Shown here in pieces: positions 1 through 64,000 of a DNA stretch of 64,000 bases (positions are counted from its first letter, which is position 1; each line of letters opens with the position of its first letter). The stretch comes from an uncultured Opitutia bacterium. Its GTDB lineage: Bacteria > Verrucomicrobiota > Verrucomicrobiia > Opitutales > Opitutaceae. The DNA is taken from contig CAIUOU010000110.1 in assembly GCA_903900845.1 (NCBI GenBank), positions 1-64,000 of the forward strand. The letters are read 5' to 3'. Both the position numbers and the translations under genes were made by a program. Under the pieces are notes generated by a model, which was given only the letters and a program-made list of their open reading frames with translations, did no database searches and was not told where the DNA came from.

Positions 1-511
1 CCACGTCAAAGGGTGAATCGCCCACGAGCAGCGTCGACGCTGCGTCGGCCCCGAGGGCGGCGAGCGCGTGGGTGGCGAACTCAGGTTGCGGCTTGATCCA
101 CGGGGTGTCCTTCGCGCCGAAGATGCCGCGCAGGTGCGGCGTGAGGCCGAGGTGCGCGCAGATCCGGCGCGAGTGGTCGCCGCGCTTGTTGGTGAACGCC
201 GCGAGCGTCACGCCCGCGGCCGCGCGCTCGCGCACCAGCTCGAGGGCGCCGGGGAGCAACACAACATCGTCGAGCAGGATTTTCTCGGTGTACGCGATGT
301 GGTCGCGCACCGCCGCCGGGATCTGGTCCTCGCGTAGAAAGCGCCGCATGGCGTTCTCCAGGCCGCCGCCGACCGCGTTCCGTACTTCCGCGAGCGACGG
401 CTCCGGCAGACCGAAACGCGGCAGCACGTGGCAATAGGCCCGGTGGATCGTCGTGAAGGCGTCCACGAGGGTGCCGTCGAGATCAAGGAGCAGCGTGGCG
501 AAACGGCGCAT
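1..511 (-). CDS. HAD-family hydrolase, phosphoglycolate phosphatase-like (3' end cut by window edge)
   Basis: Reading the minus strand from the ATG at 511 gives a 170-residue N-terminal part of a haloacid dehalogenase-type phosphatase; the frame is still open at base 1. Motif I is DLDGTLVD at the N-terminus with both catalytic aspartates, motif II is the Thr in FTNK, a Lys follows in WIKPQ, and motif IV GDSPFD lies at the cut edge. An alpha-helical cap sits between motifs I and II. The order and spacing match the phosphoglycolate phosphatase (Gph) subgroup, which removes phosphate from 2-phosphoglycolate or similar small metabolites in the cytoplasm. The exact substrate cannot be read from sequence, so the symbol gph is withheld. 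Confidence 0.85.
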   Translation of the reverse strand, partial: MRRFATLLLDLDGTLVDAFTTIHRAYCHVLPRFGLPEPSLAEVRNAVGGGLENAMRRFLREDQIPAAVRDHIAYTEKILLDDVVLLPGALELVRERAAAGVTLAAFTNKRGDHSRRICAHLGLTPHLRGIFGAKDTPWIKPQPEFATHALAALGADAASTLLVGDSPFDV

Positions 512-714
512 GAAGGCTTCGGTTACTGACGCCGCCCGGAACGGTAAACGAGGAAAACCTCGCGGATACGGGAAGACGCGGGAGACTTGGGAGACGCAGG
601 AGACGAGTGCGACAAACGGGGGCGGGGAATAAACCCGAATGGGATGAATCCGAATTCGGGCCCGCGGAAAACCCGGAACGCGCGGAAAACCAAGGCACCC
701 TGGGTTTGGTGTAG

Positions 715-732
715 CCGAGGCTGCAGCCTCGG
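715..732. repeat. GTAGCC-type hairpin, copy 1
   Basis: Perfect 18-bp palindrome CCGAGGCTGCAGCCTCGG directly after TGTAG. The same TGTAG-plus-GC-palindrome layout recurs at 836, 15241, 54127 and 59888. Copy 1 and the 54127 copy share more flank (GGTTTGGTGTAG versus GCGGTTGGTGTAG). Confidence 0.8.
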
Positions 733-789
733 ATAATATCGAGGGCCGACGGCTGAAGGCGTTTCCGAACCGCTTCGCGAGCTTTCAAC

Positions 790-819
790 CACGGATGAAC
801 ACGGATGGACGCGGATAAC
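790..819. repeat. CACGGATNNA array, copy 1
   Basis: Three consecutive 10-bp units CACGGATGAA, CACGGATGGA and CGCGGATAAC. Equivalent three-unit arrays lie at 15195-15224 and 24586-24612, always intergenic. The exact 10-bp spacing is close to one DNA helical turn. Confidence 0.75.
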
Positions 820-835
820 GTGGGTTCGTTTGTAG

Positions 836-855
836 CCGGGGTCCGGCGACCCCGG
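836..855. repeat. GTAGCC-type hairpin, copy 2
   Basis: Perfect stem CCGGGGTC/GACCCCGG with a CGGC loop, headed by TTGTAG. The 20-base hairpin is identical at 15241-15260, and similarity between the two copies extends through the upstream CACGGAT array and roughly 80 bases downstream. Confidence 0.85.
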
Positions 856-1006
856 ACTCTACGGTCAAACTTACGGCTGAAGGCCATTGTTCGATCGGGA
901 ACTTCGACCACGGATTCCGCTGATGTCGCGGACGACCGGAAACGTCCGTTCGGCTTCCGATATGGGTTGGAGGCTTCGGAGCGTTGGGGGACCTTGGGCT
1001 TCTTTG

Positions 1007-1062
1007 CCTCCGTTACCTCCTGTTTCAAACCATCCAACAGGAGCAAACGGAGGTAACGGAGG
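1007..1062. repeat. CTCCGTTACC element, nested inverted repeat
   Basis: Outer arms of 14 perfect bp (1007-1020 with 1049-1062) share bases with an inner 8-bp stem (1017-1024 with 1036-1043), so two hairpins are mutually exclusive. The 26 bases at 1037-1062 are the exact reverse complement of 24694-24719, and one mismatched copy lies at 60183-60208. Confidence 0.8.
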
Positions 1063-1263
1063 GTCCTGCTTCTCTAAATCCGTGGTTGCCCCGGCTCGGT
1101 GGTTTGAGACCGGTCCCGGCGACTCATGCGACTCTTCGCAGCAATCCCGTTTCCGGCCCTCACCGCGGATCAACAGGTGCCTTCGGCGGGTGAACCGCGG
1201 AGATGTGCGCATCCGGGGGAGAATTGGTTTGGCGCGCGTCGGCTGCGGCGGTGAAATCTCCGC

Positions 1264-2391
1264 ATGCCCGAATCCGCCGAGCCAACCCGCGCCGTGGCGC
1301 GTGCCGCTTGGTCCGGGGAAGACCTCGCGGTGGTTGTCGAGGGCGTCTGGCGCGTGACCGCGCCGCGGCCCGCGTGGGAGACGGTGGTGGAGGGACGGAC
1401 GCCGGCAATTGTGCGTTTGCACGCCGGGGAGCTCGGCCGCTGGGACAGTTCGCTGCCGCTGTTTGTGTTCGCCGCGCAGCAATGGGCGCGGGAGCGCGGG
1501 ATCGCGTGCGACGCCGACGGTCTGCCGGCGAACCTGCGCGAGGTGCTGTCGCAGTTGGCACGCTCGCACGAGACCAGCGTGCCGGTCGACCGCGCGGAGA
1601 GTTTTCTCACGAACGTCGGCGTGGCGACCGCCGACACGCTGGCGAAGGCGCGCACGATCCTCGGCTTCGTGGGCGAATGCGTCCTCGGCGTGCAGCGGCT
1701 CGCGCGGCGCCCGGGGAAGTTCCGCTGGGGCGATTGCTTCGGCGAGATGCAGCAGTGCGGCGCGATGGCGCTGCCGATCGTGAGCCTCATCAGTTTCCTT
1801 GTCGGCGTGACACTCGCCTACACCGGCGCGCTGGTGCTGCGGCAATTTGGCGGCGACATCTGGATCGCCGACATGATCGGGCTGTCGATGGTGCGCGAGA
1901 TGGGCGCGGTGATGACGGGCGTGGTGCTGGCCGGCCGCACGGGCGCGGCGTTCGCCGCCACGCTCGGCAACATGAAGGCGGGCGAGGAGATCGACGCGCT
2001 CGAGACGCTCGGTATCTCGCCGGTGGAGTTCCTCGTGCTCCCGCGGATCCTCGCCCTCGCGGTGATGATGCCGCTGCTCACCATGTACGCCAACGCCCTC
2101 GGCATCCTTGGAGGCATGGTGGTGGCCTACGGGCTCCTCTCCATCCCGCCCGCGGCCTACTGGGTCGAGATGCTCACCATCGTCGACCTTTCCGACATCG
2201 CGTCGGGCTTTCTCAAAGCCGTCGCTTTCGGCGTGATCATCGGCCTGGCCGGCTGCCTGCGAGGCCTGCAGGCGGAACGCAGCGCGGCGGGCGTGGGCCA
2301 GGCGGCGACCTCGGCGGTGGTGACCGCACTGCTGCTGCTGGTGGTCGCCGACGCCTTGTTCGCGGTGATCTTCAACGCGCTGGGGATCTGA
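1264..2391 (+). CDS. MlaE-family ABC lipid-transport permease with N-terminal STAS-like domain
   Basis: Inner-membrane permease of an Mla/Mce-type phospholipid transporter. Residues about 18-110 form a STAS/MlaB-like domain fused to the permease. Residues about 150-375 are the MlaE core with several membrane segments and the family signature GRTGAAFAATLGNMKAGEE near 225-242, followed by IDALETLGI. In E. coli MlaB is a separate STAS protein, so the fusion explains its absence here. The gene heads an operon with an ATPase (8 bases downstream), an MCE protein and a lipoprotein. The ATG at 1264 was chosen because the following sequence matches the STAS start. No strong ribosome site is visible. 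Confidence 0.9.
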   Translation: MPESAEPTRAVARAAWSGEDLAVVVEGVWRVTAPRPAWETVVEGRTPAIVRLHAGELGRWDSSLPLFVFAAQQWARERGIACDADGLPANLREVLSQLARSHETSVPVDRAESFLTNVGVATADTLAKARTILGFVGECVLGVQRLARRPGKFRWGDCFGEMQQCGAMALPIVSLISFLVGVTLAYTGALVLRQFGGDIWIADMIGLSMVREMGAVMTGVVLAGRTGAAFAATLGNMKAGEEIDALETLGISPVEFLVLPRILALAVMMPLLTMYANALGILGGMVVAYGLLSIPPAAYWVEMLTIVDLSDIASGFLKAVAFGVIIGLAGCLRGLQAERSAAGVGQAATSAVVTALLLLVVADALFAVIFNALGI

Positions 2392-2398
2392 CGACGCG

Positions 2399-3169
2399 AT
2401 GACCGATAGCGCGCAGCCGCCGGCGGGACCGGCAATTGAGGTGGAGGGGCTGGAGTGCGCCTACGGCGGCGACGCGGTGTTGCGCAACGTGAGCTTCCGT
2501 GTCGCCCGCGGGGAGATCTTCTTCGTCATCGGCGGTTCGGGTTGCGGCAAAAGCACGCTGCTCCGCCACTTGGTGGGGCTCCACGCGCCCGCGAGCGGCA
2601 CCGTGCGCTTCCTCGGGCGTCCCTTCACCGACGCCGATCCCGCCGCGCGCCGCGAGCTGTTGCGGACGTTCGGCGTGCTTTATCAAGGCGGTGCGCTGTG
2701 GAGCTCGCTCACGCTCCGCCAGAACGTCGAGCTGCCGCTGGAGGAGTACACGGATCTGTGTCGTCGCGAGCTCGAGGAGCTCGCGACGCTGAAGCTCGCG
2801 CAGGTGGGGCTCCTGGGCTTCGAGGACTATTATCCCTCCGAGGTCAGCGGCGGTATGCGCAAGCGCGCCGGTCTCGCCCGCGCCCTCGCGCTGGACCCGG
2901 AGATCGTGTTCTTCGACGAACCTTCGGCCGGCCTCGACCCTGTGACGTCCCGGCGGCTCGACGACCTGATCCGCCAGGTGCGCGACACGTTCGGCACCAC
3001 GATCGTGGTGGTGTCCCATGAGCTCGCGTCGATCTTCGATCTGGCTGATCGCGCGATCATGCTCGATCGCGCCGAGAAAGGCATCATTGCCGAGGGCGCG
3101 CCGCGGGTCCTGCTCGAGTCCAGTCGTGATCCGCGCGTCCGGGAGTTCCTGACCCGTGGGGGCAAATGA
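2399..3169 (+). CDS. MlaF-like ABC transporter ATPase
   Basis: Cytoplasmic ATPase that should power the upstream MlaE-like permease. In 256 residues it shows Walker A GGSGCGKST (45-53), a Q-loop in LYQGGALW, ABC signature SGGMRKRAGLARA (150-162), Walker B IVFFDEPSAGLDP (169-181) and the switch histidine H207. The signature SGGMRKR, in place of the common SGGQ, is typical of the MlaF/Mce ATPases. Its stop overlaps the ATG of a 40-codon reading frame (ATGA at 3166-3169). Confidence 0.92.
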   Translation: MTDSAQPPAGPAIEVEGLECAYGGDAVLRNVSFRVARGEIFFVIGGSGCGKSTLLRHLVGLHAPASGTVRFLGRPFTDADPAARRELLRTFGVLYQGGALWSSLTLRQNVELPLEEYTDLCRRELEELATLKLAQVGLLGFEDYYPSEVSGGMRKRAGLARALALDPEIVFFDEPSAGLDPVTSRRLDDLIRQVRDTFGTTIVVVSHELASIFDLADRAIMLDRAEKGIIAEGAPRVLLESSRDPRVREFLTRGGK

Positions 3170-3288
3170 ACGCGCTCGCCACCGTCCCTCCCGCCGCTGA
3201 TCCTGCGAGCGACTTTCCCCGCGTGAACCCGTTCCGCCAGACCTCGCTTCCCGCGCCGCGCCCTCCGGGCGCCGTCCGCGCCGCATGA
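3166..3288 (+). CDS. Small ORF (40 aa) translationally coupled within the mla-type operon
   Basis: A 40-codon frame whose ATG overlaps the ATPase stop (ATGA at 3166-3169) and whose TGA overlaps the MCE-protein start (ATGA at 3285-3288). It exactly fills the gap between the two genes. The peptide starts MNALATVPPAADPASDF and is proline/alanine-rich with no membrane segment or known motif. Third codon positions are mostly G/C, which fits coding here but also the general base composition. It may be a real micro-protein of the transporter, or a frame kept open to pass ribosomes to the MCE gene. Function unknown. Confidence 0.45.
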   Translation: MNALATVPPAADPASDFPRVNPFRQTSLPAPRPPGAVRAA

Positions 3289-4286
3289 AGACCAAGATCA
3301 GTCCCGCGGTCATCGGCGCTTTCGTCATCGGCGGATTCGCGCTGCTGTTCCTCGCGCTGATCTCGTTCGGCGGCGTGAGCTTCTTTTCCAAGCCGCAGCG
3401 TTTCGTGGTGCTCTTCGACGAGTCCGTCCACGGGCTCGACCTGGGGTCCCCCGTGAAGCTCCGCGGCGTGCGCGTGGGCCGCGTGGTCGACCTCAATCTT
3501 CGCTACGAGGGTCGTTCGGGCCGCTCCGTCGTCGCGGTCGTGTGCGAGATCGGCAAGGACGTGATGACCGACGGACGCGGCGCCGGCATCGACGTCGCCA
3601 GCCGCGAGGAATTGCAGCGTCTCGTCGACCGCGGGCTACGTGCCCAGCTCGGCGTCCTCGGCCTCGCCACGGGCATGCTCTACGTCGAGCTCGACATCGT
3701 CGATCCGAAGGAATTTCCGGCCGACAAAGGCTCGACTGATGGTAGCTACGTGGTGGTACCCGCGCTGCCTTCGGCGATCTCCGCGTTCCAGGCCAGCGCC
3801 TCGGAGATCCTGTCGCAGATCAAGCGAGTCGATTTCAATGGACTGACGGAGGAGTTGAAGGCGCTTGCGTCGCAGACCCGGCGCCAGATGGCCGAGGTCG
3901 ACGTGCGTGCGACCGTCGATCAATGGCGGAAGGCGGGCGCGGCGCTTGAGGCCCTCGCCGCCGACCCCGCCATCCGGCGTACGCTCGACGAGCTGAACGG
4001 TGCGGCCAAGGATGTCCGGGCGGCGGTGGCGCGGCTCGATGGGCAGATCGAGCCGGCGGGCCGCGAACTGGCGCAGACCATGGCGGAAGTGCGCCGATCG
4101 CTGCAGGCCTTCAACGCGGCGGCTGATTCGACCCGGGGCTTCATCGCGGCGCAGTCGGGCCTCGGAGCCGACGTGGGAGTCACGCTCGGGCGGCTCAACG
4201 AGGCGGCGGATGCCGTGGCGCGGCTCGCCGAGTTCATCGAACGCAATCCGAACGCGTTGTTGACCGGTCGTCGTCGCGCGCCCTGA
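3285..4286 (+). CDS. MlaD-like MCE-domain substrate-binding protein
   Basis: Membrane-anchored periplasmic component of the Mla/Mce lipid transporter, 333 residues. An N-terminal membrane anchor (about 8-30) is followed by a single MCE domain (about 38-142) with the typical start FVVLFDESVHGLDLGSPVKL, the GVRVGRV turn and LGVLGLATGMLYVEL. A long, largely helical C-terminal region (about 160-330) rich in Ala, Arg and Glu follows and probably forms a coiled coil or tube extension. The single MCE domain plus long tail is closer to MlaD/TGD2-type proteins than to multi-MCE PqiB or LetB. Confidence 0.9.
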   Translation: MKTKISPAVIGAFVIGGFALLFLALISFGGVSFFSKPQRFVVLFDESVHGLDLGSPVKLRGVRVGRVVDLNLRYEGRSGRSVVAVVCEIGKDVMTDGRGAGIDVASREELQRLVDRGLRAQLGVLGLATGMLYVELDIVDPKEFPADKGSTDGSYVVVPALPSAISAFQASASEILSQIKRVDFNGLTEELKALASQTRRQMAEVDVRATVDQWRKAGAALEALAADPAIRRTLDELNGAAKDVRAAVARLDGQIEPAGRELAQTMAEVRRSLQAFNAAADSTRGFIAAQSGLGADVGVTLGRLNEAADAVARLAEFIERNPNALLTGRRRAP

Positions 4287-4302
4287 AGCGAATCTCTCAG
4301 CC

Positions 4303-4887
4303 ATGAAACCGTTCTGCCGTTACCCGCTGGCCCGCGCCGCGCTGACCGTCGCGATGCTTCCGTTCGCGGGTTGCACGCTCTTTCCGGAAGCCCGGCCGGA
4401 TCCCACGCGGTTTTTCATTCTTCCGGCAGAGGTTGGCGCGACCACGCCCGTGGCGATGGCGCTGACGCTGCGGCCGGTCGAGGTCGCCGCGTATCTGCGC
4501 AACCGGCCCATGGTGGTGCGGCGGGGCGCGAGCGAGATCGAGTTCCGCGAACACGCGCGGTGGGGTGAACCGCTGGAGCACGGCTTGGCGCGGGTACTGT
4601 CCGCGGGACTGCGCGCCCGTGGGGTCAGCGCGGTCCCGGCGGGCGCGGCTGCGCCGGTGTTGGCGGTGCGGGTGCTGGCGTGCGAAGGCGCGGCTGATGG
4701 CTCGGTGATCTTTCGCGCCGCGTGGGAATTAACCGGCGGAGCTTCCCGGGTGACGGGAGACTTTTCGGCTTCGGGCCTGCGATGGGACGTGAAGTCGGAA
4801 GCCTCGCTGGCCATCCAGCTCGGCGCAGCCGCGCTGGCGCTGGCGGACGATATCGCCGCAACCGCCCCGCTCAAGGCGCCCCGCTAA
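4303..4887 (+). CDS. ABC-type transport auxiliary lipoprotein (PqiC/DUF330-like)
   Basis: 194-residue predicted lipoprotein. The signal peptide ends in a lipobox-like FAGC with the lipidated Cys at residue 24, and the mature part begins with RPDPTRFFILPA, the hallmark start of the ABC-transport auxiliary component family (PF03886). Such proteins stand between MCE systems and the outer membrane, a role played by MlaA/MlaC or PqiC in proteobacteria. It is the last gene of the operon. Its TAA stop lies inside the left arm of a 26-bp inverted repeat, so that element sits immediately on the end of the gene. Confidence 0.82.
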   Translation: MKPFCRYPLARAALTVAMLPFAGCTLFPEARPDPTRFFILPAEVGATTPVAMALTLRPVEVAAYLRNRPMVVRRGASEIEFREHARWGEPLEHGLARVLSAGLRARGVSAVPAGAAAPVLAVRVLACEGAADGSVIFRAAWELTGGASRVTGDFSASGLRWDVKSEASLAIQLGAAALALADDIAATAPLKAPR

Positions 4888-4952
4888 AGGGGTCAGGGCG
4901 TTGAACGTTTGGATCGCCGAGGGATTAAACGTTCAACGCCCTGACCCCTTTA
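4885..4952. repeat. GGGGTCAGGGCGTT inverted repeat, copy 1 (26-bp perfect arms)
   Basis: Arms 4885-4910 and 4927-4952 are perfect reverse complements of 26 bp around a 16-base spacer. The core GGGGTCAGGGCGTT is shared with copies at 5054-5128 and 45987-46024. The left arm begins with the stop codon of the lipoprotein gene. It could end that transcript, but there is no T-run after the stem, so I read it mainly as a dispersed repeat. Confidence 0.85.
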
Positions 4953-5053
4953 GGTGTCGCTGGAGGGCAACAATGCGTTTAACCGGCTGGTAGAGAGAAT
5001 TTTAAGATTTCTGTCTCGGAAGGATCATCAGGCGGCCAGCTTTCCCCCTCTCA

Positions 5054-5128
5054 AAAGGGGTCAGGGCGTTTTTTGTTTTTTGGGAGTAAAACCGCGAGGA
5101 ATTAAACGTTCAACGCCCTGACCCCTTT
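5054..5128. repeat. GGGGTCAGGGCGTT inverted repeat, copy 2
   Basis: Arms AAAGGGGTCAGGGCGTT (5054-5070) and its reverse complement (5112-5128) enclose a 41-base spacer containing T-rich TTTTTTGTTTTTT. The right side matches the 26-base right arm of copy 1 (AAACGTTCAACGCCC...), while the left arm is shorter, as if partly eroded. Confidence 0.8.
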
Positions 5129-5157
5129 GGGGTGAGGCTGACCCCTTTGGGGTGAGG
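5118..5157. repeat. 20-bp tandem duplication
   Basis: CTGACCCCTTTGGGGTGAGG occurs twice back to back (5118-5137 and 5138-5157). The first unit overlaps the right arm of the neighbouring inverted repeat, so the duplication involves the repeat end plus its flank. Confidence 0.85.
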
Positions 5158-5258
5158 GGTGGTTTTTCCGTAGGTCTTCTTGCTATGGGCGAATGGGGTT
5201 TTATACCCACGGGTCGGGGGCCGGCCTTGCTGGGCAACCTGCCTCTTTTTCCAAACGC

Positions 5259-5726
5259 ATGAACTCATTCTCCCGCCTCGTCGTCTTCCAAGTTGAGGAC
5301 GGGCGTTACGGGGTGCGGTTTGAGGATGTCGAGCGGGTGGTTGCGGCGGTGGAGTTGGTGCCTTTGCCCGACGCCCCGGATTTGGTGCTCGGGGTGTTCA
5401 ATCTTCAGGGCAACGTGGTGCCCGCGATCGACACGCGTCTCAGGCTCCGGCTTCCCTCCCGTGAGCTCCGGGTTTCCGACCAATTTCTGGTGGTGCGCGC
5501 GGCCGGCCGAGTGCTGGCGCTCGTCACCGACCGGGTACAGGGCATCGTTGAGGCGGCCGCGTTGGAGGTGACCGCAACCGATCACGTGGTGCCCGGGCTG
5601 CCGGGGGTGGAAGGCGTGCTGCGGTTACCAGATGGCGTCGTCGTCATCCACGACCTGGCGCGTTTCTTGTCGGCGGAGGACGGTCTGCGTTTGGACGCCG
5701 CGCGAAGGAGGCTGGCGTCGGTATGA
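5259..5726 (+). CDS. CheW-like adaptor (WspB/WspD-type), first in operon
   Basis: 155-residue single CheW domain that couples chemoreceptors to CheA. It shows the usual segments: LVVFQVEDGRYGV at the N-terminus, VLGVFNLQGNVVPAIDTR in the middle, and LVTDRVQGIVEA. An upstream in-frame ATG at 5193 would add a 22-residue tail unlike CheW, so the ATG at 5259 is preferred. It overlaps cheR by 4 bp (ATGA at 5723). It is one of two CheW proteins in the operon, as in Wsp-type systems. Confidence 0.9.
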   Translation: MNSFSRLVVFQVEDGRYGVRFEDVERVVAAVELVPLPDAPDLVLGVFNLQGNVVPAIDTRLRLRLPSRELRVSDQFLVVRAAGRVLALVTDRVQGIVEAAALEVTATDHVVPGLPGVEGVLRLPDGVVVIHDLARFLSAEDGLRLDAARRRLASV

Positions 5727-7126
5727 GAAGCGCGGCTTCCCCGTCCCGGTTCGAGGAACTGAGTCTGCTGATCGCTGGCCGGCTGGGATTGCATTTTCCG
5801 GCGGCCCGGTTGCGCACCATGGAAAACGCGCTCGGCGAGGCCGCTCGCATCGCGGGTCATGGGACAACCACGGCCTTCCTCGACGCGCTGCTTCGTCCCT
5901 CCCCACCCGACGAATTGTTCGACGCCCTCGTGCGCGAGCTGACCGTGGGAGAGACTTATTTCTTCCGCGAACCCGCGGTGTTCGCGGCGATCAGGGAGCA
6001 GTTCCTGCCGGAGTGGTCGCGCCGCTGGGCCCACCGGATGGCGCTGCCGCGTTTCTGGAGCGCCGGCTGCTGCAGCGGTGAGGAGGCTTTCACGCTGGCT
6101 ATCGCGCTCGAGCGCGTCGGGTTTCCTGCGCCGGAACGAGCGGAGATCCTCGCGAGCGACCTCAATCCCCACTTCCTGCGCCTGGCGCGCGAGGGAATCT
6201 ACCGGCCGTGGTCCTTCCGCGGGGCACCCGACTGGCTGCGCGCGGGTTACTTCCGCGCGGTGGACGGCGAACGCCTGGAGGTCCGCGGAGACATTCGGCG
6301 CGCCGTGCGTTTCCAACGCCTGAACCTGGCCGGTTCGGGTTTTCCCGCGACGGACAACGGCACCGCGCACGTCGACCTCATCCTTTGCCGCAACGTCCTG
6401 ATGTATTTCACGCCGGAGCGGCTCGCGCGGACCGCGGCGCGGCTCGCGGATTGCCTCAACGAAGGCGGTTGGCTGGTCGTTGGCGCCGCGGAGACGGGCC
6501 ACATCGAAGTCCCGGGTCTCGCGCCGGCGCGATTCGGTGACCTGACGGTTTTCGTCAAGGGCGGAGCGCGGACCCGGTCGAAGCCGCCGGTCGCCCCTTC
6601 CGCGCGCGTCGTCGATCCCGCCGCGATCGTGGCGCCCGCCCCGATGACGCTCCCGTCGCGGACTTTGCCGGTTCCGCCGCTCCCGGAAAACCCGCCTCCT
6701 TCAATCGACGAGGTGAGGCGGCTCGCCAGCGCCGGTGAACGCGTGGCGGCCCTCGCCCTGTGCGATCGCCTGTTGCGCGGTGATCGGATAAACACCATCG
6801 CGCACTTCCTTCGGGCCACGATCCTGCTGGAGCAGGGTAATTCCGCCGAGGCTGAGGCGGCTTTGCGCCGCGCCCTTTACCTTGAGCCGGATTTTGTGGC
6901 CGCCCTCCTGATCCTCGGGCAGACGGCGCGGGCCGCGGGTCGCGCCGCCGTGGCGGACCGTCACCTGCGGACGACCCTCCGGCTGGTGTCCGCCCTCGAT
7001 CCGCAGGCCGTCCTGCCCGAGACCGACGGGATGACGGCCGGCCGGATGGCCGAAACCCTCGCCCTGCTCGTCGCGGACCGGCCCGTTCATTCCCGCCGGT
7101 CCGCTCCGGTAGCCACCGCCGCATGA
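5723..7126 (+). CDS. CheR-type receptor methyltransferase with C-terminal TPR region (WspC-like)
   Basis: 467-residue fusion. Residues about 8-270 are a CheR S-adenosylmethionine-dependent methyltransferase that methylates glutamates on chemoreceptors: RELTVGETYFFRE (71-83), SAM-binding FWSAGCCSGEEAF (111-123) and LILCRNVLMYF (219-229). A Pro/Ala-rich linker leads to a C-terminal part (about 320-435) with TPR-like helices such as ATILLEQGNSAEAEAALRRA. CheR with a TPR tail is typical of WspC and related alternative-function systems, not of flagellar CheR. It is coupled by ATGA overlaps on both sides. Confidence 0.9.
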   Translation: MRSAASPSRFEELSLLIAGRLGLHFPAARLRTMENALGEAARIAGHGTTTAFLDALLRPSPPDELFDALVRELTVGETYFFREPAVFAAIREQFLPEWSRRWAHRMALPRFWSAGCCSGEEAFTLAIALERVGFPAPERAEILASDLNPHFLRLAREGIYRPWSFRGAPDWLRAGYFRAVDGERLEVRGDIRRAVRFQRLNLAGSGFPATDNGTAHVDLILCRNVLMYFTPERLARTAARLADCLNEGGWLVVGAAETGHIEVPGLAPARFGDLTVFVKGGARTRSKPPVAPSARVVDPAAIVAPAPMTLPSRTLPVPPLPENPPPSIDEVRRLASAGERVAALALCDRLLRGDRINTIAHFLRATILLEQGNSAEAEAALRRALYLEPDFVAALLILGQTARAAGRAAVADRHLRTTLRLVSALDPQAVLPETDGMTAGRMAETLALLVADRPVHSRRSAPVATAA

Positions 7127-7653
7127 GCAACGCCGCCTCACCCGATTCCGCCCGGCGGGCGATCCTGCGCCGCCGGGCCGCCGAGTTGGCCCGTGTGCCC
7201 GCGGCCGCCGACCGTGCCGAAGAAGCGCTGGAGGTCGTGGAGTTCTCCCTCGCGGGGGAGAGCTATGGCGCGGAATCGGCGCTGGTGACCGAAGTCCTGC
7301 CTTTCTCGAACTGCACGCCGCTGCCTTGCACGCCGGACTTCGTGCTGGGTCTCATCAACGTGCGCGGCCGTTTCGTGCACGCGATCGAACTGGGGCGTTT
7401 CCTTGGCCTGCCCGCCCGCGGGATCGTCGACCTGCACCACCTGCTGCTTGTCCGGCACGGCGGAATCGAGCTCGGCCTCGTCGCCGATCTTGTGGCCGGC
7501 CTGCGCCGCGTACCATTGGCCGCGCTGCAGCCGCCGCCCGCCGCACTTGCCGGCCATCTCCGCGGTCTCACGGCGGAGCGGCTCGCCGTGCTCGACCTCG
7601 CGGCGATCCTGTCCGACCCCCGGCAGATCGTCGACGAGGAGGTCGACGCCTGA
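7123..7653 (+). CDS. CheW-like adaptor (second copy, WspD-type)
   Basis: 176-residue CheW protein with a 35-residue charged N-terminal extension ([17 protein letters not shown]) before the domain. The domain shows [36 protein letters not shown] and [15 protein letters not shown]. It overlaps the upstream cheR by ATGA. Two different CheW proteins flanking CheR-TPR is the Wsp arrangement (B-C-D) and suggests a membrane array with two adaptor roles. Confidence 0.9.
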
Positions 7654-7696
7654 GCATCTGTCACCCCTTCAAACCAACCGTCATCAACCCCGTCCC

Positions 7697-9331
7697 ATGA
7701 ACTGGATCCACCACCTCACCACACGCGCCAAGCTGCTGTTCGGCTTCGGCGTGATACTGTTCCTGCTTGCGGCCGCCGTCGCCACCGCGGTCTGGTCCCT
7801 GCGCGAGATCGAGGAGGCGCAGCGCTTGCTGATGGACCGCGAGCTCGCGGTCCTCGATACGATCTCGGAGATGCGCGACCGCCAGGACTGGCAGCGTATC
7901 CGGATGCTCGACGCGATGATCGCCGAGGACGCGCGCGACCGGGAGCGCAACCTGCGGCTGGTCCAGGATGGCGCCACGGCCGTGAACCGCGCCCTGGAGA
8001 AACTCGCCACCCTCCTCGCCGGTGACACCTCTTCCCTGCAACGCATCTCCGAACTGCGGTCCGCCGTCGACGATTACCGCCGCAGCCGCGCGGACCAGCT
8101 CATACAGATCAACGCCGGGCGTCTCGCGGAAGCACGGCAGCTGGGCGGAAGCCAGCAGGAGCAGCGATTCGAGAAACTCGGCTCCATCCAGGACACCCTC
8201 TACGTTGCGGCGCAGGAACGGGCGCGGAGCTCCGCCGCGCGGATGCAAGCCATCGCCGGCCAGGCGAGCACAACCATGCTGGTCAACGGTGCGTTTGCCT
8301 TGGTCATCGGCCTCGTGCTCGCCGCCATCCTCAGCCGCTCGATCGCCGATCCCCTACGGCTCATCGCCAGCGCCGCGGAGCGGCTGGCGACGGGCGACCT
8401 TTCGGGGGAAAAGATCGAGCTCGACCGCCGCGACGAGGTGGGGGCGCTCGCGCGGTCGTTCAGCCGTCTGGCCGAGGGCATGCGGACGCAGATCCGCAGC
8501 ATCACTGAGGGCGTGAACGTGCTGAGCACGGCCGCGAGCCAGATCTCGACCTCCACGACCCAGCTGGCCGCGACCTCCGCGGAGACCGCCGCGGCGGTGA
8601 GCGAGACGACCACGACGGTGGAGGAACTCCGCCAGACCGCGATCGTCGCCAGCCAGAAGGCCAAGTCCGTTTCCGATACCTCGCAGCGCGCCGCGCAGGT
8701 CGCGCAGTCGGGCCGGCAGTCGGTGGAGGACACGGTGGCGGGGATGCGGCGCATCCGCGAGCAGATGGACTCGATCGCCGAGCGGATGGTGCGCCTCAAC
8801 GAACAGTCGCAGTCGATCGGCCAGATCGTGACGACGGTGGAGGACCTCGCGGCGCAGTCCAACATGCTGGCGGTGAACGTCGGCATCGAGGCGGCGAAGG
8901 CCGGCGAGCATGGCCGCGGCTTCGCGGTCGTCGCGCAGGAGGTGCGCAATCTCGCCGAACAGTCGCGGCAGGCCACGGCGCAGGTCATGGCCATCCTCGC
9001 CGACATCCAGAAGGCGACCAGCGCCGCGATGATGGCGACGGAGCAGGGTGGCAAATCCGTGGACGCCGGGGTTTCGCAAGCGTCGCAGGCCGGGCAGTCG
9101 ATCACGCAGATCAACGCGAACATATCCGACTCGGCGGCGGCGGCCGCGCAGATCGCCGCGTCAAGCCAGCAGCAGCTCGTGGGTGTCGACCAGGTGGCCG
9201 CCTCGATGGAGGGCGTGAAGCAAGCCAGCCTGCAGAACGCCGACGGCGCGCGGCAGCTGGAAGCGGCGGCGCGCAACCTCAAGGAATTGGGCGACCGCCT
9301 GCAGCGGCTGATCCAGCAGTATCGCCTCTGA
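7697..9331 (+). CDS. Methyl-accepting chemotaxis protein (4-helix-bundle sensor, HAMP)
   Basis: 544-residue inner-membrane chemoreceptor. TM1 lies at about 11-33, a mostly helical periplasmic region of about 160 residues (four-helix-bundle type) follows, TM2 is at about 193-213, HAMP at 213-267 and a long signalling coiled coil to about 540. The hairpin tip reads [19 protein letters not shown] (398-416). It ends QRLIQQYRL without a pentapeptide tether for CheR/CheB. An upstream in-frame ATG (7403) would run through the cheW gene, so the ATG at 7697 is used. The signal sensed is unknown. Confidence 0.93.
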
Positions 9332-9350
9332 TTTTCAGCCGCGCGCCGCG

Positions 9351-11672
9351 ATGACACCCCGGGAACAGGAGTTTCTGCGCCGCCTCCGCGCCACCTTCGA
9401 GGTGGAGGCGGCGGAGCATCTGGGGGTGATGGGGGAGGAACTGCTGGCGCTCGAGAAGCTGCCCCCCGGCCAGGATCCCGCGCGGTACGAGACGATCTTC
9501 CGCACCGCGCACAGCCTCAAGGGCGCGGCCCGCGCGGTGAGCGCGCGTGATGTCGAGACGCTGTGCCAGGCGATGGAAGGCGTTTTCGCCCGCTGGAAGC
9601 GCGGCGAGGCGCGACCTGACCCCGCCGCGTTCGACGGCTTTCACCGCGCGCTCGAACTTTTGCGGGCACTGATCGCCGCGCTTCAATCCCAGCCGGCGGG
9701 CGCGCCGCCCCATCCCGGCGTGGCGGAAGCGGTGGCTGGCCTGCAGGTGATGGCGGCTGGGGTGTCGCCGCCCGCCGTTCCGGTGGCGCAGGCCCCGGTG
9801 ACGGTGACGACGCCGACGGTCGCTGCGCCGTCTCCCGCGCCGGTTCCCGCCTTGGTGGCGTCTCCCTCCCCGCCGCCGCTCGCGGCTCCGGTTTCCGCGG
9901 CGGCGGCCCACGAGTCGCGCCCGGCCGCGACCGTGCGCATTTCCGTGCAGAAACTGGACCGCCTGCTGCGCAGCGCGGAGGAACTCATCGGGCTCAAGCA
10001 GTCGGCGCGCAAACGCTCCGCGGAATTGCGCGAGATCGCCGAGTCGCTCGCGGAGTGGGATCGCCGTTGGGCGGCCTGGCACCGGGGACGGCAGAACGGC
10101 GCGGCCGAAAGCGACCCTGATGGCGCCACGCACGGGACGGCGGATTTCCTTGATTGGACTTCGGCGCGGATGCGCGCCACCACCTCGCGGCTCGCGGCCG
10201 CCCAGCTCGCCGCCCGGCGCGACGGGCGTGCGGCCGACAAGCTGGTCGATGAGGTGTTGGAAGGGGCGAAGGAGCTGCTGATGCTGCCGGTTTCCACCAT
10301 CACCGACGCCCTGCCGTTGCTGGCGCGGCAGGTGGGTCGTGAGCGGGGCAAGGACATCGAGCTGGTCGTGGAGGGAGGTGGGGTGGAGATGGACAAACGC
10401 GTGCTCGACGAGTTGCGCGACCCCCTTATCCACCTCGTGCGCAACGCCGCCGACCACGGGGTGGAGCCCGCCGCCGAGCGCGTGCGCGCCGGCAAGCCGG
10501 CCGCGGCCCGCATCACCATCACGGTCGGCGCCGTCGACGGCGCCAAGGTGGAGATCGCCCTGGCGGATGATGGCGCGGGGATCGACGTCGCGCGGGTGCG
10601 CGCGGCGGCGGAGCGCCGCGGCGTGATCACGGCCGAGGCCGCGGCGGCGTTGGACGAGGGGAGGGCGATCGCGCTGATCTTCGAGTCCGATGTGACCACG
10701 AGTCCGATCGTCACGGACATTTCCGGCCGCGGGCTGGGCCTCGCGATCGTGCGGGAGAAGGTCGAGAAGCTGGGCGGGCGCGTGCAGGTGGAAACGCGGC
10801 CCGCCCGCGGCACCGTGTTCCGTCTGGTGGTGCCGGTGGCGCTGGCCTCCTTCCGCGGGCTGATCGTGAGGGCCAACCGGCGCGCGCTGGTGTTGCCGGT
10901 TTCGGCGGTCGAGCGCGTCGCGCGGGTGCCCGCCGGCGAAGTGCGGACGGTCGGCGGCCGGGAGACCATCACAATCCAAGGCCGGGCCATTCCCCTGGCG
11001 CGGCTCGCCGATGCGCTTGACCTGCCGGCCGAGGAGGCACCGCCCCCGCCGGTGCAGCTCGCCGTGGTGGTGGTCGCGCAGCGGGATGAGCGGGTGGCGT
11101 TCGCCGTCGACGAGGTCTCCCACGACGAGGAGGTGCTGGTGAAACATCTCGCGCCGCCGCTCAGGCGCGTGCGCAACGTGGCGGGCGCCACGCTGCTCGC
11201 CTCGGGTGCCCTCGTGCCGGTGCTCAATCCCGGCGACCTGGTGCGCACCGCGCGCCGCACGCGCTCGACGGCGGGCGCGAACGGCCGCGCCGCTCCCGCG
11301 CGCGGTCCGCTCTCCGTGCTGGTCACCGACGACTCCGTGACCTCGCGCATGCTGATCAAGGGCATCCTCGAGGCCGCCGGGCATCGCGTGACCACGACGG
11401 TCGACGGCATGGAGGCCCTCGAGGCGTTGCGCGCCGGATCTTTCGACATCGTGGTGTCCGACGTCGAGATGCCGCGCCTCAACGGCTTTGATCTCACGGC
11501 GAGGATCCGCGCCGAGCGCCGGCTGGCGGAGTTGCCGGTGATCCTGGTGACGGCCCTTGCCTCACCGCGTGACCGCGAGCGCGGGATCGAGGTCGGCGCG
11601 AACGCTTACATCGTGAAGAGCGAATTCGACCAGGGCAACCTGCTGGAGATCATCCGGAGGCTCGCGGGATGA
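9351..11672 (+). CDS. CheA-type histidine kinase with C-terminal receiver (WspE-like)
   Basis: 773-residue hybrid chemotaxis kinase. The N-terminal Hpt domain has phospho-acceptor H54 in TAHSLKGAARAVS. A Pro/Ala-rich linker (about 105-195) replaces a clear CheY-binding P2 domain. Then come the dimerisation helices, the HATPase (HLVRNAADHGVEP, DDGAGID, GRGLGLAIV), a CheW-like regulatory domain and a receiver from about 653 with an Asp in VVSDVEMPRLNG. CheA carrying its own receiver is the layout of WspE and FrzE. Its stop overlaps the cheB start (ATGA at 11669). Confidence 0.93.
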   Translation: MTPREQEFLRRLRATFEVEAAEHLGVMGEELLALEKLPPGQDPARYETIFRTAHSLKGAARAVSARDVETLCQAMEGVFARWKRGEARPDPAAFDGFHRALELLRALIAALQSQPAGAPPHPGVAEAVAGLQVMAAGVSPPAVPVAQAPVTVTTPTVAAPSPAPVPALVASPSPPPLAAPVSAAAAHESRPAATVRISVQKLDRLLRSAEELIGLKQSARKRSAELREIAESLAEWDRRWAAWHRGRQNGAAESDPDGATHGTADFLDWTSARMRATTSRLAAAQLAARRDGRAADKLVDEVLEGAKELLMLPVSTITDALPLLARQVGRERGKDIELVVEGGGVEMDKRVLDELRDPLIHLVRNAADHGVEPAAERVRAGKPAAARITITVGAVDGAKVEIALADDGAGIDVARVRAAAERRGVITAEAAAALDEGRAIALIFESDVTTSPIVTDISGRGLGLAIVREKVEKLGGRVQVETRPARGTVFRLVVPVALASFRGLIVRANRRALVLPVSAVERVARVPAGEVRTVGGRETITIQGRAIPLARLADALDLPAEEAPPPPVQLAVVVVAQRDERVAFAVDEVSHDEEVLVKHLAPPLRRVRNVAGATLLASGALVPVLNPGDLVRTARRTRSTAGANGRAAPARGPLSVLVTDDSVTSRMLIKGILEAAGHRVTTTVDGMEALEALRAGSFDIVVSDVEMPRLNGFDLTARIRAERRLAELPVILVTALASPRDRERGIEVGANAYIVKSEFDQGNLLEIIRRLAG

Positions 11673-12754
11673 ACGTGCCGGCCAAAAAGCGCGTGCTGGT
11701 GGTGGACGATTCGGGCGTCGACCGGATGCTGATCTCGCACATCCTTTCCTCCGATCCGCGGCTCGACGTGGTGGGGAGCGCGGCCAGCGGGGAGGAGTGC
11801 CTCGCGCTGCACGAACGCCTGCGGCCCGATGTCATCGTGATGGACGTCACCATGCCCGGCATGAACGGCCTCGAGGCGACGTCCCGCATCATGGGGACGC
11901 AGCCGGTGCCGATCGTGATCTGCTCCGGGTTGCACGGCACCGACCCGCTCATCTCCTTCCGCGCGATCGAGGCCGGCGCCCTCGCGGTGCTGGAGAAACC
12001 GGCCGGTCCGGCCGATCCCGGCTTCGCGACATCGTCCCGCAACCTCGCGGATACCCTGGTTCTGATGTCCGAGGTCCGGGTGATTCGCCGCTGGCAGCGC
12101 GCGCGTCCCCCGGCCGCCGCGCCGCCGCGGCCGGGGTCGGCTTCGCCGGCGGCAGTACGCGACGCCACCCTTCTGGTCATCGGGGCCTCGACCGGCGGCC
12201 CCGTGGCCCTGCACGCGTTGCTGAACAAGCTGCCGAGGGATCTACCCGTGCCCTTGCTGATCGTGCAGCACATCTCGCCTGGCTTCCTGCCCGGGATGAC
12301 CGCGTGGCTGCAGCAAGTCACCGGTTGGCCGGTGCGCATCGCGCGCCAGGGCGAGAGGCCCCTGCCCGGGCAGGTGTATTTCGGGCCCGACCACCTGCAC
12401 CTCGGGGTGAACGGAGCTGGTTTAATGACCCTCACGGCCGCGCCGCCGCTGGGCGGACACCGTCCCGCGGTTAGCCATCTTTTTCGGACGGTTGCCGAGG
12501 GGCCGCTCGCCGCCCGGTGCGTCGCCGTGCTGCTCACCGGGATGGGGGTGGACGGCGCGGCGGAGTTGAAGCTCCTGCGCGACCGGGGCGCGCTCACGAT
12601 CGCGCAAGATGCGGAGAGTTCGGTTGTCCACGGGATGCCGGGCGAGGCGATCCGCCTCGGGGCGGCCGTGCACGTCCTTGCGCCCGAATCCATCGCGTTC
12701 CTGCTGCGCGACTGCGGTCGACGGCCGGTGGCCGCCGCGACCGGACCCGCCTGA
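11669..12754 (+). CDS. CheB-type chemoreceptor methylesterase response regulator (WspF-like)
   Basis: 361 residues: receiver (about 7-125) with phospho-acceptor D59 in VIVMDVTMPGMNG, a linker, and a methylesterase domain (about 165-355) with catalytic S174 (IGASTGGP), H201 (IVQHISPGFLPGM) and D295 (LLTGMGVDGA). It removes methyl groups added by the CheR of this operon, resetting the receptor. All key residues are present, so it should be active. Confidence 0.95.
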   Translation: MNVPAKKRVLVVDDSGVDRMLISHILSSDPRLDVVGSAASGEECLALHERLRPDVIVMDVTMPGMNGLEATSRIMGTQPVPIVICSGLHGTDPLISFRAIEAGALAVLEKPAGPADPGFATSSRNLADTLVLMSEVRVIRRWQRARPPAAAPPRPGSASPAAVRDATLLVIGASTGGPVALHALLNKLPRDLPVPLLIVQHISPGFLPGMTAWLQQVTGWPVRIARQGERPLPGQVYFGPDHLHLGVNGAGLMTLTAAPPLGGHRPAVSHLFRTVAEGPLAARCVAVLLTGMGVDGAAELKLLRDRGALTIAQDAESSVVHGMPGEAIRLGAAVHVLAPESIAFLLRDCGRRPVAAATGPA

Positions 12755-12767
12755 AACGATTTCCGCC

Positions 12768-14957
12768 ATGACCATGCCCTCCGATCCAGCGGCCGCCGAC
12801 CGTGACCACGTCCTGATCGTCGAGGACAGCCTGACGCAGGCCGTGCAGCTGCGCTTCGTCCTCGAGGAGCACGGCTTCGCCGTGCGCCACGCTCGCCACG
12901 GGGCCGAGGCGCTGGCCTTCCTTGCCACCGACCCGTTGCCCTTCGCCGTTGTGAGCGACGTCAACATGCCCGGCATGGACGGCTACGAGCTTTGCCGCCG
13001 GCTTCGCGGCGAGCCGCGGCTGGCGAGTCTCGCCGTCATCCTGCTGACGTCCCTCTCGGACACCTCGGACGTGTTGCGCGCGCTGGAGTGCGGGGCGGAT
13101 TATTTCTTCACCAAGCCCCTCGACGAGAACCTGCTCGTGCCGCGCCTGCGACGGATCCGCGATAATCCGCGCGCGTTGGCGCCGGAAGCCTCCCCCGCCG
13201 GCCTGGTGTTGCCCGGCTCCGAGGGCTCGGTACGCATCGCGGCCGACCCCCGCCAGACGCTCGGCCTGTTACTCTCGACCTACGAGGCCGCGGTGGCGCA
13301 GAACCACCGGCTGGAACGGGCCGAGGCCGAGCTGCGCCAGCTGAACGAGAACCTGGAGAACCGCGTGCGGGAGCGCACCGCGGAGCTGGTCACCGCCAAC
13401 GAATCCCTCCGCGCCGAGTACGCCGCGCGGCTCCGCGGCGAGGAACGTCTGCGCGAGCAAGCCGAGCTGCTCGACAAGGCGAGCGAAGTGATCGCGACAA
13501 CCGACCTCGATGGGCGCGTGCGTTTCTGGAACAACGGTGCCGCGAGGATCCTGCTCTGGGAGGCGGTCGGCATGCACGGCCGGCGTCTGCAGGAGATCTT
13601 TTTGGTCGGTGATCCGGCCGACTCCGCCTCGCTGGCGGCCGCGCTGGCCGCGGGGCGCGACTGGCGCGGGGAGATCCGTGCCAACCCCCGCGAGGGCGCG
13701 GCACGGGTGCTCGACACCAGCGTGACGATCCTCCGGGACACGGCGGGCCGGGCGGACGGCTGGCTGATCATCGGCGCCGACGTCACCGAAAGGAAATCGC
13801 TCGAGGAGAAATTCCTGCGGGCGCAGCGCCTCGAGAGCATCGGTATGCTGGCGGCGGGGATCGCGCATGACCTCAACAACGTGCTGGCCCCGATCGGCAT
13901 GGCGGCGTCGCTCCTGCGGATGCGGCTTACGACCGCCCCGGACCTCAAGCTGATCGACACGCTGGAGAAGTCCGTGACGCGCGGTTCGGGGTTGGTGAAA
14001 CAGATCCTCGGTTTCGCGCACGGCGTCAGCGGCGACCGGCGGACACTGCAGGTTAAGCACCTGATGCGCGACATCACGACGATGATCGCGCAGACGTTTC
14101 CGAAATCCATCGAGCTCGCGGAGCACATCCCGACGGATCTTTGGCCGGTGCGGGGCAACGCCACCCAGATTCACCAGGTGCTGCTCAACCTCTGCGTGAA
14201 CGCGCGCGACGCGATGCCCGGCGGCGGTCGGCTGCACGTGCACGGCGAGAATCGCCGGCTCGACGCCGCCGAGGCCCGCGCCCTGCCGGGAGCGAGGCCC
14301 GGCCCGTGGACGGTCATCGAGGTCGGCGACAGTGGCACGGGCATTCCGCCCGATGTGTTGGCGCGGATCTGGGATCCGTTCTTCACGACCAAAGGAGAGG
14401 GCAAAGGCACCGGCCTGGGGCTGTCGACGGTGCGCGGCATCGTGCAGACCCACGAGGGCTTCGTCTCCCTCGAGACCGAGCTGGGCAAGGGGACGACCTT
14501 CCGGGTTTACCTGCCCGCCGCCGACGTGCCCGAGGCCGCTGCGAGCGAAGCCGCCGCGAAGCCGGCCGCGGCCGGCCGCGGCCAGCACATCCACGTGGTC
14601 GACGACGAGGACTCGATCCGCGAGATCGCGCGGGCGGTTCTCACCTCCGCCGGCTATGTCGTGGAAACGGCCGAGGACGGCCTGGTGGCCGCCGCGCTTT
14701 ACGCCGAGCGTCCCGCCGCGTTCTCCCTGGTGGTCACCGACTACGACATGCCGGGGCTCGACGGAGCGAAGCTCGCCGAGTTCGTGCGATCGCGCGACTC
14801 GGGCACGCGCGTGCTCGCGGTCAGCGGCCTCGCCGACGAGGATGCCGGCGGCAAGCACCCCTCTCTGACCTTCGGTGACGCGCAGCTCGGCAAACCTTTC
14901 ACCGCGGCCTCGCTGCTGCGGAAAGTAGGTGAACTGCTTGAGGTTCCCCGGGCCTGA
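12768..14957 (+). CDS. Hybrid histidine kinase REC-PAS-HisKA-HATPase-REC, putative output of the che operon
   Basis: 729-residue soluble protein starting at the ATG at 12768; longer in-frame starts would overlap cheB. An N-terminal receiver (about 13-130, D64 in VVSDVNMPGMDG) leads through a coiled coil (about 175-235) to a PAS domain (about 230-340). The kinase core has H367 in AHDLNNVLAPI and HATPase motifs DSGTGIPP and GTGLGLSTV. A C-terminal receiver has an Asp in VVTDYDMPGLDG. The N-terminal receiver could take phosphate from CheA. It occupies the position of the diguanylate cyclase WspR in Wsp operons, and no GGDEF domain is present. Confidence 0.92.
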   Translation: MTMPSDPAAADRDHVLIVEDSLTQAVQLRFVLEEHGFAVRHARHGAEALAFLATDPLPFAVVSDVNMPGMDGYELCRRLRGEPRLASLAVILLTSLSDTSDVLRALECGADYFFTKPLDENLLVPRLRRIRDNPRALAPEASPAGLVLPGSEGSVRIAADPRQTLGLLLSTYEAAVAQNHRLERAEAELRQLNENLENRVRERTAELVTANESLRAEYAARLRGEERLREQAELLDKASEVIATTDLDGRVRFWNNGAARILLWEAVGMHGRRLQEIFLVGDPADSASLAAALAAGRDWRGEIRANPREGAARVLDTSVTILRDTAGRADGWLIIGADVTERKSLEEKFLRAQRLESIGMLAAGIAHDLNNVLAPIGMAASLLRMRLTTAPDLKLIDTLEKSVTRGSGLVKQILGFAHGVSGDRRTLQVKHLMRDITTMIAQTFPKSIELAEHIPTDLWPVRGNATQIHQVLLNLCVNARDAMPGGGRLHVHGENRRLDAAEARALPGARPGPWTVIEVGDSGTGIPPDVLARIWDPFFTTKGEGKGTGLGLSTVRGIVQTHEGFVSLETELGKGTTFRVYLPAADVPEAAASEAAAKPAAAGRGQHIHVVDDEDSIREIARAVLTSAGYVVETAEDGLVAAALYAERPAAFSLVVTDYDMPGLDGAKLAEFVRSRDSGTRVLAVSGLADEDAGGKHPSLTFGDAQLGKPFTAASLLRKVGELLEVPRA

Positions 14958-15194
14958 TGCCGGAGCGGATCGCCGCGAGGGGTTCGCGACGGATCAACCC
15001 GGGGACCCGAATCGACGCGGATCAATACACATGTTGGTAGTCGGGGTCGCCGGCTCAGGATCGTCCCGCGGGCGAGACGACCGAAGGCAGTTCCGAATCG
15101 TTCGGGTTTTTAACCGCTGATTTTCCAGCGCGGCTCCGCCACACCCGAAGCGTCGTTCAGGATGGCTCCCGAATAGCTACGCGAAGTGGGCAAC

Positions 15195-15224
15195 CACGGA
15201 TAGACACGAATCGACACGGATAAC
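15195..15224. repeat. CACGGATNNA array, copy 2
   Basis: Three 10-bp units CACGGATAGA, CACGAATCGA and CACGGATAAC. It is followed 16 bases later by the GTAGCC hairpin, at the same spacing as copy 1. Confidence 0.75.
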
Positions 15225-15240
15225 AGGGGTTCGTTTGTAG

Positions 15241-15260
15241 CCGGGGTCCGGCGACCCCGG
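15241..15260. repeat. GTAGCC-type hairpin, copy 3
   Basis: Identical 20 bases to 836-855: stem CCGGGGTC/GACCCCGG with a CGGC loop, also preceded by GGTTCGTTTGTAG and followed by ACT. Confidence 0.85.
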
Positions 15261-15403
15261 ACTATGCCGTCAAACGTGTGGCCGAAGGCTATTCCGACGA
15301 TGGTGAACTTCGACCGCGGATTTCGCTGATGACGCGGGTAACGAGGAAAGGTCCTCTGGCCGACTGACCTTCTCGGAAGAAATCATGGCGGAGGCATGCG
15401 CCT

Positions 15404-15467
15404 ACTCCGTTGCCTTCGTTCCCTCCTGTCCCAAACGATCCGACCGGAGCAAACCGAGGTCGCCGAG
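15404..15467. repeat. CTCCGTT element, diverged copy
   Basis: CTCCGTTGCCTTCGTTCCC followed by TCCTGT resembles the unit at 24694-24719. About 14 bases later CCGGAGCAAACCGAGGTCG forms the imperfect opposite arm. The overall layout equals 1007-1062, but the stem has decayed. Confidence 0.6.
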
Positions 15468-15679
15468 AAAAGGCGGTCGCACCTTGGCCTCCGCTCGGAA
15501 TCATCCGCGTTAATCCGTCCATCCGTTGATGCCCGACCTCGTTGGTTCGAATCCGACCTAGGCGGCAGGCTTTCCGAAAATCCCGGACTAGCCTAACTGC
15601 CCCTGACTAAAAACCTATGAGTAGGAGCGCGGGAGGCGGCTGGCGAAAACGAGCCCGTCAGCTTACCGGGAACTTCGGT

Positions 15680-16093
15680 TTATCCGCCGGCCGGTTTGTC
15701 GCCGAGAGTTTGGACGTAGGCCGAAACGGCGTTGATCGCCGGCTCCAGCCGGCCGACCAGATCGAGGGCGGTCGGCAGGTCGGGGGCCTTTTCCAAGTGC
15801 AGGCAAAGATTGGCGCACTCGCGGGCGCCGGCCATGGCCGAGGAGGACTTCTGCTTGTGGCCGAGACGGTTCAGGGCGCCGAGATCACCACTGTCGCGCG
15901 CGGCGAGGATCTCCACGAGGGTTTTGCGGGTGGTCTCGGCGAAATGGCGGGCAAGACGTAGCGTCTGCACCGGGTCATGGCCGGTGAAGTCGCCGAGGGC
16001 GTTGAGATCAATCGGAGTGTCGGGCACGGGATGGATATGGCGGTGGGCGGAGATCGGATGGGATAAAAATTTCCGATAGTCGGGTGTTTTCAA
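15680..16093 (-). CDS. Stand-alone histidine phosphotransfer (Hpt) protein
   Basis: 137 residues with one Hpt four-helix domain from about 28. The phospho-acceptor is H79 in LGHKQKSSSAMAGA, matching the family pattern AHxLKGSSxxxGA. It shuttles phosphate between a hybrid-kinase receiver and a final response regulator. It lies between two hybrid kinases that lack their own Hpt domain (12768-14957 and 16779-18830), so it is a natural partner for either. The only ATG gives a 25-residue N-terminal tail (MKTPDYRKFLSHPIS); a later non-ATG start is possible. Divergent from the hydrolase gene at 16150. Confidence 0.8.
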   Translation of the reverse strand: MKTPDYRKFLSHPISAHRHIHPVPDTPIDLNALGDFTGHDPVQTLRLARHFAETTRKTLVEILAARDSGDLGALNRLGHKQKSSSAMAGARECANLCLHLEKAPDLPTALDLVGRLEPAINAVSAYVQTLGDKPAGG

Positions 16094-16104
16094 TTACCTT
16101 GATA

Positions 16105-16118
16105 GGGGTGTTTACCCC
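16105..16118. promoter_or_regulatory. Small palindrome in divergent promoter region
   Basis: GGGGT-GTTT-ACCCC, a 5-bp stem with a 4-base loop, in the 56-base gap between the divergent Hpt (start 16093) and cysteine hydrolase (start 16150) genes, inside TTGATAGGGGTGTTTACC. It is a possible operator for both genes. The evidence is symmetry and position only. Confidence 0.25.
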
Positions 16119-16149
16119 AAGCAACCTCCGTTCCCAACCCTTAGAACTC

Positions 16150-16761
16150 ATGAACGCCAAAAACACCGCCGCCATTCTCGTGGGATACCAGAACGATTAC
16201 TTCGCCAAGAATGGCATCCTGCGCGGGGTGGTGGAGGAGTCCAACCGGGTCGACGAGGTGCTCCACAACTCCCTCGATTTCATTCGCGAGGCCGCCAAGA
16301 CCGAGATGTCGATCATCTCCACCCCGATCGTGCTGGAACCGAACTACCGCGCCATGGCGAATGCCGTCGGGATCCTCGACAAGATCAAGCAGTCGGGCGC
16401 GTTCAAGCACGGCACCGCGGGCGCCGACACCATTCCCGAGCTCCTGGCCTTTGGCTCACGCATCGACTACGTGACAGGCAAGGTCGGATTCAATGCCTTC
16501 TCCGACACCACCCTGGAGCAGGTCCTCAAGCAGCGTGGCATCCGCAACGTGCTCGTTGCGGGCATGGTCACCTCGCTCTGCATCGACTCCACCGGGCGCG
16601 CCGCCTACGAGCGGGGGTTCGCGGTGACGATCCTCTCCGACTGCTCCTCCGCGCGCACGATGAGCGAGCACGACTTCTATTGTAAGAACATCTTCCCGCT
16701 CTACGGCCGCGCGGCTTCGAGCAAGGAAGTGCTCCAGGAGCTCGTCCGCACCGCGGCCTGA
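16150..16761 (+). CDS. Isochorismatase-family cysteine hydrolase
   Basis: 203-residue cytoplasmic hydrolase with the complete catalytic triad of the isochorismatase/nicotinamidase superfamily: D16 (VGYQNDYF), K111 (VTGKVGFNAFSDT) and C144 (GMVTSLCIDSTGRAAYERGF). Members cleave C-N or vinyl-ether bonds in small molecules; the substrate cannot be read here. The ATG at 16150 begins the conserved first strand; an earlier ATG at 16084 would add unlikely sequence across the divergent promoter. The hybrid kinase gene follows 17 bases later. Confidence 0.85.
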   Translation: MNAKNTAAILVGYQNDYFAKNGILRGVVEESNRVDEVLHNSLDFIREAAKTEMSIISTPIVLEPNYRAMANAVGILDKIKQSGAFKHGTAGADTIPELLAFGSRIDYVTGKVGFNAFSDTTLEQVLKQRGIRNVLVAGMVTSLCIDSTGRAAYERGFAVTILSDCSSARTMSEHDFYCKNIFPLYGRAASSKEVLQELVRTAA

Positions 16762-16778
16762 GCGCCCCGGCTCAGCTC

Positions 16779-18830
<2,052 letters not shown>

Positions 18831-18862
18831 CGGCGTTCAGCCACCGGGCCCCGTTTCCCGGC

Positions 18863-20086
18863 TCAGCGCAGGGCGGCGGCGATGCGGGTGAGGGCGGTCT
18901 CGACGTTCTCGCGGGAGTTGAACGCGCTGATGCGCACGTGGCCCTCGCCGCATTTGCCGAACCCGGCGCCGGGGGTGCAGACCACCTGGGCGCGGTTGAG
19001 CAGCAGGTCGAAGAATTCCCAGGAGTCGTGGCCGGTGTTGATCCAGAGGTAGGGCGCGTTGTCTCCGCCGGTGCACTTGAAGCCGAGGCGGTTCATCGCC
19101 TCGCGGATGAGGCGCGCGTTCGCGAGGTAGAAGTCGATCAGGTCGCTGGTCTGCTTCCGGCCGGCCTCGGTGTACACGGCGGCGGCGGCCTTCTGGATCG
19201 GGTAGGCGACGCCGTTGAACTTCGTCGTGTGGCGCCGGTTCCACAGCGCGTGGAGGGCGTGCGCGTTGCCCGCGGCGTCGTAGGCCATGAGCGTCTTCGG
19301 CACGACGGTGTAGGCGCAGCGGGTGCCGGTGAACCCGGCGGTCTTGGAGAAACTGCGGAACTCGATCGCCACCTCGCGCGCGCCCTCGATCTCGTAGATG
19401 GAGTGCGGGATGGCGGGGTCGCGGATGTAGGCCTCGTAGGCGCTGTCGAAGAGAATCACCGCGCGGTTGCGCCGGGCGTACTCGACCCAAGCGGTGAGCT
19501 GGGCCTTGGTCGCCACGGCACCGGTCGGATTGTTCGGGAAACAGAGGTAGATGAGATCGGTGGCCACCGCGGGGACCGCCGGCACGTAGCCGTTGGCCGG
19601 CGTGCTCTCCAGATAGGTGACGCCCTGGTAACGGCCGTCGACGTTGGCCCCGGTGCGGCCCGCCATCACGTTGGTGTCGACGTACACCGGATAGACCGGG
19701 TCGGGAATCGCGAGGCGCACGTCCTGCGCGAAGATCTCCTGGATGTTGCCGCAGTCGCACTTCGAGCCGTCGGAAACGAAGATTTCGTCGGCGTCGATCT
19801 GGCAGCCGCGGGCCGCATAGTCGTGCTGCGCGACGGCCTCCCGGAGGAAGGCGTAGCCCTGCTCGGGGCCGTAGCCCTTGAAGGTGGCGCGCGCCGCCAT
19901 CTCGTCGGTCGCGGCGTGCAGCGCGTCGACGCACACGCGGGGCAGCGGCTCGGTGACGTCGCCGATGCCTAGCCGGATGACGGACTGGCCGGGGTTGGCC
20001 GCGGTGTAGGCCGAGACCCGCTTGGCGATGTCGCTGAACAGGTAGGAGGCCTTGAGCTTGGTGTAGTTCTCGTTGATGCGGATCAT
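18863..20086 (-). CDS. dapL: LL-diaminopimelate aminotransferase
   Basis: 407-residue PLP-dependent class I/II aminotransferase converting tetrahydrodipicolinate and glutamate directly to LL-2,6-diaminopimelate, a shortcut to lysine and peptidoglycan. The start [20 protein letters not shown] is characteristic of DapL. Later motifs are [45 protein letters not shown] and the PLP lysine in [15 protein letters not shown]. The route is typical of plants, Chlamydiae and Verrucomicrobia. The ATG at 20086 was chosen by match to this N-terminus; the frame stays open far upstream. lysA is divergent nearby. Confidence 0.95.
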
Positions 20087-20174
20087 GGCGTTGGGCGCGG
20101 GTGAAACGCCGAGCAAACGTCCCGCGGGAGCGTTGATCAAGTCCGCTGTCGCGGCCGGCCGCTGCCGGCGGCCC

Positions 20175-20429
20175 TCAGAAGATCGAGAGGGCGCGGGCGC
20201 TCTCCACCACCACCCACGCGCCGCCGCCGGCGAGCGCGAGCTTGAGCAGGTGGCGAAGCATCCGGCGCGAGCGAAGCACGGCGTCGAGCAGGTCGGTGTC
20301 GACGCGCCGCCGGTTGTTCTGCGCCATGAAGCTCGTGAATTGCGCGCTGCGGAAACGGCCCTGCGGGCCCGAACCCCCGCGCCGGCGGGACGAACCGCCG
20401 GAGAGCAGGTGGAGCAGCGCGCGAAGCAT
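20175..20429 (-). CDS. Hypothetical small protein (84 aa) upstream of dapL
   Basis: A short frame in the 430-base gap between divergent dapL and lysA, on the dapL strand and ending 88 bases before the dapL start. It begins [19 protein letters not shown], has a Gln/Asn/Arg segment ([16 protein letters not shown]), and ends with a hydrophobic stretch ([18 protein letters not shown]) that could be a membrane helix. It looks protein-like rather than shadow-like, but I recognise no family. It could be the first gene of a dapL transcript or a non-coding leader. Confidence 0.4.
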
Positions 20430-20519
20430 GGGCGAACAGACGAAGTTTGAAGTGGTTTTTTCAAGCGGAAAGCGGCTACGTTCGCCGTTCTCTCACTTCG
20501 CCCAGCCTCCCTCGACGTC

Positions 20520-21824
20520 ATGCACCACTTCCACTACTCGGGCTCCGCTCTTCACTGCGAGTCGGTCGACCTCGCGGCCGTCGCCGGCCTCTACGGCTCG
20601 CCGACCTACGTCTACAGCGCCGCGACGATGGAGGACAATTTCCGTCGCCTGCAACGCGGGCTCACGGGACTCGACGCCCGCCTGTGCTACGCGATGAAGG
20701 CCAACTCGAGCCTCGCGGTGCTGCGCCACTTCTCGAACCTCGGCGCCGGCTTCGACCTGGTGAGCGGTGGCGAGATCCGCCGCGTGCTCGCCGCGGGCGG
20801 CAACGTCCGCGCCAGCGTTTTCGCCGGCGTGGGCAAGACCGAGGCCGAGATCGAGCTGGCGCTGCGCAACGGGATTTTCTCGTTCCACGTCGAGAGCGAG
20901 CCGGAGCTGGCCCGTATCAACCATGTCGCGGGCAAGCTCGGCGTGAAGGCCCCCGTGGCGATCCGGGTGAACCCCGACGTCGACGCCCACACGCACGCGA
21001 AGATCACGACCGGGAAGAGCGACAACAAGTTCGGCATTCCGCTGCGCCACGCCGCCGCCGCCTACGAGGCCGCCGCCCGCCTGCCGCACCTGGAGATCAA
21101 GGGCGTGCAGATGCACATCGGCTCACAGCTCACCTCCGTGGCGCCGTTCGTCGAGGCCGTCACCAAGGTGGGACCGTTCGCGGCGGAACTGAAAACCCGC
21201 TACGGCATCACGTATTTCTCCATCGGCGGCGGCATGGGCATCATCTACCGCGACGCGCTCGCCAGCGGAGCCTCGTCCTGGTGGGAGTCGCAGCCGGCCG
21301 ACCAGCGGCCGCTCACGCCCGAGAGCTACGGCGCCGCCCTCGTTCCGCTCCTGCAGACGCTCGGCCTCACCATCCTCCTCGAGCACGGACGCTTCATGGT
21401 CGGCAACGCCGGCGTGCTTCTGTCGCGCGTCGAGCACCTCAAGCGCGGCGCCGGGAAGAACTTCCTCATCGTCGATGCCGCCATGAACGACCTCGTGCGG
21501 CCTGCGATGTACGACAGCTTCCACGAGATCGTGCCCATCCACCGCGATTCTACCCGGCCAGCCCTTGTCGCCGATGTTGTCGGCCCGGTCTGTGAGAGCG
21601 GTGACTGCTTCGCCAAGGACCGCTCGATGCAGGAGGTGCGCGAGGGCGAGCTGATCGGCTTCCTCAGCGCCGGCGCCTACGGCTACACCATGGCGAGCCG
21701 TTACAACACCCGCGGGATGGCCGCCGAGGTGCTCGTGAAGGGCAGCGCGTTTGAGCTCATCCATGCCCGTGAGACCTTCGAGCAGATGATCGCCGGCGAA
21801 AAGATCCCGGCGTTCCTAGGGTAA
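20520..21824 (+). CDS. lysA: Diaminopimelate decarboxylase
   Basis: 434-residue fold-type III PLP enzyme decarboxylating meso-diaminopimelate to L-lysine, the last step of the pathway served by the divergent dapL. It shows the PLP lysine in [27 protein letters not shown], the glycine loop [22 protein letters not shown] and the active-site cysteine region [12 protein letters not shown], ending with [15 protein letters not shown]. Length and motif order are normal for LysA. A promoter for both genes should lie within 20087-20519, part of which is occupied by a small ORF. Confidence 0.95.
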
Positions 21825-22026
21825 CAGGCGGGCCGCGCAGGGTCTGGAAACCAGCAACGCGGGAACCCTGAAGCCGCGCCTTTTTGGCGACTCTTGCGCC
21901 TTCTTGCGGCCAAGCGATGTGATGGCCGCGAGGAGGCGCGTAAGCCGCAGAAGGTATGCGGCTGAAGGTGTCCGCCATCCTCTGCTTTTTCGTGTATTTC
22001 GCGGCATTCGCGGTTAAGCCGACGGA
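21825..22026. other. Intergenic spacer with degenerate repeat
   Basis: About 200 bases with no coding frame. Near 21985-22015, TTTCGTGTATTTCGCGGCATTCGCGGTTAA is in reverse orientation a CCGCGAATNCCGCGAAATACACGAAA string, a relaxed relative of the CACGGATNNA arrays. Confidence 0.5.
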
Positions 22027-23025
22027 ATGATTTTTGTCGTCGCGGGCGCCGGCGCCTGGGGAACCGCTTTCTCGGTCCACCTCGCCCGTCTCGGGCACGC
22101 GGTCACGCTCGTGCCGCGTCGCGCCGAGCATGCCGCCCAAATGGCGGCCGCGCGCGTCAACGCCGACTATCTGCCGGGCATCCCGCTTCCGGCGGAAGTC
22201 AACGTCTCGGCCACACCGGGATCCCTCGCCACCGCCGACGCCGTCCTGCTCGCGTGTCCGGCCCAGGTTTTGCGCGAAACCTGCGGCCGCTTCGCCGCCG
22301 CGCCGGTGATTGTGAGCCTGGTGAAGGGCCTCGAGGCCGGCTCCCACCGGAGGCCGTCTGAGGTTATCGCCGCGGTCGCGCCCGTTGCGCGGGTAGCCGC
22401 CCTGTCCGGTCCCACCAATGCCCTCGGGGTCGCGCGGGGCGAACCGTCGGCCATGGTCCTCGCCGGGAGCGCGGTCGATGTCGCGCTGGAGCGCCTCCAA
22501 CAGGCGTTCAGCGGGGCCACCTTGCGCGTTTACACGAGTGATGACCTGCCAGGCGTCGAGTTCGGAGGTTGCCTCAAGAATATCTATGCCATCGCCGCCG
22601 GTTGCTGCGACGGCCTGCGGTTGGGTGACAACACCAAGGCCGCGCTGCTCACGCGTGCGCTCGCCGAGATGGTGCGCGTCGGCGCCGCGCTGGGCGCGCG
22701 ACCTGAGACCTTCTACGGGCTCGGCGGTTTCGGCGACTTGGTCGCGACGTGCTATGGCGGCTGGAGCCGCAACCGCGAGTTCGGCCAGCGCATCGGCGAG
22801 GGCGTACCGGTCGCCGACGTGCTCGCCGGCCGTCGGACGGTCGTCGAGGGTTATCGCACCGCCGATTCGTTCGCCGATCTCTGCGCCGAGCGCGGCATCG
22901 ACGCCCCGATCCTGCGTGAGGTGCGCGCGATCCTCTTCGAGGGCAAACGGCCCGACGCCGCCCTCGCGGCTTTGATGACCCGCGGTCTCAAGCGGGAGTC
23001 GGTCGGTCGGGGTTCCCTCGGATGA
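22027..23025 (+). CDS. gpsA: NAD(P)H-dependent glycerol-3-phosphate dehydrogenase
   Basis: 332-residue enzyme reducing dihydroxyacetone phosphate to sn-glycerol-3-phosphate, the phospholipid backbone. The Rossmann motif GAGAWGTAFSVHLARLGH is at the N-terminus, followed by LVKGLEAGSH, SGPTNALGVARGEP, the catalytic-lysine segment GGCLKNIYAIAAGCCDGL, GDNTKAALLTRALAEM and GLGGFGDLVATC, all in GpsA order. It overlaps the next gene by ATGA at 23022, suggesting co-translation with a sugar kinase. Confidence 0.95.
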   Translation: MIFVVAGAGAWGTAFSVHLARLGHAVTLVPRRAEHAAQMAAARVNADYLPGIPLPAEVNVSATPGSLATADAVLLACPAQVLRETCGRFAAAPVIVSLVKGLEAGSHRRPSEVIAAVAPVARVAALSGPTNALGVARGEPSAMVLAGSAVDVALERLQQAFSGATLRVYTSDDLPGVEFGGCLKNIYAIAAGCCDGLRLGDNTKAALLTRALAEMVRVGAALGARPETFYGLGGFGDLVATCYGGWSRNREFGQRIGEGVPVADVLAGRRTVVEGYRTADSFADLCAERGIDAPILREVRAILFEGKRPDAALAALMTRGLKRESVGRGSLG

Positions 23026-23945
23026 ACCGGAGCACCGGATCCTCCGCGGCGCGGGGCCGTGTGATGGTGGTCGGCTCGCTGAATTTGGATCGGCTATGGC
23101 GCGTGCCTCGGCTGCCGGCCGCGGGTGAAACGCTGCACGCCACCGGCATGAGCGTGGAATTCGGGGGAAAGGGCGCCAACCAGGCGGTCGCTGCCGCGCG
23201 GCATGGGGCGGAGGTGGCGATGGTGGGGGCCGTCGGGAAGGACGCCGATGGCATGGCCTATCTGGCGCACCTGCGCGCGGAGGGTGTCGACACCTCGCAC
23301 ATTAAAACTTCGGAGGGCGTGGCTACCGGAGCCGCCTTGATCTGCGTGGATGATCGCGGGGAAAATCAGATCGTGGTCGCGGCGGGTGCGAACGGTGGAG
23401 TGTCCGCCGCGGCGGTGGAGCGGGCGGTAGGTGCGCTCGCCCCTGATTCCCGCGTGTTGCTGGCGGGGTTGGAGGTTCCGGCCGAGGCGGCGGTGGCGGC
23501 GTTGCGGGCGGCCGCGGCGGCCGGATTGCGCACGCTTTTCAATCCTTCCCCCGTGGCCGCGCATTTTCCCTGGGGCGCGGTGCGGATCGGCGTGGTGATT
23601 GTGAACGAGCGCGAGTGCGCGCAGATCTTCGTGACGCCGGATGCCGCCGCCGCGGCCCGGCGTGGGGTGGATCACCTCGTGGTGACGCGCGGTGCCGCGC
23701 CGACGCTCTGGGTGAGCCCGGATGGGAACCGGGAGTTCCCCGCCCACCCGGTGCGGCCGGTCGACACGGTGGGAGCGGGTGACACGTTCGCCGGCACGTT
23801 GGCGGCGCGGCTTGCGGAAGGGGCGGGACTTCCCGAGGCGATCGCGGTGGCAAACGTCGCGGCAGCGCTCTCGACGCGGGGACCGGGAGCGCAGGGCCCG
23901 ATCCCCCGGCGGGCCGAGGTGGAGGCCCTGGTTTCGCGCGGTTGA
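23022..23945 (+). CDS. PfkB-family sugar kinase, ribokinase-like
   Basis: 307-residue carbohydrate kinase. Early motifs are VVGSLNLDRLWRVPRLPAAG and GGKGANQAVAAARHGAEVAMVGAVG; the late signature VDTVGAGDTFAGTLAARLAEG contains the catalytic Asp and anion hole. GGKGANQAVAAAR favours ribokinase (ribose to ribose-5-phosphate), though specificity in PfkB kinases is hard to read. No ribose transporter or regulator is nearby; it is instead coupled by ATGA to gpsA. Confidence 0.85.
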   Translation: MNRSTGSSAARGRVMVVGSLNLDRLWRVPRLPAAGETLHATGMSVEFGGKGANQAVAAARHGAEVAMVGAVGKDADGMAYLAHLRAEGVDTSHIKTSEGVATGAALICVDDRGENQIVVAAGANGGVSAAAVERAVGALAPDSRVLLAGLEVPAEAAVAALRAAAAAGLRTLFNPSPVAAHFPWGAVRIGVVIVNERECAQIFVTPDAAAAARRGVDHLVVTRGAAPTLWVSPDGNREFPAHPVRPVDTVGAGDTFAGTLAARLAEGAGLPEAIAVANVAAALSTRGPGAQGPIPRRAEVEALVSRG

Positions 23946-24038
23946 TCAGTTTCCCGCCCGGGACCGTCCCCGCCCGATCCGGCCGCCTGCGCCCGCCGTC
24001 CGGAAGCCCCGGCAGCCGCGGATTGGCGACGTCCTGTT

Positions 24039-24509
24039 TTACCAAGCCGGGGAGCGTGGTGGAAAAAGGGTGGTGGTGCGGCCGGCGCGAAAATCGAAGA
24101 TCGCGTCGAGCTTTCGGCGGATCCACACGGCGCGGGCGATGGTTCCGAGCGGGCCCCAGCCGGGATCGTAGGTCACGTGGTCAGTCATGCGCAGGCCACC
24201 CGGCGCCGGGGTGAAGTGATGCTCGTGGTGCCATATCCGGTAGGGCCCGACCCGCTGTTCATCGACGAAAAACTCGCCCTCGCGGACATGGGTGATCTCC
24301 GTGAGCCAACGGGTCCAAACCCCCGGCACAATCCCCAAGCGGTACTCGATGATTTGTCCTGCGTACATTCGCGGCGCGACGTCGCCCACGATGCGAAACC
24401 GCAAGTGCGGCGAGGTGAGGAGGTCGAGGTTGCGGGGCGTGGAGAAGAACTCCCAGATCGCGGCCGGGTCGCCCGGCACGAATTGCTCTCGGTGCAGGTG
24501 AAAGATCAC
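24039..24509 (-). CDS. SRPBCC-family ligand-binding protein
   Basis: 156-residue protein of the START/Bet v1-like helix-grip fold. It starts VIFHLHREQFVPGDPAAIWEFF (GTG at 24509 as fMet) and continues STPRNLDLLTSPHLRFRIVG, then QIIEYRLGIVPGVWTRWLTEI and HEHHFTPAPGGLRMTDHVTY. Relatives include a cell-division-inhibitor-like SRPBCC group of unknown ligand. The frame is open far upstream, but upstream residues match repeat DNA (24510-24610), so the GTG start is favoured. It is convergent with the ribokinase gene. Confidence 0.75.
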   Translation of the reverse strand: MIFHLHREQFVPGDPAAIWEFFSTPRNLDLLTSPHLRFRIVGDVAPRMYAGQIIEYRLGIVPGVWTRWLTEITHVREGEFFVDEQRVGPYRIWHHEHHFTPAPGGLRMTDHVTYDPGWGPLGTIARAVWIRRKLDAIFDFRAGRTTTLFPPRSPAW

Positions 24510-24585
24510 GGGATGATTCGCGCGGCGCCGTCGCGCGGATGCCCCGGCGTGAATTCTGATCCCGGGGAAGCCGAACCTTGTTAAC

Positions 24586-24612
24586 CACGGATCGACGCGG
24601 ATGGACGCCGAT
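24586..24612. repeat. CACGGATNNA array, copy 3
   Basis: Units CACGGATCGA, CGCGGATGGA and CGCCGAT at 10-bp spacing, preceded by TTAAC. A diverged second array (CCACGAAGGGACACGAATTG) lies 60 bases further on. Confidence 0.7.
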
Positions 24613-24693
24613 GTAGGCGAAGCCGAAGGAAGGCCAGGTGTGGGAACCACGAAGGGACACGAATTGACACGAAGCATTGGGGCTTCACCCCAT

Positions 24694-24719
24694 CCTCCGT
24701 TACCTCCGTTTGCTCCTGT
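24694..24719. repeat. CTCCGTTACC element, 26-base copy
   Basis: 26 bases that are the exact reverse complement of 1037-1062. 60183-60208 differs by a few bases and shares the downstream CCCCGGCCTGGGC. It has no opposite arm here, unlike the copy at 1007-1062. Confidence 0.8.
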
Positions 24720-24819
24720 CCCCCGGCCTGGGCAGTTCGTCTTTTGCCCAACCTCTCGGTCGCGGCGCCTCGATTTCAGGACAAGCGAATGAAGCGCGAC
24801 CGGCACCGATCGCCCCACT

Positions 24820-25743
24820 TCAACGTCCGTCGGCCGGCGCGCGGTTGCGTTCGACGGTGATCAGCACGACGGCGGCGACCACGAGGACGGCGGACAGCAA
24901 CACGCGTGACGTGACGGGCTCGCCGAGCATCAACCAGCCGAGCATGACGGCTACGAGCGGATTGACGTAGGCGTAGGTGGCGACGCGCGCGGGCGTGCTT
25001 TGGCGCATGAGCCAGGCGAAAGTCGAGAAGCCGATCAGCGACCCGGCCACGATCAGGTACCCCACGGCGCCCCAGGCCCGGGCCGGCACGGTGGATGGAT
25101 CGAACCCGCGGAAGTCGCCGTGGACCAGCGCCACCGCCCCGAGAGCGACCCCGCCGCCGAGCATCTGCAAGGCCGCGGCGGCGAGCGGACCGGCGCCATG
25201 TTTCGCGTGGCGAGAGTAGATCGTGCCCACGCCCCACGAGGCGCACGCGAGCAGGATCGCGGCGACGCCACCCGTGTGGAGCGCGTCGCCTGATGCGGTT
25301 TCCCAGGGAGCGGCGAGCCATGTCACACCGGCGAAGCCCAACCCGAGCGCGAGGAAAGTCGCGACCGACGGGCGTCCTCCCCCCGGCCATGCCCACTCCG
25401 TCAGCACCACAAAGAGCGGACCTACGCCGATGATGAGCGCGGTGATTCCCGACGGGACGAATTGTTCGGCCCAGGTGACGCCACCGTTGCCACCCAGCAG
25501 GAGGAAAAGACCGATGATCGCATTCACGCGCCATTGCTCGCGTGTCGGCCACGGCTCCCCCCGCAAGCGTAGCCAGGCAAGCAGCACCCCGCCGGCGACG
25601 AGGAACCGGAACGAGGCCATGAGGAACGGCGGCAGCGACTCCACGGCCACGCGGATGCCGAGGTAGGTGCTGCCCCAGACGAGGTAGATCGTCGCGAAAC
25701 CGGCGATGAGCGCGCCGCGCGACGGCCCGGATGCGGCGGTCAC
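24820..25743 (-). CDS. EamA/DMT-superfamily drug-metabolite exporter
   Basis: 307-residue integral membrane protein with about ten predicted helices in two EamA halves. The first half begins GFATIYLVWGSTYLGIRVAV, a pattern shared with YedA/RhaT-like exporters, and contains PPFLMASFRFLVAGGVLLAW. The second half contains a matching GTIYSRHAKHG and FSTFAWLMRQSTPARVATYA with YVNPLVAVMLGW. It probably exports amino acids or other small metabolites. Its start overlaps the stop of the DJ-1/PfpI gene (25740-25743), so the two are co-translated. Confidence 0.88.
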   Translation of the reverse strand: MTAASGPSRGALIAGFATIYLVWGSTYLGIRVAVESLPPFLMASFRFLVAGGVLLAWLRLRGEPWPTREQWRVNAIIGLFLLLGGNGGVTWAEQFVPSGITALIIGVGPLFVVLTEWAWPGGGRPSVATFLALGLGFAGVTWLAAPWETASGDALHTGGVAAILLACASWGVGTIYSRHAKHGAGPLAAAALQMLGGGVALGAVALVHGDFRGFDPSTVPARAWGAVGYLIVAGSLIGFSTFAWLMRQSTPARVATYAYVNPLVAVMLGWLMLGEPVTSRVLLSAVLVVAAVVLITVERNRAPADGR

Positions 25744-26351
25744 GGACCGTTTTCCCCGCTTTTTTCGGCGCCAGTGGGCGCGTGTTCCAGGTAGCGGGCG
25801 GTCGCGGTCGCCGCGAGCGGCCCTAGCAGGCGGCTGACCACGTGCAGCGCGCAGTCGATTCCCGCCGCGATTCCGGCGGCGGTTAGGATCCGGCCGTTGT
25901 CGGTGAACCGGGCCGACTCCTCGACAAGGACCGCCGGTCCCGCCGAGCGCAGCCGGTCGAACGCCGTGTGGTGCGTGGTGGCCCGCAGCCCGTCGAGCAG
26001 GCCGGCACGGGCGAGCACGATGGACCCGGTGCAGACGCTCATCGTGATCTCGGCGTCGCGGGCCCGTTCACGGATCCACGCCAGCATCACGGGTGACACC
26101 TCCAGCCGCCGGGTGCCGTAGCCGCCAGGGATCACCAGCAGTTGGGCGGCGGGACAATCCGCCAGCGTGTGGTCGGGAATCACGCGCAGACCGTTCCGGG
26201 TGGTGACCGCTTCTCTCGACTCCGCGACGGTCACCACGCGGAGGACACCTCCTCCGGCGGTTTCGTCGGCCGCGCCGAACACCTCGAAGGGTCCGGCGAA
26301 GTCGAGGATCTCGACGTCGGGGAAAACCAGGATGGCGGCGAGGCGTTGCAC
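25740..26351 (-). CDS. DJ-1/PfpI-family protein
   Basis: 203-residue class I glutamine-amidotransferase-like protein. ILVFPDVEILDFAGPFEVFG begins the fold, LLVIPGGYGTR follows, and the nucleophile elbow is C107 in MSVCTGSIVLARAGLLDG with TTHHTAFDRL after it. This matches the isonitrile-hydratase/AraC-N-domain branch rather than glyoxalase DJ-1. No DNA-binding domain is attached. Coupled to the downstream EamA exporter; the pair may deal with a reactive metabolite, which is inference. Confidence 0.85.
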   Translation of the reverse strand: MQRLAAILVFPDVEILDFAGPFEVFGAADETAGGGVLRVVTVAESREAVTTRNGLRVIPDHTLADCPAAQLLVIPGGYGTRRLEVSPVMLAWIRERARDAEITMSVCTGSIVLARAGLLDGLRATTHHTAFDRLRSAGPAVLVEESARFTDNGRILTAAGIAAGIDCALHVVSRLLGPLAATATARYLEHAPTGAEKSGENGP

Positions 26352-26497
26352 GATGGGAAAAGCCGGGGCGACAGAAGTCAGCGGCCGGGTGGCGGCTTGG
26401 CGAGTCGCGTTTGCTTGCGGTGCACGAGCGGCGGGGTTGCGGCGGGCGGGTTGCGCGCCAGAGTTGTGGTCGGCGGGCTGGTCCCGCCTTTCACCGA

Positions 26498-27127
26498 ATG
26501 AAGCGCGTCGTTTTGCTCGAGGACGAGACCCTGTTTCGCCAGCTGATCCGGCTGACGCTGGGCAAGATCAAGGAGGTGGAAGTGGTCGCGGAGTTCGGCA
26601 CGGCGCGTGAAGGCCTGGGGTATTGCCGGCGGGAACGGCCGGATCTGCTGGTGACGGCCTTGGTGCTGCCGGACCTCGGGGGCGGCGATCTGATCCGGAC
26701 CGTGCGGACCGAACTTCCGGACACGAAGGTCCTGCTGCTGGCGACGCATCCGGGCGGCCGCCTGCCGGCGGAGCTGATCTCGCTCGGGATCGAGGGCTAT
26801 CTCGACAAGGGAGGATCGGTGGAGCTCCTGCTGCAGGCGGTGCGGACGGTGCTCGCAGGAGGAATGTTCTTCGCGAGTCGCCAGTCGCCGCGCGCGCGGG
26901 GGGACGAGGAGGCGCGGCGTCTCGCGTCGCTGCCTCTCACCGCGCGGGAGCAGGAGATCGCGCGCCTGGTGGCGACCGGCCGGCCCTCCAAGGAGATAGC
27001 CCGCGAGCTCGGGCTGAGCGTGCGGACGGTGGAGAAGCACCGTTCCAACCTGATGGCGAAGATCGGGGTGCGCGAGGTGGCCAGCCTTACCCGCTGGTGT
27101 CTGCAGGCCGGCCTCCTGAGCGGCTGA
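26498..27127 (+). CDS. LuxR/NarL-type response regulator lacking the phospho-acceptor Asp
   Basis: 209-residue regulator: receiver (1-120) and HTH_LuxR DNA-binding domain (about 145-205, LTAREQEIARLVATGRPSKE, LGLSVRTVEKHRSNLMAKIG). The acidic pair (LLEDE, 6-10), switch Thr (LLLATHP) and Lys (GYLDKGG) are kept, but where the family reads PDLVLLDLxLP this gene reads PDLLVTALVLP, with Ala54 in place of the phosphorylated Asp. It is therefore probably an aspartate-less receiver controlled by ligand, partner or level. No kinase is adjacent. The ATG at 26498 starts MKRVVLLEDE. Confidence 0.88.
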   Translation: MKRVVLLEDETLFRQLIRLTLGKIKEVEVVAEFGTAREGLGYCRRERPDLLVTALVLPDLGGGDLIRTVRTELPDTKVLLLATHPGGRLPAELISLGIEGYLDKGGSVELLLQAVRTVLAGGMFFASRQSPRARGDEEARRLASLPLTAREQEIARLVATGRPSKEIARELGLSVRTVEKHRSNLMAKIGVREVASLTRWCLQAGLLSG

Positions 27128-27165
27128 CGCACCCCGCCGAGCTGGTCCGGGACCTCCGAGGCCTT

Positions 27166-28173
27166 TCAGCTGCGGCGGAAAAGGTAGTGGCTCACGAGCC
27201 ACTCGCGGCCGCCGCGGTAGCCCCACAGCTCGGCGCACGCCAGGTAGAACACCCGCCAGTAGGACCACCACTTCACGGCGTTCTCCGGGCCGTAGGTCTG
27301 CGCGAGGATGGGCATGATCTCCGCGCGATGGGCGTCCATGTTGCGGAGCCAGTCCTCGGCGGTGCGCTGGTAATGAGTGCCGTCGACCTTCCAATCCTGC
27401 TCGAGCTTCAGGTCATCCTGGAAGCCCATCAGCAGGTCGTGCGCGGGCATCTGGCCGCCCGTGAAGAAATACCGCGACATCCAGTCGGAGGCGTCGCGCG
27501 CGACGAAGTGGTACGAAAGGGTGGAGTGGGTGAAGATATGGACGAACAGGAGGCCGTCGGGCTTCAGCCAGCGCGCGACGTTGGCGAGCAGCCGCTGGTA
27601 GTTCTTCATGTGCTCGAACATCTCGACTGAGACGACGCGGTCGTAACGGCCGGCGGGCGCGTCGAACGCGTTCATGTCACGGGTGAGGATGGTGAGGTTG
27701 GTGAACCCGCGGCGGCGCGCCTCGGCCTCGATGTGCTCCCGTTGGGTGGCGGAGTTGGAGACCCCGGTGATGCGGGCGCCGGGGAATTTTTCCGCGAGGT
27801 AAAGCGAAAGGGAGCCCCAGCCGCAGCCCAGCTCGAGTATTTCCTGACCGTCAGTGATGCGGGCGCGCTCGACGTAAAGGGCGAGCATGCGCTCCTCGGC
27901 CTCGTCGAGCGTCTCTCGGCCGGTCGGGTAGAGGCAGCCGGAGTACTTCAGGCGCTTGCCGAGGCAGTACTGGTAGAAGCGGGTTGGCACCTCGTAGTGC
28001 TGTTCATTGGCGGCGCGGGTCTCCTCGGCGATCGGCCGGGTGCGCAGGTCGGCGAGGTAGCGGGCGCGGTCGTAACCCGCCTCCTCCCGGAGCCGTTGAG
28101 CGAGCAGCCGGCGGATGCCGAAGCGGATCAGCGCGTCGGGGAGCAGATTCTTCTCGAGCAGGGTGTCGATCAT
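27166..28173 (-). CDS. CFA-synthase-family methyltransferase 1
   Basis: 335-residue SAM-dependent methyltransferase of the cyclopropane-fatty-acid synthase family, acting on acyl chains of membrane phospholipids. It shows the SAM motif ILELGCGWGSLSLYLAEKF, VVSVEMFEHMKNYQRLL and NEQHYEVPTRFYQYCLGKRL. It lacks the N-terminal substrate domain of E. coli Cfa and is shorter than CFA-type methyltransferase 2 (29935-31215), suggesting a different acyl modification. Last gene of an eight-gene minus-strand lipid block. The start MIDTLLEKN at 28173 follows 11 bases after the DUF1295 stop. Confidence 0.88.
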   Translation of the reverse strand: MIDTLLEKNLLPDALIRFGIRRLLAQRLREEAGYDRARYLADLRTRPIAEETRAANEQHYEVPTRFYQYCLGKRLKYSGCLYPTGRETLDEAEERMLALYVERARITDGQEILELGCGWGSLSLYLAEKFPGARITGVSNSATQREHIEAEARRRGFTNLTILTRDMNAFDAPAGRYDRVVSVEMFEHMKNYQRLLANVARWLKPDGLLFVHIFTHSTLSYHFVARDASDWMSRYFFTGGQMPAHDLLMGFQDDLKLEQDWKVDGTHYQRTAEDWLRNMDAHRAEIMPILAQTYGPENAVKWWSYWRVFYLACAELWGYRGGREWLVSHYLFRRS

Positions 28174-28184
28174 GGGAAAACGAT

Positions 28185-28979
28185 TCAAGCGGCCGGGCGG
28201 CGCGGCGGACGCGGGAAGAAGACGCTGGTGGACTCCTGATAGCGGCGGTAGGCGTCGCCCTTGGAGCGGAGGCTTTGCTGTTCGGCGAGCGGCACGCCGG
28301 TCACCCGCAGCAGGAGGTAGAGGATCACGACTGGTCCGATGAGGGCGGACCAGCCGCCGGGCGAGGGCAGGGCGAAGAGGAAGAAGGCGACCCACACGAG
28401 CCACTCGAAGAAGTAGTTGGGATGGCGGCTCCAACCCCAGAGACCGCGATCGCAAACGCGTCCGCGGTTGGCGGGATCGCGCTTGAACGCCGCGAGCTGC
28501 GCGTCGGCGACCGCCTCCCCTGCGACCGCGAGGATCCACAAGGCGGCGCCCGCGATCTCCAGCGGATGAAAGCCCGTCGCGGGATTGCGGGCCGAGATCA
28601 GGAAACCCACGCCGAGCACCACGACCGAAAGGGCCTGGTATTGGAAAAACCGGAACATCCGGAACGCGAAATCCGCGTTCCAATCGCGCCGCAGCGCCGC
28701 GTATCGGGCGTCCTCCACCGGATGATGCCCGGCGACGCGCACAAAAAGATGGGTGCCCAGCCTCACGCTCCAGAGTGTGACCATCGCGGCGAGGAGCCAG
28801 CGGCGGGCCGGCCAGCCGCTGGCGGCGGCGGCGTAGAAAAGGGCGAGGACGGCGAAGGCGTACGACCACGCCACGTCGACCACGCCGTAGTTGTCGAGGC
28901 GGCGGGCGAGCAGGTAGACGCCGGCGAAGGCGCCGCCAAGGCCGGCGAGCGCGAGGAGGAAGAGGGCGGGCGCGGACAT
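28185..28979 (-). CDS. DUF1295 membrane protein (steroid 5-alpha-reductase-like fold)
   Basis: 264-residue polytopic membrane protein with about seven helices. The C-terminal signature GLWGWSRHPNYFFEWLVW is diagnostic of the DUF1295/ICMT/5-alpha-reductase group, which binds NADPH or SAM and reduces or methylates lipid substrates. In this block it may reduce an unsaturated or methylene-bridged acyl chain made by a CFA-type enzyme; that is inference. The ATG at 28979 (MSAPALFLL) puts the first helix at the N-terminus. Confidence 0.82.
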   Translation of the reverse strand: MSAPALFLLALAGLGGAFAGVYLLARRLDNYGVVDVAWSYAFAVLALFYAAAASGWPARRWLLAAMVTLWSVRLGTHLFVRVAGHHPVEDARYAALRRDWNADFAFRMFRFFQYQALSVVVLGVGFLISARNPATGFHPLEIAGAALWILAVAGEAVADAQLAAFKRDPANRGRVCDRGLWGWSRHPNYFFEWLVWVAFFLFALPSPGGWSALIGPVVILYLLLRVTGVPLAEQQSLRSKGDAYRRYQESTSVFFPRPPRRPAA

Positions 28980-28986
28980 GCGAAGG

Positions 28987-29511
28987 TTACGCGCCGGCGG
29001 GCGCGGCGGACGCCGCGGATAGCCGGGCGGCGGCACGGCGAAGCAGCGGGCGGGAGGGAAGGTAGACCGCCGCGGCGAGCAGCGGGGCGGTCAGCAGCCA
29101 CGCGGTGAACGCGTGGACGCCGGCCCAGCCGAAACGCGCGAGGAACTCCGGGACGGACGAGTCGCGGAAGGCGGCCAGCATCTCCCCGATGGTGAACGGC
29201 TGGCCGGAGGCGCCCCACGCGAATTCGCCGGCGCGCACGTAAACTAGGATCAGCGCGAGCTGCACCGGGCCGAGCAGCTGGTTGAGCGTCTGGAGCACCG
29301 GCTGGTTCAGCCGGAGCGCGAGGCCGGCGCCCAGGTTGAGCAGCGACGTGAAACCGAGGAACGGGAAGAGCGAGCAGACCGCGCCGACCGCCAAGGTGAC
29401 CGCGAGACGGTCGGGCGTGACACCGAGCGTGAGCTGCCGCCGCACGGGACCGGTGATCCGGCGCCGCCAGAAACTTTCGCGCGCGCCGGGCGCCGTTCCG
29501 GCCGGTTCCAT
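28987..29511 (-). CDS. DUF2062 membrane protein
   Basis: 174-residue protein with a basic N-terminus (RESFWRRRITGPVRRQLTLG) and the DUF2062 pattern GVTPDRLAVTLAVGAVCSLF then PFLGFTSLLNLGAGLALRLN and QPVLQTLNQLLGPVQLALI. Three to four helices. Biochemical role unknown; relatives are often found beside glycosyltransferase or lipid genes. It ends 7 bases before the DUF1295 start, inside the same operon. Confidence 0.8.
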   Translation of the reverse strand: MEPAGTAPGARESFWRRRITGPVRRQLTLGVTPDRLAVTLAVGAVCSLFPFLGFTSLLNLGAGLALRLNQPVLQTLNQLLGPVQLALILVYVRAGEFAWGASGQPFTIGEMLAAFRDSSVPEFLARFGWAGVHAFTAWLLTAPLLAAAVYLPSRPLLRRAAARLSAASAAPAGA

Positions 29512-29515
29512 GCGC

Positions 29516-29911
29516 TCAGGCGAGCAGGTAGACGCCGACCCCCGCGACGCCGAGCAGCACCGGCAGCAGGATGCCGCCCGGGTTGCGCCGGGTGAAGACG
29601 GGATCGAGCGGGCCGCCGGCCGGCACCGCGAAGAGTTCGCGCAGCATGTACACCGCCATCGCGATGTTCCCGAGCGCGATGATCGCCACGAACCAGCCGA
29701 CGCGCGCGGCGGCGGACTGCTCCTTCCAGGCCACCCAGACGTAGAACGCGATGAACGCCCAGTAGGCGTCGAACAGCGTGGCGATGAACCACGGGTGCGT
29801 GAAGACGTCGCGCGGGATCGAGAAGATCGGGGTGTGCAGGCTGGCCCAGGTCGTGACCGCCAGCATTGACGCGATGACGATGAGGAAGAGGGCGCGGAGG
29901 AAAGTGATCAT
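29516..29911 (-). CDS. DUF1475 small membrane protein
   Basis: 131-residue protein with four predicted helices: ITFLRALFLIVIASMLAVTT at the start, then HPWFIATLFDAYWAFIAFYV, VGWFVAIIALGNIAMAVYML and a C-terminal LLPVLLGVAGVGVYLLA. The DAYWAFIAFYVWVAWKE segment matches DUF1475, a family of unknown function often encoded beside CFA-type and DUF1365 genes. A membrane subunit or accessory of the lipid-modifying enzymes is the simplest guess. Confidence 0.78.
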   Translation of the reverse strand: MITFLRALFLIVIASMLAVTTWASLHTPIFSIPRDVFTHPWFIATLFDAYWAFIAFYVWVAWKEQSAAARVGWFVAIIALGNIAMAVYMLRELFAVPAGGPLDPVFTRRNPGGILLPVLLGVAGVGVYLLA

Positions 29912-29934
29912 GACGCGGGGCGCGGGGCGGCGGG

Positions 29935-31215
29935 TCAGAGCGCGGCGTTGTTGGGCCGCGTGTGCACGGTGTGCACGACGGAGATGTTGCGCAGGGCGAA
30001 CGCGGCCTCGCAGTAGCAGAGGTAGTACGTCCACTTGCGGACGAAGCGCTCGTCGAAGCCGATCGCGTGCACGGCGTCGAGCCGCGCGTGGAAGGACTCC
30101 CGCCAGAGCCGCAGGGTGCGGGCGTAGTCGGGCCCGAAGTCCTCCAGCCGGTGGAGCACGAAACCGCCCGCGTGCGCGAGCAGGTCGTTCATCCGGTTCA
30201 CCGAGAGGAGCAGCGAGCCGGGGAAGATGTGCTTCTGGATGAAATCGACGCCGCGGCGGAACTCCTCGTAGCGGGAATCCGGGCAAGTGATGAACTGCAA
30301 CGCGGCGACGCCCCCGGCCGGCAGCACCCGGGCGACCATGTCCGCGAAGGCCTCCTGGTTGCGGTGGCCGACGGCCTCGAGCATCTCGATCGAGACGAGC
30401 TTGTCGAAGCGGCCGGTGATGTCGCGGAAGTCCTGCAGGCGCACCTCAACGCGGTCCGCGAGACCGGCCTCCGCCACGCGCCGCACGGCGAGGTCGTGCT
30501 GCTGGCGGGAGATGGTGACGGTGGTGACGCGGCACCCATGGTTGCGCGCGGCGTGGAGCGACCAGCCACCCCAGCCGGTGCCGATCTCGAGCACGTGGTC
30601 GGACGGGCGTAGGCGCAGGTGGCGGCAGAGGGCCTCGTTCTTCTCCCGCTGGGCGTCCTCGAGCGAAAGATGGGCGGCGTCGGCGGGCCAGCGGGCCGAC
30701 GAGTACATCATCGAGGGATCGAGCCAGAGGGAGAAGAAGTCGTTCGAGAGATCATAGTGCTCGCTGATGTTGCGGCGCGCGATCGAGCGCGTGTTGGGCC
30801 GCAGGAGGTGGCGGACGCGGTTGGCGATCCGCAGCAGGTTGAGCCGGGTCGTCGCGGCGCGGCGCGAGCCGGAAAGCGTGGGGGCGTCATCCACGTTGCG
30901 GACGAAGTGCGCGATGACGGCCGTCAGGTCGGGGGTATCCCAGTCGCCGTCGATGTAAGCCTCGGCGAACCCGATGTCGCCCGACCAGAAGCATTTCGAG
31001 AAGAACGCCTCGCGGCGGACGCGGATGACGGCCGGGGTGGAAGGGTCGTCGCCGATCTCGCGGACGGCACCGCCCGGCAGTTCGAGCTGCAGGTGGCCGC
31101 GGCGCAGGCCGGTAAGAGCATCGAGCACGAACCGGCGGGCGAGGGAAGGGCGGGCCGGGGCCGCCAGACCGGCGAGATCGGAGGAGGTCGAGGTGGCGGA
31201 GGACGGCGTGCTCAT
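29935..31215 (-). CDS. CFA-synthase-family methyltransferase 2 (full length)
   Basis: 426-residue SAM-dependent cyclopropane-fatty-acyl-phospholipid synthase homologue. An N-terminal substrate domain (about 20-130, FSKCFWSGDIGFAEAYIDGD) precedes NISEHYDLSNDFFSLWLDP and the SAM motif VLEIGTGWGGWSLHAARN, then VSIEMLEAVGHRNQEAFADM. Members transfer a methylene group to cis double bonds; others make 10-methyl or mycolate-type branches. Its start overlaps the DUF1365 stop (31212-31215), a pairing repeated in many bacteria. The acyl desaturase of the same block may supply the double bond. Confidence 0.9.
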   Translation of the reverse strand: MSTPSSATSTSSDLAGLAAPARPSLARRFVLDALTGLRRGHLQLELPGGAVREIGDDPSTPAVIRVRREAFFSKCFWSGDIGFAEAYIDGDWDTPDLTAVIAHFVRNVDDAPTLSGSRRAATTRLNLLRIANRVRHLLRPNTRSIARRNISEHYDLSNDFFSLWLDPSMMYSSARWPADAAHLSLEDAQREKNEALCRHLRLRPSDHVLEIGTGWGGWSLHAARNHGCRVTTVTISRQQHDLAVRRVAEAGLADRVEVRLQDFRDITGRFDKLVSIEMLEAVGHRNQEAFADMVARVLPAGGVAALQFITCPDSRYEEFRRGVDFIQKHIFPGSLLLSVNRMNDLLAHAGGFVLHRLEDFGPDYARTLRLWRESFHARLDAVHAIGFDERFVRKWTYYLCYCEAAFALRNISVVHTVHTRPNNAAL

Positions 31216-32090
31216 GCGGATTCGGACGGGACGGCGGGACTGATCGGCGCGGGGCCGGGGGAAAGGGAGTGATGCGGGCGGTAAAGCCCCCGCTGATCGC
31301 CGGCGCGGGCGGCCTTGGCGAACCAAGGCACCCGCTTCAGCCAGAGGCGCAAGGCGTGCCAGTGAATCAGGGAGATCACACGCAGGGTGAGGGCGGGATA
31401 CTTGAACGTGAACCAGGCCAGGCGACCGGAGGTGAGTGCGCGCCGGTCGCCGGTGAGCGTGCTGGTGAGCGTGCGGCGTTCGCCGGCGTAGTCGTCGATG
31501 CGCACCGCGAGGCGATCCGCCGGCAGGCGAAGGTGGAAATCGAAGGCCACGTCGACGTCGGAAAACGGCGACACGTAGAAATGCTTCGGCACCCTCAGGT
31601 GGAAGACACCGCGCGCGGCGTCCGCGGGGTCGGGCCGCAGGAAGAACGGCTTCATCTCCCGGAAGGTGTTGGTGACCTCGGCGATGGCGGCGGCGGGTGC
31701 GCCGGAGCGATCGAGGCAGAAATAGAAGGAGACCGGGTTGAACAGGTAGCCGAACACGCGCGGCAGGGTGACCAGCAGCACGCGACCGCCGGAGATATCC
31801 ACCCCGTTGGCCGCGGCGTACGTCTCGACGCGCTGCCGCAGGTCGGCTTCCTGCGGGCTGGGGGCCTCGGGGGATGCGGGCAGGTGCTGGCGTTCGCCCA
31901 GCGGCAGATAATCCCGGTCGCGGAACGAGTAGAGATTGGAACGTCCCGCGGAGAAGAGCGTGAGTTTTCGCGCAAGCTCCGGGATCTCCTCCAAATCCAG
32001 CGCGAAGAGGAAAATCCGGTACGAGAAGCGGTGCGCGCGCGGTTCGAACCGGGCGTGCATCACTTCACACTCGTACAGGCAGGATTTCAT
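31212..32090 (-). CDS. DUF1365 protein
   Basis: 292-residue DUF1365 member: SCLYECEVMHARFEPRAHRF and SYRIFLFALDLEEIP at the N-terminus, VLLVTLPRVFGYLFNPVSFY in the middle, then EVTNTFREMKPFF and KHFYVSPFSDVDVAFDF. The family is almost always encoded between an FAD amine-oxidase-like protein and a CFA-type methyltransferase, as here, and is implicated in fatty-acid modification with no proven reaction. Translationally coupled to the CFA gene. Confidence 0.88.
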   Translation of the reverse strand: MKSCLYECEVMHARFEPRAHRFSYRIFLFALDLEEIPELARKLTLFSAGRSNLYSFRDRDYLPLGERQHLPASPEAPSPQEADLRQRVETYAAANGVDISGGRVLLVTLPRVFGYLFNPVSFYFCLDRSGAPAAAIAEVTNTFREMKPFFLRPDPADAARGVFHLRVPKHFYVSPFSDVDVAFDFHLRLPADRLAVRIDDYAGERRTLTSTLTGDRRALTSGRLAWFTFKYPALTLRVISLIHWHALRLWLKRVPWFAKAARAGDQRGLYRPHHSLSPGPAPISPAVPSESA

Positions 32091-32218
32091 CGCCGGTTGG
32101 CTTCGCGGGAAAGGTTGCGGCCGGCCGGGATGGGCGGGTGCGCCCGACGGCGTAGGCCGGTCGGAGCCTGCACAAGCAACGGGCGGGGGCAAGGTCCGTC
32201 CCCCGTTACCGCGAGGCT

Positions 32219-33502
32219 TCACGCCGTCCACGGATCGCGGCCGAGCAGCAGCTCGCAGAGGCGGACGGCACTGAGGAGGCCGTCCTCGTGGAAGCCGTAG
32301 CGTTGCCATGCGCCGGCGTAATAGGTTTCGCGGGAGCCGCGCGCGGCGGCATTGAGCGCCGGGATCTCCGCCTGCGCGCGAAGCGCGCCGAGGCTGAAAA
32401 GCGGGTGCTCGTACGGTATCCGCCGCAGTACCCTGCCCGGCGCGATGGCCTCCGGGCGGTTGATGCTCACGAAGTAATTCGCGCGATCGGAGACCCCCTG
32501 CAGGGAGTTCATCCAGTAGTGCGTCGCCGTCGACGGGCGGCCCGCCGCGTCGCGGTTCAGCTCGTAGTTCCAGCTCGACCAAGCCAGGCGGGCGCGGGGC
32601 ATCACGGACTCGTCGGTGTGCACCGTCGCGGTGTTCGGCTGGTAGTGGAACTCACCGAGCAGGCGGCGCTCGTCGGGCGAGGGGTCGGCCAGCAGCCGGA
32701 GCGCCTGGTCGCCGTGGCACGCCAGGATGACGCGGTCGAAGGTCTGCTCGCGTCCCGATCTTGTGGTGAGCGCCACCCCGCCCGGGCCGCGAGCCACGCG
32801 GGTCACCCCGTCGCCGGTCCGGATCCGGTCCCGGAAGGGCGCGACCAGCGGCGCGACGTAGTTTCGCGACCCACCGTCGACGGTCCACCACGGGTGCTGC
32901 GTGTGCATGCCGAGGAAACCGTGGTTGTGGAAGAAGCGCAGCAGGCTCGTCGCCGGAAAAGCCAGCATCAGCTCCAGCGGCGTGCTCCACACCGCCGAGC
33001 TCATCGGCACGAGGTATAGCTCGAGGAAATCGGTCCCGTAGCCGCGGCGGCGGACGTATTCTCCCAGCGACTCGCTGCCAACCGCCGGGTCCTCGAGCGC
33101 GGCGACCGCCTCCTGGTTGAAACGGTTGACCGCCGCCAGCATCCGCCAGAACCGCGGCCGCAAAAGGTTGCGGCGCTGCGCGAAGAGGTGGTTCAGGGAG
33201 GAGCCGCAATACTCGAGGCCGCTGCCGGCGTGCCGCACGCTGAAGGACATCGAGGTCGGCTTCACCGGCACAGCCAGCTCGGTGAACAGCCGCGTCAGGT
33301 GCGGATAGGTGACACGGTTGAACACCATGAAACCGGTGTCCATGGACACACGCCGCCCGTCCGCCTCATCGACGTCCACCGTGTGGGTGTGGCCGCCGAT
33401 GCGGTCCTCCTGTTCGAACACCGTGATCTCGTGGTGGCGGTGCAGGAAGCGGGCGCAGCCGAGGCCGGCGATACCGGTGCCGACGATGGCGAGGGAAGGC
33501 AT
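32219..33502 (-). CDS. FAD-dependent amine-oxidase-like oxidoreductase
   Basis: 427-residue flavoprotein with the dinucleotide-binding motif VGTGIAGLGCARFL (G8-x-G10-x-x-G13), then VFEQEDRIGGHTHTVDV and MDTGFMVFNRVTYPHLTRLF. The last is characteristic of the NAD/FAD protein paired with DUF1365 and CFA synthases. Homologues in actinobacteria and alphaproteobacteria help make 10-methyl or furan fatty acids; which product applies here is inference. It ends 128 bases before the DUF1365 start. Confidence 0.88.
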   Translation of the reverse strand: MPSLAIVGTGIAGLGCARFLHRHHEITVFEQEDRIGGHTHTVDVDEADGRRVSMDTGFMVFNRVTYPHLTRLFTELAVPVKPTSMSFSVRHAGSGLEYCGSSLNHLFAQRRNLLRPRFWRMLAAVNRFNQEAVAALEDPAVGSESLGEYVRRRGYGTDFLELYLVPMSSAVWSTPLELMLAFPATSLLRFFHNHGFLGMHTQHPWWTVDGGSRNYVAPLVAPFRDRIRTGDGVTRVARGPGGVALTTRSGREQTFDRVILACHGDQALRLLADPSPDERRLLGEFHYQPNTATVHTDESVMPRARLAWSSWNYELNRDAAGRPSTATHYWMNSLQGVSDRANYFVSINRPEAIAPGRVLRRIPYEHPLFSLGALRAQAEIPALNAAARGSRETYYAGAWQRYGFHEDGLLSAVRLCELLLGRDPWTA

Positions 33503-33570
33503 GGTGGTTTGCGCGTGCTACGGCCGCGGTGTGACGCCGGACGCGCCGACTGCGGCGAGGGCGTGCCGCC

Positions 33571-34734
33571 TCAAGCCGAGGGCGGCGGGTTCTCCACCTG
33601 GCCCGGCACATTCTGGTGCAGAGCGGGGCCATCGGCTTTCTTCGGCAGGTCGGCCTGCGCGGCGGTGGCGACGGCGATGGCGGCGGCGGCGGGCATCACC
33701 TTGGCGAGCGGGGAGAGTTCCGGGTGAACGGCGGACGCGCGCTGGGCGGCGGAGATGCTGGCCTCGTGGTCGGCGCGGGCGGCCTCCTCCATGATGGAGC
33801 GCGGGACCGGCTTCAGGCCCCAGATGAATCCGGTCCACGAGAGGACTTTCAGCCCGTAATAGGTCGGATCGATTTCCCACCAGTAGAATCCGTTCCGCGT
33901 GGAGGACTGGTAGCGGTGGTGGTTGTTGTGCCAACCCTCGCCGAGGCAGATGATCGCGAGGATGAAACTGTTGCGGGAGTCATCGCTGGTCTTGAACCGC
34001 CGCCGGCCCATCAGGTGGGCCATGGAGTTGATGCAAGAGGTGCCGTGGAACAGCGCGGTGGTGCTGATGAAGAAGCCCCAGACCAGCATCTGCCAGCGAT
34101 CAGCCCCCAGACCCGGGGCCCAGGTCTCGAGCGCGGCGCCGGCGCCGAAGAGCGAGAGCGCGAACAGTGCGGGCACGACCGTGTCGAAGCGGTTGAGCCA
34201 GACGAGCTCCGGGTACTTCGCGAGGTCGCGGATGGTGGAGTAGTCGGTCGGGAAGTTGCGCCGGCTGGTGATCCAGCCGATGTGCGACCACCAGAAACCG
34301 TGCACGTGCGGGGAGTGCGCGTCCTCCGGATCGTCGGAGTGACGGTGGTGATGGCGGTGGTGGTAGGCCCACCAGAGCGCGCCGCGCTGCACTGTGGTGC
34401 CGCCCCACAGGGCGAGGAGGAACTGACCCGCGCGCGATGTGCTGTACGTCTTGTGGGAGAAATACCGGTGGTAGATGCCGGTGACGGCGAACATCCGCAG
34501 GAAATAGAGCCCCACCGCGGTCCACACAGCCGTGGCGCTCGCGCCCGTCCAGATCACGCCGAGGCACCCGGCGTGCAGCACGATGAACGGGATGCAGCGC
34601 ACCCAGTCGACGCGATCCGGCTCCTGCCGCATGCGGTCCGCCCCGCCCGGGGTGTGGTCGGAATCAAACCACTGGATCAGCGCGGAGACGGCGCGTTGGA
34701 GAGGGCGGGGCGGCGGGGCTAAAACTTCAGACAT
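33571..34734 (-). CDS. Acyl-CoA/acyl-lipid delta-9-type fatty acid desaturase
   Basis: 387-residue membrane di-iron desaturase with all three histidine boxes: HRYFSH (89-94), HRHHHRH (126-132) and HNNHH (269-273). Four membrane helices are predicted. It introduces a cis double bond into long acyl chains, the substrate CFA-type enzymes need. The C-terminal 60 residues (from about 325) are Ala/Pro-rich and unlike the core, possibly a flexible tail. First gene of the lipid block, with a 98-base gap upstream. Confidence 0.92.
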   Translation of the reverse strand: MSEVLAPPPRPLQRAVSALIQWFDSDHTPGGADRMRQEPDRVDWVRCIPFIVLHAGCLGVIWTGASATAVWTAVGLYFLRMFAVTGIYHRYFSHKTYSTSRAGQFLLALWGGTTVQRGALWWAYHHRHHHRHSDDPEDAHSPHVHGFWWSHIGWITSRRNFPTDYSTIRDLAKYPELVWLNRFDTVVPALFALSLFGAGAALETWAPGLGADRWQMLVWGFFISTTALFHGTSCINSMAHLMGRRRFKTSDDSRNSFILAIICLGEGWHNNHHRYQSSTRNGFYWWEIDPTYYGLKVLSWTGFIWGLKPVPRSIMEEAARADHEASISAAQRASAVHPELSPLAKVMPAAAAIAVATAAQADLPKKADGPALHQNVPGQVENPPPSA

Positions 34735-34832
34735 GCGTAATTCCGAGGAGCGAACTTACCCTCGTTCCGGCGCGCAAGCCGCCTTTCGCGAATTTCCACG
34801 GGCGTTCTTTTGAACGCTGCGCGGGGTGTGGC

Positions 34833-35423
34833 TCAATGCCCCTCGGCGTTGCCTTTAACCGCTTTCACGCCGGCCATCATGAGCTTGTCGGTCCAGGCGA
34901 GGGCGATGGCCGAAATCACGAACACGCAGTGGATGATGACCTGCCACATCACGCCCTGGCTGTTGAGCGGCACGCCGCCCGGCGGGTTGAGCGCCATGAT
35001 GAACGTCTTGAGCAGATGAATCGACGAGATGCTGATCAGCGCCGTGGCGAGCTTCACCTTGAGCACGCCGGCGTTCACGTGGCTCAGCCACTCCGGCTGG
35101 TCGTCATGGTGCTCGAGGTCCAGGCGGGAGACGAAGGTCTCGTAGCCGCCGATGATCACCATGATCAGGAGGTTCGCGATCATCACCACGTCGATCAGAC
35201 CAAGGACGCCGAGCATGATGAACGTGCTCAGGTCGGGTGCGACGCTCTTGTCGAAAGTCTGCGTCGCCGCGCTGTGCACCAGGTGCCAGAGCTCGATCAG
35301 GAACTGGTAGACATAGATGCCCTGCGCGAGAATCAGCCCCACGTAGAGCGGGGCCTGCAGCCAGCGGCTGGCGAAGATGGTTTTCTCCAGGAGTTTCTCG
35401 ATCGGTTTGTCGGGCTGCGCCAT
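34833..35423 (-). CDS. YqhA-family (TIGR00645) membrane protein
   Basis: 196-residue protein with about four membrane helices. The start PIEKLLEKTIFASRWLQAPL and GYETFVSRLDLEHHDDQPEW are typical of the UPF0114/YqhA family, whose function is not known. Two helices are clear in the first half (LYVGLILAQGIYVYQFLIEL, LIDVVMIANLLIMVIIGGY). An earlier in-frame ATG at 35471 would add 16 basic residues; the ATG at 35423 (MAQPDKPIEKLL) matches the family N-terminus. Confidence 0.85.
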   Translation of the reverse strand: MAQPDKPIEKLLEKTIFASRWLQAPLYVGLILAQGIYVYQFLIELWHLVHSAATQTFDKSVAPDLSTFIMLGVLGLIDVVMIANLLIMVIIGGYETFVSRLDLEHHDDQPEWLSHVNAGVLKVKLATALISISSIHLLKTFIMALNPPGGVPLNSQGVMWQVIIHCVFVISAIALAWTDKLMMAGVKAVKGNAEGH

Positions 35424-35608
35424 GAGTTTCACCGCGAGGGAACGCGCGCGCCGGCGGTTTCCGCAAGACAAAGCTGAGGTGCCGCGGCGGAGGGCTGGGC
35501 CTGGTGGGGGAACACTGACATTTAGTTCATCGACAAATCAGTTGTGAAAAACGAATGCCTTGTGCGCCTTATACCCACGATCCTGTCTCTGCCCTCGTTA
35601 GTGAAATC

Positions 35609-36208
35609 ATGGCCCCGCACGATTTCCCTCCAAGGTATTCCCCGGCGCTTGTTGTCGCCGTGAGGTGCCTCGGCGTCTTCGCGGTGCTGGTGCTGGCAAC
35701 CTCCGCGGCGGAGTTGGATTCGAGCCGTCAGACTCCGGCCGCGGCTTCCGGGAGCCTCGATTCCGGACCGGATCGATTGCGCGAGAATAAAAGCGGGCCG
35801 GCCGGATCTTCAGGGAAACAAGAGGCCACGACTGTGGTGAAGCAGGTCCCCGGGGCGTCCCCGGTCCTCATGAAACCGGCGCCCGTGACCTCCGCCACGC
35901 CACCGTCGGCACCCTCCGTCCCGGAGAGACCGGCCGGCGCTGCTCCTGTGGCGGCGGGCGCGTTTCCGGGGGCCATCGTTCGCGGGATCCAATCACGCGA
36001 ACTATTTTTCGCTGCGGCGGGATTGTTCCTGTTCGTCGGCTTTTGGCTCCGGTGGTCGCAGGAGGATTACCGCTGCGAGATGGAGGAGGCGATCAAGGAC
36101 GACAAGATCAGTGCCGACCTCGCCGGTCGGCGCGTGGAGAAACGCCGGCTGCTCGGCGCCCTTTCAATCATCGTCAGTCTGCTGCTTTTCGTCTTGGTGT
36201 TGCTCTGA
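35609..36208 (+). CDS. Hypothetical membrane protein with Ala/Pro/Ser-rich linker
   Basis: About 199 residues from the ATG at 35609 (an ATG at 35555 is also possible). The layout is an N-terminal hydrophobic signal/anchor (ALVVAVRCLGVFAVLVLATS), a low-complexity linker of about 90 residues, a helix ELFFAAAGLFLFVGFWLRW, a charged segment (CEMEEAIKDDKISADLAGRR) and a last helix ALSIIVSLLLFVLVLL. I recognise no family. It stands alone, divergent from the YqhA gene. Codon use fits its neighbours. Confidence 0.6.
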   Translation: MAPHDFPPRYSPALVVAVRCLGVFAVLVLATSAAELDSSRQTPAAASGSLDSGPDRLRENKSGPAGSSGKQEATTVVKQVPGASPVLMKPAPVTSATPPSAPSVPERPAGAAPVAAGAFPGAIVRGIQSRELFFAAAGLFLFVGFWLRWSQEDYRCEMEEAIKDDKISADLAGRRVEKRRLLGALSIIVSLLLFVLVLL

Positions 36209-36259
36209 CCGCCCGCGCGGGCGCCGGGTCCCGGTCCCGCCCGCCGGATCAATCGCCGT

Positions 36260-36335
36260 TCACGGCACGACCGGCACTTGTCGCTTAGTCCGCAAGTAGG
36301 CGACCACGTCGCGCAGCGAGATCTCGTGGTGGCGT
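36260..36335 (-). pseudogene. Possible C-terminal remnant of a c-type cytochrome-like gene
   Basis: Just past the stop of sulfatase 1, another minus-strand frame reads RHHEISLRDVVAYLRTKRQV followed by PVVP and a stop. An Asp-Val-Val-Ala-Tyr-Leu-Arg ending is typical of the last helix of class I cytochrome c domains, abundant in Verrucomicrobia beside sulfatases. There is no heme motif and no start. If real, it is the tail of a gene deleted when the sulfatase was joined to this place; at 24 residues chance is possible. Confidence 0.3.
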
Positions 36336-36338
36336 TGG

Positions 36339-37793
36339 TCAGCCCCTGGCGGCGCCCTTCTTGGCCTTCGCGGGCGGCGGAGTGTATTCGGGCTTGGTGG
36401 GCTGGTAGGCGGGATTGGTCACCGGCATCTGCGCGCCCACCTCGCGCTGCCAAACGTGGAGTTGCGCGCGCATTTCGGCGACACGCCCGGGCTCCGTGGC
36501 GGCGAGGTCCCTCGTTTCCCCGATGTCCGCGCGCAGGTTGTAGAGCTCGAGCCGGATGTCCTTCAGGTCGTTGTAGAACTCGATGAGTTTGTAGTCACCG
36601 GCGCGGATGGCCGCGTAAGGCATGGCGCCGCCGAGTTGGTAGTGTTGGTGGTGGGGGTAGTGCCAGAAGAGCGTAGCGCGGCGGGGCACGGGGCCGCCGC
36701 GGAGGTGGCCGGCGAGACTCACGCCGTCGACGGCGGTGCGCGCCGCCGAGGCGGGCAGGCCGGCGAGTTCCACCAGCGTGGGGAAGAGATCCATCGTGAT
36801 CACGGGCGCGTCGGACACCCCGCCGCGCTGGATCACGCGCGGCCAATTGATGATGAGCGGCACGCGGACGCCGCCCTCGTAGGCCGACGCTTTGCCTAAG
36901 CGCAGGGGCTGGTTGGTCGTGGTGCCCTGGGTGATGCGGCCGCCGTTGTCGGAGGTGAAAACGATGATCGTGCGCTCGCGGAGCCGCAGGCGCTCGAGGG
37001 TGGCGACTACGCGGCCGACGGCGGTGTCGAGGCTCTCGGTCATGGCGGCGTACGCGGCGTTGCGGTGCCGCATGCCCTCGCGGATGCGGGCCTGGTATTT
37101 CGCCACGAGATCAGCGCGGCCCTGGATCGGCGTGTGCACGGAGAAGTGCGGCAGGTAGAGGAAGAACGGCCGGGCCTGATGACGCTCGATGAAACGCGCA
37201 GCCTCGTCCCCCAAGCGGTCCGTGAGGTACTCGCCCTCCTTACCCTCCGGTTTGAGCGTGGGAATGTTGTAGGGCGCGTGGTAACTGGGCGGCTGGGCCT
37301 TGTCGGTCCCGGCGATGTTCTCGTCGAATCCGTGCTTCTCCGGATAGGTGGCGGGCCCGCCGAGGTGCCATTTCCCGATGGTTCCGGTGGCGTAGCCGGC
37401 GGCGCGAAACACCGTCGCGAGGCTGGTTTCGGAGGTCGGCAGAAATTTGGTCCAATCGGGGACCACCAGCTTCGGGTTGTCGGGCATCGCGCCCGGAATC
37501 CAATCGGTGATGCGGAGCCGCGCCGGATATTTGCCAGTCATGAGCGCGGCGCGCGTCGGCGAGCAGACGGTGCACGCGGAGTAGTTCTGGGTGAACTTCA
37601 TGCCCTCGCGCGCCAGGCGGTCGAGAACCGGCGTCTCATGGAGATCGCTGCCGAACGCACCGAGATCGGTCCAGCCGAGGTCGTCGGCGAGGACCACGAT
37701 CACGTTGGGCCGGGCGGGGGCTTCGGCGGCGAAGGCGGGCGCCGTGGCGAGGAAGGCGGCGGAAAGCAGGAGGAAGGCAGGGCTCACGGTCAT
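36339..37793 (-). CDS. Secreted sulfatase (formylglycine type), arylsulfatase A-like
   Basis: 484-residue type I sulfatase hydrolysing sulfate esters, probably of polysaccharides. A signal peptide (1-23) is followed by metal-ligand Asp in VLADDLGWTDLGAFG (D37, D38) and the maturation motif CSPTRAALMTGKY with C77 converted to formylglycine. GKWHLGG and FTSDNGG follow. The C-terminus is Lys/Ala-rich (KAKKGAARG), like that of sulfatase 2. The ATG at 37793 gives the signal peptide. It lies downstream of a TonB receptor and a DUF1549/DUF1553 protein. Confidence 0.92.
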   Translation of the reverse strand: MTVSPAFLLLSAAFLATAPAFAAEAPARPNVIVVLADDLGWTDLGAFGSDLHETPVLDRLAREGMKFTQNYSACTVCSPTRAALMTGKYPARLRITDWIPGAMPDNPKLVVPDWTKFLPTSETSLATVFRAAGYATGTIGKWHLGGPATYPEKHGFDENIAGTDKAQPPSYHAPYNIPTLKPEGKEGEYLTDRLGDEAARFIERHQARPFFLYLPHFSVHTPIQGRADLVAKYQARIREGMRHRNAAYAAMTESLDTAVGRVVATLERLRLRERTIIVFTSDNGGRITQGTTTNQPLRLGKASAYEGGVRVPLIINWPRVIQRGGVSDAPVITMDLFPTLVELAGLPASAARTAVDGVSLAGHLRGGPVPRRATLFWHYPHHQHYQLGGAMPYAAIRAGDYKLIEFYNDLKDIRLELYNLRADIGETRDLAATEPGRVAEMRAQLHVWQREVGAQMPVTNPAYQPTKPEYTPPPAKAKKGAARG

Positions 37794-37949
37794 GAAGGGG
37801 AAAAGCCGGGGAAGGAGACGCGCACGGCGTCGAGGCGGCGACGCGCGAGGATGGATGGAGGGTACGAACGCGCCGGGGTCGCGTTGCCGGATGCAGAGTT
37901 TCGACTGCAAAGCCACGGTTTCAACGGGATTTCCCGACGTCGGCTTCCG

Positions 37950-40073
37950 CTAAAATCCCAGCTCCGTGGTCACGACAACGCCGCGTCCGGGTTCGTTCAC
38001 GCCGGAACCGTGGTTCCGGTACGCGGCGTTGGTGACATTCTCGAGCGCCGCGTTGAACACAAGTGACGGGCGGGGGCGCCAGCCGGCGCGTAGGGAAACG
38101 ACGTGGTAGCCCGGCGTGCCATCGGGCGGAATGCGCTCCCGGTCCAACCGGTCGGCGGGAGCGAGCCGGTTCTGCCGCGCGGCCGCGGTCGTGGAAATCG
38201 CGAGCCAGGCGCGGCCGTCCGGCGCCCGCCAGCGTGCGCCCGCGTGCACGGTGGGCGGCATGACGCGCGACATCGGTCCCCGTTCCAATCGCATCGCGTC
38301 CGCGGAGGGGAAGTAATCCAGCGCGCCGCGCATCCAGGTGGCGTGAGCCCAAAGGGTCCAGGGCGCCGCGGGCTGCAGGCTGCCGGCCACCTCGACGCCG
38401 TGGCAGTAGCCCGCGCCGGAATTACGCTTCGTCACCTCGGCGAGGCCGTCGACCCGCGCGCCGGTCGGCGTGCGGATGATCTGCCTTTGCAGATCGGTGT
38501 GGAACAAGGCCACCTCCGCGGACCATGTGCGCTCGCGGACCCGCCAGCCGGCCTCGAAGGCGGTCGCGTGTTCTGGCGCGAGGCCTGGCGCGGGGGTCTC
38601 GATCTGGCCGCCTTCGGCGATGTCGAAGCGGGTGAGATCGGAAAGGTTCGGGGCGCGGAAAGCCTGGCTGATTCCCGCGAAAAGGTTCCGGCGCCCGTCC
38701 TCCCGTAGCGGCAGCACCGCACGCGCGGCTCCCACCGCGGAACGCCATTTCTCCCGCAGCTGGATGGCGCGCCCGCTTCGCGGATCCCGCACGTCGCGGG
38801 CATCGGCGCTGGCTTGGCTCATGCGTCCGCCCGCGACGAGGTGCATTCCCCCGGGGCCTCGCAGGTGACGCTCCAAATAAAGCCCCGCGAGATCGTAGGT
38901 GGCGCGCCCGGCCACGGGACCCTGGATCTCCCTTTGCAACAGGGTGCCGTCGGCGAGGTAACGCGTGGCGTGCGAGTTGACGCGGTCGCGGAAAAAGTCC
39001 CCGCCGTACGTCCAGTGGCCGGCCGCCGCGGGGCTGCTCGCCTGCGCGAGGGCGCCCAGCGTCCCGACGCGGAATCCGCTCTCCTCCCGCCGTCCGTCAG
39101 CGCGGATCCGCAGCTGGTCCTCCGACTGTTCCTGCCGGGAAAGGCTCAGGTGCCAGCGGTCCAGGCCTCCGGCGCGCGGCGCGGCGCGGTACTGGAGCGC
39201 CTGCAGGCGGCGGTGTTGGTCGAGCGACCGGCGCCGATCGCTGCCGGGCCGCGTTCCCTGCCACGAGCTGCCGTGGACGGTCGTGTGGGTCCGCCACGCG
39301 TCTTCCTGCGCGAAGTTCTGCCAGAGAAAAGTGAGTCCTTCACCCGGCGCGCGGCTCCACGCCAGCTTCGCCTCGCCGCCTCGCTCGTCGTAGCCGGTGT
39401 AGGGCTGAACGCCGTCGCCGGAGCGCAGGTCGCCGAAGCGCTTCGCCGCGAGTCCGATCTGCGCCGTGGTGCTACCGTTCAGCCGCGTCGCGGCGTCGAT
39501 CCGGCCGACGTGGGATTCATCCGCCGACGCAAACCGGTGCAGAAACCTTCCGGCGAAAGCACCCGGTGGTCCGTCGGGCGCGAGGGTGCGGGTGACGGCG
39601 TTGACCGTGCCGCCGACGGCGTCGCTGCCGTGCGCGACGGCGCCCGGGCCCTTCACCACCTCGAGGCGTTCCAGGCCGAGCGGTTCGACGGTGCCCCAAT
39701 ACTGGTTCGGGCCGTCGCGGAAGACGGAGTTGTTGAGCCTGATCCCGTCGACCAGCAGGAGCGTGCGGAAACCCGTGAAGCCGCGCAGGTACGGCGAGCC
39801 CTGGGCGGTCCCGGTTTTCTGCACCATGATGCCCGGCAGTTCCTCGAGCGCGGACGGCAGCGTGCGGGCCTGGCGGTCGCGGAGCGCGTCTTCCATCACA
39901 AGGGTGGTCGCGTGGGGCATCGTGAACGCGTCGTGGCCGGCGCTGGAGGTGGTGACCACGATCGGCGGGAACAATACCGGGGAGTCCGGTGCTGGCGCGG
40001 CACCCGCGCCGGTCGCGGCGAAGAGTGCCGCGGAAACGCGGACGAGGCGCCGGCAGAAAAGGTGCGCGGCCAT
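37950..40073 (-). CDS. TonB-dependent outer-membrane receptor
   Basis: 707-residue TonB-dependent receptor importing siderophores, cobalamin, metals or oligosaccharides. After a signal peptide (ending ATGAGAAPAPD) comes the plug, with IVVTTSSAGHDAFTMP, LPSALEELPGIMVQKTGTAQ, SPYLRGFTGFRTLLLVDGIR and LEVVKGPGAVAHGSDAVGGT. The beta-barrel ends in VVVTTELGF with a terminal aromatic. No TonB box sequence is certain. It lies between the DUF1549/DUF1553 gene and a sulfatase on the same strand, suggesting one transcript. The ligand is unknown. Confidence 0.9.
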   Translation of the reverse strand: MAAHLFCRRLVRVSAALFAATGAGAAPAPDSPVLFPPIVVTTSSAGHDAFTMPHATTLVMEDALRDRQARTLPSALEELPGIMVQKTGTAQGSPYLRGFTGFRTLLLVDGIRLNNSVFRDGPNQYWGTVEPLGLERLEVVKGPGAVAHGSDAVGGTVNAVTRTLAPDGPPGAFAGRFLHRFASADESHVGRIDAATRLNGSTTAQIGLAAKRFGDLRSGDGVQPYTGYDERGGEAKLAWSRAPGEGLTFLWQNFAQEDAWRTHTTVHGSSWQGTRPGSDRRRSLDQHRRLQALQYRAAPRAGGLDRWHLSLSRQEQSEDQLRIRADGRREESGFRVGTLGALAQASSPAAAGHWTYGGDFFRDRVNSHATRYLADGTLLQREIQGPVAGRATYDLAGLYLERHLRGPGGMHLVAGGRMSQASADARDVRDPRSGRAIQLREKWRSAVGAARAVLPLREDGRRNLFAGISQAFRAPNLSDLTRFDIAEGGQIETPAPGLAPEHATAFEAGWRVRERTWSAEVALFHTDLQRQIIRTPTGARVDGLAEVTKRNSGAGYCHGVEVAGSLQPAAPWTLWAHATWMRGALDYFPSADAMRLERGPMSRVMPPTVHAGARWRAPDGRAWLAISTTAAARQNRLAPADRLDRERIPPDGTPGYHVVSLRAGWRPRPSLVFNAALENVTNAAYRNHGSGVNEPGRGVVVTTELGF

Positions 40074-40105
40074 CGGGATCGGAGGAAGCGGACGGTTTTT
40101 CCGCC

Positions 40106-43100
40106 TCAGTTCCGCATCACGGTCTCGCTCAGATTCAGCACCAGCGAGGCAACCTGCGTCCAGGCGGCGTGCTCGGGGGCGGGGATGCGTTCGTCGCGCG
40201 GTGATTCGCCGGCGGCGAGCAGGGCGCGGGCGGCGGGTTCGTCGCGGGCGTAGCGCACCCTTTCGCGGGCGAGTGCGCGGTAAAGCACGGCGGTCTCCGC
40301 GGCGGCGGGCGGTCGCGAGAGGGTGGCGAGGAACGCGTGGCGCAGCCGCGTGTCGTCGTCGGCCGCGGCGGCGAGCAGGCGTTCGGCGAGGACGCGCGCG
40401 GCCTCCACGAACTGCACGTCGTTGAGCAGCACGAGCGCCTGCAGCGGGGTGTTGGTGTTGCCGCGGACCACCGTGCACACCTCCCGGTTGGGCGCGTCGA
40501 ATGCGACCATGCTCGCGGGCGGCGCCGTGCGCTTCCAGTAGGTGTACATCGAGCGCCGGTAGAGTTTTTCACCGTGGTCCTGCACGAAGACCTGCGCCGT
40601 CGCGGGCGTGCTGCCGTAGTGGCTCACCTCTCGCCAGAGGTCGAAGGGCGAGTACGGGTTCACGCTGGGTCCCCCGACCCGGGGCACCAGCAGGCCGCTC
40701 ACGGCGAGCGCCTGATCGCGGATCTGCTCGGCCGCGAGGCGGAATCGCGGCCCGCGCGCAAGCAGGCGGTTCGCCGGGTCGCGCTCGAGCGCGCTGGCGT
40801 CGGCCGACGAGGATTGCCGGTAGGTCGCGCTGGTCGCGATCTGCGTGATCAGGCGCTTCACGTCCCAGCCGTGCGCGACAAAATCCGCGGCCAGCCAGTC
40901 CAGCAGCTCCGGGTGGCTCGGCCACTCGCCCTGCGCGCCGAAGTCCATCGGGGTGGCTACGAGCCCGGTGCCGAACAGCAGTTTCCAGAACCGATTCACG
41001 GCGACGCGGGCGGGCAGGGGATTCTCCCGCATGACGACCCATCGCGCGAGCCCGAGCCGGTCGGCGGGCGCTTCCGCGGGCGGTGGCGGCAGCGCGGCCG
41101 GCGTGCCGGGCGTCACCTTCTCCGTCGGCTGCGCGTAATCGCCGCGATTGAGGATGAACGTCTCGCGCGGCTTCTCCGCGATCGCCATCACCATGGTCGA
41201 CTGCGGCTCGGTGAGCGCGGCGAGTCGTTCCCGGAGGTTGGCCAGTTCCACGCGCTCCCGGCGTAATTCCGGAGTGCGCTGAGCGCAGAGCTTCCAAAGC
41301 AGCTCCGTCGCGGCCCGGTCCTGCCGCGCGTCGGGCGTCCCCAGCGCTGCCACGGCCGCCTCCGGCAGGTCGGTGCCGTCGTCGGTGCCGGTCATCACGA
41401 AAATCTCGATGAGTTCGGGCATCAGCTGCCGGCCCGCCCCGAAGTTGAGCTGCACGTTGAGAAACGGGTTGGCGTCGGGGCTCAGCGGCTCGGTGAACGT
41501 GGCCGTGAGGTGCACGGATCCGTCCGCCGCGAGGTCGGGCGACCATCCGCTGTCGTTGCGCGGGTCGAGGCAGCCGGCCGGCGGGTTCTCCGGCTCCCAC
41601 GAGCTGGCGGTGACGCGTTCGAGGCGCCGCAGGCGGTTGAGGTCGATCTGGTCCCCGGCGACTGCGTCGGCCGAGACCGACAGTGCGGTTAGGCGGAAAG
41701 TGCCCTTGGGGGTCTTGGCCTCCGGCGCCGCCTTCTCCTCGGCCTTGCCCTTGGTCGCGGCGCGCTTCGCCTTGGTGGCCGCGGCGGCCGCCGCTCGGTT
41801 GACCGGGCCCCGCCCCCAGCCTCCTCCCGGCAATCCCGGCACCGGATGGATGACGACGCGCACACCGGTGATCGGTGTGGCGAGCGCGGGCAGGCGGGCG
41901 GAGATGTCGATCGCGGCGAGCTCACCGCCTTCGCGAATGCGCACCCGGCGCGCCTCCTCGATGTCGATCAGGGCGCGGTTTGGCGTGGAGGCTTTCAGCA
42001 CCTTGACCGGGTGGAGGGCGAGATCGCGGCCGCGGGTCGCGAGGAGCGCGCGTTCGCGGGCGCTCCAGCGCGAGAGCATGCCCGGCTCGATCGTGGCGAG
42101 GCGCGCCTTCAACTCCGCGATGCGGGCGGCGAGGCCCGCGGGTTCGTCGGTGCGCAACACGGTACGCGCCATCGCGGCCGGACCGGCGTTGACGCCCGCG
42201 TTGCCGTCGAGCCCCCGGTCGCCGAGGGTGTTGAAATAGGCCAAGACCTGGTAGTAATCGCGCGCCGAGATCGGATCGTATTTGTGGTCGTGGCACTGCG
42301 CGCAGGCGAGGGTTAGACCGAGGATCGCCTCGCCGAACGTCTTCACGCGGTCGGCGTTGTAGTTGAGGAGGTTCTCCTCGGGGATCGTGCCGCCCTCGTG
42401 GGTGGTCATGTTGTTCCGCTGGAAACCGGAGGCGATCAGCTGGCCGTCGGTGCGGTTGGGCAGCAGATCGCCGGCGATCTGCTCCAGCAGGAAGCGGTCG
42501 TAGGGCAGGTTGTCGTTGAACGATTGGATCACCCAGTCGCGCCACAGCCATTGGTGGCGACCGCCGTCGATGGAGAACCCGTTGGTGTCGGCGTAGCGGG
42601 CGGCGTCGATCCAATCGAGCGCCAGCCGTTCACCGAAATGCGGGCTGGTCAACAGGCGCGCGACGAGGTTCTCCACGGCGCGCGGATCGCGGTCGGAGGC
42701 GAACGCGTCGACGTCGGCGGGTTTCGGCGGCAGGCCGGTGAGATCGAGGGAAAGCCGGCGGATGAGCGTGCGGCGGTCGGTTTCGGGCGAGGGCTTCATT
42801 CCTTCGGGTGCGAGGCGGGCGCGCACGAAGGCGTCGATCGGGTTGGCGGGCGCGGGGTTGCCGTCGGCCGGAACCGGCGGTGTGGAGGCGACGGGCGGGA
42901 TGAACGACCAGTGCTTGGAGTAGCTCGCGCCCTGCTCGATCCACGCACGGATGGTGTCGCGCTGCGCGGTGGTGAGCGAGAGGTGCGACTCCGGCGGCGG
43001 CATCACTTCGTCGGCGTGAGGGCTGAGGATGCGCTGCCAGGCTTCGCTCCCCGCGGGGTCTCCCGGTTTGAACGGCGTGCCGTTCTCCCGCGCCGCGTGG

Positions 43101-43282
43101 GCGGTCTCGGCGAGATCCAGCCGGAGCTTCGCCTTGCGGCCCTTCTCGTCGAAGCCGTGGCAGGAAAAGCAGTTCTCCGCGAGGATCGGCCGCACGTCGC
43201 GGTTGAAGTCCACCGGTTTGGCGGCGGCGGACGCCGCGGCGAGGGCGAAAAGGGCGGCGCGGAGGACCGGGTTGGACGTCAT
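40106..43282 (-). CDS. PSCyt1-DUF1549-DUF1553 cytochrome-domain protein
   Basis: 1058-residue secreted protein of a type abundant in Planctomycetes and Verrucomicrobia. A signal peptide (to about 22) precedes a PSCyt1 cytochrome c domain with CFSCH (C38, C41, H42) and the RPILAENCFSCHG start. DUF1549 (about 135-350) includes a second heme-like motif CAQCHDHKYDP. A spacer with a Lys/Ala-rich stretch (about 500-540) leads to DUF1553 (about 765-1010, ADRLGLARWVVMRENPLPAR, VNRFWKLLFGTGLV). Such proteins are thought to act in extracellular polysaccharide metabolism. The usual DUF1501 partner is not adjacent. Confidence 0.92.
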   Translation of the reverse strand: MTSNPVLRAALFALAAASAAAKPVDFNRDVRPILAENCFSCHGFDEKGRKAKLRLDLAETAHAARENGTPFKPGDPAGSEAWQRILSPHADEVMPPPESHLSLTTAQRDTIRAWIEQGASYSKHWSFIPPVASTPPVPADGNPAPANPIDAFVRARLAPEGMKPSPETDRRTLIRRLSLDLTGLPPKPADVDAFASDRDPRAVENLVARLLTSPHFGERLALDWIDAARYADTNGFSIDGGRHQWLWRDWVIQSFNDNLPYDRFLLEQIAGDLLPNRTDGQLIASGFQRNNMTTHEGGTIPEENLLNYNADRVKTFGEAILGLTLACAQCHDHKYDPISARDYYQVLAYFNTLGDRGLDGNAGVNAGPAAMARTVLRTDEPAGLAARIAELKARLATIEPGMLSRWSARERALLATRGRDLALHPVKVLKASTPNRALIDIEEARRVRIREGGELAAIDISARLPALATPITGVRVVIHPVPGLPGGGWGRGPVNRAAAAAATKAKRAATKGKAEEKAAPEAKTPKGTFRLTALSVSADAVAGDQIDLNRLRRLERVTASSWEPENPPAGCLDPRNDSGWSPDLAADGSVHLTATFTEPLSPDANPFLNVQLNFGAGRQLMPELIEIFVMTGTDDGTDLPEAAVAALGTPDARQDRAATELLWKLCAQRTPELRRERVELANLRERLAALTEPQSTMVMAIAEKPRETFILNRGDYAQPTEKVTPGTPAALPPPPAEAPADRLGLARWVVMRENPLPARVAVNRFWKLLFGTGLVATPMDFGAQGEWPSHPELLDWLAADFVAHGWDVKRLITQIATSATYRQSSSADASALERDPANRLLARGPRFRLAAEQIRDQALAVSGLLVPRVGGPSVNPYSPFDLWREVSHYGSTPATAQVFVQDHGEKLYRRSMYTYWKRTAPPASMVAFDAPNREVCTVVRGNTNTPLQALVLLNDVQFVEAARVLAERLLAAAADDDTRLRHAFLATLSRPPAAAETAVLYRALARERVRYARDEPAARALLAAGESPRDERIPAPEHAAWTQVASLVLNLSETVMRN

Positions 43283-43369
43283 CGATGCAAGGGAGTCACG
43301 GGTGACGATGAGCGGTGACACTGCCGCGGTAAAGCGGAAGGACGCGAGGCCGATCGAAGGGCGTGCGGT

Positions 43370-43762
43370 GCGGTGAGGATGACGGCGTCGTTGTTCGCGG
43401 CGTGGTAGCCGATCACGGTGGGACCACGCTGGTTGGCGCCGAGCCCGGCCCGTCCGCCGCGCAGGAGTCGCGGGCCATCCTTGGAAAAGCGATAGCTGGT
43501 GAACACTTTGAAGGTCTGCTCGACGTGGTCGAAGGGGGACTTGCCGGTGCCGCGGAGGAAAGGATCGGCGACGGCAAGGCCGCAGGTGCAGACGTCGGCG
43601 AACGTGGCCGGGTTCGTTGCGAAATCAGGTTGGGGCGTGCCGTCGCGGGTGCGGATGAACGTCCTGGGCGCGGTAACGGGGAACTGCTGGTCGCCGGCGG
43701 CGGACGGTCCGCGCGTCGAGCCGCTTGCCCAGGGAAAGCGGTTGCGGATGGTCGGCGCGTGT
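43370..43762 (-). pseudogene. Decayed gene fragment, possible TonB-receptor barrel C-terminus
   Basis: The minus strand between the divergent DUF1549/DUF1553 and pectinesterase genes reads as about 130 residues of well-balanced protein with strongly C-ending codons: NRFPWASGSTRGPS, DGTPQPDFATNPATFADVC, SPFDHVEQTFKVFTSYRFSK, GLGANQRGPTVIGYHAANND, AVILTAPHALR. Alternating hydrophobic strands such as FKVFTSYRF followed by a short turn resemble the last strands of an outer-membrane receptor barrel. There is no start (the frame runs into antisense of the pectinesterase), and the end runs on without a natural terminus. I read it as a truncated relic; identity uncertain. Confidence 0.45.
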
Positions 43763-43770
43763 TTCGCCCC

Positions 43771-45960
43771 ATGTCTTCGACCGCTCCCCGTCGGTGGCTC
43801 ACGACCTTGGTTTATCTGCTGCTGATCGCCTCGGCGCGCGGGCTTAATCTCACCGCGCTGGTACCGGCCGACGGCGCGACCGCGGTATGTGCCGACACGT
43901 TGGTGCGAATGACGTTCGACGAGGACGTTCGCGTCGGGGGAGCGGGCAGGGTGCAGTTGGTGGACGCGGCGAGTGGTGAGGTGGCGGACGCCGCCGATCT
44001 GGCGGAAGCGGCGCCCACGCGGCTGATCGGAGGGAACCCCACGCCTTTCCGCTACCAACCGCTGATGGCGGCGGGCCGCGTGGTTACTTTCTTCCCGCGC
44101 GCCGGCGTGCTGGCGGCGGGTCGCACCTATCGCCTGCGGGTCAGTCCCGGTGCGATCACCACGGCGGCGGGAGGGTTCTTCGCGGGGTTCGCGGTGGAAG
44201 CGGAGCCGCGATTCACGGTGCGCGCGTCGGGTCCGGCGGCGGACGCTTCTTCGATCGTGGTCGCGGCCGACGGCTCCGGGGATTTCTGCACCGTGCAGGG
44301 CGCGATCGACTTCGTGCCCCTCAGCAACGCGCGCCCGCGGCTCATCGCGATCCGTCCCGGTGTTTACCCCGAGATGGTTTACATCGGTTCCCGACGGCCG
44401 TTCCTCACGCTGCGCGGCGCCGACCGCGAGGCGTGCGTCATCGCTTACGCCAACAACAACAACTTCAACGCGGGCAACAACCGCGCGATGGTGGCGATCG
44501 ACGCCAACGATGTCTCGCTCGAGTTCCTCACCTTGCACAACACCACCCCCCGCGGCGGCTCCCAGGCGGAGGCCCTGCGCGGCAACGGGCGCCGTGTCGT
44601 GCTCGACCGCGTCACGCTGCGCAGCTTCCAGGACACATTGCTCTGGAACGGCGCGCTGTTCGTGACCGACAGCCTTATTGAGGGGGACGTTGATTTTATG
44701 TGGGGTGGCGGAGCATGCTTTTTCCAGCGCTGCGAGATCCGCTCGGTCTCGGCCGGCTACCTCGCGCAGGTGCGTAACGCCGAGGCGGGGCGCGGGAACG
44801 TCTATGTTGATTGCCGCCTGACCGCCGCTCCGGGCGTGACCAACGTCTATCTCGCGCGCATCGATCCGCGTGCCGGCGTGGCCAACACGTGGCCGTATAG
44901 TGAGGTGGTTTTTATCGGCTGCGCCATGGGGCCGCACATCCGTCCGGAGGGCTGGCTGCTGAACAACGCGACGGCGGCGCCGGACGTGCGCTTCTGGGAG
45001 GCGGGTTCGACCGACCTCGAGGGTAACCCGCTGGATCTCTCCCGCCGGTTGGTCGACGCGCGGCGGATCGACGCCGCGACGACCGCGCGTTACCGCGATC
45101 CGGGGTTCGTGCTCGGGTGGTCGCCGCCGGCGGCGCGCGCCGGTGCCCCTGTGGCCGAGCGATTGACGGGTTTATCGACGCGCGCCCGGGTGGGAGCCGA
45201 GCCGGTGATCGTGGGCTTCGTGTTGGCGGGCGCGGCCGCAAAGCCTGTTTTGGTGCGCGGCGTTGGCCCGACGCTGGGGGTGTTCGGCGTGGCCGACGCG
45301 CTGGCGCGTCCGCGCATCGAGCTCGTGCGTGGCTCGGAGGTGCTCGGCGCCAATGCGGGCTGGGCGTCCGGTGGCGACGCGACGGGAATCGCCGCTGCGT
45401 CGGCACGGGCGGGGTTGTTTCCCCTGGATGTCGCCTCGCCCGATTCGGCGCTGCTCGCGACGCTCGCACCGGCGGCGTACACGGCGGTGATCACCGACGC
45501 CTTGGGACGTGGCGGCAACGGGCTGGTGGAGATTTACGATTTGGCGGCCGTCGACGGCGGGGCACGTCTCGCTAATCTTTCGGCGCGGGCGGTCGCGGGA
45601 ACGGAGGATGCAGCGTTGATCGCCGGCTTCACCGTCGCGGGAACAGCGCCGAAGGCCGTGCTAATCCGCGCGATCGGCCCGACGCTCGGAGCTTTCGGTG
45701 TGGAGGGTGCGCTAAGGAAGGCGACCCTCACGCTCTTTCGCGGGCAGTCAGCCGTGGCGGCTAACTCCGGCTGGACAGGTTCTTCCGATGCGCTGGAGAT
45801 CGCGCGCCTCTCGGCGGTGGCGGGTGCTTTCCCCTTGGTCACCGGTAGCGGTGACGCCGCCTTACTCGCCCGGCTGGAGCCAGGGAACTACACCGCGCAG
45901 GTGAACGGCGCCGCCGGCGAGACTGGTGTGGCGTTACTCGAAATCTACGAGGCCCTCTGA
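43771..45960 (+). CDS. Secreted pectinesterase (CE8) with tandem C-terminal repeat domains
   Basis: 729 residues: signal peptide (1-24), an Ig-like Big_5-type domain (about 25-140, LVPADGATAVCADTLVRMTF), a pectin methylesterase beta-helix (about 150-455) and two copies of a C-terminal domain of about 115 residues each (about 475-600 and 610-729). CE8 residues are visible: catalytic Asp in RSFQDTLLWNG and DVDFMWGGGACFF, and Arg in VYLARIDPR where the family has LGRPW. The repeats both run VLVRGVGPTLGVFGV/VLIRAIGPTLGAFGV to EIYD/EIYE. The enzyme would de-esterify pectin outside the cell. The start at 43771 gives the signal peptide. Confidence 0.9.
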   Translation: MSSTAPRRWLTTLVYLLLIASARGLNLTALVPADGATAVCADTLVRMTFDEDVRVGGAGRVQLVDAASGEVADAADLAEAAPTRLIGGNPTPFRYQPLMAAGRVVTFFPRAGVLAAGRTYRLRVSPGAITTAAGGFFAGFAVEAEPRFTVRASGPAADASSIVVAADGSGDFCTVQGAIDFVPLSNARPRLIAIRPGVYPEMVYIGSRRPFLTLRGADREACVIAYANNNNFNAGNNRAMVAIDANDVSLEFLTLHNTTPRGGSQAEALRGNGRRVVLDRVTLRSFQDTLLWNGALFVTDSLIEGDVDFMWGGGACFFQRCEIRSVSAGYLAQVRNAEAGRGNVYVDCRLTAAPGVTNVYLARIDPRAGVANTWPYSEVVFIGCAMGPHIRPEGWLLNNATAAPDVRFWEAGSTDLEGNPLDLSRRLVDARRIDAATTARYRDPGFVLGWSPPAARAGAPVAERLTGLSTRARVGAEPVIVGFVLAGAAAKPVLVRGVGPTLGVFGVADALARPRIELVRGSEVLGANAGWASGGDATGIAAASARAGLFPLDVASPDSALLATLAPAAYTAVITDALGRGGNGLVEIYDLAAVDGGARLANLSARAVAGTEDAALIAGFTVAGTAPKAVLIRAIGPTLGAFGVEGALRKATLTLFRGQSAVAANSGWTGSSDALEIARLSAVAGAFPLVTGSGDAALLARLEPGNYTAQVNGAAGETGVALLEIYEAL

Positions 45961-45976
45961 GCCGCGACTCCTCCCT

Positions 45977-46024
45977 AAAAAACACTCAACGCCCTGACCC
46001 CATACCCAAGGGGTCAGGGCGTTG
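45977..46024 (-). terminator. Rho-independent-like terminator made from the GGGGTCAGGGCGTT repeat (copy 3)
   Basis: A perfect 15-bp stem (45987-46001 with 46010-46024, 8-base loop) lies between the convergent pectinesterase and sulfatase 2 genes. Read on the minus strand it is followed within 4 bases by TTTTTT (complement of 45977-45982), so it can end sulfatase 2 transcription. On the plus strand only TTT follows, so it is weak for the pectinesterase. The stem core is the same sequence family as the inverted repeats at 4885-5128. Confidence 0.7.
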
Positions 46025-46088
46025 GGCGTTTGTGGGGTGCGGTTGAGCCACCGACCGGATTCCTATGGGGCCGTTGAGAGCGTGAGGC

Positions 46089-47708
46089 TTATTTTTTGCC
46101 CTTCGCTCCCTTGCCCTTCTTGGGGGCCTCGGGTGGAGGCGGGTCGGTGAGGGCGAGCGCGGCGGAGGTCTCCATTTGACGCGACCAGAGTGCCTCCAGC
46201 TCCCGGACTTTTTCCGGCTGCGCGGGGGCGAGGTTACGTTGTTCGCCGCGATCGCGGGACAGGTCGTAAAGCTCCCAGCCGCCTCCTTTCAGCGCGACGA
46301 GTTTCCAGTCGCCCGCGCGGATCGCCCGATGGCCCTCGTGTTCCCACCAGAGGAAGTCGCGGGCGATGTTCACGTCGGCCGCGAATGCCGGCACGAGGCT
46401 TCGTCCCGGCGCGGGTGGCACGTCATGGCCGCGAACCGCCGCGGGCTTCGTCGCGCCGGCTAGTTCCAGCAGGGTTGGCACGACGTCGATCAGATGCACC
46501 GGAGTGCGTCGCAATTCGCCGCGGGCTTTGATGCCGGCGGGCCAGTGCGCGATGAACGGTGTGGCGATGCCGCCCTCGTGCACCCAGGTCTTGTGGCGGC
46601 GGAAAGGTGTGTTGGCGGCGCTTGACCAACCGGGCCCTAGGCAAAGGTAGGTGCGCGCCGATCCCAACGGAGCTGAGGGATCGTGACCGTCCCCGCGCAC
46701 CATGATCTCGGCGCTGGCGCCGTTGTCGGAGGCGAAAAGGATTACGGTATCATCGAACGCCCCCATCGCCTTGAGCTGGGCGATCACGCGGCCGATCTCA
46801 CGGTCCATGCGGTCCACCATTGCGGCGTGCACCGCCATCTTGCCGGCCTGGAACCGGCGCTGCTCGGGCGTGAGTTCGGTCCAAGGGAGCGGGCGGTTGA
46901 TTTCACCCGGGCCGAGGATCGGGAACGCGTCGGGAAAGTGGTAGGGCGGCCCCACGTCGCGCTCCATTGGCGGCAGGTCGTGGTTGACCAGCCCCATGCG
47001 CCGCTGCCGGTCGTGACGCTCGGCGGCGATCTCGTCCCAGCCGCGGAGGTAGGTGTCGCGGTGGCGCGCGATGTCCTCGGCCGGCGCGTGGAGGGGAAAG
47101 TGCGGTGCGGTGAAGCACAGGTACTGGTAGAACGGGCGCCCGGGAAATTTCTCCGCGTGCTCGCGCAGGTACTTGATCGAGCGCTCGGCGGTGGCGACGG
47201 TCACGTGGTAATCGGGCGTCTGGACGTCGGGCACGCCGTCGTCGGTGTTACCCGGGGCCTTGAAGAAATTGTTCTGCCCCTGACCGATCTCGAAGCTGTG
47301 GTCGAAGCCGAGGTCGCGCGGGCGGCCGTCGATGTGCCATTTCCCGGAATGGTGGTTCCGGTAGCCGGCGGGCCGGAGTAGTTCGCTCACGAGCGGCGCC
47401 CAAACGGGACGCACGCCCCGGCCGCCGCTGGCGATGCCCGGCACGATGTCGCGGCGCACCTGCTGCGCGTAGTAGCCGGTGGTGATCGCGGCGCGGGAGG
47501 GCCAGCAGCGCGCGGTGTTGTACGCCTGGGTGAACCGCAGGCCGTTCCGGGCGAGAGCGTCAAGGTTGGGCGTCGGGATCTCGCCGCCGTAGCAGCCGAG
47601 GTCGGACCAGCCGAGATCGTCGGCGAGGATCACGAGGAAGTTCGGCCGCGCGGCCCGGGTGGAGACGGCGAACGCGAGCAAGGCGGCGAGCAGGACGGGG
47701 GTTCTCAT
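46089..47708 (-). CDS. Secreted sulfatase 2 (formylglycine type)
   Basis: 539-residue type I sulfatase. Signal peptide 1-20 (MRTPVLLAALLAFAVSTRAA), metal-binding VILADDLGWSDLGCYGG and maturation motif CWPSRAAITTGYY with C68 for formylglycine. The position after Cys is Trp, allowed in CxPxR. SGKWHID and FASDNGASAE follow. The tail PKKGKGAKGKK is very basic, like sulfatase 1. Together with the pectinesterase it suggests attack on sulfated or methyl-esterified acidic polysaccharide. The ATG at 47708 places the signal peptide at the start. Confidence 0.92.
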   Translation of the reverse strand: MRTPVLLAALLAFAVSTRAARPNFLVILADDLGWSDLGCYGGEIPTPNLDALARNGLRFTQAYNTARCWPSRAAITTGYYAQQVRRDIVPGIASGGRGVRPVWAPLVSELLRPAGYRNHHSGKWHIDGRPRDLGFDHSFEIGQGQNNFFKAPGNTDDGVPDVQTPDYHVTVATAERSIKYLREHAEKFPGRPFYQYLCFTAPHFPLHAPAEDIARHRDTYLRGWDEIAAERHDRQRRMGLVNHDLPPMERDVGPPYHFPDAFPILGPGEINRPLPWTELTPEQRRFQAGKMAVHAAMVDRMDREIGRVIAQLKAMGAFDDTVILFASDNGASAEIMVRGDGHDPSAPLGSARTYLCLGPGWSSAANTPFRRHKTWVHEGGIATPFIAHWPAGIKARGELRRTPVHLIDVVPTLLELAGATKPAAVRGHDVPPAPGRSLVPAFAADVNIARDFLWWEHEGHRAIRAGDWKLVALKGGGWELYDLSRDRGEQRNLAPAQPEKVRELEALWSRQMETSAALALTDPPPPEAPKKGKGAKGKK

Positions 47709-47801
47709 GCGGGGGCGGCGGCAGTGAACGGTCCGCCGCCGGCGGATGGCAAGCGCCACGGGCGCTTGCGGAGCCGCGGGGCTGTGCTGAAGCTCCCACC
47801 C

Positions 47802-48380
47802 ATGCTCGCCCCCGCGTTCGTCCGTGTTCTCGTGTTGATCGCCCTTGCGGCCGGTACGGTCTCGAGCGCGGGTGCCGTGCAGCGCGAGGAGTCCGTTGTG
47901 CTGCCCGACGGGAGGCGGGTCTCGATTGCGGTGCCGGCGGGGTTCAAGTTCGTCCAGTCGCGCGACTCCGGCGGGGCGCCGCGTGCCGCGTTGAACGCGT
48001 CCGACGGAGCGGCGAGCCTGGAGTTTTCCTTTCTGCCCGATCCCGACGGCAAGGCGCTGCGCCTCCGCGGGCGCAACGAGCTCATGGTGGAGTTTTTCCA
48101 GGAGTACGTCGCGGGTTCGGTGGAGAAGGCGATGGAGTTCCAGGAGCTTTCAGCCCGGCGCGGGGTGGGCACTTTCTGCGTGTTCACCGATGCCGCGCTG
48201 GTTGGGAAAACGAATCTTCCGCCGAACGAGTACCATCATCTCACCGCGGGCCTGAAGGCCTGGGCGGGCTGGATGGTCGTGTTCCGGCTTTTCAGCCAGG
48301 ACGTGAAGTCCGAACCGCACCTCGCGGCGCTGCGCGTGGTGCGGGAGAGCGTGGAAGAGCGGCCGGTGCCGCTGCGCTGA
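47802..48380 (+). CDS. Secreted hypothetical protein
   Basis: 192 residues from the ATG at 47802 (an ATG at 47724 would add 26 basic residues). The signal peptide is LVLIALAAGTVSSAGA. The mature part has VVLPDGRRVSIAVPAGFKFV, then SLEFSFLPDPDGKAL and ends ALRVVRESVEERPVPLR, the look of a single-domain periplasmic alpha/beta protein. I recognise no specific family. Divergent from sulfatase 2 with a 93-base gap. Confidence 0.65.
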   Translation: MLAPAFVRVLVLIALAAGTVSSAGAVQREESVVLPDGRRVSIAVPAGFKFVQSRDSGGAPRAALNASDGAASLEFSFLPDPDGKALRLRGRNELMVEFFQEYVAGSVEKAMEFQELSARRGVGTFCVFTDAALVGKTNLPPNEYHHLTAGLKAWAGWMVVFRLFSQDVKSEPHLAALRVVRESVEERPVPLR

Positions 48381-48413
48381 AGCGGGGGACTGAAGGATGG
48401 CGCGGTGCGCCGG

Positions 48414-49610
48414 TCAGAGCTTGCGGACGGCGTAGGCCATCGCTTCGGCGATACGCTCGAACTGCTCCTCGGTGTGCATGGCGGAGATCGCGGTGCGCAC
48501 AAGGTCTTTGCCGGCGGGCACGGCGGGCGCGATGGACATGACGGTGAAGACGCCCTTTTCCATCAGGGCCCGCCAGAAGAGGTAAACGCGCTCCTTGGAG
48601 CCGAGCACGATCGGGACGGCTGGGGTCTCGCTTTCCCAGGTGTCCAGCCCGAGCGACTTGAGCATCGCTCGGTAGCGCCGGGTGTTGGCCCAGAGCTTCT
48701 CAAGGTGTTGCGGTTCCTGCTGCATGATCTGCAGCGAGGTCTGCGCGATCGCGGCCTGGCTCGGGCTGATGGCGGCGGAGAAGATCGTCTGCTTCGAGTG
48801 CGAGCGCAGGTACTCGATGATCTCGCGTGAGGCCGCGATGAAGCCTCCGGTGCTGGCGAGGGACTTCGACATGCTGCCGCAGACGACGTCGACCTTGTCG
48901 TTGAGGTTGAAATGGTCGGCGGTGCCGCGGCCGCGCCGGCCGAGCACGCCGAAGCCGTGGGCGTCGTCGAGCACCGTGAAGCAGCCGTGTTCCTCGGCGA
49001 TCTCGGTGAGCTCGGGCAGGCGCGCGATATGGCCCTCCATCGAGTAAACACCCTCGATGACCATCATTTTCGCGGCCTCGGAGCCGAGCGAGGTCAGGAC
49101 GTTGCGGAGATCCTCGGGACTGTTGTGCGAGAAGCGCTCCACCGTGGCCATCGAGAGCCTGATGCCGTCCCACAGGCACGAGTGGATGTTTTTGTCGGCG
49201 AGGATGAGGTCGCCCTTCTGCGCGAAGGCCGCGACGCTCGAGAGGCAGGAGAGGTAGCCGGCGACGTGGATGTGGCAGGCTTCGCGCCCGAGGAACTCAG
49301 CCAGCTTCTCCTCGAGCTCCACGTGGTAGAAGCGCGAACCGTTCGAGGTGCGTGCCCCGGTGGTGCTCGTGCCCCATTTGCTCATGGCGGCCTGGCCGGC
49401 CTCGATCACCTTCGGGTGAAACGACAACCCCAGGTAGTCGTTGCTGGAGAGCATGATCATGTCGCGGCCGTTGAGCCTCACGTTGGTGCCCGTCTGGGCT
49501 TCCATCGCGTGGTAGTAAGGCGCGTACTTCAGCCTCATCTTCGTCGCGTAATCGTCCTGGCAGCGGGAGAGCAGGGCTTTCCGGTTGCGGGTGAAGAGGC
49601 TGAGCGGCAT
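48414..49610 (-). CDS. Alpha-oxoamine synthase family PLP enzyme (serine palmitoyltransferase / KBL / BioF-like)
   Basis: 398-residue fold-type I PLP enzyme that condenses an amino acid with an acyl thioester. It shows PYYHAMEAQTGTNVRLNGRD, MIMLSSNDYLGLSFHPKVIE, RTSNGSRFYHVELEEKLAEF, VLDDAHGFGVLGRRGRG and the PLP lysine in CGSMSKSLASTGGFIA. The N-terminus resembles serine palmitoyltransferase-like members making the sphingoid base. No bio genes are near, so a biotin role is doubtful; sphingolipid or sulfonolipid-type synthesis is an alternative. It stands alone on its strand with a 67-base gap to the next gene. Confidence 0.8.
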   Translation of the reverse strand: MPLSLFTRNRKALLSRCQDDYATKMRLKYAPYYHAMEAQTGTNVRLNGRDMIMLSSNDYLGLSFHPKVIEAGQAAMSKWGTSTTGARTSNGSRFYHVELEEKLAEFLGREACHIHVAGYLSCLSSVAAFAQKGDLILADKNIHSCLWDGIRLSMATVERFSHNSPEDLRNVLTSLGSEAAKMMVIEGVYSMEGHIARLPELTEIAEEHGCFTVLDDAHGFGVLGRRGRGTADHFNLNDKVDVVCGSMSKSLASTGGFIAASREIIEYLRSHSKQTIFSAAISPSQAAIAQTSLQIMQQEPQHLEKLWANTRRYRAMLKSLGLDTWESETPAVPIVLGSKERVYLFWRALMEKGVFTVMSIAPAVPAGKDLVRTAISAMHTEEQFERIAEAMAYAVRKL

Positions 49611-49677
49611 GCGGCGCGAACCGTGGTTCCCGACTCGCGGGATTGCAAATGAAAGTTCCCCCGCGGCGCGGGTTCGA

Positions 49678-50850
49678 CTACCCCCGCGCGGAGCGCAGTT
49701 CGGAAAGCCAGCCGTCGAGTTCCGTGGCGTGATCCCGCCAAGTGCGGATCGGGCGGCGGCGGGCCGCCGCGGTCAACTCCGCGAGCAGTGCCGGTTCGGC
49801 GAGCAGTCGGCCGATCGCCTCCGCCAGGCCGTCCGGGGTGGCTTCCCTCATGGTGAGGCAACCTCCGCCCGCCGCGGCCTCGCCGAGCGCGCCGCGGCCG
49901 GAGCAAACGCACGGCTTGCCGCGGGCCACGCTCTCCAGCACCGGGAGCCCGAATCCCTCGGCGATGGAGGGGTAGACGGTGAAGCTGCAGGCGGCGTAGG
50001 CGGCCGCCACCGTCGCGTCTTCCGCCGGGCCGTCGTGCCGCAAGGGCCGTCCGGCCGCCTGCAGCGCGCGAAGGCGCGCGAGCGCCCGCGCGCCGGTGGC
50101 GGGCTGCAGCAGCCCGATCAACCGCAGCTCGAAGCGGAAGCCGCGGTCCCAGAGCCGTTCGGCGGCCTCAAGCAGCGCGAGGTGATTCTTGCGGCCCTCG
50201 ATGCTCCCCACGCAGAGCACCAATGGAGTCTCCGGGAGCGCACCGGCCGGCGGTGACGCGGCTTCCAGGTCCGTGCCGAGCGGGATCGCGCGCACGGGTG
50301 GCGTGCGCGGGATTCCGAGCCACCGCCAGTAGTCGACCAGCGCGTCGCGCGAGTCGGCCGACACGGCGGCGATCCCGTCGAAGTCCAGCAACTCCTGCAG
50401 GTACGCCGGGAAACGCGCCACCGTGCCGGGCGGGGTGAGCTCGGGGAGGCGGAGCGCGATGGCGTCGTGAAAGATCGCGACGCGCGGGCCGGCGGTCGCC
50501 CGGAAAAGCGCCGGCAGCGCGGCGGCCACGCCCGGGGAAAAGATTTCGGGCACGATGAGTCCCGCGTTGGCCGGGAGCGGCGGGGCCTCCGGGTGCCGCA
50601 GGCGCCGGAAGGTGCCGAGCCACCGCCGTGCGAGCGGCCATCGCGCGCCTCGGCCCGTTGTTCCCCCGGGATGGGCAAGGTTGGCCTCTTCCCATGCCTC
50701 CAGCGGCCGCCACGCGCGCCGGTGGGGATCGTGCGTGATCGCGATGGCTTCCGCGCCCAGCGCGTTCCGCAACGAACGTGCCACGCGTTGCACGCCGGTG
50801 CGCGCGCGTGTGTGCGACGTGTGGGAAAGATCGACGAGGACGGGCGGCAT
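49678..50850 (-). CDS. GT-B glycosyltransferase family 1/4
   Basis: 390-residue cytoplasmic glycosyltransferase. The N-half (VDLSHTSHTRARTGVQRVAR, IVPEIFSPGVAAALPALF) and the C-half nucleotide-sugar site (CVGSIEGRKNHLALLEAAE, VYPSIAEGFGLPVLESVA) give the two-Rossmann GT-B layout with the EGFGLPVLE motif of GT4. The start has only a one-base overlap with the upstream membrane protein stop (TGATG at 50848-50852). It probably adds a sugar to a surface glycan; donor and acceptor unknown. Confidence 0.85.
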   Translation of the reverse strand: MPPVLVDLSHTSHTRARTGVQRVARSLRNALGAEAIAITHDPHRRAWRPLEAWEEANLAHPGGTTGRGARWPLARRWLGTFRRLRHPEAPPLPANAGLIVPEIFSPGVAAALPALFRATAGPRVAIFHDAIALRLPELTPPGTVARFPAYLQELLDFDGIAAVSADSRDALVDYWRWLGIPRTPPVRAIPLGTDLEAASPPAGALPETPLVLCVGSIEGRKNHLALLEAAERLWDRGFRFELRLIGLLQPATGARALARLRALQAAGRPLRHDGPAEDATVAAAYAACSFTVYPSIAEGFGLPVLESVARGKPCVCSGRGALGEAAAGGGCLTMREATPDGLAEAIGRLLAEPALLAELTAAARRRPIRTWRDHATELDGWLSELRSARG

Positions 50851-52352
50851 CAGGGCGGCGCGAGGCGCCAGAGTCCGACGTTGCCGACGCGCGCGACGCG
50901 GGTCCAGTTCCCGGGACAGCGCCGGAAAGCCTCGGTCGCCTCCGATTCGAAGAGCACCGCGCCGATCTCCCGGTCGGCGGTTTGGAGCCGTTCCGCGTGG
51001 CGCGTGAAGTCCGCCGGCTGCAGCTGGTCGGAGCGCAGGACGGCGAACGGGGTGTAGTAATAGAGCGCGCCGCTGAAGGCGGAGCACACCACGAGCGCGC
51101 CCGGGCGGAAACGTGCGAGGGCGGCCCCGGCGCCGTCGGCATACGCCTGCTCGTAGCGCCGCATCTCGAACACGGCGAGGCGCGGCGACCAGTGGACCGC
51201 GATCGCCGCGGCCCAGAGGACGAGGACCGCCGCCGCCGCCGGGCGGAAGACCCGCGGCCAGCGCGCGCCCGGCCCCCGCGCCAGCGCCTCGACCCCGATG
51301 AGACCGGCGAGGATGAGGGCGGGCATCGCCGGCAGGATGAAGCGCAGGCACCACCAGACCTCATGGGAAACCTCGTAGAAGGCGTAACATCCCGCGATCG
51401 CCGCGAACACGAGTAACAGCGCCAGCAGCCGCCGGCCCCGTGTTTCCTTCCGGGCCGCCGCGGCCAGCGGCAGCGCCAGCAGCGCCGCTGGCAGCAGCAG
51501 CGCGAGCCACTTGGCGAAGTGGAGCGCCGTCCGCGGACCGTATTCCAGCGCGAACGCCGCCCCGATGTTGCCATAGCCCGAGGCGAGCGGGTGCCCGTAG
51601 AGCGCGTGGTTGTACCAGGCCAGCCACGCCGCTCCCGGCAGGCCCCCGGCGACGAACGCCGCCCAGCGTCTCGGGGAAAATCCGATGAGCAGGAGCAGCG
51701 CCGGTGCCAGCAGAAGGTTGGTCGGCCGCACCAAGGTGGCGACCGCGAGCGCCCCTCCGGCCGCCGCCGCCCAGGCCGAGGAGCCGCCGGCGCGCAGTCC
51801 CGCGACGAGCGCCGCGAGCCCCCACGTGGTCGCCAACGTGTCGCTCAAGGGCTGGATCGAGGTGAAAAGAAACACTGGGCAGGCCGCCAGCGCGACCACC
51901 CCGGCGCCCGCGAGCGGTGGTCCGAGTCCGAGCCAGCGGGCGGCAAGGTACATCAGCGCCAGCGCGCCCACCGCGGCCCCGAGCATGACGGCTGATGTGC
52001 CGGCACCGGTTCCCAACACGGCTTGGGCCGCGGCGAGGTGCAGCGGCAGTCCCGTGGGGTAGGTGGGATTCAGCCGGTCGGCGTCACGCGCCGGGAAAAA
52101 CCCCTGGGGCAGGAAGTGCATCCGGTCCAGCCGCGCCACGGGGCCAAGCTCAGGCGGCGCGCGCAAGGTCTCCTGCAGCCGGCCTTCGCCGAGGAGCCGC
52201 GCGCTGTTCAGGTACCCTGAGGAGTCGGCGCCTCCCGCCACCACCGCTGCATGGCGGTGGAGAAAGACGGCGTACAGCAAGAGGGCCGCGATCCCCGCCA
52301 GGAGCGGCCAGCGGGCGAACGCTCGTCCGGAGGGGGGATTCGGATTTGACAT
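50850..52352 (-). CDS. Multi-spanning GT-C-like membrane protein
   Basis: 500-residue inner-membrane protein with about ten to twelve helices. The first periplasmic loop after helix 1 contains the acidic start GGADSSGYLNSARLLGEGRL, the place where GT39/ArnT-type glycosyltransferases carry their catalytic Asp. A soluble C-terminal part of about 90 residues follows (RYEQAYADGAGAALARFRPG). This points to a polyprenyl-phosphate-sugar-dependent glycosyltransferase of uncertain substrate. Translationally coupled to the GT-B gene at 49678-50850. Divergent from 52463. Confidence 0.7.
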   Translation of the reverse strand: MSNPNPPSGRAFARWPLLAGIAALLLYAVFLHRHAAVVAGGADSSGYLNSARLLGEGRLQETLRAPPELGPVARLDRMHFLPQGFFPARDADRLNPTYPTGLPLHLAAAQAVLGTGAGTSAVMLGAAVGALALMYLAARWLGLGPPLAGAGVVALAACPVFLFTSIQPLSDTLATTWGLAALVAGLRAGGSSAWAAAAGGALAVATLVRPTNLLLAPALLLLIGFSPRRWAAFVAGGLPGAAWLAWYNHALYGHPLASGYGNIGAAFALEYGPRTALHFAKWLALLLPAALLALPLAAAARKETRGRRLLALLLVFAAIAGCYAFYEVSHEVWWCLRFILPAMPALILAGLIGVEALARGPGARWPRVFRPAAAAVLVLWAAAIAVHWSPRLAVFEMRRYEQAYADGAGAALARFRPGALVVCSAFSGALYYYTPFAVLRSDQLQPADFTRHAERLQTADREIGAVLFESEATEAFRRCPGNWTRVARVGNVGLWRLAPP

Positions 52353-52462
52353 GCCGCGGTCGCGTTTTGGGATTCGCGCACCCTGTCTGTGGCAAAAACG
52401 GAATTCAAGCGCCCGCGCGGTCCGCGGTCCCCCTTCTGCCGGCGCCGGTCCGCCTGCCGCGC

Positions 52463-54049
52463 ATGACGCGTCCGCCCGACGACGCCCCGCGCGGCTTCCT
52501 CCTGCGGTGGTTGCGGCTCCGCCCGCGCCTCGTGCTGGCGGGCCTGGTGGCCGGTTTTTTACTGGCGGTGGCGGAGTTCCATGACCCGGACCGCGGGTTC
52601 ACGAGTCTGCTCTCGATCGGTGATATCCTCGGTGAGACCAAGGTGAGCGCGTTGCGCGCGGTGCCCCACCATGTTTACGAGGGCTCGGCGGGTTACGATG
52701 GCGCCTACTACGTGCAGCTGGCGCTGCATCCCGCGCTCGACAACCCGGAGCTGCTGCGGGCGATCGACAACCTGCCCTACCGCGCCCGTCGCATCCTCAC
52801 GAGCTGGGCGGCATGGGCGCTCGGCGCGGGCCGGCCGGCGTGGGTTGTGCCGGCCTACGCTCTGCTCAACGTCGGCTGCTGGCTCGTGCTCGGCTGGGTG
52901 CTGTTGCGGTGGTTCCCCCCGGATGGCTGGGGCAACGTGATCCGCTGGAGCGCGGTGATGTTTTCCCACGGCATGTGCATGAGCGTTCGCCATTCGCTCG
53001 TCGACGGCCCGGCGCTGCTGCTCGTCGCGCTGGCCATGCGTTGGCTGGAGGATGGTCGCGGCGTGGCCGGCGGGGCCGCGCTCGCGCTTTCGGGTCTGGC
53101 CAAGGAGACCAGTCTCCTGGCCGCCGCCGGCTTGCGGGTCGACCTGCGGGCGCCGCGCACTTGGCCGGCGGTCGCCGGGCAGGTCGCCCTCGTGGCGGCG
53201 CCGCTCTTCGCCTGGATGGCTTACGTCCGCTGGCGCTTCGGCCCGGCCGAGGATCCGGGCATGGGCAACTTCACCTATCCGTTCGCCGGCTACCTCGAGA
53301 AACTTGGCGCATCCCTGCGTGATGCCGGTGCCACCGACGCGACGCCGCTGGCCTGGGCCACGCTCGCCACCGTGGCGGCGCTGGCGGTGCAGTGGGGTTT
53401 CCTCGCGTTCCGGCCGCGCCCGGAGGATCGCTGGTGGCGCGTCGGCGCGGCTTTCGCGTTGATGGCGGTTTTCCTGTCCACCCCGGTGTGGGAAGGCTAT
53501 CCGGGCGCGTCGACCCGTGTGCTGCTACCGATGACGCTCGCCTTCAATATTCTCGTTCCCCGCGGAAGGAAGTGGCTGCCGGTCCTGCTGGCGGGAAATC
53601 TCACGGTTGCGGCGGCGGTCTTCGAGTATTCGCCGCCGCGCGAGTTCTTCGCGGTGCGCGCGGAGGATACGGTGCGTGACGCGGTACGGGTTTCCGCGGG
53701 CAAGGGCTGGCACGGGCCGGAGCGGCACGGCCGAAACACCTGGCGCTGGAGCGCGGGGAAGGCGGAGCTTCGGTTGCACAACTCGAGTGGAGCGCCGTTG
53801 AAAGTGGCGATGAGCGGTCTGGTTGGGGCTGGATCCGGGGAGCAGCGCTTGCGGGTGACCGCGGGGGAGCGGATGCTCTTCGGCGACACCTTCGGCGTTA
53901 AGCCCGGCGAGATGCGCTTCGGCCTCACGCTCCCCGCGGGGGAGACGGTTCTAAGCTTTGAGTGCGACCAGCCGGGCCGCCGGATCGGCACCGACCCGCG
54001 CGAGCTGGCTTATCAGGTCATAAACCTTGAGATCAGCGTGCGACGTTGA
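52463..54049 (+). CDS. GT-C-like membrane protein with C-terminal beta-domain
   Basis: 528 residues from the ATG at 52463; longer in-frame starts would overlap the divergent gene. About ten helices (to about 395). The first loop has EGSAGYDGAYYVQLALHP, with the YDG-aromatic motif typical of GT-C mannosyltransferase-like proteins. From about 410 a soluble domain begins SAGKGWHGPERHGRNTWRW and continues AELRLHNSSGAPLKVAMSGL. The same domain type, GRGWH...RWGG with LSFFNPLPVP, ends the protein at 62104-64000. A likely surface-polysaccharide glycosyltransferase. Confidence 0.72.
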   Translation: MTRPPDDAPRGFLLRWLRLRPRLVLAGLVAGFLLAVAEFHDPDRGFTSLLSIGDILGETKVSALRAVPHHVYEGSAGYDGAYYVQLALHPALDNPELLRAIDNLPYRARRILTSWAAWALGAGRPAWVVPAYALLNVGCWLVLGWVLLRWFPPDGWGNVIRWSAVMFSHGMCMSVRHSLVDGPALLLVALAMRWLEDGRGVAGGAALALSGLAKETSLLAAAGLRVDLRAPRTWPAVAGQVALVAAPLFAWMAYVRWRFGPAEDPGMGNFTYPFAGYLEKLGASLRDAGATDATPLAWATLATVAALAVQWGFLAFRPRPEDRWWRVGAAFALMAVFLSTPVWEGYPGASTRVLLPMTLAFNILVPRGRKWLPVLLAGNLTVAAAVFEYSPPREFFAVRAEDTVRDAVRVSAGKGWHGPERHGRNTWRWSAGKAELRLHNSSGAPLKVAMSGLVGAGSGEQRLRVTAGERMLFGDTFGVKPGEMRFGLTLPAGETVLSFECDQPGRRIGTDPRELAYQVINLEISVRR

Positions 54050-54520
54050 GGCGGAGCTTTTGGAACCGGGAGGCCCGGAAGGGTCGGAAAAGCAAGGCGA
54101 GGTTCCAATCCTGGCGGTTGGTGTAGCCGCGGCTGCAGCCGCGGACCATCCTGAGACCCCTGCCGTCGAAGGCTCTTCCGTCTCGCTCCACGGGTTTTCA
54201 ACCACGGATGCCAACGGATGGGTGGTGCGGGGGTTCTTGGATAGAACCACGAGGGACGCCAAGGCACCCTAAGCGGAAGCAGCGGGAACTAGTCGGTCGA
54301 GGTCGTGCCCCGCGCCAGGTTGGCGATATTCCACTGCGATCAGCCTCCGTGCCTTCCTGAGTTCCGTGGGCTAACCCCGCCCTTTCGGGCCTTCATCCCG
54401 TTTGTGGCGCCAGTTCCTCCGTGCCTCGGAGTCTCGGTGGGAAAAATTTCGTGGCACGGTCCGCGTTGGCGCGGGGTTGCGCTCCGGTCCGGAAACTGAA
54501 GCATCCGCGGCCTTCCGCCG
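54050..54520. other. Repeat-bearing intergenic region
   Basis: About 470 bases between two plus-strand genes, with no coding frame that convinces. 54060-54222 parallels 660-800: AAGCAAGG, GGTTGGTGTAG, the hairpin at 54127-54144, CCGTCGAAGGC, TTTCAACCACGGATG. 54240-54275 contains GAACCACGAGGGACGCCAAGG. The rest (54280-54520) shows nothing recognisable. Confidence 0.75.
54127..54144. repeat. GTAGCC-type hairpin, copy 4
   Basis: Perfect 18-bp palindrome CCGCGGCTGCAGCCGCGG after TGTAG, followed by ACCATC. It differs from copy 1 by compensating changes on both arms (GAGG/CCTC to GCGG/CCGC), so base pairing is preserved while sequence changes. Confidence 0.8.
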
Positions 54521-55465
54521 ATGAGTTCCTTCCTCGAGCCTTTTCTCCGCTTACTGCCGCCGTACCGACGGGCGGCGCGGGAAAACGAGAGGCTGCGGCG
54601 GGACCTCGCGGAGCTGAAATCGGCCCACGCCGACTGGGTGCGATTCTTCCCGCCCGGGCATTTCTATTCTCCGCTGCCTTCACGCGAGGAGACCGCGGAG
54701 GCTTTCGCGCGCGGCGGCTTCGGACCGCCTTTTCCCGGGGTCGACCTGAATGAGGCGGGGCAGGTGGAGAGGTTGGAACGCTTCGCCGGATGGTACGCCG
54801 AGCAGCCTTTCCCCGAGGAAGCGGCCCCCGGGCGGCGCTTTCATCTCGCGAATCCATCCTACGGCCATTTCGACGCGATCATGCTCTACGCGATGCTGCG
54901 CGAGGCGCGGCCTCGACGGATCATCGAGGTGGGGTCGGGTTTCAGTTCGGCCGCGATGCTCGACCTCAACGAGCACGTGCTCGGTGGCGCGGTGGACTTC
55001 ACCTTCATCGATCCCGACATGCGGCGTCTGCGTCCCCTGCTGCGCGAGGGCGACGCGGGTCGCGTCACGCTGGTCGAGCGCCGGGTGCAGGAGGTGCCGC
55101 TGGAAACGTTCGCCGCGCTCGGGGCGGGCGATGTGCTGTTCATCGACTCGTCGCACGTGAGCAAGATCGGGAGCGACGTGAACCGGCTCTACTTCGACGT
55201 GCTGCCCGCGCTGGCGCCCGGCGTGCTCATCCACATCCACGATGTCGCCGGCAACCTGGAGTACCCGCGCGAGTGGTTCGACGAAGGCCGCGCGTGGAAC
55301 GAGCAGTATCTGCTGCGCGCGTTCCTGATGCATAACGCGGCCTACCGCATCGAGCTCTTCACCGGCTGGCTTTTCAACACCCGCCACGCGTGGTTCCGCG
55401 AACGGATGCCGCTCTGCGCCCGCGGCGGGGGCGGCCAGCTCTGGCTGCGCAAGCTCGCCCGCTGA
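54521..55465 (+). CDS. Class I SAM-dependent methyltransferase
   Basis: 314-residue methyltransferase. A basic N-terminal helix (RAARENERLRRDLAELK) precedes motif I RIIEVGSGFSSAAMLDLNEH, the acidic FTFIDPDMRRLRPLL, and VLFIDSSHVSKIGSDVN then LIHIHDVAGNLEYPREW. The FIDSSH and HDV metal-type residues resemble the Methyltransf_24 group, which methylates sugars or small O-acceptors. Surrounded by glycosyltransferase-like membrane proteins, it may methylate a surface glycan. Confidence 0.82.
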   Translation: MSSFLEPFLRLLPPYRRAARENERLRRDLAELKSAHADWVRFFPPGHFYSPLPSREETAEAFARGGFGPPFPGVDLNEAGQVERLERFAGWYAEQPFPEEAAPGRRFHLANPSYGHFDAIMLYAMLREARPRRIIEVGSGFSSAAMLDLNEHVLGGAVDFTFIDPDMRRLRPLLREGDAGRVTLVERRVQEVPLETFAALGAGDVLFIDSSHVSKIGSDVNRLYFDVLPALAPGVLIHIHDVAGNLEYPREWFDEGRAWNEQYLLRAFLMHNAAYRIELFTGWLFNTRHAWFRERMPLCARGGGGQLWLRKLAR

Positions 55466-55471
55466 ACCGCC

Positions 55472-57181
55472 TCAGTCCGCGGCCCGCGGCAAGGCGACGG
55501 GGACTGTCAGGGTGCTGGTGGTCATCACGAACTCATCGCGGCCGCCCGCGCGCACCAGCAGTCCGATCTGATGCTCACCCGCGGGGATGTCCGCGGTCGG
55601 GAGCGCGAGAAAGAAACCCGCGTTCCTCCACTCCGGCCGGCCCATGATCCGCGGCACGTCGTCCCGCGGAACGGAGACGGCGGAGAACACGCGGGGGGTG
55701 TTGCCCTCGCGCAGGATGACGCGGATCGCGCCGCGCGCGAAGGCTTCGCCCTCGATCCCCGCCCAGCCCTTGACGAGGGTCCGCTCCGGATCGGCCTGGA
55801 TGGTCTCAAGGTAATAGGTGATCCGGCCTGACTCCACAGCCCGGGGCGGATCGTCCTCCGGTTTGCAGACCGGCTGGAGGGCATAGAGCCCGCGGCGCCG
55901 CGCTTCGCGCAGCAGGCCGGTCGCGTGGGCCGGGATGGGATGGAGGGCGAAGGCCCCGCGACCGTCCTCGCCGTGCTCGAAGTAGTGGTTCACGGCGAGG
56001 TCACGGCACGTGATCCAGGAGTCGAGCGCGGCGCGATGGCTCCGGTTGGCGGCGAAATTGAACGTGAGGAGCGTCGCGGCCGCCACCGGCAAGGCCAGTC
56101 TGGGACGGCGCAGCAGGCCCGCTTGCTCGACGGCGAGCCAGAGCGCGACGGCCCAGGCGATCGCGCTGATGATTTGGTAACGGGAATACACGATTCCCTT
56201 GGCGTGATCCGCGCGACCGAGGGCGATCATGGCGGCCGCGAGACCGAGGAAGACCAGCAGGGTGAATGCGACGGGATATTCGCGCGTCCCGCGGCGCCGC
56301 AGGCTGATGCCAGAAAGTATGACCAGCGCCGTTCCGGCCAACGGTGCCGCCACCGCGTGGCCGAGGGAGGGCGTGGAACCGAGGAGGGACAGCCAGTACA
56401 GCAACACGCGGCCGGTCTGCTCGAATGATGCGACCGGGCCGGCGTGGCCGCTATTCATCCGGAAGCCGGCGAAGAAGAGCCCGGTCGCGATGGCGCCTAC
56501 GGCCAGCCAGAGAAGCAGCGCGCGGCGTCGCCGCTGCCCGGCGAGCAGCAGGGCTCCCGCGGGCCAGATCGCGAGGCCGTGGGCGAGGGTGAAGGTGGCG
56601 GCGAGACCGGCCGCGGCCGCGCCCGCGAAACGGCCGCGTCCCGGGGCGGCCAGCGCGAGGACCGCCAGAACCGCGAAAAGAATCACGACGAAGTGGTCGA
56701 TCGACGCTCCGGACCACGCGAGATTCTCGTAGTTACCCAGTTGGAAGACAAAAGTCGCCAGCAATAGCCCCAGCAGCAGGCGGCGGCGCGGGTCGCGCAC
56801 GTGCAGCGTGAGCGCGAGACAGGCCGCGACCATCGCGAGGTTGCCGATCCAGTCCAGTACGACGAAGTCGATCCCTCCGGTGAGCCAGTAGCTGGCGGCG
56901 AAGATCAGCCGGCTCACAACCATGCGGTGCTCGTTGTTCACGCTGAGCAGCTCGCGGGCGATCTCCGCGACCGGCGGTCGGGAGTCGAGCTTGAGGGCCA
57001 GGGCGAGGGCGGTGTCGAACTCGTCCCAATAGACCACATTGCGGCGCGCATCCGCCGTCAGATCAAACACCCGCCAGACGGGCAGCAGGGCCAGGAGTAA
57101 GAGCACGATCGTGCCCAGCCGGATTCCGCCGTCGGGGGCGGTTTCGCGGGGGGCGGGAGTTTCAGCGGGGTCGGCGGCCAT
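55472..57181 (-). CDS. GT-C-like membrane protein with C-terminal soluble domain
   Basis: 569 residues, about ten helices up to about 390. The first loop carries VVYWDEFDTALALALKLDSR, with the acidic DEFD typical of GT-C catalytic loops, and VNNEHRMVVSRLIFAASYWL further on. From about 440 a soluble domain (SGRITYYLETIQADPERTLV, IRVILREGNTPRVFSAVSVP, GEHQIGLLVRAGG) looks like a beta-sandwich. Substrate unknown; likely surface glycan assembly. Convergent with the methyltransferase gene. Confidence 0.65.
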   Translation of the reverse strand: MAADPAETPAPRETAPDGGIRLGTIVLLLLALLPVWRVFDLTADARRNVVYWDEFDTALALALKLDSRPPVAEIARELLSVNNEHRMVVSRLIFAASYWLTGGIDFVVLDWIGNLAMVAACLALTLHVRDPRRRLLLGLLLATFVFQLGNYENLAWSGASIDHFVVILFAVLAVLALAAPGRGRFAGAAAAGLAATFTLAHGLAIWPAGALLLAGQRRRRALLLWLAVGAIATGLFFAGFRMNSGHAGPVASFEQTGRVLLYWLSLLGSTPSLGHAVAAPLAGTALVILSGISLRRRGTREYPVAFTLLVFLGLAAAMIALGRADHAKGIVYSRYQIISAIAWAVALWLAVEQAGLLRRPRLALPVAAATLLTFNFAANRSHRAALDSWITCRDLAVNHYFEHGEDGRGAFALHPIPAHATGLLREARRRGLYALQPVCKPEDDPPRAVESGRITYYLETIQADPERTLVKGWAGIEGEAFARGAIRVILREGNTPRVFSAVSVPRDDVPRIMGRPEWRNAGFFLALPTADIPAGEHQIGLLVRAGGRDEFVMTTSTLTVPVALPRAAD

Positions 57182-57233
57182 CGCGGTGCGGACCTCGCTC
57201 AGCCTCCGGTGGCGGGTTGTCCGCGCAACCGGC

Positions 57234-58721
57234 CTAACCTGATATTTCCGACGGAAACTTTCGCCGCCGGGTCGCGTCGCCCGTTCCCGCCCAGCTGGCG
57301 GGCAACTCCAGACGGAAGACGCTGCCGCGTGGAACCGCCGGCTCGTGGTGCAGCGAGCCGCCCAGCACGCGCAGGTAGGCCTTGGTGATCGCCAGTCCGA
57401 GCCCGAAGCCGCCGCTGGCGCGGCCGCGGGATTGGTCGGGGCGGTAGAAGCGCTCGCTGAGCCGCGTCCGGTCCTCGGGGGCGATGCCGGGCCCCTCGTC
57501 CATCACGCTGACCGCGGAGGAGCTCTCGGTGCGCCGCACCTGCACCCGGATGGTCGTGGCCTCCGGCGAGTACTTGATGGCGTTCTCGATGAGGTTCTGC
57601 AGGGCCTGCCGGAAGAGGACGGGGTCGGTGACCAACGAGCAATCATCGCCCGAGATCTCGATCGTCTGGCGTTTTTGCTCGGCCAGCACCGTGAGGTCCG
57701 CCGCGCACTCGCGGGCCGAGTCCAGCAGGTCGACCTTCGTGCGTTCCGCAGCCTGGCCGCCGCCGGCGCTGGCCAGCTCGAGCAGGCGCTCGACGAGGCG
57801 CTGGAGACGCTGGGCCTCCTCCAACATGGAGCCGATGATCTCGCGGTATTCCTCCTCCGTGCGCCCTTTCCGGAGGCCGACCTCCCCGACGCTGCGCAGT
57901 GTGGAGAGCGGCGTCCGCAACTCATGGGAAGCGTCGGCGACGAAGCGGTCGAGCGCCTCGAAGGAATGCTGGAGCCGGTCGAGGGTGACGTTGAAGACGC
58001 CTCCCAGCCGGCCCAGCTCGTCCCCCGGGTTCTCCACCGGCAAGCGCCGGCCGAGGTCGTCGACCGAGATCCGGTTCGCCTCCTCCGCCATGCGGTCGAG
58101 CGGCAGGAGCCAGCGGCGGGTGAGGACGTGGCCGCCGAGCACGAGCAGCGCGACCATCACCGGCAGGCTCACGAAGATGATCAGGCGCAGGTCGGGCAGG
58201 GCGTCGGCGTGGGGCTGGTGGATCCGGATGAGGCGGATCATCCAGTGGGCGGGCAGTGCGCTCGATTCGAAAGGGACGACGAGGGTGCGCAGCCGCAGGT
58301 CCGGCGCGACGTTGAAGACGCTGATGAGGCCGTCGCGACCGATCGACCTCCGCGGGGCGGAGGGGAGGGCGAGGTTACGATTCTCGGTGAACGGCCAGAC
58401 GCGGCGCACGAGCTGGTCGTTCTCGTCCCAGATCTCGAACCACGGATAATCGGTCATCCAGGGCGCGGGGCGGGTGAGGGATTTCCCCTTCCACAGCAGG
58501 GCGCGCTTCGGCGAGACGGTGAGGTTGGACTCGATCGTCTTGAGATCCAGGCGGAGCTGGTGATCGAGCGGCCGGGCAAGCCGCACCGCGACGTACGTGT
58601 AGAGGCTGGCGGCGAAGACGGTGAACAGCACCGTGCCGCCCACCGCGTACCACAGCCCGAGGCGGAAGCGGATGGTGCGCCGCGACCACCAGTCGGCGAG
58701 GTTTGTCCCGGAGGATTTCAA
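57234..58721 (-). CDS. Membrane sensor histidine kinase (two-component, HAMP)
   Basis: 495-residue sensor kinase: TM1 (about 22-46), periplasmic domain (about 47-177), TM2 (about 178-200), HAMP (201-254), HisKA with H266 in DASHELRTPLSTLRSV, HATPase with NLIENAIKYSPE, DEGPGIAPEDRTRL and GGFGLGLAITKAY. Family features resemble CusS/heavy-metal-type sensors, but the signal is unknown. Its start overlaps the response-regulator stop (58718-58721), forming a two-gene operon. Confidence 0.93.
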   Translation of the reverse strand: MKSSGTNLADWWSRRTIRFRLGLWYAVGGTVLFTVFAASLYTYVAVRLARPLDHQLRLDLKTIESNLTVSPKRALLWKGKSLTRPAPWMTDYPWFEIWDENDQLVRRVWPFTENRNLALPSAPRRSIGRDGLISVFNVAPDLRLRTLVVPFESSALPAHWMIRLIRIHQPHADALPDLRLIIFVSLPVMVALLVLGGHVLTRRWLLPLDRMAEEANRISVDDLGRRLPVENPGDELGRLGGVFNVTLDRLQHSFEALDRFVADASHELRTPLSTLRSVGEVGLRKGRTEEEYREIIGSMLEEAQRLQRLVERLLELASAGGGQAAERTKVDLLDSARECAADLTVLAEQKRQTIEISGDDCSLVTDPVLFRQALQNLIENAIKYSPEATTIRVQVRRTESSSAVSVMDEGPGIAPEDRTRLSERFYRPDQSRGRASGGFGLGLAITKAYLRVLGGSLHHEPAVPRGSVFRLELPASWAGTGDATRRRKFPSEISG

Positions 58722-59428
58722 GCTCCGGGCTCCCCGATCCGGTAGCCGACGCCGCGTTCGGTCCGGATCAGGCTGGGCTCGCCCTCGGCGTCGACCTTTT
58801 TGCGCAGGCGCATGATCTGCACGTCGATCACGTTATCGAGCGACGTGAGGCGCCGGGGTTGCTTCCACACGTCGCGCTCCAGCATCTCTCGGCTCACGGT
58901 GTGACCCTGGTTGAGCATGAAGTACTCGAGCACGTCGACCTCGCGGGGTGTGAGCGCGATCTCGCGACCCGCGCGCACCGCGACCCGCGCGCGGGTGTCG
59001 AGCTGCAGGTCACCGCAGCGCAGGATTCGCGGCGGGTTCCGGTCGGAGCGGCGCAACAGCGCCCGGCAGCGTGCGATCAGTTCCGCGAACGCGAAGGGCT
59101 TCGTGAGGTAGTCGTCCGCGCCGCCGTCGAGTCCCTGCAGGCGGTCGTTCAGGGTGCCTCGGGCGGTGAGCATCAGCACGGGCGTCGCGTCGCCGCCGCC
59201 GCGCAGCTGGCCGAGGAGCTCGATGCCGTCGCGGCCGGGCAGCATGCGGTCGAGGACGCACAGATCAAAGCCGCCGGCCTTGAGCAGGCGCGAGGCCTCG
59301 CCGCCATCGGCGGCCTCGGTGACGATCCAACCCTCGAGGACCATGCCTTCGCGGATGGAGGCGCGGGTCTTCTCCTCGTCCTCCACCAGCAGGATGCGGG
59401 GCGCTCTCGTCGTTTCCGGGGTGGCCAT
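58718..59428 (-). CDS. OmpR/PhoB-family response regulator
   Basis: 236-residue regulator. Receiver with phospho-acceptor D60 in LCVLDRMLPGRDG, VEDEEKT acidic pair, switch Lys in DYLTKPFAF; winged-helix DNA-binding domain from about 135 (LTPREVDVLEYFML, LTSLDNVIDVQIMRLRKKVD, IRTERGVGYRIG). Closest in pattern to CusR/CopR-type regulators. It is the cognate partner of the overlapping sensor kinase. Divergent or co-regulated targets are not identifiable; upstream is the repeat-rich gap 59429-60279. Confidence 0.93.
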   Translation of the reverse strand: MATPETTRAPRILLVEDEEKTRASIREGMVLEGWIVTEAADGGEASRLLKAGGFDLCVLDRMLPGRDGIELLGQLRGGGDATPVLMLTARGTLNDRLQGLDGGADDYLTKPFAFAELIARCRALLRRSDRNPPRILRCGDLQLDTRARVAVRAGREIALTPREVDVLEYFMLNQGHTVSREMLERDVWKQPRRLTSLDNVIDVQIMRLRKKVDAEGEPSLIRTERGVGYRIGEPGA

Positions 59429-59887
59429 GATCGCGGTGGAACGTGCCTAGGTTGGCGCGCGGGGGTCGGAAGGCAATCCGGCTGATAATGATGTCATCCG
59501 CCGTCGCGCGCGTACGGGGGCCGAGCGCGCTTTGGAACAGCTCCGCCAGGGGACCAACCACGAATGGAAACGAAGAAATGCGAATCGGGCGGTCACCACG
59601 AAACCCGCGAAAGGCACGAAAGTTTTCGAAGCGAGGGAGGGATGAATTCCCGAAAAGAGGCTGTTAACGGAAGGCCGCGCCGCTTCGTCGCAACCGCCGC
59701 GCTGCTCAGGCTACGCTGCGCCGGGAGGGCGAGTGAATGCGAGAGGGAGAAAGGGATGATTGGCGGAAGGGTTTTCCGATGATCCGAGAGTGGCCCGCCT
59801 GAGGCGGGTGAACACCCTCGGCCGCATTGCACGCGTTTCATGACGATATTCGGTCCGGTATTTCCGGACGAGAGACGTGCCGTGTAG

Positions 59888-59906
59888 CCGCGTCCGCCCG
59901 CCGCGG
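59888..59906. repeat. GTAGCC-type hairpin, copy 5 (decayed)
   Basis: TGTAGCCGCGTCCGCCCGCC then GCGGACCAT: the outer CCGCG/CGCGG pairing is kept, but the loop region is diverged compared with 54127-54144, whose downstream ACCAT it shares. Confidence 0.6.
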
Positions 59907-60182
59907 ACCATGCGGAGCTTAGCACGGCCTAAGCCGGTTCTTAAGGCAGCGAGTTTGAACCGCGAATTTCTCCAAGGGCGCGGATGAATGCGACGCTGGC
60001 GTGACCGAGGGGAAACGTGGCGAGAAAAACGGTCTACGGGTCCAGCGGCGCGGATGGCGCGGATGAGTAACCGGGCGGTATGCCTTTCCGAACTTTCCGG
60101 CCTTCTGTTCAAGTTGCGGCTTGTCTGGCGGCGTCTTCGCGTCGCTTCCCGCCCGCGATCCGGATTCCTGGTCTCGAGATGC

Positions 60183-60208
60183 ACTCCGTTACCTCCGTTC
60201 GCTCCTGT
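60183..60208. repeat. CTCCGTTACC element, third copy
   Basis: Differs from 24694-24719 at only a few positions, and is followed by the same CCCCGGCCTGGGC tail. No opposite arm is present. Located near the end of the GT4 gene. Confidence 0.7.
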
Positions 60209-60279
60209 GCCCCGGCCTGGGCTGAACCGTGTGACGACCGTCACGTTGGTCGTCCCGCTCTGATTATTCCTGAGTTCGC

Positions 60280-61935
60280 TCAGAGTGCCGCGAGCACCTC
60301 GAGACGGCGGCGGTAGCGGGCGCCGACCACGGCCGGCGCGAAGCGCTCCGCGATCGTCGAGCGCGCGGCGGCACCTAGCCGGGCGCGCAGATCCGGATCG
60401 GCGAACAGTGCGCGCATCTGTTCCGCGGCGTGCGCCGGGTCGGGGTCGGCCCAGGTACCGCCTTTCGCGTAGGGGCCGTGGCTGCGCGCCAGGGTCACGA
60501 TCGTCGCGCGCACCGGCCGGCCGTTCGCGGGAGTGACGAACTCCGCTGTCGCCGACCAGTCCGTGCTGATCACCGGTTTGCCCAGATGCATGCACTCGGC
60601 CACGGCGAGGCCGAATCCCTCGGAGCGGTGGAGGGAGACCAGGCAGTCGCAGGCGGCCTCCAGCGCGTACAGGTCGGCGCGCGACAGCGTTTCCGAGAGA
60701 AGCACGGTGCCGGGAAGATCGCGCACCGCCTCGCGCAGGGCGGCGAAGTCAGCCTCGTTACCCGCCACGTTCTGGACCTTGAGCACGAGCGCGGCTCCGC
60801 CGCCTGCGCTCGCCGGCGGCAGGGCGGCGCGGCGGAAGGCATCCACCGCGGCCCGCGGGTTTTTCCGCTCCGCGTAGGAGTTGAGGTCGAACAGCGCGAG
60901 GAACAGGAAGGCTTCCCGCGGCAGCCCGAACCGTGCCCGCCAGGTGGCGCGGTCCCCGTTCGGTGGCGGGAAGGCGATCGCGTGCGGCATCGTCAGCACG
61001 GGCAACGGTGATTTCTCCCGCACGGCCGCCGCGGTGAAGTCGCTCGGGCACCAGATCTCGTCGAAGAAATCGAAGCTCGGCAGCCAGGCGTCGGGGAACT
61101 CCGGCAGCTCCCACGCGAAGTACCCGATGTTATAGCGTCCGGCGCGGAAGCCGGCCCCGTGGTGATGGTCGATCTCGTGCGCCGCGGGCGGATCGATGTG
61201 GAATACGTTCACCCCATGCGGATTTTCCCCGCCCAGCCGGGCCGCGTAGGTGTCGTCGCCGAGGCGGTTGCGGCAATTGAGCTTCAGCGGCACCAGGGCC
61301 GTGGGCAGCCCGGCGGCGTCGGCGGCACGGACCATGCAGCGCGCTGATTCGCCCACGCCGAGATCGGCGGTGAGGAAGCCGACGATGTTCAGGCCCAGCC
61401 GCGCGTGCCGGCGGGCGAACGCCGCCGAGAACGGCGCCGCGCGCTGGCTGAAATCGAAGATCACCTCGCCGTCCGCGGTGGCGATCGTCTCCACGCGCAG
61501 CTGCCGGTTGCGGTGCTGCGCGCGAAAGCGCTGCCACGGGCCGAGGCCCGTGACGCGACCGGCCCAGGCGAGGAGGTTGGTGAAGCCCGCGCCGTCCAGG
61601 GCGAGGGTGAGCGCGGCCGGTTCCGCCGAGGGCACGGTGAAGCCGAGTTCCCACGGCCCGGTCGTCCCGCGCGCCACCGATCCCGCGGGCGTTCCATCGA
61701 CCGCCAGCATAAGGCCGGGTGTGCCGCGCTCGCAGCCCCGCGCCTGGGGATGAACGCGGGCGTGGCCGCGGACGACGAGGCGGGTTCCCGCCGCCAACGG
61801 TGGCAGCCGGACCTGGGCGGTGTCGCGGATCCAGGCCGATCCCGGCTCGAACTCGTCGAAGAAAAGCCCGGCGTACGCCGTGAAGCGGCGCGAGAAGGCG
61901 CCTCCGGCGGGGGGCTGGCGGTTCCCTGAACCCAT
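60280..61935 (-). CDS. GT4-type glycosyltransferase with N-terminal beta-domain
   Basis: 551 residues from the ATG at 61935 (an ATG at 61968 would add 11). An N-terminal region of about 165 residues (FEPGSAWIRDTAQVRLPPLA, LMLAVDGTPAGSVARGTTGP) resembles an added beta-sandwich. The GT-B part follows: GLNIVGFLTADLGVGESARC, YNIGYFAWELPEFPDAWLPS, HRSEGFGLAVAECMHLGKPV. LGVGESAR and EGFGLAVAE are typical of GT4 enzymes in polysaccharide clusters. The next gene is divergent at 62104, a 168-base gap. Confidence 0.82.
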   Translation of the reverse strand: MGSGNRQPPAGGAFSRRFTAYAGLFFDEFEPGSAWIRDTAQVRLPPLAAGTRLVVRGHARVHPQARGCERGTPGLMLAVDGTPAGSVARGTTGPWELGFTVPSAEPAALTLALDGAGFTNLLAWAGRVTGLGPWQRFRAQHRNRQLRVETIATADGEVIFDFSQRAAPFSAAFARRHARLGLNIVGFLTADLGVGESARCMVRAADAAGLPTALVPLKLNCRNRLGDDTYAARLGGENPHGVNVFHIDPPAAHEIDHHHGAGFRAGRYNIGYFAWELPEFPDAWLPSFDFFDEIWCPSDFTAAAVREKSPLPVLTMPHAIAFPPPNGDRATWRARFGLPREAFLFLALFDLNSYAERKNPRAAVDAFRRAALPPASAGGGAALVLKVQNVAGNEADFAALREAVRDLPGTVLLSETLSRADLYALEAACDCLVSLHRSEGFGLAVAECMHLGKPVISTDWSATAEFVTPANGRPVRATIVTLARSHGPYAKGGTWADPDPAHAAEQMRALFADPDLRARLGAAARSTIAERFAPAVVGARYRRRLEVLAAL

Positions 61936-62103
61936 GAGGTGGCGAGGCAAATCGCGGCCGTCCGGCATGGCAAAGCTTTCCTCCCCGCGTCGTCCGCGCC
62001 TTTCCGCGAGGTCAGGCGGCGGCGCTTGCGCGGCCGCGGGGTACGCGGCTGAACGGGCGCGCTGCGACAGCGGGGCGCCTTCCGGCGGTCCGCTCCCCGA
62101 CCC

Positions 62104-64000
62104 TTGATTTTACCACCGGCAAAGACTTCGCCGCCCTGGCGCGCGGTCTCTCTCCTGCTGGTCACCTGCCTCGTGTGGGTGATCCACCACGGGCGTTTTT
62201 CCGCGACGGACTGGATGCTCCCCACCGATTATTCCGGGGACGCGCACGAGGTGCTGGCACGGATCAAGGCGGCCGCGGAAGGGGTGGGGGTTCCCCTTGC
62301 GCCGCAGCGGATTGAGCGGCTGGGGGCGCCGTTCGGCGCCGACTGGAGCGACTATCCGACGCCCGACAAGCCGTTCATGCTCCTGCTGGGCGCTTTGTCG
62401 CGTTGGACCGGTATTTTCCTGGCCGCGAACCTCGGGCTGCTGCTCGCGCAGCTGGCCTCGGCGGCTTCGTTCTACTTCGTGGCGCGCTGGCTGAGGGTGC
62501 GTTGGGAGTGGGCGTGGGCGGGCGCGCTGCTTTTTGCCTACACGTACCACGTTTTCCACCGGGGGCTGGCGCATTTCTCTTTCGTGCTCTCGTGGCCGGT
62601 GCCGCTGGGACTGCTGGCGGTATGGCTGGTGGCGCGGAGCCGGCGGCTCGCGTGGAAAAGCCGCGGTGGGCTGGTGTGCCTCGTCGCGGCCGCGGGCCTC
62701 GGCGCGGGCAATCCCTATCTGCTGCTCTTCTGGGGCCAGCTGCTGCTCTGGGCGTTGGTCGCGCAATGGCTCGGGCCCGGACGGCGCGCCAACCTCAAGG
62801 TGGGCCTCGCGGCGGGCGCCGTCGCGCTGGCGGTCTTCGCGGTCTGCAACGCCGAGCTGCGGCTGCACGCGGTCGAGCCGGAAGCCCTGCCGCTCCTTTC
62901 GCGCAATTACGGCGGGACGGAGCGCTACGCCCTGAAGCCGGTGGAGATGTTCATCCCGCCGGAATTCCACCGCGCGGACTGGCTGGCTTTTTTCGGGCAA
63001 CGCTACCGGCGGTGGTCCGAGTGGCATGGCGAGGCGTTCCTGCCGTATCTGGGGGTATGCGGCATCGCGGGGTTCGTCTGGCTGGCCGGGCTTGCCGTGC
63101 TGAGGCTGCTGCGCGGCCGCCCGTTGCCGGGGCAGGCGCTGACCGCGGGGTGGCTTGTCGCCTACGCCGCCGTCGGCGGTCTCACGAACTTCATCGCGTT
63201 CTTCGCGGGTTTCCAGGTGTTCCGCGCGACCAATCGCGTCGCGGTCTTCATCTCCGCGCTGGTGCTGGTTTTCCTGATGGTGCGGCTTTCGCGGCTCACC
63301 GCCGGCTGGCCCGCCGGCCTGCGGGTGGGCGCGGCGCTGGCGCTGGCTTTGGTCGGCCTGCTGGATCAGCTGCCGCGGTCGGCCGCGCCCGAGCGCCTTG
63401 AGCGCATCGCGGCCGACGTCGAATCAGATCGGGAGCTGGGTGCGCGTTTGGAGGCGGCGCTGCCGGCCGGCGCGCGGGTTTTCCAGCTGCCGGTGCTGGG
63501 ATTTCCCGAGGTCGTGCCGCCGCACCGGCTGACCGACTACGAGCATTTCCGGCCCTACCTCGCCACCGACGGGCTGCAATTCAGCTACGGCGCGGCCAAG
63601 CACCGCGCCCGCGGGCGCTGGCAACGGGAGTTGGAAACCGAGTCCGTGCCCGTGCTGGTCCGCCGGCTGGAGGAGCACGGCTTCGGCGCGCTCTATCTCA
63701 ATCGCAAGGGATTCGGCGACCGTGCCGAGGGCATGCTGAAGGAACTTGCCGCGCTGGGCTACGACCGCGTGTTCAGCGGCCGTCTCGGCAACCAGGTGGT
63801 CGTGCTGCTGCGTCCCTCGGCTGAGCCGCGCCCGCCGTTCGCCCGGTCCTTCAGCGCCGGCCGCGGTTGGCACGTGCGGCCCGAGGCGGGCGTGCGCTGG
63901 GGCGGCGTCACCACCACGCTCTCGTTCTTCAACCCGCTGCCGGTCCCCGTGGTTCTGGCCGCCAGCCTCGATCTGGTCGGCGCGACCGTTGGCGAGGTCG
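62104..64000 (+). CDS. GT-C-like multi-spanning membrane protein (3' end cut by window edge)
   Basis: 632 codons are visible and the frame is open at base 64000. The start is TTG at 62104; the frame opens only at 62053 after a stop, and no earlier ATG or GTG exists. Initiating at the next ATG (62214) would remove helix 1, so TTG is preferred. The first loop has MLPTDYSGDAHEVLARI, then about ten helices (LAHFSFVLSWPVPLGLLAVW, FQVFRATNRVAVFISALVLV). From about 575 a soluble domain FSAGRGWHVRPEAGVRWGG, LSFFNPLPVPVVLA parallels the end of 52463-54049. Probably a membrane glycosyltransferase for surface glycan. Confidence 0.7.
   Translation, partial: MILPPAKTSPPWRAVSLLLVTCLVWVIHHGRFSATDWMLPTDYSGDAHEVLARIKAAAEGVGVPLAPQRIERLGAPFGADWSDYPTPDKPFMLLLGALSRWTGIFLAANLGLLLAQLASAASFYFVARWLRVRWEWAWAGALLFAYTYHVFHRGLAHFSFVLSWPVPLGLLAVWLVARSRRLAWKSRGGLVCLVAAAGLGAGNPYLLLFWGQLLLWALVAQWLGPGRRANLKVGLAAGAVALAVFAVCNAELRLHAVEPEALPLLSRNYGGTERYALKPVEMFIPPEFHRADWLAFFGQRYRRWSEWHGEAFLPYLGVCGIAGFVWLAGLAVLRLLRGRPLPGQALTAGWLVAYAAVGGLTNFIAFFAGFQVFRATNRVAVFISALVLVFLMVRLSRLTAGWPAGLRVGAALALALVGLLDQLPRSAAPERLERIAADVESDRELGARLEAALPAGARVFQLPVLGFPEVVPPHRLTDYEHFRPYLATDGLQFSYGAAKHRARGRWQRELETESVPVLVRRLEEHGFGALYLNRKGFGDRAEGMLKELAALGYDRVFSGRLGNQVVVLLRPSAEPRPPFARSFSAGRGWHVRPEAGVRWGGVTTTLSFFNPLPVPVVLAASLDLVGATVGEV

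Follow-up and report, generated by a model that had tools for sequence, protein, structure and literature searches.

The 40-codon open reading frame that fills the spacer between the mlaF-like and mlaD-like genes of an Opitutaceae lipid-transport operon is probably a relay, or bridging, ORF, which would carry ribosomes from mlaF to mlaD across a long spacer by termination and re-initiation and whose peptide would be of no consequence. The frame lies in a 64,000-nt stretch of DNA from an uncultured Opitutia bacterium, referred to below as the window, and the features that concern us are the following.

1264 to 2391, plus strand: mlaE-like permease gene (Pfam MlaE, 1.4e-70)
2399 to 3169, plus strand: mlaF-like ATPase gene with the 3′ end AAATGA (Pfam ABC_tran, 2e-28; sequence)
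3166 to 3169, plus strand: first ATGA, the mlaF stop and start of the putative relay ORF (sequence; mlaF ends in ATGA in 40 of 111 relatives)
3166 to 3288, plus strand: putative 40-codon relay ORF, the frame of which appears conserved and the peptide not (sequence, substitution pattern, and stop and ATG counts in relatives)
3285 to 3288, plus strand: second ATGA, the stop of the putative relay and start of mlaD (forced by the conserved MlaD start; XTGA in 111 of 111 relatives)
3285 to 4286, plus strand: mlaD/MCE-like gene without a Shine-Dalgarno-like core directly 5′ (Pfam MlaD, 1.2e-9; upstream bases)
4303 to 4887, plus strand: gene for an ABC-type transport auxiliary lipoprotein, the next in the operon (Pfam ABC_trans_aux, 1.1e-19)

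In the proposed mechanism, ribosomes ending mlaF would re-initiate at the ATGA that overlaps its stop, cross the spacer while making a throwaway peptide, terminate at the second ATGA and begin again on mlaD. What selection would then maintain is an open frame that leads to the mlaD start, while peptide sequence, length and spacer origin would be largely free. According to the cited part of one study, coupling in E. coli and Haloferax is nearly gone at a spacing of about 20 nt (PMC10666635), and a relay would therefore be useful.

Positions 3166-3288 form one uninterrupted frame of 40 codons, MNALATVPPAADPASDFPRVNPFRQTSLPAPRPPGAVRAA. Its ATG (3166-3168) overlaps the TGA of mlaF (3167-3169), and its own TGA (3286-3288) overlaps the ATG of mlaD (3285-3287), which confirms the original prediction of a single frame bounded by two ATGA overlaps. 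The stop/start overlap by which termination-reinitiation is recognized (4 or 1 nt) is present at both 3166 and 3285. No sigma-70 promoter or terminator was found by a scan of 3050-3400, and an Rfam scan of 1000-6000 gave no match at gathering scores. The nearest named relatives of the locus are one Verrucomicrobiota MAG and several Opitutaceae MAGs. On the 3′ side of the lipoprotein gene, at 4880-5160, palindrome-like units based on GGGGTCAGGGCGTT...AACGCCCTGACCCC recur, which are possibly REP-like, and a similar unit occurs at the locus of the nearest relative (L052). The same assembly also holds a second mlaD fragment (L002, G000 contig C148), a 3′ part with 67% identity in terminal position on a small contig, which is perhaps contamination from a related species.

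The original prediction also held that two such junctions on one short frame are improbable by chance. The junctions themselves stand, but the improbability is in part mistaken. The downstream ATGA is uninformative because the MlaD start is conserved, with XTGA in all 111 relatives and Lys as the second codon in 106 of them, and the upstream ATGA is frequent, as listed above. When the first ATGA is taken as given, shuffles with random length put the probability that the gap is open to the XTGA of mlaD at 0.24. The window sequence by itself is a weak case, and the strong case comes from the comparative data. These figures, together with a neutral-looking peptide (see below), are what favors a chance open frame without function, in a GC-rich spacer with one forced and one lucky ATGA.

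The comparison started from a first set of 111 mlaF-mlaD junctions, from which L061-L065 were excluded as duplicates and L002 for having no mlaF. In the second set, 159 junctions were reduced to 148 by 11 exclusions: L061-L065, L132 and L141 duplicate species already in the set, L161 has a gap of 415 nt that may contain a separate gene, and the start or overlap is ambiguous in L154, L165 and L167. L147 was retained despite its ambiguous mlaD start; in this genome (G076), the ATG at the ATGA of mlaF is in the mlaD frame and yields a Pro/Ala-rich N-terminal extension of MlaD of about 29 residues. In another genome (G141, L023), one in-frame TAG was reported within the open frame of the mlaD match. 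Junctions were taken mainly by MlaD similarity (232 of 252 family genomes have a match), by which distant genomes are under-sampled.

Gap lengths at the 148 junctions range from -4 to 253 nt, and a direct -4 overlap of mlaF and mlaD is found at eight of them. In the 135 gaps of at least 15 nt, the XTGA frame, so called here because its exit is the XTGA at the mlaD start, has only 19 stop triplets, whereas the mlaD frame has 80 and the third frame 83. Of the 58 gaps of at least 60 nt, 50 have no stop in the XTGA frame, against 22 and 16 for the other two frames and about 25 in shuffles. A stricter count puts an XTGA-frame stop in 9 of the 58 long gaps, the difference being L049, where the stop lies one base into the mlaD start. 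The bias is also seen genus by genus: the XTGA frame has fewer stops in 16 of 19 genera and more in none, with three ties (sign test p = 3e-5; frame relabelling p = 5e-5). Masking of the last 24 nt leaves it with fewer in 13 and more in three, again with three ties (sign test p = 0.021; frame relabelling p = 0.0004).

Start codons follow the same frame. Within -6 to +21 of the end of the mlaF stop, the 58 long-gap genomes have 43 ATGs in the XTGA frame, compared with 10 and 7 in the others, and a near-stop ATG that is open exactly to mlaD is present in 36 of the 58, where 6.7 are expected. The suggestion that the frame could be a re-initiation device is supported by this placement and by the 50 stop-free long gaps. 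The same placement is seen in the 24 long-gap genomes in which mlaF does not end in ATGA (13 near-stop ATGs, against 2 and 3), and 27 of the 38 genomes with an mlaF ATGA and a gap of at least 15 nt are open exactly to mlaD (6.1 expected). The remaining 22 of the 58 long-gap genomes have no near-stop ATG open to mlaD. In one genome (G203, L034), three mini-ORFs of 6, 8 and 16 codons are chained via successive overlaps. The presence of an ATGA mlaF stop is only weakly associated with an open frame (p = 0.06 in a Fisher test on gap length mod 3), and by independent pairs the association is not significant (median p = 0.22 and 0.25). It is weak because the frame is also open in many non-ATGA genomes. 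In a second, more distant batch, there are three ATGA cases with gaps of at least 15 nt, of which one is open, one is closed and one runs into mlaD and extends its N-terminus.

A control was drawn from 1.25 Mb of four family genomes including that of the window, where genes had been predicted by a simple finder based on codon usage. It consists of 92 gene pairs, each on one strand, that have an XTGA start and 60-250 nt between the genes. All mlaF-mlaD junctions are excluded, and seven of the 92 pairs come from the window's genome. In these pairs the XTGA frame has 54 stops, against 65 and 61 in the others; it is open in 52 pairs, the others in 44 and 45; and near-stop ATGs number 8 in it and 7 and 6 in the others, with a relay-like arrangement in 4 of 92. 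At the mlaD-lipoprotein junctions of the same operon, stops number 1, 5 and 9 in the three frames, from only nine usable junctions. Judged against the 92 pairs, strong constraint is confined to mlaF-mlaD within this sample, and elsewhere there is a slight trend at most. Pure chance was rejected as the main account on the frame-specific constraint and these control pairs: family-wide stop avoidance and ATG placement in one frame are hard to reconcile with it, and a frame open by luck is unlikely as an explanation.

The test was extended to the order, where 49 loci were collected. In seven of these no mlaF was found, and 28 of the other 42 have an XTGA start and a gap of at least 30 nt. At these 28 junctions from other families, the XTGA frame is open in 15 and the other frames in 3 and 7 (9-10 each in shuffles), and near-stop ATGs number 13 in the XTGA frame against 1 and 7. 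Stops number 22 in the XTGA frame against 42 and 29 in the others, which is a weak contrast with the third frame. Three genomes of one other family have ATGA-to-ATGA relays of 27-30 codons. In a pair from another family with an 85-nt gap (L200 and L201), the relay differs at 3 of 93 bases, compared with 34% of mlaD synonymous sites, and the gap contains TTGCAC...TATAAT; here the gap DNA itself may be constrained.

Short gaps behave differently in one respect. Among the 77 gaps of 15-59 nt, an ATG relay is present in 11 and absent from 66, and most gaps of 25-59 nt have none despite exceeding the published distance at which coupling fails. As many relay-less short gaps are longer than 20 nt, mlaD can evidently be expressed without a relay. 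The XTGA frame is nevertheless stop-free in 71 of the 77 gaps below 60 nt, against 45 and 62 for the other frames and about 60 in shuffles. The original prediction had named gaps that vary out of frame or contain stops, between conserved neighbors, as evidence against it. By this measure the outcome is mixed: the frame is kept in long gaps, while lengths do vary and short gaps often have no ORF. A Shine-Dalgarno-like core precedes mlaD in 8 of 135 relatives. This lack is not special to mlaD, because such cores are also rare before other genes (14 of 102, 26 of 232, 36 of 300 and 44 of 307 in four such genomes).

What some spacers do contain is a TA at -15 of the mlaD start, found in 43 of the 135 relatives (for example within the last 48 bases of L107, L073 and L145). 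At -45 to -29, 14 of these 43 have CTGTC and 20 more have CTTCCC or CTTTCCC, 34 of 43 in total. The arrangement looks like a promoter that would give a very short leader or none. Nine genomes have both a relay and the TA. MlaD is needed in excess of MlaF, since it forms a hexamer and MlaF a dimer in E. coli, and this may be the reason for the promoter-like element in some lineages.

The spacer could accordingly be kept open against Rho-dependent polarity, or be maintained as the carrier of an mlaD promoter, and not for re-initiation as such. Translation across the spacer would restrict the access of Rho, and the promoter-like spacing in the TA-bearing relatives fits the second version. However, what is kept open is specifically the XTGA frame. 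Moreover, there is no TA at -15 of mlaD in either the window or its nearest relative (G213), and a scan of 3050-3400 for promoters of the sigma-70 type returned nothing. Polarity or promoter carriage is consequently rather improbable as the selected function. From these sequence patterns we infer that ribosomes translate the frame and that selection acts on re-initiation, not on shielding of the mRNA against polarity.

The original prediction also offered a micro-subunit of the lipid transporter as a reading. In G213, whose MlaD is 90% identical, both junctions and all 40 codons are kept without an indel, and the first residues of the window peptide resemble those of another relative, G205 (MNALAT/MNTLAT); both are what a functional micro-protein would lead one to expect. 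The substitutions point the other way. Between the window and G213, 17 codons have changed, 16 of them nonsynonymously and one synonymously (dN 0.27, dS 0.22), whereas MlaD has dN 0.054 and dS 0.55, and the mlaF tail dN 0.017 and dS 0.50. Pooled over six close relay-bearing pairs, dN/dS is 0.81 for the relay, 0.07 for the head of MlaD and 0.05 for the mlaF tail, so that relay substitutions look close to neutral. The 47 relay peptides of the family range from 7 to 79 residues; between genera, matches are limited to two short ones of 8 and 10 residues, and no hydrophobic segment is common to the 47. A Pfam search with the 40-mer gave no match, in agreement with the earlier remark that the peptide has no known motif. 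From the near-neutral dN/dS and the rarity of between-genus similarity, the peptide is therefore unlikely to be the target of selection.

Purifying selection on the peptide, the mark of a conserved small protein, is absent here, and what is found is the pattern of a ribosome-delivering short ORF, in which the peptide is free while frame and exit are constrained. A conserved micro-protein was thus discarded on substitution pattern and peptide dissimilarity. The micro-subunit reading also fits poorly with the eight direct -4 overlaps and with the 66 short-gap relatives that have no such ORF, and it is very improbable. Still harder to credit is a frameshift or stop readthrough that makes MlaF with a C-terminal extension ending at mlaD: the XTGA frame is the -1 frame of mlaF when gap length mod 3 is 1, but relays are present at gap lengths mod 3 of 0, 1 and 2, the frame is enriched in ATGs, and the extensions that would result show no conservation. 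The relay reading, in turn, has comparative support from frame-specific stop avoidance, in-frame ATGs near the mlaF stop and a near-neutral peptide, which together indicate that in long gaps the frame, and not the peptide, is constrained.

As for origin, the state of having a one-link relay changes 22 times on a FastTree tree in which 46 of 144 inner branches are poorly supported, and a single inherited event therefore does not look likely. There are about even chances that relays arose repeatedly from mostly unrelated spacer DNA wherever the mlaF-mlaD spacer lengthened, under selection on the frame only, and that some of them read through an embedded mlaD promoter-like element. The spacers of four relatives (L019, L117, L124 and L087) contain sequence resembling dispersed repeats, for example GTCATTGCGAGGAGCG in L019, and spacers may grow by repeat insertion. 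For the window, a DNA search of its own genome with the gap returned the locus itself and otherwise matches of at most 44 bases. A MIRU-like repeat insertion was set aside on this search, which covers the window's genome only and found no dispersed repeat.

If relays have arisen in this way, small ORFs can have a function although their peptides evolve neutrally, and they would be lost to the dN/dS filters commonly applied to small proteins; near-neutral dN/dS does not imply that a small ORF is unused. The data also bear on the scanning of long spacers by post-termination ribosomes, as long spacers here tend toward a frame-exact relay. A literature search on mlaD, mlaF and translational coupling brought up a single paper, which concerns riboswitch identification, and we make no claim that relay ORFs are absent from print.

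Several known systems resemble the arrangement. In ATGA/TGATG termination-reinitiation, as described in the cited parts of Huber et al. (PMC6728339, PMC10666635), stop and start likewise overlap, and the neighbors often encode subunits of the same complex. The same mechanism is proposed for each junction of 3166-3288, but coupling there is direct, whereas mlaF and mlaD would be joined via an intermediate short ORF. The cited part of a review deals with short ORFs by which a ribosome is delivered to the following gene, mycobacterial MIRUs among them, which insert at start codons and maintain coupling via their own ORF (PMC12548453). MIRUs are dispersed repeats, while no comparable copy of the gap turned up elsewhere in the window's genome, and relay peptides are mostly unrelated between genera. 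In the engineered bicistronic design (BCD), the gene of interest is preceded by a short leader ORF, as mlaD would be by the relay, but BCD is a construct, and the mlaF-mlaD relay is natural and lies between two operon genes. The present comparison would thus add evidence for natural bridging ORFs whose peptide is irrelevant, which the cited part of the review proposes for uORFs and MIRUs (PMC12548453) and which engineers build. What appears distinct here is an intermediate ORF between subunit genes, in spacers mostly unrelated between genera, with selection visible on the frame alone.
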